The notes under the pieces: model-generated | Told to the model about the DNA's origin: nothing | The model's input: only the letters and a program-made list of their open reading frames with translations | The model's database searches: none | DNA from: an uncultured Gammaproteobacteria bacterium | GTDB lineage: Bacteria; Pseudomonadota; Gammaproteobacteria; Pseudomonadales; Azotimanducaceae | Reading direction: 5' to 3' | Assembly (NCBI GenBank): GCA_913050035.1 | Contig: CAJXAC010000013.1 | Coordinates: 1-43,176, forward strand | DNA length: 43,176 bases | Part shown: one piece after another, positions 1 to 43,176 of the stretch | Layout: every line of letters starts with the position of its first letter | Numbering within the stretch: position 1 is the stretch's first letter | Made by a program: the position numbers and the translations under genes

Positions 1-195
1 ATGCGCATAATAATTCCCCTTATGATTGAATGCTGTGCGTGGATGCATGATCGCTACGTAAACACAGTATAGTGGCATCTATGCGGTAAGGTCTTGTTAT
101 GCGCGAGACTGGCAAGAGGTCGGCGTTCTTTGAATTTTCGCTAGCGTGTTTTACGCGCAACTTTGGACTCGACCCGAACATGAAGGAACAACTTA

Positions 196-1599
196 ATGGC
201 CCAAGTGAAGCGGATAGTGCTGGCGCTGTGCGTGAGTTTAAGTATCACCACCGCGGTTCATGCCAAGACCATAGATGACTATGCCAACGAAGCGGTTGAG
301 CGGCTATCTGCCTACCTTCAAATTGATACCATCAATCCGCCGGGTAACGAGTCTCGAGGTGTCCGCTACATTAGTTCGCTACTCGACGCTGCCGGCATTG
401 CATATGAAACGGCAGAGTCTGCGCCTGGCCGTGGCAATCTATGGGCGCGCATACCCGGCGCTGCGGCGGCCGGAGAAGATAAGCAACCCGCCCTTATTCT
501 GTTGCATCATATTGACGTCGTGCCTGCTAGCCGAAAATATTGGAGCTTTGAACCACTGTCCGGCGATGTAGCGGACGGCTTTGTATATGGCCGCGGTGCC
601 ATTGATACGAAAGGCTTAGGTATTGCTCAGCTGCAAGCTTTCTTAGCCTTGGCCGCTAGCGGTGCGGAACTGAATCGAGATGTTATTTTACTTGCTACAG
701 CGGACGAAGAAGCCGGTGGCTTTTTCGGTGTGGGCTGGTTGATTGAGAACCGCCCCGAGCTTTTTTCTGATGTCGGCTATGTCTTGAATGAAGGAGGCTC
801 GGGCCGTGTATTTGGTGATCAAATCGCGGTTTTAGTCGAGGTGACACAAAAAGTGCCATTGTGGCTGCGGCTAACTGCTACAGGCCGCCCCGGTCATGGC
901 TCAGCGCCGCAAATGCAGACTTCAGTGACACGACTTGTCCGCGGCCTCAAACGCATCAGTGAAACCGAGTTCCCGGTGCGCGTAATTGAGCCGGTGGCCA
1001 CAATGTTCGAGGGCTTGGCGCCCTATCAACTCGCGGTTGGTCAGCCGGCCGCGCCGAATATCCGCGATGCGGTAAACGACAGCGATTACTTGCTTGAAAT
1101 GAAATTGCGTAATCCGGGTGGTCATGCGCTATTGCGCAACACTTGCTCGATAACCACCTTACAGGGCAGCTCAAAAATAAATGTAGTTCCGGCTGAAGCC
1201 CATGCTGAATTAGACTGTCGGCTCTTGCCTGATCAGGATCCTGAGGCGTTTCTGCAGGAGTTGACGGCAATCATCAATGACCCGCGTATAACTATTGATA
1301 AAATTATGGGTTTTACGCCGGCAATTAGTCGAACAGATACACCATTGTTTCAGGTGCTTGAAAACGTCGCGGATGAGTTTTTTGGTGCCACGGTGATTCC
1401 AACTGTAGCGGGCGGTTTTACCGATTCGCACTTTTTCCGGGATCTTGGCATCACCAGTTATGGTTATTCGCCGTTTGCTTTTGCACCCAGAGAATTTAGT
1501 GGTGTGCATGGTAACGACGAGCGGCTTGCGGTGGAACAACTGCGACGCGGAGTCAAAATCTATTACACCGTGCTGCAGCAATTTACTGCTCGCCGCTAA
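196..1599 (+). CDS. M20 family metallopeptidase, secreted
   Basis: Predicted zinc-dependent exopeptidase/deacylase of the M20 (carboxypeptidase/PM20D1-like) family, 467 aa. Residues 1-23 form a signal peptide with a VHA/K cleavage site, so it should act in the periplasm or outside. The metal-binding motif HHIDVVP near residue 98 and GRGAIDTKG near 131 carry the His and bridging Asp; DEEAGG near 170 carries the catalytic and metal-binding Glu pair. A dimerisation domain follows at about 215-340. The ATG has AAGGA about 9 bases upstream. The next gene, a serine hydrolase, follows in the same direction after 33 bases. Family assignment is firm; the substrate (peptide or N-acyl amino acid) is unknown. 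Confidence 0.88.
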   Translation: MAQVKRIVLALCVSLSITTAVHAKTIDDYANEAVERLSAYLQIDTINPPGNESRGVRYISSLLDAAGIAYETAESAPGRGNLWARIPGAAAAGEDKQPALILLHHIDVVPASRKYWSFEPLSGDVADGFVYGRGAIDTKGLGIAQLQAFLALAASGAELNRDVILLATADEEAGGFFGVGWLIENRPELFSDVGYVLNEGGSGRVFGDQIAVLVEVTQKVPLWLRLTATGRPGHGSAPQMQTSVTRLVRGLKRISETEFPVRVIEPVATMFEGLAPYQLAVGQPAAPNIRDAVNDSDYLLEMKLRNPGGHALLRNTCSITTLQGSSKINVVPAEAHAELDCRLLPDQDPEAFLQELTAIINDPRITIDKIMGFTPAISRTDTPLFQVLENVADEFFGATVIPTVAGGFTDSHFFRDLGITSYGYSPFAFAPREFSGVHGNDERLAVEQLRRGVKIYYTVLQQFTARR

Positions 1600-1632
1600 C
1601 GCCAACTTAGAGATTTTAATAAGGATACGGGA

Positions 1633-2838
1633 ATGGACATTAAAGCTACCGCACTAGATTTTACGCCTATGCATGAGCGAATGGACGCGTACATAGAGCA
1701 GAATATCCTGTCTTGCTGTGCCACTTTGGTAATGCAGGGACAGGAAATTATCGACTACAAAACCTTTGGTTATATGGATTTGGAGAGTAAGGAGCCGTTG
1801 CGTGCCGATGCCATTTACCGAATGTATTCCAACACCAAATTGGTTACCTCGGTGGCACTGATGATGCTGCACGAAGAGGGTCTATTTGATCTCGACGATC
1901 CGTTGGCTAAATACATGCCGCAATTTGATGGGCTATCGGTTCTTAAACCTGACGCTCAAACCGCCGATGACGTGGTTCCGGCTCAGCAACTGATCCTGAT
2001 CCGGCATATTTTGAGCCATAGCGCCGGATTTTCTTATGGTTTTATCGAGCCTAATTCAGTCATCGATCAGGCTTATTTGCAGGGCGGGTTGAATGTTCTC
2101 GCTGACTCCAGTATCGATCTAGAAGAGTTTTGTGATCGCGTTGCGCGTTTGCCCTTGGCCTATGAACCGGGCGCAAGCTGGCGTTATTCGGTAGCTACGG
2201 ATGTTTGTGCGCGTCTAGTCGAGGTGCTGTCTGGCCAAAAGTTTGATGAATTTCTGCAGCAGCGGATCTTTGCGCCCCTAGGAATGGTCGATACCGGATT
2301 TTGGGTGCCGCCCGAAAAAACCGACCGCTTTATCACACAATACGCACCGACAGATTTACTTGACCCGATGAAACCGGGCTTGGTTAAAGCAGACGACCCG
2401 GTTAACGGCCAGTACAACAAACTGCGACGGTTACTCAGTGGTGGCGGTGGTTTGGTTTCAACGGTTGCCGATTATGTGAAATTTCTGCAGATGATCGTAG
2501 GTGGTGGCGCATACGGGAGCGTGCGCTTGCTGAAGCCTGCCACCCTTGAGGCAATGCGAAAAAATCAATTAGCTCCAGGGGTTCAGGTGGCTTTTCCCAT
2601 GTGGTCAATGCCCGGTACCGTCTTTGGCCTAGGCTTTGCTCTAAAGCAAACCCCGCAATCAACAGAACCTCCGTCCGCCCAAGACGAATATCATTGGGGC
2701 GGTATGGCCGGCACCCACAGCTGGATGGCGCCGAATGCCGGCATAACTGGATTCTGCCTGACCCAACGGATGCCCGGTTTTTGGCATCCGTTTAGTCATG
2801 AATTTAAGGCCCATGCTTACGCCATTGCAGGGGCATAG
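1633..2838 (+). CDS. Beta-lactamase-fold serine hydrolase (class C-like)
   Basis: A 401-aa serine hydrolase of the beta-lactamase/EstB/penicillin-binding-protein superfamily. The SxxK nucleophile motif is SNTK at residues 66-69, the Tyr motif is YSV at 185, and a C-terminal HWGG motif occupies the KTG position. There is no signal peptide, so a cytoplasmic esterase or peptidase role is more likely than antibiotic resistance. AAGGA lies 7 bases before the ATG. It is probably co-transcribed with the preceding M20 peptidase (33-base gap). The substrate cannot be told from sequence. Confidence 0.87.
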   Translation: MDIKATALDFTPMHERMDAYIEQNILSCCATLVMQGQEIIDYKTFGYMDLESKEPLRADAIYRMYSNTKLVTSVALMMLHEEGLFDLDDPLAKYMPQFDGLSVLKPDAQTADDVVPAQQLILIRHILSHSAGFSYGFIEPNSVIDQAYLQGGLNVLADSSIDLEEFCDRVARLPLAYEPGASWRYSVATDVCARLVEVLSGQKFDEFLQQRIFAPLGMVDTGFWVPPEKTDRFITQYAPTDLLDPMKPGLVKADDPVNGQYNKLRRLLSGGGGLVSTVADYVKFLQMIVGGGAYGSVRLLKPATLEAMRKNQLAPGVQVAFPMWSMPGTVFGLGFALKQTPQSTEPPSAQDEYHWGGMAGTHSWMAPNAGITGFCLTQRMPGFWHPFSHEFKAHAYAIAGA

Positions 2839-2855
2839 CGGATTAGCGTTGCCGG

Positions 2856-3398
2856 TTACTGCAGGCGGGTCGCGCGAATCGTGGCCTGTAGGCGGTCGGC
2901 TATAGACACAACCGTACTGGCGACTAGTGCCCAGCTGAACATGGGAATGATGCTTTGCAGCCAAGTCCATCCTAAAAGATGACTGCCAACGGTGCAGCAG
3001 ACCAGTACAAAGTAACCGATGCCGTTGGCGCGACCGAGGGCACTGCTGCGCAACGCATGGCCAGAAAGAATTCGAGAATCCAGGCTATATTGGATGAAGG
3101 CGGCGGGTATAAGCCATGCCAGCCAAAAACTTATGAGTTCGGATTGGGCTAAAGCTACGCAGCTGGTGGTTACCAAGATCGCGTCCGTGGCATGGTCGAA
3201 GAACCCGCCCAAGGGGCTAGTATTACCTTGCTTACGAGCAACTTTGCCATCAAAAATGTCGCTTAATACCGCAAAGAACAAACAAACCGAAGCCCACAGC
3301 CACGACGCGCTGCTTATAAAAAGGTATAGGGGTAAGCAAAGGAGTAGGCGGTTTAGGGTGAGGGCATTGGCCCAGGTTAAAACGCCACCGGGACTCAC
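2856..3398 (-). CDS. CDP-alcohol phosphatidyltransferase family protein
   Basis: A 180-aa integral membrane enzyme that would transfer a phosphatidyl group from a CDP-alcohol to an acceptor alcohol. The family signature DGxxARx8Gx3Dx3D is intact, starting at DIFDGKVAR and ending at the HATDA Asp. At least four hydrophobic segments surround it. The start is GTG at 3398, five bases after the stop of the upstream lipoprotein gene, with only a weak ribosome-binding site, so translation is probably coupled. It could be a PgsA-like or related lipid synthase; the acceptor cannot be predicted. Confidence 0.85.
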   Translation of the reverse strand: MSPGGVLTWANALTLNRLLLCLPLYLFISSASWLWASVCLFFAVLSDIFDGKVARKQGNTSPLGGFFDHATDAILVTTSCVALAQSELISFWLAWLIPAAFIQYSLDSRILSGHALRSSALGRANGIGYFVLVCCTVGSHLLGWTWLQSIIPMFSWALVASTVVSIADRLQATIRATRLQ

Positions 3399-3403
3399 GC
3401 GTC

Positions 3404-3859
3404 TTACTCAGTCTTAGGGTTTAGGCGGTAAATTACACCGTTGGCCTCGCCGCTCTCGTCGAGGTAAAAATCGTATTTGAGCGAGTATTTTTCCAGCACT
3501 TGGGCGACTTCATTTTGGTTGGTGACTCGCTGAGCCGAACCCGCATACAAATTACCTTCTATACTCAACACAACCTCCGGATCGCGAGCAAGATTGCTAG
3601 CCCAGACGGCGTCTCGATCACTGGAGGCTACATAGAAATTATCAGCAATGCTCACACCCCAAACGGTCACGGAATAAGGGTCGGAAGGATTCGTTTGCAA
3701 AAGCACGTTTTCCTGATCCTCTGCAAACGTCCACTCTTCGGGCCATGTTTTTTTGATCCCTTCAAGTTCGCCGCCAGCGATCGGTCCTATGGGGCCTGAA
3801 CAGGCGAAAGTCGCAAAAGCGCAAACAAAAAGAGAGGCATTGAGGGAATAACTGCGCAT
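3404..3859 (-). CDS. Small putative lipoprotein, function unknown
   Basis: A 151-aa protein I cannot assign with certainty. From the ATG at 3859 it begins MRSYSLNASL, followed by a hydrophobic stretch and a lipobox-like TFAC at residues 20-23, which suggests an outer-membrane or periplasmic lipoprotein. The rest (WTFAEDQENVLLQT, DPEVVLSIEG, YAGSAQRVTN) resembles a flavin-reductase/pyridoxamine-oxidase split-barrel, but that is only a resemblance. An upstream in-frame start at 3898 is possible, but it would put 13 polar residues before the signal sequence. It precedes the CDP-alcohol phosphatidyltransferase gene by 5 bases, so the two probably form an operon. Confidence 0.7.
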   Translation of the reverse strand: MRSYSLNASLFVCAFATFACSGPIGPIAGGELEGIKKTWPEEWTFAEDQENVLLQTNPSDPYSVTVWGVSIADNFYVASSDRDAVWASNLARDPEVVLSIEGNLYAGSAQRVTNQNEVAQVLEKYSLKYDFYLDESGEANGVIYRLNPKTE

Positions 3860-4011
3860 TGTCGGGTGACTATCCAGGTGGAGGTATTTGATAAACAAAC
3901 TTCAAAAGTGATGATACTTAAAATAACTTGTAGGTCGAGTTGCAGTGATTGGCAGATCCCCCATAGATTTTACAATGTTTTTGACTTTTTTATGAAACTT
4001 AGGAGTTTTTA

Positions 4012-4950
4012 ATGCACAACGCAGATGCGCAGCAATGGCTAGTCACCGGCGCGAATGGCAATCTTGGGCGGCGGTTTATCGCGACGGTTCTCGGTTCCAC
4101 TCAGGATCGTATTTGTGCCGTAGTGCGCAGCGACCGCGCGGCTAAGCAGTTGGCTGCCATAGAACTAACAACGGAGCAGAATGCGCGGTTGGATATGGCC
4201 GTATTGGATTACACAGATCAGCCCGCGTTGTTGGAGGCTGCTCAAGGGTGCACCCGGGCGTTGCACCTAGTTGGTATTTTGAAGGCGACCAAGTCCGCCA
4301 CCTATGCGGAGGCCCACGAAGCAAGCGCCGGGGTGATGGCCAAAGTCTGCGACGAGACCAGCGTCGAGCATCTCACCTATCTGTCGATACTGGGCTCAAG
4401 TGCGGCCTCGTCTAATGCCTGTTTGGCATCAAAAGGCCGTGCTGAAGAAATTCTATTGAGTGCCACCACCCCTACCTGTGTGCTACGCGTGCCCATGGTG
4501 CTGGGAGAAGGCGATTACGCCAGCGGTGCTTTGTTAAGGCGTGCAGCACAAGCGCGTAGTTTTGCGTTTCGCCCAGCGAGTTTAGAGCAGCCAATTTATG
4601 CCGGTGATGTGATCACGGCCGTCGGCCAAGCGGCAACGCTGAAGTACGCCGGCGGTCTGGATCTCGCTGGAGCGGAATCTCTCAGCCGCAGGGAGTTATT
4701 GCAGCGCGCTGCACAAAGCATGGGCCAAACTACTTCGGTGGTGGGGTTGCCGATTGCCCTTGGCTACGCACTGGCTGCAGTGATGCAGACGTTATTGGCG
4801 AACCCGCCCTTAACCACTGCCATGTTGGGTGTTCTTGATCATGACGATGCCATTGATCCTGCGCCCGCGCTTCAGGCGCTGCAAATGCCAGCGCTTTGTA
4901 GCGTCGATACAACCCTTACTAAGCTACTCGCCGCTAACGCAAACGTTTAG
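4012..4950 (+). CDS. NmrA/atypical SDR NAD(P)-binding protein
   Basis: A 312-aa atypical short-chain dehydrogenase/NmrA-like protein. The Rossmann nucleotide motif is VTGANGNLG at residues 10-18. The classical SDR YxxxK is not obvious, so it may be a redox sensor or an NAD(P)H-dependent reductase. AGGAG at 4001-4005 lies 6 bases before the ATG. It is transcribed away from the lipoprotein gene across a 152-base intergenic region. Its 3' end overlaps the convergent esterase gene by 17 bp. Confidence 0.8.
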   Translation: MHNADAQQWLVTGANGNLGRRFIATVLGSTQDRICAVVRSDRAAKQLAAIELTTEQNARLDMAVLDYTDQPALLEAAQGCTRALHLVGILKATKSATYAEAHEASAGVMAKVCDETSVEHLTYLSILGSSAASSNACLASKGRAEEILLSATTPTCVLRVPMVLGEGDYASGALLRRAAQARSFAFRPASLEQPIYAGDVITAVGQAATLKYAGGLDLAGAESLSRRELLQRAAQSMGQTTSVVGLPIALGYALAAVMQTLLANPPLTTAMLGVLDHDDAIDPAPALQALQMPALCSVDTTLTKLLAANANV

Positions 4951-6052
4951 CTAAAAACGGCAGACTGACATCAAGACGGTGATCGATACCGGAATGGGTA
5001 CCGTCGAACTCCTCATAATGATGCTTGATATCGGCCTTAAGCATTGCTTGTGACAGCTGTCGGCTCCCATAGTGAATATGAAACTGGTCTCGGTGACCGC
5101 AATCCATGAATAAACCACGTAGTTTTTTCAAATTGGGTGCATAGCGCTTTATCTGATTAATTGGATCGTGCTTTAACCAAGCGCGCCAACGCTCAGGAAT
5201 CAGCTGACCAGATTGCAGGTCGAAAGGCAGGCGAAAGCCATTCTTTGCCTCCGGATCTGGGTCATAGCTTGCCGCCATGCCCAGAAGCATTAGCGCCATC
5301 ATCTCATCGCCGCTAGGACGCTCGGCGCCACCGCGGGGCCGCGACCAGACGGAATTTAAAAAGCGCTCCACTCGGCCATCGTCCTCGCCTAATCCATTGG
5401 CCTGGCGCAGGCTAGTGGCGCGCGACTTGCCGCGTGGTGCATCACTATAACGTTGCAGATGGGTCAGCACTCCGGGCCAGTCGCTTCGATAGACAAAGTC
5501 AAAGTAGGCGTCGCCACTATGATTAGCCACGCCACCCCAGATTTTTGGGTAGTGCATTGCTAGCATAAGCGACCCATAGCCGCCTGATGATTTGCCAAAG
5601 CAACCACGATGCTCCCGTGCTGCCTTAGTGCGAAATTCTTGATCAATCAACGGCACTAATTCGGTGTTGATGTAATCTGCATAATTGCCGATGGCGCTGG
5701 AGTTAATGTATTGAGTGCCACCGAACGCTGTAAAGCAGTCAGGGAATACAACGATGGTAGGCGCCATCTGATTACTGCTGATCAGGCGCTCCAGCCGCTC
5801 TACCAGATTTTCTTCGAAGCCCTTCCAATTTAGTTGGCCGGGTCCGGCGCCGGTAAATCCCGCCAGACTGTACAGCACTGCAAAGCGGCGATTTTTGCGC
5901 GGGCGATGGTAATAGGCCTGAGGTAAGTACACATTGACCGGACGCTGACTGGGGTCACCCAGCGGATTGCTCGCTAACACCGACGAGTCGTGTTGCAATG
6001 TGATAACACGATTCTCCAGACTAGGCGCAGTTACGGTTTGCTGATAAGGCAT
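4934..6052 (-). CDS. Alpha/beta-hydrolase, putative esterase (esterase D/PHB depolymerase-like)
   Basis: Putative serine esterase of the esterase-D/antigen-85 type (PF00756-like), 372 aa from the ATG at 6052. The nucleophile elbow GKSSG puts Ser155 at the usual place; the oxyanion region around RFAVLYSLAGF and a late DGTHSGIDH motif supplying His complete a plausible triad. An in-frame TTG at 6088 would add 12 residues but has no ribosome-binding site, so ATG is preferred, although that also has only a weak one. No signal peptide is seen. The gene converges on the NmrA-like gene with a 17-bp overlap. The substrate is unknown. Confidence 0.8.
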   Translation of the reverse strand: MPYQQTVTAPSLENRVITLQHDSSVLASNPLGDPSQRPVNVYLPQAYYHRPRKNRRFAVLYSLAGFTGAGPGQLNWKGFEENLVERLERLISSNQMAPTIVVFPDCFTAFGGTQYINSSAIGNYADYINTELVPLIDQEFRTKAAREHRGCFGKSSGGYGSLMLAMHYPKIWGGVANHSGDAYFDFVYRSDWPGVLTHLQRYSDAPRGKSRATSLRQANGLGEDDGRVERFLNSVWSRPRGGAERPSGDEMMALMLLGMAASYDPDPEAKNGFRLPFDLQSGQLIPERWRAWLKHDPINQIKRYAPNLKKLRGLFMDCGHRDQFHIHYGSRQLSQAMLKADIKHHYEEFDGTHSGIDHRLDVSLPFLAKRLR

Positions 6053-6208
6053 AAAGAAATCCGTTGCAAAGGGATGTGTGACGGCCAATAGCCGAGTGGT
6101 TGCTGGTACCTCAAAAGGGCCATCGTTATAGTAACTTACAGTCTACGGCTCCGCGGCCTTTGGGTTAAGAGTCGTAATGAAAATGAATGGGAGCTTTAGC
6201 AAAAGGCC

Positions 6209-6844
6209 ATGACCAGATCACTGCTTTGGATTGTTTGTTGGTGTATGCCATTGGGTGCGCTTTTGGCCAATGAGGCCGGTAATGCCGATCGCGGCAAAAG
6301 CCTTTATCCAGTATGCACCGCCTGTCATGGTGTTTCAGGTGCCGGTAATCCAGCGATGAAGGCACCAAAAATTTCCGGGCAAATGTCTTGGTATGTGTTG
6401 CGGCAGCTAGAGTTGTTTCAACAGGGTGCTCGGGGTGCAGCACCAGGTGATATGCAAGGTATGCAAATGGCAGCAATGTCCAGAGGCCGGCAATTGCAGA
6501 ACGAGCAGGCTTTAGCAGACCTCGTGGCCTATATAGGCACGTTCCGAGATCAGGCGCCTAAGGCCACAATCACGGCGGATATAGCGGCTGGGGAAAAGCT
6601 TTATGCCACATGTGCCAGTTGTCACGGAGACCAAGGTGAGGGGATTGAGGCGATGGCCGCACCCCGGCTCGCCCGTCAGAGCGATTGGTATTTATTGGCC
6701 CAGCTGCAGAAATTCAAACTAGGCCAGCGCGGTTACCATGACGCGGATCATGGCGGTAGACAAATGCGCAGCATGATCATGACGTTGCCGACCGAACAGG
6801 CAATGCGCGACGTGGTCGCTTATATCAACACCCTGCCTCAGTGA
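6209..6844 (+). CDS. Dihaem cytochrome c4
   Basis: A 211-aa periplasmic dihaem cytochrome of the c4/c553 type that carries electrons to terminal oxidases. A signal peptide covers residues 1-20. Two haem-binding motifs, CTACH at 36-40 and CASCH at 135-139, lie in two similar halves; candidate axial methionines sit in AAMSRGRQL and MRSMIM. Length and duplicated-domain layout match cytochrome c4. The alanine racemase GTG begins one base after its stop codon. A role in respiration is known for the family; its partner here is not shown. Confidence 0.92.
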   Translation: MTRSLLWIVCWCMPLGALLANEAGNADRGKSLYPVCTACHGVSGAGNPAMKAPKISGQMSWYVLRQLELFQQGARGAAPGDMQGMQMAAMSRGRQLQNEQALADLVAYIGTFRDQAPKATITADIAAGEKLYATCASCHGDQGEGIEAMAAPRLARQSDWYLLAQLQKFKLGQRGYHDADHGGRQMRSMIMTLPTEQAMRDVVAYINTLPQ

Positions 6845-6845
6845 C

Positions 6846-7940
6846 GTGAGCGGACGCCTGCAAATAAACCTCGCTGCTGTAGCGCACAATTATCGTGTGC
6901 TGCGCGCTGGCAATGGGGAAAACTTAGCCGCGGTGGTCAAGGCCGACGCCTATGGTCTAGGCGCTAATGAAGTCGCGACAGCGCTATGGGCCGAGGGCTG
7001 TCGTGAGTTTTTTGTGGCTCAGGCGGCAGAGGGTGTGGCATTGCGTAGCACGTTGCCGGAGGCGCAGATATACGTTTTAGAGGGCGTATCTTCATCGTCC
7101 TTAGCCACGCTACGCACGCAAAATTTATGTCCAGTGCTGAACAGTGTTGAGCAGTGTATTTTATGGAGTCCAAGTGATTTACCAGCGGCGCTGCAACTTG
7201 ATACTGGCATGGCAAGGCTTGGATTGAGCACCGAGGAAATCGCCTTGGTGTTGCGGGATCATGCAATAGATGTGCGCCTGTTACTGAGCCATTTTGCGCG
7301 AGCGGATGAGCTTGAACATGACTTTACTCAGTCACAAACCGATCGCGTAATCGGTGTTTATACCGAGCTTCTGCGGCGCCGGCCCGGATTACGCTTGAGT
7401 TTGAATAACTCAGCAGCGTGCGTAGGCGGTATTGTCCTGGCAGCGGGGATTCAGCAGCTGGGCCGAGCAGGTATTGGTTTGTATGGCGGTAATCCACTGG
7501 CTACTGGCCGTGCCGGTGATGTCGGGCTTCGGCCCGTTGCAAGTGTGTTTGGTCAGGTTTTGCAGGTGCGCAATCTCAAAGCAGGGACGCCTGTAGGGTA
7601 TGGTGGCACCTATACAGCCACTGCCGATGAGCGAGTCATGATTGTTGGGGTGGGATACGCTGATGGCGTACCCAGATTACTGTCCAATCAAGGCCATGTT
7701 TTTGTGCAAGGTCAGCACTGTGCTATTCGCGGTCGCGTAAGCATGGATATGCTGCATGCAGATGCGTCTGAAGTTGATGTCGCGGTGGGTGATTGGGTCG
7801 AGGTTATGGGTGCCAATGTTTGTGTCGACGACATTGCTATTCAAGCCCAAACCATCCCCTACGAAGTGCTCACCGGGCTGGGCAAGCGTTTACATAGGGT
7901 ATACCTTAATGACTCTGAAGCGGGGCGGCAGATGCAGTAG
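6846..7940 (+). CDS. alr: Alanine racemase
   Basis: PLP-dependent racemase making D-alanine from L-alanine for peptidoglycan. Length is 364 aa, normal for the family. The PLP lysine is Lys32 in VVKADAYG and the second catalytic base is Tyr252 in GYGGTYTA. The C-terminal domain carries GRVSMDM. The start is GTG one base after the cytochrome c4 stop, with no clear ribosome-binding site of its own, suggesting translational coupling. No dadA-type dehydrogenase is adjacent, so this looks like the biosynthetic rather than the catabolic enzyme. Confidence 0.96.
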   Translation: MSGRLQINLAAVAHNYRVLRAGNGENLAAVVKADAYGLGANEVATALWAEGCREFFVAQAAEGVALRSTLPEAQIYVLEGVSSSSLATLRTQNLCPVLNSVEQCILWSPSDLPAALQLDTGMARLGLSTEEIALVLRDHAIDVRLLLSHFARADELEHDFTQSQTDRVIGVYTELLRRRPGLRLSLNNSAACVGGIVLAAGIQQLGRAGIGLYGGNPLATGRAGDVGLRPVASVFGQVLQVRNLKAGTPVGYGGTYTATADERVMIVGVGYADGVPRLLSNQGHVFVQGQHCAIRGRVSMDMLHADASEVDVAVGDWVEVMGANVCVDDIAIQAQTIPYEVLTGLGKRLHRVYLNDSEAGRQMQ

Positions 7941-7969
7941 CGCACGCAGCGCAAGATTGGCGAGGGGGA

Positions 7970-8797
7970 ATGATGAGCGAGTCGAGCAATAACAGGGTAA
8001 ATCCAGCTGGCGTGCTGGCCGGTAAGGTGGCCGTGGTAACCGGTGCCAGTAGAGGCATTGGTGATGCCATTGCGCGGCGATTTGCCATGGAGGGGGCCAA
8101 GGTTGTTGTTTCGGCACGCACCGTTGACAGTGGTGAGCACTACCTACCCGGAACCATTAATGAAACTGTGGCGGCGATTCGCGCTGCAGGAGGCGAAGCC
8201 TTAGGGGTTAAAGCTGATCTGGCAGCGGCGGAAGATCGCGAGCAGTTAATCGCTGCTGCTGAGGCGGAGTTCGGTTCGGTCGATATTTTAGTCAATAATG
8301 CGGCCATCACCTACTTTATCCCTGTTGAAGATTTTCCCGAGAAACGCTTTCGACTTATGACCGACGTACAGGTCTGGGCACCCTTTGAATTGGCCCAACG
8401 CGTGCTGCCAGGTATGCAGGAGAAAGGTTCGGGCTGGATTCTCAACATATCGTCCCATGCGGCGATCCACCCAGAAAAAACCCTATCCGGGCGTGGCGGT
8501 ACGGTTTATGGCATGTGTAAGGCCGCATTGGAGCGCTTCACCACGGGTCTGGCGCAAGAGACCTACGATCAGGGCATTGGCGTTAACGTCATCTCTCCCG
8601 GCCTGGTGGCAACTCCAGGCGTTATGCACCATAAGTTAATTAATTCCGAGAATGAGGATCGAGTAACACCAGTCGAGCATATGGCTGAGGCCTGCTTAAG
8701 ATTGTGCCATGGGGATCCCCACGCGCTGACTGGCCGCATTGACTACGCGGACGAAGTGATGCTGGAGTTCGACCTTCAGGCCGCCGAATTGATTTAG
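7970..8797 (+). CDS. SDR family oxidoreductase
   Basis: Classical short-chain dehydrogenase/reductase of 275 aa, cytoplasmic, NAD(P)-dependent. The cofactor motif TGASRGIG is near residues 25-32, NNA near 105, the catalytic Ser in NISSHAA, and Tyr180/Lys184 in YGMCK. The start could be the first or second of two consecutive ATGs; a GAGGGGG ribosome-binding site lies just upstream. It is followed after 22 bases by a class III aminotransferase, so the pair may work on the same amino or keto compound. The substrate is not predictable. Confidence 0.92.
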   Translation: MMSESSNNRVNPAGVLAGKVAVVTGASRGIGDAIARRFAMEGAKVVVSARTVDSGEHYLPGTINETVAAIRAAGGEALGVKADLAAAEDREQLIAAAEAEFGSVDILVNNAAITYFIPVEDFPEKRFRLMTDVQVWAPFELAQRVLPGMQEKGSGWILNISSHAAIHPEKTLSGRGGTVYGMCKAALERFTTGLAQETYDQGIGVNVISPGLVATPGVMHHKLINSENEDRVTPVEHMAEACLRLCHGDPHALTGRIDYADEVMLEFDLQAAELI

Positions 8798-8819
8798 GGA
8801 AAAATTCAGGAGTCAGAGC

Positions 8820-10250
8820 ATGACTTACACCACTCCACGCGCTGGATCAGAAAGCCTTAACCTGCATAACGAATTTGCACCGGACTCTATTGAGGCTAAA
8901 GATCTGCGCACGTTGCTGCATCCATCGACAAACTTAAAGCAGCACAGTCAGCAGGGCCCTGTAGTGCACGAGCGGGCCGACGGGGTTTACCTTTGGGACA
9001 ATAAAGGTAAGCAATATCTTGAGGGTATGGCTGGGCTGTGGTGCACGGCTCTGGGTTACGGGAATGAGGAGCTTGCGCGGGTTGCTGAAGAGCAGATGCG
9101 CAAAATGAGTTACTCCCAGCTATTTGCTGGGCGTACTAATGAACCCTCAGTGATGTTGGCGGAGCGTCTAATCGAAATGGCGCCAATGGATGGTGGGCGG
9201 GTATTTTTTGGCTTATCTGGAAGTGATGCCAACGACACCCAAATTAAGCTGCTGTGGTACTACAACAATGCTATCGGCCGGCCGGAAAAGAAAAAAATAA
9301 TCAGTCGTAAGCGTGGTTACCACGGCATTACCGTCGCCAGTGGTTCGCTTACGGGTATTCCTACCTTCCATAAAGAGTTTGATTTACCCCTACCTGGCAT
9401 CATGCATGTGACCTGCCCCCACTATTATAGTGAGGGTATGGTTGGCGAATCCGAAGCGCAGTTTGTCGACCGGCTGCTCGCCGAACTTGAGCAACTGATT
9501 TTGCAAGAAGGTCCGGAGACTATTGCAGGATTTATTGCTGAGCCGATCCAGGGAGCTGGTGGCGTGGTGGTGCCGCCCAAAGACTATCTGCCGCGGGTAG
9601 CGCAACTGCTGCAAAAGCACGACATCATATTTATTGATGATGAAGTAATTTGTGGCTTTGGGCGTACTGGCCAGCCCTTCGGTGCCCAGACCTTTGGCAT
9701 TCGTCCAACCACCATGAGTCTGGCGAAAGCGTTGTCTTCTGCCTACTTGCCGATCAGTGCCGTGTTGTTGCCCGAGTATATGCACGATGCCTTTGCCAGC
9801 CGTTCTGATGAATTGGGTAATTTCGGCCATGGCTTTACCTACTCTGGGCATCCGGTATGTGCGGCGGTGGCGTTGCGAAACCTGGAAATTATGGACGAAA
9901 TGGACCTGTACACCCATGCGGGCAAAGTTGGGCAAGTTTTCCAACAACGGCTGCTTGAGTTTGCCGACCATCCACTGGTTGGTGAAGTGCGCGGTGAAGG
10001 TTTGATTGCTGCGGTAGAGCTCGTAAAACAAAAGCAGCCGCGTACCCCGTTCGAATTATCAGCTGGCGTAGGTGCTTACTGTGCTGCTGCGTGTCATGAC
10101 GCGGGTGTCATTCTGCGTAACCTCGGCGACAGCGTCGCGTTCTGCCCGCCCCTTGTGATTACTGAAGACCAGATAGATGAGTTGATTAGTAAGTTTGCGA
10201 TTGGCTTGGACGCGACACTGGAGTGGGCCCGCAAGAGTCGCTTGCTCTAA
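8820..10250 (+). CDS. Class III PLP-dependent aminotransferase (omega-amino acid type)
   Basis: A 476-aa fold-type I transaminase of class III, the family of omega-amino acid:pyruvate and putrescine-type aminotransferases. PLP-binding Asp lies in FIDDEVICGFGRTG, and the Schiff-base lysine is Lys303 in SLAKALSS. The phosphate-binding region GSDANDTQIK is present. AGGAG sits 8 bases before the ATG. The SDR gene precedes it by 22 bases and a PQQ-type dehydrogenase follows, so an amine or amino-alcohol degradation route is possible but unproven. Confidence 0.92.
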   Translation: MTYTTPRAGSESLNLHNEFAPDSIEAKDLRTLLHPSTNLKQHSQQGPVVHERADGVYLWDNKGKQYLEGMAGLWCTALGYGNEELARVAEEQMRKMSYSQLFAGRTNEPSVMLAERLIEMAPMDGGRVFFGLSGSDANDTQIKLLWYYNNAIGRPEKKKIISRKRGYHGITVASGSLTGIPTFHKEFDLPLPGIMHVTCPHYYSEGMVGESEAQFVDRLLAELEQLILQEGPETIAGFIAEPIQGAGGVVVPPKDYLPRVAQLLQKHDIIFIDDEVICGFGRTGQPFGAQTFGIRPTTMSLAKALSSAYLPISAVLLPEYMHDAFASRSDELGNFGHGFTYSGHPVCAAVALRNLEIMDEMDLYTHAGKVGQVFQQRLLEFADHPLVGEVRGEGLIAAVELVKQKQPRTPFELSAGVGAYCAAACHDAGVILRNLGDSVAFCPPLVITEDQIDELISKFAIGLDATLEWARKSRLL

Positions 10251-10294
10251 GGCGCAGTCAGATCGATAAGCCAACTCGCTCGCGAGGATCAATA

Positions 10295-11899
10295 ATGACA
10301 ATGTTAAGTAACGTCCGTATCGCCGTTATCACCCTGCTGTGCAGTGTTAACGCCTGGGCATTAGATTGCGCTAGCGTTCCCAATACAGAGAAATTTTTCC
10401 CGCCGAGCTGGGGTATTGATGTGGCGAATACCCGTTACGTGACCCCTGAAAATAGTCAAATCACTGCTGAAAACGTGCATCAGTTGCAACTTAAGTGGGC
10501 CTACGGACTGAGCACCCAAGCACCAAGGTTTTATCCGCTGGTTACCGCGGATACTATTTATATTGGCGATGGCGAAAACGGCTTGTTAGCCCTAGACCGC
10601 GAACGAGGCTGTGTGCGGTGGCGTAATACAGATGCTGCCGGCGGTGCAGCTAGCAGCATTGTCGCTGCGGACACCCGCTTTGGACCGACCCTATTCTTTG
10701 CGCATAGAGAAAAAGGCGTGTTTGCGATTCATGCCGCAAGCGGTGAAACGCTCTGGCAGCGCGGCACCGACAGCGAGCCGTTGCCGTTGTATTCCGGATC
10801 ACCGCTGATTGCCGATGGCGTAATTTATGTTCCCATTTCCAGCCAAGAAATCGGTTTAAGTATGCTGCCTTTCTATGGGTGTTGTACCACCAGCGGCGGT
10901 ATGGCGGCACTTGATGCCGAAACCGGCGAGCAGATTTGGTATCTCCCTACAATCGAGGAAGAGGCGCAAGTAACCGGTAGGCAATTACTGTTCGTGCAAA
11001 AGTGGGGGCCAAGCGGCGCGCCGGTATGGAGCGCGCCGACCTTGGATCGTCGGCGCGGCCTGCTTTTTTATGGCACCGGTGAAAATTATTCAGCTCCGGC
11101 AACCGCTACCAGTGACGCTATTTTTGCGATAGACGCGAGTACAGGCCAGCGACGTTGGGTAAATCAGTTCACCGCCAATGACACGTTTAATATGGCGTGC
11201 GTAGCTGGCGGTCCCAGCTGTCCAGAGCAAGAGGGCCCAGATCTAGACTTTGGTGCGCCGCCACTGTTGGCGAAAGATAGTCAGGGCCGCGAATTGTTGT
11301 ATGTTGGGCAAAAATCTGGCGCTGTAAGCGCCCTCGACCCAGCAACCGGCGAGCGTGTCTGGAGCCAGAAGTTTGGTCGTGGTGGATGGTTGGGCGGTAT
11401 TCATTGGGGTCTTGCCGCGGATATCGAGAAGGGTCTCCTCTATGTCCCGGTAAGCGATATTCCTGCAGGACCGGATCCCGCGGCGGCTCCAACCCCAGGG
11501 CTGTTTGCCCTTAGTCTCGACGACGGCTCGGTGCAGTGGTTTGCGGCGAAGGACTTTAGTGAACAAGCGATAGCCAGGCAAGGGTTTTGGCCTGGGTTGT
11601 CGGCGGGAATAGTCGCGGCTGACGGCGTTGTTGTTGCCGGCGATCTTGCCGGACAATTAGAAGCCTATGACGCTTTGAGCGGTGCTGTTTTGTGGCGCCA
11701 CACTACTGCGCGATCTTATACCACCGTCAACGGGCGCGATGCCTTAGGCGGCAGTATTGACTCGCATGGTCCGCTGCTCGTTGATGATTTGTTACTGGTC
11801 AGCTCTGGTTACTCTGGGGTTGGCATGAAGGGCGGCAACGCGTTCTTGGTTTTTCAATTAGCTAAGCCGGCGGACGCTGCAGGCCCGGGAGCGCGGTGA
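10295..11899 (+). CDS. Periplasmic PQQ-type beta-propeller protein (polyvinyl-alcohol-dehydrogenase-like)
   Basis: A 534-aa quinoprotein with a signal peptide (residues 1-23, cleavage after AWA). WG.D..NTRY near the mature N-terminus, repeated tryptophan-docking units (GLLALDRERGCVRW, GMAALDAETGEQIW, AVSALDPATGERVW) and a vicinal Cys196-Cys197 in YGCCTTSGG are the pattern of PVA-dehydrogenase-type PQQ enzymes. GPDLDFG and GQKSGAV also fit. There is no CXXCH haem motif, so electrons would go to a separate cytochrome. The start is ATG at 10295 with AGGA 8 bases upstream; an in-frame GTG at 10223 would bury the signal peptide and overlap the aminotransferase. A structural BamB-like role is the alternative. 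Confidence 0.85.
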   Translation: MTMLSNVRIAVITLLCSVNAWALDCASVPNTEKFFPPSWGIDVANTRYVTPENSQITAENVHQLQLKWAYGLSTQAPRFYPLVTADTIYIGDGENGLLALDRERGCVRWRNTDAAGGAASSIVAADTRFGPTLFFAHREKGVFAIHAASGETLWQRGTDSEPLPLYSGSPLIADGVIYVPISSQEIGLSMLPFYGCCTTSGGMAALDAETGEQIWYLPTIEEEAQVTGRQLLFVQKWGPSGAPVWSAPTLDRRRGLLFYGTGENYSAPATATSDAIFAIDASTGQRRWVNQFTANDTFNMACVAGGPSCPEQEGPDLDFGAPPLLAKDSQGRELLYVGQKSGAVSALDPATGERVWSQKFGRGGWLGGIHWGLAADIEKGLLYVPVSDIPAGPDPAAAPTPGLFALSLDDGSVQWFAAKDFSEQAIARQGFWPGLSAGIVAADGVVVAGDLAGQLEAYDALSGAVLWRHTTARSYTTVNGRDALGGSIDSHGPLLVDDLLLVSSGYSGVGMKGGNAFLVFQLAKPADAAGPGAR

Positions 11900-11900
11900 T

Positions 11901-12347
11901 ATGAATGCTGCTGTTTGGCGCCGGGTGACGGCCGCTGCTGTAGATTTTGTTACTGTACCCAGCGTAGCGATGATCGTTATGCTCATCACCGGCGCCTTAG
12001 AAAATGCCGAAGCGTGGACGCATGGCTTGCCTTGGCTAAGGGTTTTTCTGCTTGGGGTAGTCGGCTATTTAATGGTCAATGGCGTACTGCTGTGGCGGTA
12101 CGGTCAAACCTTGGGTAAGCGTCTGGTGAGGATTAAAATCGTTGACCATGAATCAGGACGGGTGCCTGCCTTGTGGAAACTGATTGTTTTGCGAGCACCT
12201 TTTTTTCCACTGATGCATGCAACGTTGATTGGCTTTTGGTATCTGCTTGCAATTGACCTGCTTACTGGTCTTCGTGCGGATCGACGCTGCATTCACGATT
12301 GGGTCAGCGGTACCAGAGTGGTAGCGGTAGCGGGCGATAAAAACTAA
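11901..12347 (+). CDS. RDD family membrane protein
   Basis: A 148-aa small membrane protein of the RDD family. Three hydrophobic segments lie near residues 17-35, 48-68 and 100-117, and the conserved stretch GQTLGKRLVRIKIV follows the second. The first Arg-Asp pair of the family is present as RVTAAAVD. It starts one base after the quinoprotein stop, so it is almost certainly co-transcribed and perhaps coupled. The function of RDD proteins is mostly unknown; some have been linked to ion transport. Confidence 0.87.
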   Translation: MNAAVWRRVTAAAVDFVTVPSVAMIVMLITGALENAEAWTHGLPWLRVFLLGVVGYLMVNGVLLWRYGQTLGKRLVRIKIVDHESGRVPALWKLIVLRAPFFPLMHATLIGFWYLLAIDLLTGLRADRRCIHDWVSGTRVVAVAGDKN

Positions 12348-12362
12348 CTAATACGGAACATT

Positions 12363-13523
12363 ATGAGCTTACCGGACTTTGATTTTGGCCTAGGCGAAAC
12401 CATAGATGCGTTGCGCGACACTGTGGCAACCTTTTGTGCGCGTGAAATCGCACCGGTAGCGGCGGAGATAGACCGGAGCAACCAGTTTCCGCGCGAACTC
12501 TGGCCTAAGCTCGGCGAGTTGGGTGTTCTTGGCATGACGGTAGCTGAGTCCTATGGAGGTGTGGATCTTGGATATCTTGCTCATACAGTAGTGATGGAAG
12601 AAATCAGCCGGGCTTCCGGCGCGGTTGGTTTGTCCTATGGCGCGCACTCGAACTTATGTGTTAACCAGTTGGCGCGTTTTGGCACAGATCAACAGAAGCA
12701 AGCCTATCTGCCTAGTTTAATCAGTGGCGAGTATGTTGGTGCGTTAGCGATGAGCGAGCACAATGCGGGTTCCGACGTGGTCAGCATGGGCTTACGGGCC
12801 CAGCAAGACGGCGATGACTATATTTTGAACGGCGGCAAGATGTGGATTACCAACGGGCCCCAAGCAGACGTGCTTGTTGTCTATGCTACAGTCGATCCAA
12901 GCTTGGGGTCGAAAGGCATCACAGCGTTCTTGATCGAAAAGTCACAAGTAGGCTTCAGTACGGGCACCAAGCTAGACAAACTGGGTATGCGCGGTTCTGA
13001 TACTGCAGAACTGATTTTTGAAGACTGCCGTGTTCCAAAAACCCAAATTCTCGGCCGTGTTGGCGAAGGCGTGCGTATTTTGATGAGCGGTCTCGACTAT
13101 GAGCGAGTGGTGCTGGCTGGCGGCCCGTTGGGCATCATGCGCGGGTGCTTAGATCTGGTAGCACCCTACCTTAAAGAACGTCAACAATTTGGCCGTCCCG
13201 TTGGCGAATTCCAACTGATGCAGGGCAAACTCGCTGACTTATACACTGAAACCAATGCAGCACGTGCCTATGTGTATGCGGTAGCCGGGGCCTGCGACAA
13301 CGACAGAACCACCCGAATCGATGCTGCTGGCTGCATACTTTATGCTGCGGAGCGAGCTACTCAACACGCGCTACAGGCCATTCAGGCACTGGGCGGTAAT
13401 GGCTATATCAACGATTATCCTGCGGGCAGGCTGTTGCGGGATGCCAAGCTCTATGAAATCGGCGCTGGCACCAGTGAAATTCGGCGCATGTTAATCGGTC
13501 GCGAGTTATTCGACGCCACGTAA
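12363..13523 (+). CDS. ivd: Isovaleryl-CoA dehydrogenase
   Basis: FAD-dependent acyl-CoA dehydrogenase of leucine catabolism, 386 aa. Two features separate it from other acyl-CoA dehydrogenases: [12 protein letters not shown] in the N-terminal half, and the catalytic Glu247 in [16 protein letters not shown], the helix-G position typical of isovaleryl-CoA dehydrogenase. The FAD-binding ALGGNGY and the C-terminal GAGTSEIRR are intact. Usual partners (methylcrotonyl-CoA carboxylase, HMG-CoA lyase) are not in the window. It starts 15 bases after the RDD gene. Confidence 0.94.
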
Positions 13524-13532
13524 GGGTAAGGC

Positions 13533-13687
13533 TATAATCCGCGCCCGAAGCGAGTCCGCTTCGGCAATCTGGTGGTGCCTGAAGCCACAGAGGTGCGCAT
13601 TGCACGGATTTCGGCATCAGCAATAGCAGAGGTTCAAGGTTGTTCTTGGACGCGCAAAAGTCAAAACAGTTAGCTAGGAGAACTCGA
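13533..13687 (+). promoter_or_regulatory. Promoter -10 and structured leader before cytochrome c5 gene
   Basis: A perfect TATAAT lies at 13533-13538, with a partial -35 (TCGACG, 13510-13515) at 17-base spacing. Just downstream, where the transcript should begin, CCGAAGCG and CGCTTCGG (13545-13564) form an 8-bp hairpin with a 4-base loop. A second imperfect hairpin (GTGG with CCAC) and a third (GTGC with GCAC) follow. The leader is about 140 nt long. I recognise no known riboswitch. Confidence 0.5.
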
Positions 13688-14101
13688 TTGAGACGCCTTT
13701 TACTTACGGTCTCGGGATTAGCCGTTATTTTGAGTGTTTTTGCAGTGAACGCATTACCTCCAGGTACCGAAAAAGAAATCAGTGAACGCTTAAAGCCAGT
13801 GGGCACTGTCGCACGATCAGCTGCCGCTGAGGCTGCTGTGGAAGAGGTGGCCGCTGGGCCATTAAGTGGTGAAGAGGTATACGACCAGTACTGCTCTGTT
13901 TGCCACACCAGTGGTGTTGGCGGCGCGCCGTTGTTTGCAGACGCGGCGGCTTGGGCGCCACGCATTGCTAAAGGTATGGACGTGCTAATGGCCAGTACCA
14001 TCAACGGCATTAATGCTATGCCCGCGAAAGGCACTTGTATGAGTTGCTCTGACGATGAGCTTGCTGCCACCGTTACGTATATGCTGGACGCAGCGCAGTA
14101 G
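13688..14101 (+). CDS. Cytochrome c5-like monohaem cytochrome
   Basis: A periplasmic, possibly membrane-anchored, monohaem cytochrome of 137 aa. The N-terminus MRRLLLTVSGLAVILSVFAV is an export signal or anchor, a spacer of about 25 residues follows, and the haem motif CSVCH is at residues 69-73. The candidate axial Met is in INAMPAKGTCMSC, which with the later CxxC matches cytochrome c5. The TTG at 13688 is chosen because AGGAG at 13676-13680 lies 7 bases before it; the longer frame from 13640 adds 16 charged residues and lacks a ribosome-binding site. A structured leader precedes it. Confidence 0.88.
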   Translation: MRRLLLTVSGLAVILSVFAVNALPPGTEKEISERLKPVGTVARSAAAEAAVEEVAAGPLSGEEVYDQYCSVCHTSGVGGAPLFADAAAWAPRIAKGMDVLMASTINGINAMPAKGTCMSCSDDELAATVTYMLDAAQ

Positions 14102-14111
14102 AATGGCATAT

Positions 14112-14130
14112 GGGGCGTAATTTACGCCCC
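14112..14130 (+). terminator. GC-rich inverted repeat after cytochrome c5 gene
   Basis: GGGGCGT and ACGCCCC form a 7-bp stem with a 5-base loop, 11 bases after the cytochrome gene. There is no clear T-tract, so termination is likely but not certain. Confidence 0.5.
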
Positions 14131-14273
14131 TGCCCTGCTATTGCCCAAAAGCCCCGAAAGCGCGCACTAATATAGGGCATATGGCCATCATTATGGCCCC
14201 AAGATGAGGCGTGAAAGCCAGCCGTAGACGCCGCCCTATCCTTAAACCCTTGATCTAAATAGAGTTTAAATAC

Positions 14274-14288
14274 TGGCACCGTTTTTGC
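14274..14288 (+). promoter_or_regulatory. Sigma-54 promoter upstream of porin gene
   Basis: TGGCAC at 14274-14279 and TTGC at 14285-14288 match the sigma-54 -24/-12 elements, with exactly 10 bases between the invariant GG and GC. It points to the porin gene that starts at 14361 and fits control by NtrC/RpoN. A weak NtrC-like half-match (GCACT then AGGGC) lies about 100 bp upstream at 14164-14178. Confidence 0.75.
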
Positions 14289-14360
14289 CGTAGAGGGCGG
14301 TGTGTGTCTCAGGGCTGCGGCCCAGAAAGACGCTATTCGCGAAAATCCTTAGGAGAAACT

Positions 14361-14984
14361 ATGAAAACAATGGCGAAAATCTTATCTGTAGCTACGGCAA
14401 TGGCTGGGACTGCTATGGTGCCCGTTGCCGCGCATGCAGATGTGTCATACAACGTTGGCTTTGCATCTGAATACTATTACCGCGGCTTTTTCCAAAAGAG
14501 CTCATCAGCGAGCGCAGGCATCGACTTTGAAGAAGGCGGTTTTTATGCGGGCGCTTGGACCGCGGATGTGGGTGAAGGTCTCGAAGTAGACGGTTACCTA
14601 GGCTACGGCGTCGAAATGGGCGACGTCTCTGCGAGCGTCGGCTTTACTGGTTATTACTACACTGGGTCATTCGACAACACTTACGAAGAGATCAACTTCA
14701 ATGCGGGCTATGGTCCTTTGAGCCTAGAATACTCTGTAGGCACTTATGACGATCCGGCTGCCGAGCAAGATTACAGCTTCACAGCCTTGTCTGCGGACCT
14801 CGGTGCTGGATTTTCCGCGACCTATGGCAGCTTCGGTCAAGACTTCGCTGGTGCGTACTTCCAAGCGGATTACGGCTTTTCAGTGGCGGAGCTCGACTTC
14901 GGGGTTTCTTTGATCTTCCCAGATGATGACATCGCCACTGAAGATGGCGAAGCAATCGTTCTCTCTGTTGGTAAAAGCTTCTAG
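14361..14984 (+). CDS. TorF-family putative porin
   Basis: A 207-aa outer-membrane beta-barrel protein. Residues 1-25 are a signal peptide ending AHA/D. The mature start VSYNVGFASEYYYRGF and alternating hydrophobic/aromatic strands through to a C-terminal VLSVGKSF (terminal Phe) are typical of the family. The ATG at 14361 has AGGAG at 14351-14355; the longer frame from 14304 has no support. In Pseudomonas and relatives this family sits next to glnK/amtB, as here, and the sigma-54 promoter upstream supports induction under nitrogen limitation. It probably admits a nitrogen compound; which one is not known. Confidence 0.88.
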   Translation: MKTMAKILSVATAMAGTAMVPVAAHADVSYNVGFASEYYYRGFFQKSSSASAGIDFEEGGFYAGAWTADVGEGLEVDGYLGYGVEMGDVSASVGFTGYYYTGSFDNTYEEINFNAGYGPLSLEYSVGTYDDPAAEQDYSFTALSADLGAGFSATYGSFGQDFAGAYFQADYGFSVAELDFGVSLIFPDDDIATEDGEAIVLSVGKSF

Positions 14985-15014
14985 TCTCTCCCCCCTCAGC
15001 TTTAACAACAGATC

Positions 15015-15041
15015 AAAAGGCCTCCTCGGAGGCCTTTTTTT
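15015..15041 (+). terminator. Rho-independent terminator of porin gene
   Basis: AAAAGGCCTCC and GGAGGCCTTTT form an 11-bp stem with a very short loop, followed by more T residues. It ends the porin transcript 30 bases after its stop codon. Confidence 0.93.
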
Positions 15042-15240
15042 ATTGCAAAAATTCCTCGGATTATCTCAAGCCTCGATCCCAAGGCAGCGATCTAAAGCCC
15101 AGCGCGTCAACCATGTAGGATTGGCTTATCCTATCTTAGACTCATAAATCAGCGATGGTCCGAGCGACCCGCCACGCCTCAGATCTTTGGCAGCCAACCA
15201 GTTGTTTGTGCGACCCTGGCAATGCTATTCGCGCTGGCGG

Positions 15241-15537
15241 TTATAGCGCCTTGTCCTGCTCCAGAGCCTCTAGCCTGTCCTCCAAGTCTTTAAGTTGGGC
15301 CTGCATATTTTCAAGTAGTGCTATTTGGGCGTCGTAATCTGCCTTGGCAACCAGTTCAAACTTATCCAGAAGCCCCTCGCGGAGGGTTTCAATTGCCCCG
15401 CTGATGCTGTCGTCGACAGCCCTGCCCGTATTCGGCATACCGCCAATAGTGGAATTGAGTTTGGCTTTAAGGTCCTCGCGCAGCATGTCGAGCAATATTT
15501 TGAGGGACTGGGAAGATTGCATAACTACGTTACTCAC
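15241..15537 (-). CDS. ubiK: Ubiquinone biosynthesis accessory factor UbiK (BMFP domain)
   Basis: A 98-aa protein of the UbiK/YqiC family, which binds UbiJ and assists aerobic ubiquinone synthesis. The middle segment EGLLDKFELVAKADYDAQ is the family signature, and residues 65-95 form a C-terminal coiled coil (LLENMQAQLKDLEDRLEALE). The start is GTG at 15537, with an ATG five codons in as an alternative; neither has a decisive ribosome-binding site. It lies on the opposite strand between the porin and amtB genes, an arrangement seen in other gammaproteobacteria. Confidence 0.88.
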   Translation of the reverse strand: MSNVVMQSSQSLKILLDMLREDLKAKLNSTIGGMPNTGRAVDDSISGAIETLREGLLDKFELVAKADYDAQIALLENMQAQLKDLEDRLEALEQDKAL

Positions 15538-15695
15538 TGTTCTTAAGTCCCAGTGTATGCGTTGTGCTTCTCGCGAGAAATATCAGAAACGCTGAAATTC
15601 TTGCCTTTGAGTACCTGCAGCGTTTCAGCGAGAACCTCCGTTAAGCTCAATCGCAGCACCCCCGCGCCAATTTGACGCACCGAGTTAAGGCGTGC

Positions 15696-15712
15696 GCACT
15701 ATTTTGGCGCAA
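15696..15712 (+). promoter_or_regulatory. Likely NtrC-binding site
   Basis: GCACTATTTTGGCGCAA has the GCAC(T/C)-N5-GG(T/C)GC layout of NtrC sites and differs at only two positions from a classical enterobacterial glnA site as I remember it. It lies about 70 bp upstream of the -24 element of the amtB sigma-54 promoter, a suitable distance for an enhancer. Confidence 0.55.
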
Positions 15713-15772
15713 TCGAGAGGTATCGCTGCTACCGTTTTCTGCTAAGCGATTGAAAAATATCGGATTCTCATT

Positions 15773-15788
15773 TGGCACGCAACGTGCA
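15773..15788 (+). promoter_or_regulatory. Sigma-54 promoter of amtB
   Basis: TGGCACG at 15773-15779 and GTGCA at 15784-15788 give the -24/-12 pattern with exactly 10 bases between GG and GC. This predicts RpoN/NtrC-dependent expression of amtB under nitrogen limitation. Confidence 0.8.
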
Positions 15789-15941
15789 CCACAAGTTTGT
15801 GTCTAACTTAAAGTCGCATGCACCTCGAAGGTGGCGTGGTCTTAGTTGGAATTGGTCAACCATGCTCGGCACGGTTGGAGTTAACGGGCTTTGCAGCAAA
15901 GATCGAGATGCTCTTCCGCATCTCACTGATGGAGAAAGAAG

Positions 15942-17653
<1,712 letters not shown>

Positions 17654-17672
17654 CAAAATCGCCTATCGAAAT

Positions 17673-17697
17673 AAGGGGTGGGTCGCTCCACCTTTTT
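17673..17697 (+). terminator. Terminator after first P-II gene
   Basis: AAGGGGTGG pairs with CCACCTTTT (two G-T pairs) around a short loop, followed by T residues, 20 bases after the stop codon. Confidence 0.75.
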
Positions 17698-18020
17698 AGG
17701 TCTGCTCAATATGAGAGTGGGGTCGAGGGCGTAAAAACGTACCTCGAAGATCGGACAGCAGTGAAAGCATCCACGCTAGTTGAAAGAGATGGGTCGGGAG
17801 TTAGCGTGGGACGTAGCGTGCCTTAGGGAAGTGATATCGCGACGACCCGAGGTTGGATGTGAGGCCCCTATAGGGCTAAATGGTGCTAGGTTTTGTAGCG
17901 GTATCGATACTCGGTTGTTATGTCGCAAGCTCCCTCCGGGCCAAACTCGTGCATTTGCGTTAAAAAAAGCGAACACATCAGTACTTGCAACGATTCTAAA
18001 ATTATTATACGTTTTTGATT
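17698..18020 (+). other. Intergenic region with several inverted repeats, no gene recognised
   Basis: This stretch between the first P-II terminator and the riboswitch has no convincing gene. It holds CGAGG with CCTCG (17723-17744), CCACGCTA with TAGCGTGG (about 17772-17810, loop over 20 bases) and GCCC with GGGC (about 17865-17880). Frames on both strands (17780-18037 plus, 17776-18057 minus) run into the riboswitch and resemble nothing known. A weak promoter for the riboswitch (TTGCAA 17985-17990, TATACG 18006-18011) lies at the end. It may encode an unrecognised small RNA. Confidence 0.4.
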
Positions 18021-18073
18021 CGTTCACCTCGTTCTGAGGCGGAAGTAGGCAAATCATTGACCGAAGGAACGCG
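18021..18073 (+). ncRNA. Glutamine riboswitch (glnA RNA / downstream-peptide class)
   Basis: The conserved core of the glutamine aptamer is visible. P1 is CGTTC (18021-18025) with GAACG (18067-18071). P2 is CCTC (18027-18030) with GAGG (18036-18039) around a 5-base loop. The conserved strand CGGAAGTAGG is at 18040-18049 and CCGAAGGAACGC at 18061-18072. A further hairpin (18082-18102, 8 bp) and the small SD hairpin CTTG-AGG-CAAG (18119-18129) lie between the aptamer and the ATG at 18135. There is no T-tract, so translational control is more likely than termination. The class is known mainly from cyanobacteria and marine metagenomes. Confidence 0.9.
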
Positions 18074-18134
18074 CTGAGAGTCTCACGCGGCTTTCGCGTG
18101 GGCGTTGTAAAAACGAAACTTGAGGCAAGATGAT

Positions 18135-18296
18135 ATGGCTAACTACTACAGAGGCTCTAAAATAGCAGAAACCAACAATAAGACCGTGACAATGCCAGCG
18201 AAAAGATCTGGCGTATATCGGGGCGTGAAGTTTTCTGGCGAGTCAAATGAACGCTCGAAAATGCGCGATGGAGTTTACCGCGGAGTTAAGTGGTAA
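18135..18296 (+). CDS. 53-residue YRG-repeat small protein (DUF4278-like) under glutamine riboswitch
   Basis: A small open reading frame with ATG at 18135, GAGG 9 bases upstream, and TAA at 18294. The product has three copies of a short repeat: NYYRGSKI at residues 3-10, VYRGVKF at 27-33 and VYRGVKW at 47-53, joined by polar linkers rich in Ser, Asn, Lys and Arg. It is basic, has no membrane segment and ends right after the last repeat. YRG-containing proteins of this size resemble DUF4278, and short proteins of this kind sit behind glutamine-type riboswitches in cyanobacteria. It is followed by a strong terminator, so riboswitch and gene form one short transcript between two P-II genes. A role in binding P-II or AmtB is inference. 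Confidence 0.85.
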   Translation: MANYYRGSKIAETNNKTVTMPAKRSGVYRGVKFSGESNERSKMRDGVYRGVKW

Positions 18297-18312
18297 AACA
18301 TCGGCTACGATA

Positions 18313-18338
18313 AAAGGGGGCTGTAGGCCCCCTTTCTT
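18313..18338 (+). terminator. Terminator of the small YRG gene
   Basis: AAAGGGGGC and GCCCCCTTT form a perfect 9-bp stem with a 5-base loop, followed by CTTTG, 17 bases after the stop codon. Confidence 0.92.
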
Positions 18339-18575
18339 TGCTTTAGATGCTTGCTAAGCGACGTGTCAAATAATCATTTACAGCCAATAGGCCTTTGTCG
18401 TTTATGATCCCGCTCTCTCCAATGCCACTCGTATATCCTGCTATTGCTATGGGTACACTCAACAGCTAAGGCCAGTCAGATTATGAAATCACTATTGCCG
18501 TTTTGCTAAATTTATCTAATCCCGTAGCCGGTTGGTCTCCAGGCACCGGTCGAATCTGCAAAAAATAAACAGTAA

Positions 18576-18923
<348 letters not shown>

Positions 18924-18959
18924 GCCCACGTTGTTGCGGCCTTAACGTCGCACACTCTG

Positions 18960-18985
18960 AAAAGGCTGCTTCGGCAGCCTTTTTT
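18960..18985 (+). terminator. Terminator after second P-II gene
   Basis: AAAAGGCTGC and GCAGCCTTTT enclose a stable TTCG tetraloop and are followed by T residues, a classical Rho-independent terminator. Confidence 0.95.
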
Positions 18986-19086
18986 GTGTCCGTAATGCTA
19001 TGCGCAGCTGCCAAAGTCGCGGTGTCTGGCATAAAATAGGTAATCCAACATTAAGACGATGGCCCGACTGTTGCGATTAACGAATT

Positions 19087-20448
19087 ATGAAATATAAAAG
19101 TACCCGTGGTGGCGTGGCCGGCTTGGGTTTTACCGACGCTCTGTTAATGGGATTGGCCTCGGACAGCGGCCTGCTTGTTCCTGAGTCGATACCTGATGTC
19201 ACATCCCAGCTCGACGACTTGCGTCATTGCTCATTTGTCGAGCTTGCCCAGCGTATCGTTGGAATGTTTGTCGACGATATTGACACAGCGACACTCAACC
19301 GGCTCATTACCGAGGCATACAGCACGTTTGATCATCCAGAGGTAGTAGGTTGGCATGCACTAGATAACGTCACGGTGGTGGAATTGTTCCACGGCCCGAC
19401 CCTAGCGTTCAAAGACGTTGCGTTGCAGTTGTTGGGACAGTTATTCCAGCACGTGCTCGCCTTGCGCAACCAACGCTTGAATATTTTGGGCGCTACCAGT
19501 GGCGATACTGGCAGCGCCGCCATTGCTGGGGTGCGCGGTCAGGATAATGTCGACATATTTATTCTTTATCCAAAGGGTCGTGTCAGTCCGCTGCAAGAAT
19601 TACAGATGACCAGCGTTCCCGACCGTAACGTGCACTGTATCGAGGTTGACGGTACGTTTGACGATTGCCAACGGTTAATGAAAGAAACATTCGCCGATCT
19701 TGACTACAAAGCAAAATATCAACTAGGCGCAGTAAACTCGGTCAATTGGGCGCGGGTGCTCGCGCAGATTGTTTACTATGGTTACGCCAGTCTTAAGGCG
19801 CCCGCAGCGGCACAGTTTTCAGTGCCGACTGGTAATTTCGGTAATGTCTTCGCAGCGTACCTCGCACAAAGAATGGGATTCCCCATCAACAAGCTCATTG
19901 TTGCTACCAACGAGAACGATATTCTCGCGCGTTTCTTCGCGACCGGTGAATATGCTTTAGGCCAAGTACATCAGACCGTATCGCCAGCTATGGATATTCA
20001 GGTGGCGAGTAACTTCGAGCGTTTTCTATATTATTATTTTGATGAAGACAGTGAGCGCCTTAATGGCTTCATGTCTGATTTTGCAGCAACCGGCCGCGCG
20101 AGCCTTGATGTGATACCAGCGACTGAGCTTTTTGCAGCCGTAGCGATTAATCAGCAGCAAACTTTGGCGGCGATGCGCGATATAAAAACCCGCTTCGGGT
20201 ACGTCTTGGATCCGCATACTGCGGTAGGTGTGGCTGCAGCTCAGCAGCTGTGTGGCGCAGAAGAACCAATCCTGTGTATTGCCACGGCACATCCGGCCAA
20301 GTTCCCCGAGGCGGTTGAACAAGCGACGGATACTGTGCCAACGCATCCGAGCTTGGATGCGCTATCTGGACTGGCTCAGCGCAAGAGTTCTCTCGACGCT
20401 GATCTTTCAGCAGTTAAGCGTTTCCTAGCGGAATCAGTACCTGCGTAG
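19087..20448 (+). CDS. thrC: Threonine synthase
   Basis: PLP enzyme turning O-phosphohomoserine into threonine, 453 aa. The PLP lysine is Lys109 in PTLAFKDVALQ, and the phosphate-binding loop ATSGDTGSAA follows. SVNWARVLAQIVYY and VPTGNFGNVFA are typical of the proteobacterial long form. It is usually next to hom; here it stands alone between the second P-II gene and the convergent HAD phosphatase, whose 3' end is only 5 bases away. The ribosome-binding site is weak. Confidence 0.96.
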   Translation: MKYKSTRGGVAGLGFTDALLMGLASDSGLLVPESIPDVTSQLDDLRHCSFVELAQRIVGMFVDDIDTATLNRLITEAYSTFDHPEVVGWHALDNVTVVELFHGPTLAFKDVALQLLGQLFQHVLALRNQRLNILGATSGDTGSAAIAGVRGQDNVDIFILYPKGRVSPLQELQMTSVPDRNVHCIEVDGTFDDCQRLMKETFADLDYKAKYQLGAVNSVNWARVLAQIVYYGYASLKAPAAAQFSVPTGNFGNVFAAYLAQRMGFPINKLIVATNENDILARFFATGEYALGQVHQTVSPAMDIQVASNFERFLYYYFDEDSERLNGFMSDFAATGRASLDVIPATELFAAVAINQQQTLAAMRDIKTRFGYVLDPHTAVGVAAAQQLCGAEEPILCIATAHPAKFPEAVEQATDTVPTHPSLDALSGLAQRKSSLDADLSAVKRFLAESVPA

Positions 20449-20453
20449 CGGCA

Positions 20454-21182
20454 TTATTTCAGGCTCTCGCTCAATGCCCCCTCGATTGAGGCGACTGCAC
20501 TGACAATCTCACTGAGGTGATTGACTTCGAAACTTGGCGTTAGAGCCTTCTCAACCTCTTGGGTTTTGTGCAGATTTACCCAGATGCTGTGCATGCCCAC
20601 GGCAGTTGCACCCTTGATGTCGTCATCAAGATGGTCGCCAATGTGCACACATTGGTGCGCTTTGACCCCAGCCTGATCGAGTGCTGTCTGAAACATGCGC
20701 GGGTCCGGTTTGCTGGCGCCAACTTGGGCGCTAGAAATTGCACCCTGTAAATATTGGCTTATGCCCGTTCGCTCGGTGTCAGCGTTGCCGTTGGTTAATG
20801 CATAGATGGGGTAGCGCGCACTCAGGGTTTGCAGCATTTCCAGCGCATGGGGAAAGAATACGACCCGATTGCGCCCTGCGAAAAACACCTCGAACGCAGC
20901 TTCAGCAAGCTTGCGAGCCTCAGCTGCTGGGTATTGGGCCGCGCGCATTACATTAAACAGTATTTCGATCCGCAAACGACTCAGATCGTGACGTAAATCC
21001 GCATGCTGTTGCAGCGTCTGATTACGTAACTCCAGCATATCGGATGACGAATAAATTTTGTGTGCCGCACTTGCGTGTTGTGCTAACCATTGCACTAGGT
21101 CTTGTTCGGCTGCGCGTATGGTTTTCTCCACATCCCACAGCGTATTGTCTAAGTCTAGAGTGATCAGTTGGAGGCTATTCAT
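20454..21182 (-). CDS. yigB: HAD-family phosphatase, YigB-like
   Basis: A 242-aa haloacid-dehalogenase phosphatase. Motif I is LDLDNTLWD with nucleophile Asp10 and acid Asp12, motif II is ALTNGN, the motif III lysine is in VGASKPDPRMF, and motif IV is GDHLDDDIKGA. The position after xerC matches E. coli yigB, whose product dephosphorylates FMN. The start overlaps the xerC stop by 4 bases, so it is the last gene of the lysA operon. Activity on FMN is inferred from gene order. Confidence 0.87.
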   Translation of the reverse strand: MNSLQLITLDLDNTLWDVEKTIRAAEQDLVQWLAQHASAAHKIYSSSDMLELRNQTLQQHADLRHDLSRLRIEILFNVMRAAQYPAAEARKLAEAAFEVFFAGRNRVVFFPHALEMLQTLSARYPIYALTNGNADTERTGISQYLQGAISSAQVGASKPDPRMFQTALDQAGVKAHQCVHIGDHLDDDIKGATAVGMHSIWVNLHKTQEVEKALTPSFEVNHLSEIVSAVASIEGALSESLK

Positions 21183-22072
21183 TCTCGAGGCTCAGTGTTG
21201 CGTGCCCTTGGATGGGCGTTGTCATAGACCTTTGCGAGATGTTGAAAATCTAGATGTGTATAAATCTGCGTTGTTGCTATGTCTGCATGACCGAGTAATT
21301 CCTGCACTGCCCGAAGATCACCTGAAGATTCAAGCATGTGAGTCGCGAAGCTGTGCCGAAGCATGTGTGGATGCAGCGAATCTTCGCCTAGTTGCCGCTG
21401 CGCGACGCGTTTGATGCGGCTTTGTATTGTGCGCGGACTGAGCGGCTTGGTGCCGCGGCCAGGTAACAACCAGCTGTCAGCGAGCGGATTCGGATGTACG
21501 TTTAACCAACGCTTTAGCGCTTTTACGCAATGTCGTCCCAAAGGTACAAGCCTGCGTTTATTGCCCTTGCCGAGTACATTAACAAACCCCTGGTTAAGGT
21601 CGAGATCAGCTATCCGCAGGTTCACTACTTCGCTAAGGCGTAAGCCGCTGCCGTAGAACAGTTCTAAGATTGCTTGATCGGAGATTGTGCGGTCGTCATT
21701 ACTATCTGCCAGGTCCAGGAGCTGTGACGCCTTATCAGCATCTAATACTTTGGGTAGATTACGCTTGGCCTTGGGGGCTGAAACCAACCTCGCGGGATTC
21801 ACGGAAATGATTTTTCGTTTCAACAGGTATTCGTAAAAGCTGCGTACTGCAGAGAGATTGCGTTGAATGGATTTAGCTGTCAGTTGCTTGTGGTGTAAAC
21901 GGCTGATGAATTTCTGAATGTCTTTTGCATCGGCCTCTGCACAAACTTGCTCAAGCCCTGCGATGTAACGTTGTAAGTCGCGCTTATAGGCCTGCAGGGT
22001 ATGCGCTGAGTAACGTTTACTGTGCTGTAGATGGCTTAAGAATTCTTCAACCAAGTCTGAGTTGGTGATCAT
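21179..22072 (-). CDS. xerC: Tyrosine recombinase XerC
   Basis: Site-specific recombinase that, with XerD, resolves chromosome dimers at dif. Length is 297 aa, as in E. coli. The N-terminal SAM-like DNA-binding domain covers residues 5-90. The catalytic set is complete: Arg145 (GSGLRLSEV), Lys169, His236 and Arg239 (HPHMLRHSFATH), His262 (LLGHAD) and nucleophile Tyr271. The gene order dapF-DUF484-xerC-yigB identifies it as XerC rather than XerD. Its start overlaps the DUF484 stop by one base. Confidence 0.95.
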   Translation of the reverse strand: MITNSDLVEEFLSHLQHSKRYSAHTLQAYKRDLQRYIAGLEQVCAEADAKDIQKFISRLHHKQLTAKSIQRNLSAVRSFYEYLLKRKIISVNPARLVSAPKAKRNLPKVLDADKASQLLDLADSNDDRTISDQAILELFYGSGLRLSEVVNLRIADLDLNQGFVNVLGKGNKRRLVPLGRHCVKALKRWLNVHPNPLADSWLLPGRGTKPLSPRTIQSRIKRVAQRQLGEDSLHPHMLRHSFATHMLESSGDLRAVQELLGHADIATTQIYTHLDFQHLAKVYDNAHPRARNTEPRE

Positions 22073-22788
22073 TACGCACCAAGCCGGTTCATAACTTTAG
22101 CCAGAATGTCTGCAATGTACTGCACGAATAGGGTATCCATATTTTTTGCAAAACGCGTCGGGCTGCGGCTACCAATGCACAACACGCCGGTGCCTTCGTG
22201 CACCTTTAAGTTCAGCAATACAGCGCTGCCGGTTTCGTCGTGATCGGACATTGGAAACAAGTCCTGTAATTCGTCTTTGCGCAGGACTGTGCATGTGGCT
22301 TCACCGCCGTTTTGCAAATGCAAACAAGGCAGTTGCTCAACATGATGTTGGATATGGTCCAGCGCCAGGGCGAGTTTGGCCGCAGCCAAATGCGCGCATA
22401 CAAAATCCGCTTCGAAGTCCACTAGAACATGGGTCGCCAGAACCTCGTTCAACTCATGCCAAGAGTTGACCTCGAGCAACGCCAGATTAAGCGACCGGGT
22501 TTTGGCGAAAATTTCGTCATTACTGCGCGCCGCCTGCAGCAGTTCGTTCATACGGCGGCGCATTGTCATGTTGCGCTCGCGCAAAATAGCAACCTGATGT
22601 TCGATCAGTGATACCGCGTTGCCCGATTCATGGGATAGGCTCAATTCCGCTATAGCGGTGGCGTGCTGCTGAAAAAAATCTGGATTAGTACGTAAATAAT
22701 CCAGTACTTGTTGGTCCGTTAGTGAATCGCCAGCTAAGCGCAAGCCTGGGTCTTTTGATTTTGAGTCACGTGGTCGAAACGGCATCAA
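22072..22788 (-). CDS. DUF484 family protein
   Basis: A 238-aa protein of the DUF484 family, found between dapF and xerC in most gammaproteobacteria. The N-terminal helix DQQVLDYLRTNPDFFQQH and a coiled-coil segment around 55-75 (HQVAILRERNMTMRRRMNELL) precede a GAF-like domain with GVLCIGSRSPTRF near the end. It is cytoplasmic. Its function is unknown. It starts one base after the dapF stop. Confidence 0.9.
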   Translation of the reverse strand: MMPFRPRDSKSKDPGLRLAGDSLTDQQVLDYLRTNPDFFQQHATAIAELSLSHESGNAVSLIEHQVAILRERNMTMRRRMNELLQAARSNDEIFAKTRSLNLALLEVNSWHELNEVLATHVLVDFEADFVCAHLAAAKLALALDHIQHHVEQLPCLHLQNGGEATCTVLRKDELQDLFPMSDHDETGSAVLLNLKVHEGTGVLCIGSRSPTRFAKNMDTLFVQYIADILAKVMNRLGA

Positions 22789-22789
22789 G

Positions 22790-23635
22790 TTACTCCTTCA
22801 GAACTAGCTCCCCGGCGAACACTAGGGTGGCGCCGCCAGCCATGGTAATGGGTTGATCGGGTCCAGACCAACGAATTCGCAGCTTGCCACCCGGTAGCGA
22901 AACCTTTACCTGTGCGTCTACTAAATCGTGACTGCGTGCGGCGACCACGGCCGCGCTGGCACCGGTGCCGCAGGCGCGGGTTTCGCCGACACCGCGCTCA
23001 TACACGCGCAATCGCATAAACCCGCGGTCGACCACCTGACAGAAGCCAATGTTCGCGTGGTTGGGAAAGGCTTCATGGGTACTCAGCGCGGCGCCAATTG
23101 TTGCCACGTCGACCGTGGCGATTTGGTCTACAAATATCACACCATGGGGGTTGCCCGTGGACACTGCAGTGATCTCAAAATCGTTGCCGTCAGCTTGCAA
23201 AACAGCGGTATTGGCCTGGCTACTGGCAACAAAGGGAACGTCACCGGGAGCGAGTGATGGCACCGGTAATGTGGTTTCGATCACCGTGGGCGCGCGCCCT
23301 TCGAGTAGCTTTGTCTGTAACACGCCGCCTTTGCTGTGCCAGGTTAATTGGGGTTTGTTACTGAGACCCAAGTGCTGCGCCAACCATGCGACACAGCGGG
23401 TGCCGTTGCCACACTGCTCGGCTTCGCTGCCATCGGCGTTGTAGATCATGTAGTGAAAATCAGCGTCTGGCTGTTGTGGTGGAGCGATCATCAGTAGTTG
23501 GTCAAAACCGATGCCCTCATGACGCTGGGCCCAGCGTTTAATCATTTCGGTAGATAGGGTGCATTCATGGGTAACTGCGTCCAGTACCATGAAGTCGTTA
23601 CCGAGGCTGTGCATTTTATAGAACTTAACCATCAA
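22790..23635 (-). CDS. dapF: Diaminopimelate epimerase
   Basis: Interconverts LL- and meso-diaminopimelate for lysine and peptidoglycan synthesis. Length is 281 aa. The two catalytic cysteines are Cys75 in EQCGNGTRC and Cys222 in RACGTGASA; the start KFYKMHSLGNDF is typical. Its frame begins immediately after the lysA stop, indicating tight coupling: the product of this enzyme is the substrate of LysA. Confidence 0.97.
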   Translation of the reverse strand: MMVKFYKMHSLGNDFMVLDAVTHECTLSTEMIKRWAQRHEGIGFDQLLMIAPPQQPDADFHYMIYNADGSEAEQCGNGTRCVAWLAQHLGLSNKPQLTWHSKGGVLQTKLLEGRAPTVIETTLPVPSLAPGDVPFVASSQANTAVLQADGNDFEITAVSTGNPHGVIFVDQIATVDVATIGAALSTHEAFPNHANIGFCQVVDRGFMRLRVYERGVGETRACGTGASAAVVAARSHDLVDAQVKVSLPGGKLRIRWSGPDQPITMAGGATLVFAGELVLKE

Positions 23636-24910
23636 TTACTGGCCCTGGGGCAATTCCAGCCGCAGTTGATCCTGAATTGTTTCTCGGCGCCGTATGCACT
23701 GGACCTCGGTACCGTCCACCAGAACCTCCGCTGCACGCCCGCGTGAGTTGTAATTCGATGCCAAGGACATCCCGTACGCGCCGGCAGAGAGAACTGCGAG
23801 CAATGAATCCTCGCTCAACCGAAGCGCTCTGTCCTTGGCAAGAAAGTCCCCGGACTCGCAGATTGGTCCAACAACATCCAGTGTTTGAACAGGGTCATCT
23901 GGGCTGAAGCCGTCGACAACGACAATGTCATGCCAAGCTTGGTATAAGGATGGTCGTATGAGGTCGTTCATTGCCGCGTCTACGACGACAAAGCCCGTAG
24001 TGTTGCCCTGGCCGGATTTTATATATTCGACCTGTGTCAGCAATAACCCGGCGTTAGCAGTCAACGACCGACCCGGTTCCACCCGCAAGGGTAATTGACG
24101 CGGGCCCAGAAGCTCGTATAACTGCGCGCCATAGGTGTCCAGATCCAATGCCTGCTCGTCTTGATAGCGCACACCAAAGCCGCCCCCAAGGTTCACGTGT
24201 TGCAGCACAATACCTTTGGAGGACAAAATATCGACAAGTTGAAGAACACTATTGAGCGCCTGAAGCAATGGTTCTGCGTTAGCGATTTGCGAGCCGATGT
24301 GGCAATCGATCCCGTCTATCCGCAGTGCGTTTGCTTCGGCGGCGATAGCATAAAGGGTTAACGCTGTATCTGCATCGACGCCGAACTTGTTGTTTTTTAA
24401 TCCGGTAGAGATGTACGGGTGTGTCTTGGCGTCAACATCTGGGTTAACTCGTATAGATATGGGCGCAATTTTTTCTGCCAACTCTGCGCGCTGTTGAATG
24501 CGGATCAATTCGCTGTGACTCTCGACGTTGAAACAGCCAACGCCGACTTTAAGTGCTAGGTCAATCTCCGCTGTAGATTTGCCGACGCCTGAAAAGATGA
24601 CGTCTTTGGGATCGCCGCCAACCGCAAGAACGCGGCTTAGCTCGCCACCAGATACGATGTCAAAGCCCGCCCCTAAGTCCTTAAACACTCTCAGGATACC
24701 CAGATTTGAATTAGCTTTTACTGAGTAGTGAATTTTTGAATCGATTGGCGCGAGTGCCGTCGCTAGTTGTTGATATTGAGTGCGCAGTGTCTGCATAGAA
24801 TATACATAACAGGGCGTGCCAAACTGATCGGCGATTTGTCGTAGCGGCACCTGTTCCACGGCAAGCGCGTCGTCGGATTGGGTCAGGGCATGACGCGGAT
24901 CACAGCTCAT
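23636..24910 (-). CDS. lysA: Diaminopimelate decarboxylase
   Basis: PLP-dependent decarboxylase making lysine from meso-diaminopimelate, the last step of the pathway; 424 aa. The PLP lysine is Lys65 in HYSVKANSN; HIGSQI and EPGRSL bind the cofactor phosphate; CESGDFLAKD supplies the catalytic Cys and substrate contacts. The ATG overlaps the stop of the small lptM gene (ATGA), so translation is coupled. Confidence 0.97.
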   Translation of the reverse strand: MSCDPRHALTQSDDALAVEQVPLRQIADQFGTPCYVYSMQTLRTQYQQLATALAPIDSKIHYSVKANSNLGILRVFKDLGAGFDIVSGGELSRVLAVGGDPKDVIFSGVGKSTAEIDLALKVGVGCFNVESHSELIRIQQRAELAEKIAPISIRVNPDVDAKTHPYISTGLKNNKFGVDADTALTLYAIAAEANALRIDGIDCHIGSQIANAEPLLQALNSVLQLVDILSSKGIVLQHVNLGGGFGVRYQDEQALDLDTYGAQLYELLGPRQLPLRVEPGRSLTANAGLLLTQVEYIKSGQGNTTGFVVVDAAMNDLIRPSLYQAWHDIVVVDGFSPDDPVQTLDVVGPICESGDFLAKDRALRLSEDSLLAVLSAGAYGMSLASNYNSRGRAAEVLVDGTEVQCIRRRETIQDQLRLELPQGQ

Positions 24911-25044
24911 AGCCTTAGCTCTCCGATGGCTGCTGACACTGGCACCCTACTTGTCTCAGCCTCTGGCAGTTGCAGAGGCCCTTTGTGCCCGCAAGTCGCG
25001 ACTAACGTGCACAGGGTTATAACGATCGACCAGGATATTGACAT
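24907..25044 (-). CDS. lptM: Small lipoprotein LptM (YifL family)
   Basis: A 45-aa lipoprotein in the usual LptM position just upstream of lysA. The protein has a short hydrophobic signal (ISWSIVITLCTLVAT), the modified Cys at residue 18 and the hallmark CGHKGPLQLPE right after it. In E. coli LptM helps mature the LPS transporter LptD. The ATG at 25044 has AGAG 7 bases upstream, and the TGA overlaps the lysA ATG. A Thr at the -1 position of the lipobox is unusual, as Gly, Ala or Ser is normal. Confidence 0.85.
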   Translation of the reverse strand: MSISWSIVITLCTLVATCGHKGPLQLPEAETSRVPVSAAIGELRL

Positions 25045-25064
25045 AGAATACTCTTGAGGCCTGC

Positions 25065-26549
25065 TTAGCGCGGGTCGTTACGTGTCTTGAGGCGTAACAA
25101 TGCAGCTTGAGCCTGGGCCCGCACCTGGGTCGGTGCCGTGCCACCGAAGTGATCTCGCGCTGCGATCGAGCCGTCTAAGCTCAAAATGTCGTATACATCC
25201 GCCTCTATGGGTCCGTCTACAGCGCCATTTAATTGCTCCAAGCTTAGCGCTTCAAGCGGCTGGTTGAGCTCGACGGCTCGTTGTACAGCGCCTCCTACAA
25301 GCTCGTGGGCATCCCGAAAAGGCACCTGTTTGCGTACCAGATAATCGGCTAAATCTGTGGCGGTGGTATAACCGGCGAGCGCTGCTTCACGCATCTGTTC
25401 TTTATTTGCTATCAGATTAGGAATCAAGCCGTTGAGCGCGATCAAACAGTCTCGTAATGTATCGATACTATCAAATAGTGGCTCTTTATCTTCTTGATTA
25501 TCTTTGTTGTAGGCGAGTGGCTGGCTTTTCATCAAAGTCAGCAGCGACAGCAAATTACCGTTTGTGCGACCAGTTTTGCCGCGAATTAACTCCGGAACAT
25601 CGGGATTCTTTTTCTGCGGCATGATGCTGGAACCGGTGCAAAACCTATCCGGCATGGTGACAAACGAGAACTGTTGGCTCGACCATAAGACGAGTTCTTC
25701 GCACCAGCGTGATAAATGCGTCAAGGTAAGGGCCGCCACGGCGCAAAACTCAATTGCGAAATCGCGATCGCTCACTGCGTCTAAAGAGTTTGCGCAAACC
25801 CCATCAAAGCCCAGCAATTCAGCCAGGTAGGCGCGATCCGGACAGTAGGGTGTGCCGGCGAGCGCCGCAGCGCCCAATGGTAATTGGTTGGTGCGTCTGC
25901 GACAGTCTTGCAGGCGATCCAGGTCACGCTCTAACATCGCAAACCATGCCATCAAGTGATGACCAAAAGTGATTGGCTGCGCTGCCTGTAGATGAGTAAA
26001 GCCCGGCATTAGCGTATCGCTATGATCTAAGGCTAGGGTTGCAAGTCCACCGAGTAAGCGTTCGCCCTCTTCTGTGATCGTGTCGATACAGTTGCGCAGA
26101 TGCAGGCGAATATCTGTTGCGACTTGATCATTGCGTGAGCGTCCAGTGTGTAATTTTTTGCCCGTAGCACCGACTAGTTCAATCAAGCGGTGCTCAATGT
26201 TCATATGGACATCTTCTAACTCGACTCGCCAGACGAACTTGTTGGATGTTATTTCTGCGAGGATTTCCTCGAGGCCGCCAACAATAACGTCGCGTTCCTC
26301 TGCACTGAGGACACCGATTTTGTGCAGCATTGTGGCATGAGCAATTGAGCCGGCAATGTCTTCTCTATAGAGCCGGCGGTCGAAATCTACGGATGCGGTA
26401 AAGCGCTCGACAAATTGGTCTGTCGCTTCGGCAAATCTCCCGCGCAAGAGCCCTTCCGTTTCCTTAGGCGAAGCGCTGTTATCTGGTGTATTACTCTCGG
26501 TCATTTCTGTATCGACTTTCTCTGACTGCGGGCTGGCCGCCTCAACCAT
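25065..26549 (-). CDS. argH: Argininosuccinate lyase
   Basis: Final enzyme of arginine synthesis, splitting argininosuccinate into arginine and fumarate; 494 aa. The fumarase/aspartase signature [12 protein letters not shown] is intact, with the catalytic Ser in its flexible loop; [13 protein letters not shown] and [16 protein letters not shown] are also conserved. The N-terminus is about 30 residues longer than usual; an internal ATG at 26504 would give 479 aa, and neither start has a good ribosome-binding site. It is divergent from hemC, as in Pseudomonas. Confidence 0.95.
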
Positions 26550-26736
26550 TGTTGTTGGCTGCAGCCTCGGGTTTACCTTGCAAAGGAGTATAGCAACCTT
26601 GGCAATCTGTCTGCCTGCTTTGTTATGGAAGAGTTTGTCCGCATAGAGTTTTCATCGACGCTGGAGTATGAATCTAGACCGATCACTAGTCTTGGTCTGC
26701 TCTGGTAGACTCGTAGGAAAAATAAAGGTCAATTTA

Positions 26737-27654
26737 ATGCACAGCCTGCGTATCGCTACCCGCGAAAGTCCTCTGGCCCTATGGCAGGCCGAATTTATTC
26801 GCGAGGAATTGTTGCGCCATCACGAAGCCTTACAGGTGGACCTTATAGGGATGACCACAAAAGGCGACCGATGGTTAACGTCCCCTCTTAGTGAGATTGG
26901 CGGCAAGGGGCTCTTTATCAAAGAGCTTGAGCAAGCTATGTTGTCGGATCGTGCGGATATCGCCGTGCACTCGGTGAAAGACTTGCCTGCTGAGTTACCA
27001 GGGGAGTTCATATTGCCAGTAATCGCGTTTCGTGCTGATCAGCGCGATGTGCTTGTTAGCCCTTTAGGCGGTATAGACGACTTACCAGTAGGTGCTCATG
27101 TGGGCTCGTCCAGTCTGCGCCGGCAAGCGCAGTTATTGAGCTATCGACCGGACCTGCGCATGTCCTCGATTCGGGGCAACGTAGGAACTCGCTTGAGTAA
27201 ACTCGATAGTGGTGAGTTTGATGCGATTGTTCTGGCCGCCGCAGGGTTGCAGCGTCTTGGATTAAATCGCTCCGATGTCCATCCGATTGGCATCGATATT
27301 TGTCTGCCGGCGCCTGGTCAGGGTGCCCTGGGCATAGAGTGTGCCGCCAATAGTCGGGCTCTGGGATTTTTACAGCCGCTCTATGACATAGATACAGATC
27401 GTTGCGTGCGCGCTGAGCGGGCCGTGAGCGCGGGTCTTGGTGCTGACTGTGTCTTACCTGTCGCAGCAAATGCAGTGTTAACAGAGTCTGCTGAAATTTC
27501 GTTGTCGGCCTTGGTTGCTGATGCTTCGGGGCAGCGGATATTAAGAGCCCAAGCGTCGGGTAGTGAACCAATTGATGTAGCTGCGGACGTGGTGGATCAA
27601 CTGTACACAGCGGGCGCCCAAGAAGTTTTAGATTCGATACGTCAAACTCAATAG
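26737..27654 (+). CDS. hemC: Hydroxymethylbilane synthase (porphobilinogen deaminase)
   Basis: Assembles four porphobilinogen units into hydroxymethylbilane, 305 aa. RIATRESPLALWQ is the classical N-terminus, and KGDRW, HSVKDLP and RRQAQL contact the cofactor and substrate. The dipyrromethane cofactor would be attached to Cys238 in GLGADCVLPVAA, which differs from the common GGCQVP context but keeps the cysteine. The ATG at 26737 has AAAGG 8 bases upstream; an in-frame ATG at 26668 adds 23 residues absent from the family. First gene of hemCDXY. Confidence 0.96.
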   Translation: MHSLRIATRESPLALWQAEFIREELLRHHEALQVDLIGMTTKGDRWLTSPLSEIGGKGLFIKELEQAMLSDRADIAVHSVKDLPAELPGEFILPVIAFRADQRDVLVSPLGGIDDLPVGAHVGSSSLRRQAQLLSYRPDLRMSSIRGNVGTRLSKLDSGEFDAIVLAAAGLQRLGLNRSDVHPIGIDICLPAPGQGALGIECAANSRALGFLQPLYDIDTDRCVRAERAVSAGLGADCVLPVAANAVLTESAEISLSALVADASGQRILRAQASGSEPIDVAADVVDQLYTAGAQEVLDSIRQTQ

Positions 27655-27689
27655 CGTGGCACCCGGATGATCAAGCAGGTAAGAAATCG

Positions 27690-28412
27690 TTGGGCGTGAA
27701 GAAGGCCTGGATTACTCTCAGCCAACCCGGTGCTGAGCGTTTAGCTCAGCAAATGCGTGATGCCGGCTACGTGTCTCTTGTCGAACCCGCCACAGCCATA
27801 AAATTTTTGCCTTGGGCGCCGCCGGTGCAGCTACCGGATCGATTGATCTTTCTGTCTCAACACGCAGCGTTAGGGTTTTTGCAAGAGTCAAAGTCGCTGT
27901 CAGTTGCTTCGCAATGCGAATTCGTGGCGGCTATTGGCGAGCGCAGTGCCGCTGTTTTACGTGGATCTGGTGTGCGCGTAGTCGTACCGGATTTAGAGCA
28001 ATCGGAGGGTTTGCTGGACATGCCTGAACTTGTGCCATTGGCGGACGGAGGATTATTGCGAACCACCGACCGGGTGTGGCAGATAGGTGGTAAAGGCGGG
28101 CGTAATCTTATTGCTGATGCTCTGGCGGATAAGTGCTGTTGGGAGCGCTGCGACGTCTACGAACGAATAGACGTAAATCTCGATCATGTTGATATAGCGG
28201 ATATTGGCGCGCTGGTGGTAGGGTCAATCCATGGCCTCGAACAAGTGGCAGCCCACTGGCATGCTTGCGGCGGCGCTCAGTCCGCCATTGTCATTGTGCC
28301 CTCAGAGCGGGTCGCTGCGCGCGCGCAGCAGTTGGGTTTCAGCCGTTGCTTCAATTCCCACGGTACTGATGGACGGTCCATAATTAACACCATAAAAACG
28401 GCACTGGTGTGA
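27690..28412 (+). CDS. hemD: Uroporphyrinogen-III synthase
   Basis: Closes and inverts ring D of hydroxymethylbilane to give uroporphyrinogen III; 240 aa. The family has little sequence conservation, but LIFLSQHAALGFLQ, AAIGERSAAVLRGSGV and IVPSERVAARAQQLGFSR are at the expected places. It starts at TTG, or at a GTG two codons in, 35 bases after hemC. Position between hemC and hemX makes the assignment firm. Confidence 0.92.
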   Translation: MGVKKAWITLSQPGAERLAQQMRDAGYVSLVEPATAIKFLPWAPPVQLPDRLIFLSQHAALGFLQESKSLSVASQCEFVAAIGERSAAVLRGSGVRVVVPDLEQSEGLLDMPELVPLADGGLLRTTDRVWQIGGKGGRNLIADALADKCCWERCDVYERIDVNLDHVDIADIGALVVGSIHGLEQVAAHWHACGGAQSAIVIVPSERVAARAQQLGFSRCFNSHGTDGRSIINTIKTALV

Positions 28413-28494
28413 ACAGAACCGCTGGTTTCCGGTGAATTGTTGTCGGCTTTATGTTGAAGTACGACAAATAATTTTGAGCAGATAGGTAGACTCG

Positions 28495-29580
28495 ATGGCT
28501 GATCTAGCGCCAGAGCCCTTGGACGTTTCCAGATCCGATTCTGGAACGGCTAGACTCTCAGGCAGCGCCAAGTTTTTTATTGTGCTGAGTTTTCTTTTAG
28601 GGGTCTTGGCCGTGAGTATGGCCGTATGGATCTATACACAGATCACCGTGCTAGAAGGTGCATCGGAACAGCGTCAACAGACCGCACAGGAAATCGTAGC
28701 ATTGCAGCAGCAATACGAGCGTAGCGCCGCTGATCAAGCTGACTTAACAAGTCAATTAGCGGAATTAGGCGCCCAGCTAGAGGCGCTGGATTCCGGGTTT
28801 ACTCGTGCTGGAATGGAATTTCAACAACGCCTCACCGTTGTCAGCACTGAACTTAGCAGCGAGATCCAAAGGCTCGCACGTGATTCTTCTCAGGCGTCTG
28901 TGCTTTTGGAGTTGTTAGAGGCTCGTTATCTTCTGCGCTCCGCAGAGCTAAGTATGCGTTTTCAACAGGACTTCGGTACCACGGCATTGTTGATCAAACG
29001 AGTACTTGATCAGCTCGATGCTCTAGATGATCTAGCGTTGCTGCCGTTAAAAGCACAACTCGAGAAGGACCTAGAGGCGCTTAAACAACTCGACATTAGC
29101 GGCATACAAAGTACGCTGCTAAAACTCGAAACCATTGAACATTCCTGGCCGAAGCTACTGCCGGATATGGCTCTGCGAGCTGCTCCACTGGTTGACACTG
29201 GGGCCAGTTCATTTGCTCAGCAGTTGCTGGGCGAGTTGAGGCAATTGGTTCAGATTCGTTATCTCAGCAACCCCGACCAAGTGCAGTTCGATGCTAATGC
29301 CTATCTGAGTGAAACAGAACGTGACCTGTTACGCATGAAGTTTGATGCTGCCCTAACCCAGGCTAGAGTGGCTCTTATGCGCCGCGATACGGCGGGATTC
29401 CAAGAAAATCTAAGCGCTTTAAAGCGCTGGCACCAGCAATTTGCCGACAGGCAGAGCGCGGCGACTGAAGCGAATTTGATAGCCCTAGAAAATCTCGGGA
29501 AGTTGGATCTTGCGCCTCAGCACTATGACCTAAGCGTATCCACCGAAATTATCGATACGCTGTTGGACAATCGCAAATGA
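28495..29580 (+). CDS. hemX: HemX, uroporphyrinogen-III C-methyltransferase-like membrane protein
   Basis: A 361-aa inner-membrane protein of the HemX family. After about 22 polar residues there is one membrane segment (FFIVLSFLLGVLAVSMAVWIY), then a long coiled coil (residues 55-110) and a helical periplasmic domain. Despite the family name, no SAM methyltransferase domain is visible; the role in haem synthesis is unclear. The last codon and stop overlap the hemY start (ATGA). Confidence 0.92.
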   Translation: MADLAPEPLDVSRSDSGTARLSGSAKFFIVLSFLLGVLAVSMAVWIYTQITVLEGASEQRQQTAQEIVALQQQYERSAADQADLTSQLAELGAQLEALDSGFTRAGMEFQQRLTVVSTELSSEIQRLARDSSQASVLLELLEARYLLRSAELSMRFQQDFGTTALLIKRVLDQLDALDDLALLPLKAQLEKDLEALKQLDISGIQSTLLKLETIEHSWPKLLPDMALRAAPLVDTGASSFAQQLLGELRQLVQIRYLSNPDQVQFDANAYLSETERDLLRMKFDAALTQARVALMRRDTAGFQENLSALKRWHQQFADRQSAATEANLIALENLGKLDLAPQHYDLSVSTEIIDTLLDNRK

Positions 29581-30821
29581 AATGGCTGTGGGTACTGGGC
29601 GCGGTGATCGTTGGCGCACTTGCTGGCGCAGGCTGGATGTTGGATCCAGGATATCTGTTGGTGCGTTATGGCAATGTGGTGCTAGAAACCAGCATTGCTG
29701 TTGCAGTGCTTATGCTCGTTGTCGGGATATGGGTCTCGATATGGGGTTTGCAATTATTGCGGCGCGGGCTGAGAACCACAACGCGCCTGGCTGGCTGGCA
29801 GCATAGTAAGGCAATGTTGGCGCAACATGAGCTGCAAAAGAAAGCGTTACTGGCCACTCTAGGTGGTGACTGGGAGCAGTCCTTTAAGGCTTTGCGTTAT
29901 CAGGATCAGACGCTTAGTGACAGTACTGAAGCGCAACAGCAAAGGTTCATTGACACAGCACTCGCCGCGCATACGGCCCATGCCAGAGGGGATTTTGCTG
30001 AACGGGACCGAGTTTTGCGGGCATCGGAAAATGCCGTTCTGCAGCTGCCAACACTGGGTCCGTTGTTAGTGGCGCAGTGGTATCTCGAGTCTGGAGACAT
30101 CAAAAGCGCCAGCAAGCCGCTGCATCAAGTGCTCGCCGTGAACAAGAAGAGCGCTCGAGCCTGGTCAATGCTAGCAAGTGTGCATATTGCGTCGGAAGAC
30201 TGGGGTGAGGCAGAAAAATGCTGGAGTATGCTGAAAAAATTAGGCCAACCTTACTATACGGGTGTGCGGTTTCATGCCTTCGACTTTCAGCGCCAAGATG
30301 TTTTTTCTAATCCCATCGCCGCAGATCCGCTAATGCTGGCGAAGTTGCTGGCGCGACGCATGGGTTCGTTAAAAGAATACAAAGAGTTGGCCCCGGCGCA
30401 ACGTCGCAATATTGTTTTCCTTATTGCCTGGGCCAGAGAACTGGGAGTAGCCCAGCGTGGCTCTGAGGGGGCAGAAGTTTTGGCGGCGGCCTTAGATGAA
30501 GCCTGGGATTCCAGAGTATTTTCTCAATGGTCAGAGCTTGCACTTGCAGTTCCAGAGAATGGCTTGGAACGGGCATCAGGCTGGGCAAAGGGCCGCACTC
30601 AAGATGCGCAGATCCAAGAGGTCATGGGATTGTTAGCCAGCCACACCGAACAGTGGGATAAGGCGAAAGATTATTTTGAAGCTGCGCTAAAGATACTGCC
30701 AGAAAAAGCGCACGCTAAGGTGCGGCTTTATCGACAATTAGGGATCGTTTGGAAATCGCTCGGTGACGACCACCGCGCGCTTCAATATTTCAGTCAAGCC
30801 GAGGCGCTACCGGCGCATTGA
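29577..30821 (+). CDS. hemY: HemY, TPR-containing haem biosynthesis-associated protein
   Basis: A 414-aa inner-membrane protein of the gammaproteobacterial HemY family (not the protoporphyrinogen oxidase of the same name). Two membrane helices lie at residues 2-20 and 38-60, followed by tetratricopeptide repeats, for instance around 180-220 and 355-410. It has been tied to late haem synthesis or its regulation. The start overlaps hemX by 4 bases, and its 3' end overlaps the convergent rho gene by 15 bp. Confidence 0.93.
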
Positions 30822-32063
30822 GTCGAAAAACTCCCCATTTGTTTTCGTTTCTTTTAACTTGTCCAAAATAAATTCGATGGCAGCGATATCGTCCATGTCG
30901 TGCAATAGCTTTCGCAAGATCCATACCCGCTGCAATTCATCCTCACTCATGAGCAATTCCTCGCGTCGCGTCGCGGAGCGTCGGATGTTGATTGCTGGGT
31001 AAACACGTTTTTCGGCAATCTTGCGTTCCAGATGTAACTCCTGGTTACCCGTGCCTTTGAACTCCTCGTAAATTACTTCATCCATTTTTGAGCCGGTATC
31101 TACGAGTGCGGTAGCAACAATGGTCAAACTGCCACCCTCTTCAATGTTGCGGGCTGCGCCGAAGAAACGCTTGGGTCGTTCCAATGCATGAGCATCTACA
31201 CCGCCGGTTAGGACCTTGCCAGATGATGGCACGATGGTGTTATACGCCCGTGCAAGACGGGTGATGGAATCCAATAGAATGACCACATCTTTTTTGTGCT
31301 CAACTAAGCGTTTCGCTTTCTCGATGACCATCTCAGCAACTTGAACGTGTCTTGAGGGTGGTTCGTCGAATGTGGACGCCACTACCTCGCCGCGAACCGA
31401 GCGCTGCATTTCGGTTACCTCTTCTGGGCGTTCGTCGATCAACAAAACGATCAGAATGGTTTCGGGGTTGTTTGCTGCAATAGATTGGGCAATGTTTTGC
31501 ATCACCAGTGTTTTACCGGCTTTGGGCGGCGAGACGATCAGCGCGCGCTGGCCTTTGCCTACGGGCGCTACCAGATCGATGATTCGTGCTGTCAAATCCT
31601 CGGTACTGCCGTTGCCGCGTTCCAGTTGCAGGCGGTCATTCGGAAACAGTGGCGTAAGGTTTTCAAATAAAACCTTATGAGTTTTGTTATTTGTTTCGCT
31701 GAAATTTATTTCGTCGACTTTAAGCAGTGCAAAATAGCGTTCACCGTCTTTAGGGGGACGGATTTTGCCGGCAATGGTGTCGCCAGTGCGGAGGTTAAAT
31801 CGACGCACCTGGCTTGGAGAAACGTAGATATCGTCGGGACCGGCAAGGTACGAGCTGTCTGGTGAGCGCAAAAAGCCGAAGCCGTCCTGAAGGATTTCGA
31901 GCGTGCCTTCGCCATAGATGTCCTCGCCGCTTTTTGATTGTTTGCGCACTATGGCCGCAATAACCTCTTGCTTGCGGGATCGCCCTACATTGTCGAGGCC
32001 CATTTCTCGAGCCATGTCCATTAGCTCGGTGACGGGTTTACGCTTCAAATCTGAAAGATGCAT
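30807..32063 (-). CDS. rho: Transcription termination factor Rho
   Basis: Hexameric RNA helicase that ends transcription, 418 aa from ATG 32063 (E. coli 419). The N-terminal domain begins [15 protein letters not shown], matching the known start; the RNA-binding OLD/CSD fold carries [13 protein letters not shown]; Walker A is SPPKAGKT, Walker [11 protein letters not shown], and the Q-loop is TGGVDAH. A longer TTG start at 32129 and an ATG at 32069 are possible but match the family less well. It follows trxA on the same strand after a terminator and has its own promoter. Confidence 0.97.
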
Positions 32064-32226
32064 TGCCATTGTTTTAGCCGTTGTTATTTTAGTATTCGTG
32101 GTCGCGCTCGGTGCCAGCGAGTTTGACAAGGTCGCTGACCAATAATGAGCTTAGGGAGTAGTCGGATTCGACCAATAAAGTTAAAACGCTTGCTAGGATT
32201 CCTCCGTCCCAGAAGCGAGTACATAG

Positions 32227-32254
32227 AGTGTAGAGAAATGTTGCGCTAGGTCAA
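32227..32254 (-). promoter_or_regulatory. Sigma-70 promoter of rho
   Basis: On the minus strand TTGACC (32254-32249) and TACACT (32232-32227) are spaced by 16 bases, a good sigma-70 promoter. It would give rho a leader of about 155 nt, in line with the long, autoregulated rho leaders of other bacteria. Confidence 0.65.
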
Positions 32255-32280
32255 GGCGCGTGGGCGTTAGTTAAAGCGCA

Positions 32281-32313
32281 AAAAACGGGCTTCTTTGGTG
32301 GTATGAAGCCCGT
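32281..32313 (-). terminator. Terminator after trxA
   Basis: On the minus strand ACGGGCTTC and GAAGCCCGT form a 9-bp stem with an 11-base loop followed by TTTTT. It ends the trxA transcript 17 bases after its stop codon and upstream of the rho promoter. Confidence 0.92.
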
Positions 32314-32329
32314 CAGCTCATGTCCTCTA

Positions 32330-32656
32330 TTAGATATTGCTGTCTAAGAAGGCTTGCAGCTGGGATTTCGATAAAGCGCCAACCTTCGTGGCTTCTACTT
32401 CACCGTTCTTAAACAGCATTAACGTCGGTATACCGCGAATCCCGTACTTTGGCGGCGTTTCTTGATTCGCGTCGATATCGATTTTGCACACTTTCAATTT
32501 GTCTGCGTACTCACCGGCAACTTCCTCAAGGATAGGCGCGATCATTTTGCAGGGGCCGCACCATTCCGCCCAATAGTCTACAAGCACTGGCTTTTCTGAG
32601 TTTAGGACGTCTTGATCAAAACCGCCGTCAGTTGTGTGAACGATATTGTCGCTCAT
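32330..32656 (-). CDS. trxA: Thioredoxin
   Basis: Cytoplasmic dithiol reductase of 108 aa with active site WCGPC at residues 32-36 and the cis-proline loop RGIPTLMLF. It supplies electrons to ribonucleotide reductase and repairs oxidised proteins. Its place just before rho is conserved in gammaproteobacteria. Confidence 0.97.
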
Positions 32657-32743
32657 AGTTTAGTCTCCAGTAGTAAGCCGCCAGTTTAGCACCTTCCGGT
32701 GATTAGTCATGTTTAAAGGCGGATATTAGTAATAGCCAGCACC

Positions 32744-35654
<2,911 letters not shown>

Positions 35655-35670
35655 TAAAAGATGATTTAGC

Positions 35671-35691
35671 GACAGCGCGCTGAGCGCTGTC
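35671..35691 (-). terminator. Inverted repeat between ParA and ABC-F genes
   Basis: GACAGCGC and GCGCTGTC form a perfect 8-bp stem with a 5-base loop in the 48-base gap after the ParA gene. The T-tract is poor, so it could be a weak terminator or a messenger-stabilising stem. Confidence 0.5.
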
Positions 35692-35702
35692 AGTATTCAA
35701 CC

Positions 35703-36494
35703 TCAGGCGTTGTTTTTATGGGTCTGATCTATCTGTTCAGCGCCGTGCTGGACTTTACGCCCGGCAGCCCTTGGTCTTGCCTGGGTGTTAGTAGATTGAC
35801 GCGGCGTCTGCTCGTCAATCCACGAGGTCAGAGTATGCCAGGCTCGATACTCTCGACGCGCAGCGCGGTTATCAGACATCTCTATTACTCCGATGCCCTG
35901 GTCCGCGGCCTCGCTGTAGACAGGGGTATCGCGGAATTGACTAATGGTTGCAATCCCCGAGCAGGCCAGAAATTGTTCGAGCTTTTCGTAATTAGCGGAG
36001 TAGGTCGCGATGCGATTGCCGACCACGCCAATGGGTCGAGGCCGGGCGCGGTAAATTCGGTGGGTAAGTAAATCCGTGATAAAGCGTTTGCTAGCCCGAA
36101 TGTCGATGGAGGATGCCATTACCGGCACCACAATAACGTCACTCATGCGCACTAAGTTTTCGAATTGTGCGCTTGCAGTGCTGAGGCTGGGCGCGTCGAT
36201 CACGATGACATCACAGCCCTCAGAGGCGCGGCGGCTGAACGAAAGCGTTTCGCGCAGTCTTGGTCCTTTGAAGCTGGCGAGTGCTTCTATAGGCGCACAA
36301 GCTTCCTCTCGCGCATGGCGAATTTCTGCCCAGTATTGGGTGCTGGCTTGAGGGTCATAGTCCCACAGTGCAACTTGTTGCCCGGTGCTGGCATACGCAG
36401 CCGCGAGGTTGGTGGCTACCGTAGTTTTGCCGCACCCGCCTTTGCCGTTTGCCACCAAGATGTGGCGAGGGGACGAAATTTTTGTAGAGTCCAT
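35703..36494 (-). CDS. ParA/MinD-type ATPase (orphan)
   Basis: A 263-aa ATPase of the ParA/Soj/MinD superfamily. The deviant Walker A is GKGGCGKTT with signature Lys18 and Lys23, and VIVIDAPSL carries the Walker B Asp. The C-terminal 35 residues are charged and low in complexity. There is no parB or centromere-like repeat next to it, so it is probably not the chromosome partition ParA; such orphans often position cellular machines. The ATG at 36494 has a weak AGG upstream. Confidence 0.88.
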   Translation of the reverse strand: MDSTKISSPRHILVANGKGGCGKTTVATNLAAAYASTGQQVALWDYDPQASTQYWAEIRHAREEACAPIEALASFKGPRLRETLSFSRRASEGCDVIVIDAPSLSTASAQFENLVRMSDVIVVPVMASSIDIRASKRFITDLLTHRIYRARPRPIGVVGNRIATYSANYEKLEQFLACSGIATISQFRDTPVYSEAADQGIGVIEMSDNRAARREYRAWHTLTSWIDEQTPRQSTNTQARPRAAGRKVQHGAEQIDQTHKNNA

Positions 36495-36743
36495 GTTCCC
36501 TTTCCTGTACCTAAGAACGCCGGCGATGATGCGAGCGCAGCCTGGAGGGAAATTATTAACCCCTCGGTCGTAGGTTTACCCATGCACTTTGCAATGGTTT
36601 AAATAGCTGTTGTGTTGAGCCGAGTGCGGCTAAATCAAAGCGGTGAGTATTGTTTTTGTTGTGCTCACCATAACCGCTCGACAGTATCCAAAGCGAAATA
36701 TATCAGGGACTTACGAGGCATTCTAGGGCCTCGATTGCGGAGT

Positions 36744-37235
36744 TTAAGCGCGGCTGCCCTGACGAATTTGCATAACATTCATTGCCAGTAGGGCGCCAAA
36801 GAACAATAACAGCCAACCCGGAATGCTGATGCCCAGCAACGACCAGCTGATTTCGGCGCAGTCGCCGGTTCCAGACGCCATGGCTGCAATAACGTCGCTC
36901 AGGGGAAAAGCCTCAAGCATGTAGCTGAGGTCGGGTCCGCAGGCAGGAATCTGGTCTTTGGGTAAACTTTGCAGCCACAGCTGACGAACGGAAAAGCCAG
37001 CACCGACGATCGCAGATATTGCGCCCAAGAGGGGGTAAATACCCCAGCGCGGGTTATGTGCCAGGCTTGCATACGCGAGGAGTCCGGTCAGCGCGAGCCA
37101 TATTCGCTGCATCATGCAAAGCGGACAAGGCGATAAAAATAGCGCGTACTCCATAATCAGGGCGATGCAAAGTAAGGTTCCTGCCGTGATACAGACGGCC
37201 AGTGCCCAGTGATCAGCTTTCCAAGTCGATAGCAT
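36744..37235 (-). CDS. dsbB: Disulfide bond formation protein DsbB
   Basis: Inner-membrane protein of 163 aa that reoxidises DsbA and passes electrons to quinone. It has four membrane helices. The first redox pair is Cys37/Cys40 in CPLCMMQR and the second is Cys99 and Cys126 in IPACGPDL and GDCAEISW, with Arg44 beside the quinone site. No dsbA is in the window. The 249 bases between it and the ParA gene hold only imperfect inverted repeats (about 36640-36678). Confidence 0.95.
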   Translation of the reverse strand: MLSTWKADHWALAVCITAGTLLCIALIMEYALFLSPCPLCMMQRIWLALTGLLAYASLAHNPRWGIYPLLGAISAIVGAGFSVRQLWLQSLPKDQIPACGPDLSYMLEAFPLSDVIAAMASGTGDCAEISWSLLGISIPGWLLLFFGALLAMNVMQIRQGSRA

Positions 37236-37247
37236 AGTTACTCTTTT

Positions 37248-38222
37248 TTACAGGTTGACGACGACTTTGCCGACCGCTTTGCGTTCGGCCAAACAATTCA
37301 ATGCCGCGGCATAGTCGGAAAGTGCAAACTCTGCACCAATCAGTGGGTCGATTTTACTCTGTTCGAACATAGCCATTAGTTCTTCGAAGTTCTTTTGATT
37401 ATCTTGGGGAAACAGCCCCGAAAACGCGCCGTAAAATACGCCTACTACTTGACAGCTTTTCAGCAGGATCAAATTAGTCGGAACTCGAGGGATATCGCCA
37501 CCGACAAAACCGACTATGAGTACGCGACCATACCAGGCAATACATCGCATACACTGATCAAACAGCTCTCCGCCCACTGGATCGTAGATCACGTCGGCGC
37601 CGCGATTGTCGGTCAGCGCCTTGACCTTATCCTTTAGCTGGCCGTCACTGTAATTGATCAGTTCGTCTGCCCCGGCAGCTTTGGCGACAGCCAATTTTTC
37701 GTCATTAGAGGCGGCGGCGATGACTCGGGCCCCCATAGCCTTGCCTAACTCCACCGCAGCCAGACCCACACCGCCTGCGGCACCCAAGACCAATAGCGTT
37801 TCTCCTGGTTGCAGGTTAGCGCGCTGTTTCAAAGCGTAGTAAGAGGTGCCGTAGGTAGTGCTGATCCCGGCTGCTACGGCAAAACTCATGGAGCTTGGTT
37901 TGGTACGTAGAGCCCGCGCATCGACGAGTATTTTCTCGGCAAAACAGCCATGCCCCAAACTGCCAAAAACTTCATCGCCGACGTTCCAGTCTGCTACGTC
38001 GTCGGCGACCTCGGTAACGATGCCGCTGAATTCGCCGCCTGGTGAAAAAGGAAAGTCGGGGCGTGACTGATACTTGCCCTCGATCATTAGCACGTCTGGA
38101 AAGTTCACAGCGCTTGCATGGACGGCGACAATAACGTGGCCGGGTTTAATGTTCGGTTCGTCGATATCCTCCAGCGAGAGGTCTTCAGGGCGACCGAAGG
38201 ATTTGCACAAAACAGCTTTCAT
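37248..38222 (-). CDS. NADPH:quinone oxidoreductase family protein (zinc-free MDR)
   Basis: A 324-aa medium-chain dehydrogenase/reductase without zinc ligands, of the quinone oxidoreductase type. The nucleotide-binding motif is LGAAGGVGLAAVELGKAMG near residues 146-165, and the N-terminal GroES-like domain has the family pattern VDVLMIEGKYQ-like NFPDVLMIEGKYQ. It ends 12 bases before dsbB. It would reduce quinones or enoyl compounds using NADPH; the true substrate is unknown. Confidence 0.9.
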   Translation of the reverse strand: MKAVLCKSFGRPEDLSLEDIDEPNIKPGHVIVAVHASAVNFPDVLMIEGKYQSRPDFPFSPGGEFSGIVTEVADDVADWNVGDEVFGSLGHGCFAEKILVDARALRTKPSSMSFAVAAGISTTYGTSYYALKQRANLQPGETLLVLGAAGGVGLAAVELGKAMGARVIAAASNDEKLAVAKAAGADELINYSDGQLKDKVKALTDNRGADVIYDPVGGELFDQCMRCIAWYGRVLIVGFVGGDIPRVPTNLILLKSCQVVGVFYGAFSGLFPQDNQKNFEELMAMFEQSKIDPLIGAEFALSDYAAALNCLAERKAVGKVVVNL

Positions 38223-38300
38223 AAATTCATTGGCGTAATTGAAAAGGGCTGCATAGTACCTGTAACTGAGGCTGAGGAAAAATTTGTCGCATCGGCGGGG

Positions 38301-38927
38301 TTATTTTGCACTTAACAGGCTCGACCAGTTGCCGAGTTGCTGACGGAAATCATTGTAGTAGCTGTGAAAGTCCTGGGCGGCTGCCGACGCTATTTGCTGG
38401 GCCGCGAGTAAAGCGTCATCGCCCAACTCCTCCTTACCTAGCCGTTTTAATGAGAACAGTAAGGCGCGTTCAATAGTGGCCCAATCGTGATAGCGGCCCA
38501 GTAGATTTGTTTCGCGCATATATCCTATGAAGCTTTGGCCTTGTTGTGGCACAAATTCTTGATACCGAGCGATTGCTTGGTAACACCGCGGTGTGAATGT
38601 GCCGAGGTTTTCCTTGGTATAGTCCTGCCAGCTTAAACTCAGGTAATGATCGGCCAGAATGTCGATGAAAATAGGCGCGAAGCGTCGCAGCGATTTCGGG
38701 AAGCGCTCGCAACTTGTGCGGATGCCAGGGTGTTGATTGGACACGGCGTCGATCCGTCGATGCAGTCGGATTCCGGCTTGTAGAGCGTCTGGCCACAGGG
38801 GGTTAATACGGCCCTTGGTAAAATCCGCGATCACCGCTCCGGCCAGCAGACCCTGATGTTGGTTTGAGTCCACTGGCCAGAGGCTGCTTGCCTCATCCGC
38901 CAGCGCGCAGTGCGCGAGAAAATTCAC
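38301..38927 (-). CDS. acpH: Acyl carrier protein phosphodiesterase
   Basis: Predicted AcpH-type (DUF479, HD-like) enzyme of 208 aa that removes the phosphopantetheine arm from acyl carrier protein. The N-terminus MNFLAHCALA, the following GAVIADFTKGR and LHRRIDAVSNQHP with its metal-binding His and Asp match the family, as does DHYLSLSW. It starts 6 bases after gshA on the same strand, so they are likely co-transcribed. The E. coli enzyme is 193 aa. Confidence 0.9.
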   Translation of the reverse strand: MNFLAHCALADEASSLWPVDSNQHQGLLAGAVIADFTKGRINPLWPDALQAGIRLHRRIDAVSNQHPGIRTSCERFPKSLRRFAPIFIDILADHYLSLSWQDYTKENLGTFTPRCYQAIARYQEFVPQQGQSFIGYMRETNLLGRYHDWATIERALLFSLKRLGKEELGDDALLAAQQIASAAAQDFHSYYNDFRQQLGNWSSLLSAK

Positions 38928-38933
38928 GGCCGG

Positions 38934-40472
38934 TCAAAGCGCCAGATAGTCATGCACGAAATCTGTAAAGCTCATGTTGTCAGCGGCTTCGATCTTGGTT
39001 TGCTTTATCAACGATTCGCGTGCTTCGGCGCTTAGTCGCGCAGTACTTTCGGCGTTGGCCGGTTTGTTTGCAAAAAATTCCGCATGCTGTCGCGCGTGCT
39101 GCATGGTGAATTGAAAAAAAGATCTTTTCTCACCTAATGCTTGGATTACTTTTGCTGAAGGTGTTAGGTCTGGATTCTCCACCTTAGCCAGTTGCGCATC
39201 GACAGCTGAACGATAAAGATCACTATCGGTATGCTGATCCATGAGGTCGGCGACCTTGGCGCATTCGTTTAATAACTCAGTAGCCCATTGGCTGAGCGCG
39301 ATGGATTCGCCATCGCGCTCTAGTTGTTGGCCCAATTGACGCCCATTTTCCACTACCGCGGTCTGGTTCCTCACCATGCGCGCTGATTCCTCACGGCTGT
39401 CTGTTGGGCTCTCGGTGAGTAAGCACACCAACAGAAAGGTATCTAAGAAGCGCATGTGGCGGTGGTCGATGCCGACAGGCTCAAACGGGTCTAGATCAAC
39501 ACACCGAACTTCAATGTACTCAACGCCGCGTTGGCCCAGTGCCGCCAGCGGGCGTTCGCCGCTTGCTGCGCTGCGTTTAGGCCTGATGGTGCCGTAGAAC
39601 TCATTTTCGATTTGTAGAACCGAGTCGTTTAATTGCTGATAGTCGCCGTTTTCATTAACTGCAATATGGGCGTAGCCTGGAAAACTCTTGGAAAGGCCGG
39701 CTCGCATTGTGGTGGTGTACTCTGCTAAAGAGTTATAGGAGATATGCAGTTCGCTTTGAGCATCACTTTGATAGCCCAGCCGGCCCATGCGCAGACTCGT
39801 AGCGTGGGGCAGATAAAATGTGCCCTCGCTGAACTCTTGTAAGCCGTGGTCGGGTCGTTGCAGGAAGCTTCTACATACTGCTGGTGAGGCACCGAACAAA
39901 TAGATTAACAGCCAAGAGCAGCGTCGGAAGTTTCGAATCAAGCTGAAGTAGGCATCGGTTTTTTGTTCTTGGTTATTGATGCCTAAACGCTGCCAGAGAT
40001 CATCCGGAACTGAAAAATTATAGTGGATGCCAGAAATTGTCTGCATCAGGCGGCCGTAACGGTGGCCGAGGCCGCGCCGATATACGGTCTTTGTTTGGCC
40101 GATATTTGAGGTGCCGTACTGGCCAATCGGTATGGCGTCGTTTTCGGTACCGAGGATGCAGGGCATGCTGCTGGGCCATAGTAACTCGGCTCCAAGATTG
40201 GCATGCACAAAGTGATGAATCTCTGTCAATTCTTGCAGGCAAGCTTCTGGACTGTCATGAACTCCGGTAATGAGCTCCAGTTGCGCTTCACTAAAATCGG
40301 TTGTGATGGCGCTGTGGGTTAGGGCTGATCCGAGCGCCTTGGGGTGCGACAACTTAGACAGGCTGCCGTCGGAGGTGACGCGCAAGCTCTCCTTTTCGAT
40401 GCCTCGCTGCAGCTGATCGAGTCCGGTGCCGGTAGCTTGCAGTATCTCGAGAGTGCGCTGAGTTATTAGCAT
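38934..40472 (-). CDS. gshA: Glutamate-cysteine ligase
   Basis: First enzyme of glutathione synthesis, joining glutamate and cysteine with ATP; 512 aa, close to the 518 of E. coli. GIEKESLRV near residues 24-32 carries the metal-binding glutamates; FSEAQLELITGVH and YIEVRCVDLDPFEP are family hallmarks. The ATG at 40472 is preceded by a modest ribosome-binding site. gshB is not in the window. Confidence 0.96.
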   Translation of the reverse strand: MLITQRTLEILQATGTGLDQLQRGIEKESLRVTSDGSLSKLSHPKALGSALTHSAITTDFSEAQLELITGVHDSPEACLQELTEIHHFVHANLGAELLWPSSMPCILGTENDAIPIGQYGTSNIGQTKTVYRRGLGHRYGRLMQTISGIHYNFSVPDDLWQRLGINNQEQKTDAYFSLIRNFRRCSWLLIYLFGASPAVCRSFLQRPDHGLQEFSEGTFYLPHATSLRMGRLGYQSDAQSELHISYNSLAEYTTTMRAGLSKSFPGYAHIAVNENGDYQQLNDSVLQIENEFYGTIRPKRSAASGERPLAALGQRGVEYIEVRCVDLDPFEPVGIDHRHMRFLDTFLLVCLLTESPTDSREESARMVRNQTAVVENGRQLGQQLERDGESIALSQWATELLNECAKVADLMDQHTDSDLYRSAVDAQLAKVENPDLTPSAKVIQALGEKRSFFQFTMQHARQHAEFFANKPANAESTARLSAEARESLIKQTKIEAADNMSFTDFVHDYLAL

Positions 40473-40553
40473 CCGCCGTCCTCCCCGACCGCGTCTGAGC
40501 CATCTATTTGGTAAGTATGTGGGCCGATTACCGGCCCGTAACCATCAAACCAG

Positions 40554-40573
40554 AAATACGCCAAAGCGTATTT
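40554..40573 (-). terminator. Hairpin over the pckA stop codon
   Basis: AAATACGC and GCGTATTT form a perfect 8-bp stem with a CAAA loop, overlapping the end of pckA. A second stem, GGGCCG with CGGCCC, follows at 40521-40537. Neither has a T-tract; they may mark the transcript end. Confidence 0.45.
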
Positions 40574-42131
40574 AGGCCTGGGGCCCAGCCGCGATGATGC
40601 TGTCCTCAACTTCAAACTTGGTGAAGTTTGCAACGAATTTGCTCACCAACGCTGCTGCTGCCTCGTCATAAGCGGCGCTATCCGCCCAGGTTTCTCGGGG
40701 GTTAAGCAGTGCGCTGTCTACTCCAGGCACGGCTTGAGGAATATCCAGGTTAAATCCTGCTAGGTGGGTGGTGGCGGTTTCGTGTAACTGACCGCTTTGA
40801 ATTGCTGCGATGATGGCGCGTGTCACTGGAATTTTGAACCGGCTACCGACCCCATAGCCACCGCCCGTCCAGCCAGTGTTAACCAAGAAGACCCTAGAGC
40901 CGAACTCTTCAATGCGTTTGATCAACAGCTTGGCGTAGACACCTGCTGGGCGCGGAAAAAATGGTGCGCCAAAGCAAGTAGAAAAAGTGGCTTTATAGGC
41001 TTCAGTCGACCCGACTTCGGTTGATCCGACTTGCGCGGTATAGCCAGATAAAAAGTGATAGGCGGCAGCTTCCTTAGACAAAATCGCCACTGGCGGCAGC
41101 ACGCCGCTGACATCACAGGTTAGAAAAATAATGTTGTTAGGCTCGCCGCCGCGGTTCTCCGGCACTTTCTCTGCGATATTGGTACGCGGATAACAAGCGC
41201 GGGTATTTTCGGTTAAAGAACTGTCGGTATAGTCTGGTTCGCTGGTGTCTGTATCGATGACCACATTTTCTACGATGGCGCCAAAGCGAATGGCGTCGAA
41301 AATTACTGGTTCATTCTCGCGACTTAAGTCAATGCACTTTGCATAGCAGCCACCCTCAAAGTTGAACACCGTGCCGCGTCCCCAGCCGTGTTCGTCATCG
41401 CCGATCAAGAGCCGGTTCGGATCAGCGGATAAGGTCGTTTTACCCGTGCCAGACAAGCCGAAAAACAAGGTCACGTCGCCCTCGTCGCCCATATTCGCAG
41501 AACAGTGCATTGGTAAAACATCTTTCTCAGGCAATAAGAAGTTCAGTACTGAGAACATGGATTTTTTCATTTCGCCGGCGTAGCGCATACCGGCGATCAG
41601 CACTTTGCGCTGTGCAAAGTTAATCATAACAGTGCCATCGCTATTGGTGCCGTCCCGATCCGGCTGGCATTGGAAGTTAGGGGCGTTAAAGATCTGCCAG
41701 ACTTCTTTGTTGTGCGGATTGTAGTGCTCTGGAACGATGAATAAAGATCGCCCAAAGAGGCTATGCCACGCGTATTCCGTGTTCACCTCTATTGGCAAAT
41801 AGTGTTCCGGATCCGCACCCACATGGAGGTTTGAGAGAAACGTTTCGGTCTCATTCAAGTGCACCTGCACCCGGTCCCAGAGGCGATCAAAAATTTCGCC
41901 GTCGATGGGCTGATTCACTTCTCCCCAATCGATAAACTCGGAGGTTGAAGCTTCGTCGACGATAAATCGATCCTTTGGTGAGCGGCCAGTGCGTGCACCG
42001 GTTTCCACCACGATAGCCCCATTACTGGCAAAAGTTCCTTCGCTACGCAAAATAGATTGCGCCGCCAGTTGGGCCGAAGATAAATTCTCGTGGGTGTCGG
42101 TTGTTGGAGTTGAATTCGTGTTAACAGCCAT
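40572..42131 (-). CDS. pckA: Phosphoenolpyruvate carboxykinase (ATP)
   Basis: First step of gluconeogenesis, oxaloacetate + ATP to phosphoenolpyruvate; 519 aa, slightly short of the 540 in E. coli. The P-loop is [11 protein letters not shown], kinase motif 2 is LIGDDEHGW, and [15 protein letters not shown] and [11 protein letters not shown] are conserved. An extended -10 promoter lies upstream. Its neighbour hslO is the usual one in enterics. It supports growth on amino and organic acids, in line with the leucine catabolic gene elsewhere in the window. Confidence 0.97.
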
Positions 42132-42160
42132 GATGAATCGCTACCGTTAAAGGGCAAGGG

Positions 42161-42169
42161 ATTATGCCA
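42161..42169 (-). promoter_or_regulatory. Extended -10 promoter of pckA
   Basis: On the minus strand TGGCATAAT has the TGn extension plus a 5-of-6 match to TATAAT, about 30 bases before the pckA start. No strong -35 is seen, as is common for extended -10 promoters. Confidence 0.5.
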
Positions 42170-42265
42170 GAGGCTTTCGCAATGAGAACAGTTGTTATTA
42201 ACTAAATTCTATGTTTCTGACCGATATCACTGCGGTGCAAATCATGCCCCGGTTTTTCGCTCATC

Positions 42266-43156
42266 TTAATGTAGCGTGGCAGCTCGCTTTGCCAAAAGTG
42301 CATCCACAGCCATTTGGTTGTAGGCATAGCGTTTGCCGCAAAATTCGCAGTCAACGTGTATTTCGGGCAATTCGGCGGCAAGCGCCAGCAGGTCTTCCCG
42401 CCCAAGCACCATCAATGTCTCGTCGCTTTTTTCCGCTGAACATGTGCAGCGAAAACTCAGGGCTCGAGGGTTATAGAGTTCGCATGGATATTCATGGAAT
42501 AGGCGGTTGAGCATTTGCTCTGGTGGCAGGCTGGCTAGCTCTGCTTCTGTTACCGACGCCGCCAGGGTGGTTAATGTTTGCCAGTCGTCTTCTGCTTGAG
42601 TGACGGTAGTCTCTGCTGCGTTGGGCGCATCTGGTAAGCGCTGCAATAGCAGGCCGGTGGTGGCGCCACGAGCAGATGCAAAGTGCAGGCGCGTTTGCAG
42701 CTGCTCTGAGTTTGCAAAATAACCTTCTAAGCTCGCAGCCAGACCTCGTGAATCTATCGCGACTAGGCCCTGGTATGGGTTCATACCAGTCGTTTTATCT
42801 GGCAATAGCGACAGTGCCAGCTGGCCATTGCCAAGCCAGTCGGCAAGACTATTGGTGCTGGGTGATGTCGGTAAGTCCTCTGCTAGATGGGCAATTCCGC
42901 GCAGATATTGCTGATCGCGGCACTCGGCCAAGCTGCGAATCAATGCGCCATCGCCCTGAGATTGCAGCGACACTGCACCCGAAAATTTCAGATTGTCCGC
43001 AACCATCGTCACCGCAGCGAACATTTCTCCAAGCAGCGCCTGTACGTCGAGCGGATAGTTTTTATACTGGGATATACCACTAAGTGTTTCGGTTAGCCGT
43101 ACCCATTGGCCGCGAATAGGTAGCCCCTGAAAGCTGAAACGTTGAAGTAAGTCCAT
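42266..43156 (-). CDS. hslO: Redox-regulated chaperone Hsp33
   Basis: Cytoplasmic holdase chaperone switched on by oxidation, 296 aa. The four zinc cysteines of the redox switch are Cys237 and Cys239 (CTC) and Cys270 and Cys273 (CEFC), in the CXC-x-CXXC layout. The N-terminal domain includes GGxxLQ-like SLQSQGDG. It lies upstream of pckA on the same strand, with 134 bases between them holding the pckA promoter. Confidence 0.96.
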   Translation of the reverse strand: MDLLQRFSFQGLPIRGQWVRLTETLSGISQYKNYPLDVQALLGEMFAAVTMVADNLKFSGAVSLQSQGDGALIRSLAECRDQQYLRGIAHLAEDLPTSPSTNSLADWLGNGQLALSLLPDKTTGMNPYQGLVAIDSRGLAASLEGYFANSEQLQTRLHFASARGATTGLLLQRLPDAPNAAETTVTQAEDDWQTLTTLAASVTEAELASLPPEQMLNRLFHEYPCELYNPRALSFRCTCSAEKSDETLMVLGREDLLALAAELPEIHVDCEFCGKRYAYNQMAVDALLAKRAATLH

Positions 43157-43176
43157 TATGTGGTGCCTTGGTGATG

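Follow-up and report, generated by a model that had tools for sequence, protein, structure and literature searches.

A glutamine riboswitch aptamer upstream of a small DUF4278-like protein gene in heterotrophic gammaproteobacteria and in viral contigs

The window analyzed here, a 43,176-nucleotide stretch of a gammaproteobacterial draft genome, contains, on the forward strand, an ammonium transporter gene of the marine subtype (15942..17159; TIGR03644, 648.9 bits), a PII gene, glnK1 (17318..17653), a gene for a 53-aa protein with three YRG motifs (18135..18296; hereinafter YRG), and a second PII gene, glnK2 (18585..18923), with thrC also found behind the two glnK genes. A cmscan search of the complete window against 4227 Rfam families (Rfam 15) yielded a single match at the gathering level, to the glutamine riboswitch family RF01739, at 18019-18075 on the forward strand (52.5 bits, gathering threshold 35, E = 7.6e-9), and this match covers the model in full length (53 of 53 positions). 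The core of the aptamer, which the first-pass annotation had described as present almost letter for letter, is found at exactly those positions: P1 (CGTTC 18021-18025/GAACG 18067-18071), P2 (CCTC 18027-18030/GAGG 18036-18039), and the core motifs CGGAAGTAGG (18040-18049) and CCGAAGGAACGC (from 18061); P3 (18048-18049/18061-18062) is short. The aptamer is present in a single copy in its own genome (2.6 Mb in 120 contigs, 91.7% complete) and ends 59 nt upstream of the YRG start codon. The annotation had also named the Downstream-peptide model as one to be searched; that part of the check came out differently, with no match to RF01704 (Downstream-peptide, type 2) at E ≤ 1 within 17600-18700, and membership in that family was rejected for this reason. 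A match to RF02420 (0.77, 21.3 bits vs 50) was dismissed as chance.

Like the type 1 glutamine riboswitch (glnA RNA, RF01739), the RNA of the window has a P1/P2/P3 core with conserved joining sequences; unlike type 1 as it is known, it belongs to heterotrophic gammaproteobacteria. The available text of PMC2864571 describes glnA RNA from cyanobacteria and marine sources, and a 2018 review, in the portion accessible, describes glutamine riboswitches as restricted to cyanobacteria (PMC6316151). The Downstream-peptide motif, according to the same part of PMC2864571, stands in front of conserved, very short ORFs, both in cyanobacteria and in marine samples; the window aptamer differs from it in matching a different model.

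The YRG gene starts with the ATG at 18135, 9 nt downstream of the Shine-Dalgarno (SD) sequence TTGAGG (18120..18125, forward strand; ACTKGAGG in 23 aligned leaders), and its product has the pattern MANYYRG...YRGVKF...YRGVKW; no second frame with two YRG motifs was found among the stop-to-stop frames of the window. For all 10 YRG proteins compared with Pfam, DUF4278 (PF14105) was the only match at E ≤ 1 (E 9e-6 to 0.021); two of these reach the cut-off of 25.3 bits (L022, 26.4; L025, 25.3), and the window protein, at 17.8 bits in a match spanning residues 1-52, stays below it. By sequence similarity, YRG appears to be related to DUF4278 (the IF17/PMM1846-type family of cyanobacteria) but divergent from it, with no additional part outside that domain within its 53 aa. 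The dN/dS ratio of YRG in relatives is 0.16-0.41 in 6 of 7 pairs and 0.86 in the seventh, which has only 4 differences. AlphaFold, run with a 14-row alignment, predicted no ordered fold (mean pLDDT 57.4, pTM 0.13). No tblastn match to the window protein was found in isolate phages (E 0.1) or plasmids (E 0.1), nor to the YRG protein of the viral contig L047 in isolate phages (E 0.01).

The pairing of this RNA with this protein has cyanobacterial counterparts: in the gifB/IF17 leader of Synechocystis and in PMM1846 of Prochlorococcus, a glutamine aptamer likewise lies just 5' of a small DUF4278-type protein gene (PMC6316151, available portion). There are also clear differences. IF17 is 149 aa long (PMC7760959, as far as the accessible text goes) and includes, in addition to DUF4278, a part with no counterpart in YRG; in the glutamine synthetase (GS)-inactivating factors IF7 and IF17, the GS-inhibiting part lies outside DUF4278, so that YRG would be without it. 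Furthermore, PMM1846-like picocyanobacterial genes are presumably controlled by a type 2 aptamer, and that of the window is type 1. The inactivating factors themselves are described as unique to cyanobacteria in the part of PMC7760959 available.

Among 58 genomes, comprising the window's own, 36 others of its genus and 21 others of the order, the aptamer was detected in 4 and YRG in the same 4, all of the window's genus. We take this genus to be K189A because of the match in L017 (K189A clade AG-908-B16), which repeats the gene order ammonium transporter, glnK, YRG, glnK, thrC. From aptamer to start codon, the window is 92-94% identical to L017 and L018 and 87% identical to L019, whereas the surrounding matches in L017 and L018 are 68-81% identical; no other DNA of the region is as well conserved as the leader. 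In L019, compensatory changes in P2 and in the platform are apparent from the alignment, including a double change of A-U to C-G in the platform hairpin (read by eye). The presence of the aptamer in only 4 of the 37 genomes of the genus could be taken to indicate a degenerate remnant that no longer responds to its ligand. The full-length match to the model, the conservation of the leader and the compensatory changes in L019 make this very improbable. Even less probable is an assembly artefact in which a cyanobacterial or phage fragment ended up in a gammaproteobacterial bin. In its favor, the genome is a draft, in 120 contigs; against it, the unit lies inside a contig of 43 kb, flanked by a glnK gene on either side and followed by thrC, in the same order as in the L017 record, and the SAR86 copies described below lie on contigs of up to 495 kb, so that this explanation is largely refuted by gene order common to independent records.

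When named genomes were scanned with an alignment of YRG proteins, 14 pattern matches resulted, of which 9 (L017-L025) are relatives: one from the K189A clade AG-908-B16, three from MAGs, four labelled SAR86, and one from MED-G141, whose YRG protein is that of G426 of the SAR86 family. These homologs were found by protein alone; RF01739 was detected upstream of YRG in all 9 on genome contigs. In the SAR86 family (that is, the family of G232, assigned from the labels of related records), YRG is present in 31 of 40 genomes, including 11 of 13 of high quality, in all 4 genera; the paired protein in this family makes the locus more than a one-genome curiosity. RF01739 scored above threshold in each of the 30 loci fetched out of the 31 (37.0-45.8 bits), and the proteins are 52-55 aa long. 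In an even class-wide sample of 369 genomes, RF01739, searched with stricter filters, was found in 4, 3 of them exceeding the cut-off, and YRG in 2. The surroundings vary: next to the aptamers in L003, L024 and the SAR86 loci read, L021 and L025, no recognizable nitrogen genes were seen, and in L021 and L025 YRG lies between era-like and recO-like genes (all named by eye). The placement of the RNA in a nitrogen-control cluster, put forward by the annotation, holds in that the ammonium transporter and the two glnK genes adjoin it; however, this is a neighborhood rather than a regulon, as the RNA leads its own 53-aa gene. Taken together, the RF01739 score, the conservation in relatives and the link to a DUF4278-like protein bear out the claim of a glutamine riboswitch in a gammaproteobacterium. 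At the sequence level, a glutamine riboswitch aptamer in this heterotrophic gammaproteobacterium is strongly supported, and the aptamer of the window almost certainly binds L-glutamine.

Covariation was assessed in 28 of the 30 SAR86 leaders, aligned separately, with L172, L183 and the K189A leaders left out and the structure drawn on one leader. Pairing was retained in 95.8% of the cells, and 18 of 39 pairs had changed on both sides; the covariation score was 0.318, compared with 0.138 ± 0.009 for shuffles (none of 500 as high) and at most 0.087 for slid controls. The number of further pair types is less telling (35 vs 32.4; 57 of 500 shuffles). Double-changed pairs number 6 of 9 in P2, 2 of 7 in P3, 5 of 8 in the outer P3 hairpin and 5 of 6 in the platform hairpin (helix 6); in the same 28 leaders, P1 never varies, and the inner P3 hairpin (P3b) shows neither double changes nor covariation. 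The platform common to K189A and SAR86, GCGYTGAGA - hairpin - ACGAAA...ACTKGAGG, falls outside the Rfam model. The SAR86 aptamers (L171-L200; for example, L172:1304-1503) carry a long P3 insert with near-invariant AAAACCTC, AGCAAGTACC and GGGAACGAGACCGAA and a covarying stem; the gap between GGAAGTA and GAAGG is 75-84 nt in the SAR86 and L024 forms compared with 15 nt in the window. This P3 extension could serve as a second domain for sensing or for tertiary contacts.

Downstream of the window aptamer, the letters form a platform hairpin, CTCACGCG/CGCGTGGG (18082..18102, forward strand), the SAR86 counterpart of which is the covarying one, and a small hairpin CGTT/AACG (18103..18115, forward strand) just 5' of the ribosome-binding site, also seen in folds; by eye, AACGA of the latter could alternatively pair with UCGUU of the P1 5' strand. 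Upstream, no consensus promoter was detected on the forward strand in 17600-18620, and reading by eye points to a possible promoter with TTGCAA and a weak -10 box (17985..18013, forward strand). A clearer box, TTGCAT or TTGCAC-N17-TATATT, is located 6 nt 5' of the aptamer in L017 and L018 (by eye), so that the mRNA there would start at the aptamer; the window mRNA may start near the 5' end of its aptamer, too. Terminator-like sites follow glnK1, upstream of the aptamer (17675..17689, forward strand), and the YRG gene (18313..18335, forward strand), and hence the riboswitch probably governs YRG alone; altogether, 3 such sites were found in 17600-18620 compared with a mean of 1.1 (sd 1.0) in shuffles. 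None was found between the aptamer and the ORF, in agreement with the earlier reading that no terminator separates the RNA from its gene.

That reading had placed the SD in a small CTTG-AGG-CAAG hairpin (18119-18129). The hairpin is present in the window, but its second arm is CATG in the three close relatives L017-L019, so that it was rejected as a conserved element. A pairing between the P2 5' strand and the SD, noticed by eye, was dropped as well because P2 of L019 is CCCC, which mismatches GAGG. A better candidate than the SD hairpin is an alternative pairing of the P3 3' strand and core with the region from the SD to the start codon. In folding predictions for 35 leaders, mean openness rose from 0.50 to 0.89 at the SD and from 0.48 to 0.90 in the spacer-start stretch when the aptamer was forced. 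In 4 of the 5 SAR86 leaders tested, the SD gain exceeded that of 59 or 60 of 60 shuffled platforms (fraction as high 0.02 for L172 and none for L183, L188 and L195); the gain in L198 was unremarkable (0.48). In the four K189A leaders, which have a short P3, SD openness with the aptamer forced was only 0.50. Unforced, it was 0.07 in the window, 0.13 in L018, 0.48 in L017 and 0.49 in L019, with no gain upon forcing in the latter two, and the K189A gains were unremarkable against 60 shuffles (fraction as high 0.13 for the window, 0.12 for L018 and 0.22 for L019). The duplexes predicted for the P3 3' strand with the region of the ribosome-binding site were, on average, more stable within than across 8 lineage groups (-6.96 vs -5.96 kcal/mol, permutation 0.001), an advantage that stems from K189A, L024 and the L198-L200 group and is absent in 5 of the 8 groups, which are not independent of one another.

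We read these models as ON control of translation, with alternative partners competing for the P3 3' strand; this is fairly clear for SAR86 and only suggested for the window. The annotation had considered control at translation probable; this fits the lack of a terminator and the folds of the relatives, although the SD gain in K189A does not stand out from shuffles. That last observation speaks for a rival in which the glutamine riboswitch is an OFF switch or a transcription attenuator, with YRG made at low glutamine. This rival also gains from two gammaproteobacterial genomes, G088 and G343, in which aptamers precede glnA, gltB and gltD as well as an ORF with an ammonium transporter gene behind it (names by eye), all expected to be glutamine-repressed. 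We nevertheless consider it unlikely, given that the SD opens beyond the shuffled controls in most of the SAR86 leaders tested, that the window lacks a terminator-like site between aptamer and ORF, and that the cyanobacterial switches ahead of DUF4278 genes activate, according to the available portions of PMC6316151 and PMC11288750; the same sources report activation of IF17 translation by glutamine. The ON direction at translation is thus our preferred reading and probably the right one. The mRNA would begin at or near the aptamer; at high L-glutamine, the aptamer would fold (P1-P2-P3), freeing the ribosome-binding site, and the 53-aa YRG would be made, whereas at low glutamine, the P3 3' strand and core would pair with the region from SD to start codon and hold translation down. 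We are fairly confident in the central proposition, namely, that the RNA responds to glutamine and, as a switch, raises the translation of YRG.

The combination of leader and YRG protein is, by sequence, common to host and viral contigs. A search of viral contigs with the YRG pattern gave 18 matches, of which 8 are relatives, with RF01739 upstream of all 8, in tandem in 7. In a further search of 8 viral loci, one (L221) gave no RF01739 match at E ≤ 0.01, although its letters fit the core. The aptamer pattern itself has at least 120 matches in viral stretches. Among the 92 of these loci that were examined, 88 have, at a distance of up to 160 nt, an ORF of 16-81 aa preceded by an SD; at least two YRG motifs are encoded in 20 of the 92. 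These viral aptamers (L051-L142) mostly precede tiny, diverse ORFs, with other recurring kinds such as MTKYQ...NPFYP and M..RFTHLFK...STNNW. The SAR86-type P3 core was found in 11 viral contigs; the aptamer end is readable in 10, and 8 have at least two YRG motifs. A pattern made of the aptamer 3' end and the start of the platform matched 23 viral contigs; L230 and L231 were dropped because they lack the aptamer, and the remaining 21 share the gammaproteobacterial leader; in 19, the ORF called behind it contains at least two YRG motifs. Selected ORFs were probed in 7 contigs: head, portal, tail or baseplate genes were recognized in 4 (L047, L204, L215 and L221), an endolysin in L045, and DNA-metabolism genes only in L209 and L224. 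We take the structural genes to be T4-like.

Glutamine riboswitches of the same class are known from marine phages: the available text of PMC9004378 reports them in phages of marine heterotrophs, namely, Melnitz and Mosig, and that of PMC9964418 in T4-like cyanophages including S-CREM1. In Melnitz, the aptamer accompanies a tmRNA gene and, as far as PMC9004378 goes, is absent from the OM43 host and the named relatives; in contrast, hosts and viruses here share leader and YRG. This raises the question of whether the module is phage-derived or phage-exchanged, with a protein that serves infection or superinfection control rather than, primarily, a nitrogen brake. As regards the RNA, such an origin is compatible with the explanation preferred here. 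It draws on the many viral aptamers ahead of tiny ORFs, on the leader shared by most of the platform-pattern contigs and on the structural genes of 4 of the 7 contigs probed. However, YRG in most SAR86 genomes, across all genera and, in L021 and L025, with era-like and recO-like flanks, looks like a long-kept host gene, and none of the 7 pairs has a dN/dS as high as 1, so that we regard a primarily viral role as rather unlikely.

No GlnE match was found in any of the 37 genomes of the window's genus, although 20 of the 21 genomes from elsewhere in the order have one, nor in the 20 further genomes searched (18 of the 40 SAR86 genomes plus G088 and G343); GlnD is kept in 35 of the 37. The glutamine synthetases of three carriers (G000, G014 and G232) are GlnII-like, with 357-384 bits to the best NCBIfam model, the cut-off of which is 500. 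Searched against the PDB, that of G000 matches 344-423-aa glutamine synthetases in 16 of 19 cases (E 1.6e-94 to 8.7e-83), the remaining 3 being 443-464-aa proteins at about 1e-11. PF00120 scores are at most 331 bits in 28 more genomes (16 of the genus and 12 SAR86, 3 of the latter 12 with no match) compared with 436-456 bits for the type I synthetases of G056, G343 and G088. GlnII is the eukaryote-type enzyme and is not a substrate of GlnE. In K189A and SAR86 (L041:1213-2220, L034:1219-2226 and L035:1210-2187), the gene for the GlnII-like synthetase adjoins a histidine-kinase-like gene (ntrB by eye), and the two stand where glnA-ntrBC would be expected. K189A genomes encode an additional synthetase-like protein of 450-480 aa; in the window's genome, a 469-aa glutamine-synthetase-like protein lies beside an amidotransferase (L030:743-2895), perhaps in a gamma-glutamyl-polyamine pathway.

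The presence of aptamer and YRG in K189A, in most SAR86 genomes searched and in viral contigs suggests a shared nitrogen-control module. YRG may be induced by glutamine and act on nitrogen assimilation as a brake or adaptor, much as the DUF4278/IF proteins do in cyanobacteria. Its hosts lack GlnE and have a GlnII-like synthetase, and the type of synthetase sets them apart from the cyanobacterial case. We lean toward such a brake, with less assurance than for the switch itself. Its carriage by viral contigs, where braking host nitrogen assimilation is not the role one would first expect, speaks against it; so does, for action in the manner of IF17, the statement in the accessible part of the 2018 review that DUF4278 is dispensable for IF17 function (PMC6316151), because YRG consists of that part only. 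GlnII as the direct target of YRG is possible but doubtful. The idea that YRG substitutes for GlnE is weakened by the genus as a whole, all of which lacks a GlnE match while the module is present in only 4 of 37 genomes; the 33 genomes with neither GlnE nor aptamer nor YRG match imply that YRG is not a needed substitute. More tentatively still, GlnE-less SAR86 and part of K189A could have evolved or acquired a riboswitch/YRG module that restrains the eukaryote-type GlnII and is exchanged with phages as a complete cassette of leader and gene; in SAR86, the aptamer would have gained a conserved P3 domain, perhaps one for a second signal or for the tuning of affinity.

As far as checked, the host range, the leader architecture and the metabolic setting are new, and the RNA class and the protein family are known; in the literature searched, within the text accessible, we found no report of an aptamer-YRG module in SAR86 or K189A, with subscription papers and Rfam species lists outside the scope of the search. 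An aptamer paired with a DUF4278-like protein in SAR86, K189A and viruses would shift where RNA-based glutamine sensing in the sea is placed. With the module, there would also be a testable explanation of how nitrogen assimilation is damped in bacteria with GlnII-like synthetases and no GlnE, and a starting point for the role of the many tiny viral proteins encoded behind riboswitches.

Two genomes of the class-wide sample, G088 and G343 (about 1 Mb; L005-L012), have aptamers and no YRG. Their aptamers, single or in tandem, precede glnA (tandem), a 46-aa ORF (tandem), gltB and gltD, and one more precedes a 198-aa ORF followed by the transporter gene (names by eye; the synthetase of G088 is also backed by its PF00120 match). 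Targets of this sort have previously been listed for glnA RNA in marine samples, according to the available text of PMC2864571. In the window, a protein encoded at 14304-14984, shortly upstream of the ammonium transporter, has, by eye, a YYRGFF/YFWRGMS-like stretch, and the ORF between aptamer and transporter in G088 (L005) looks similar to it.
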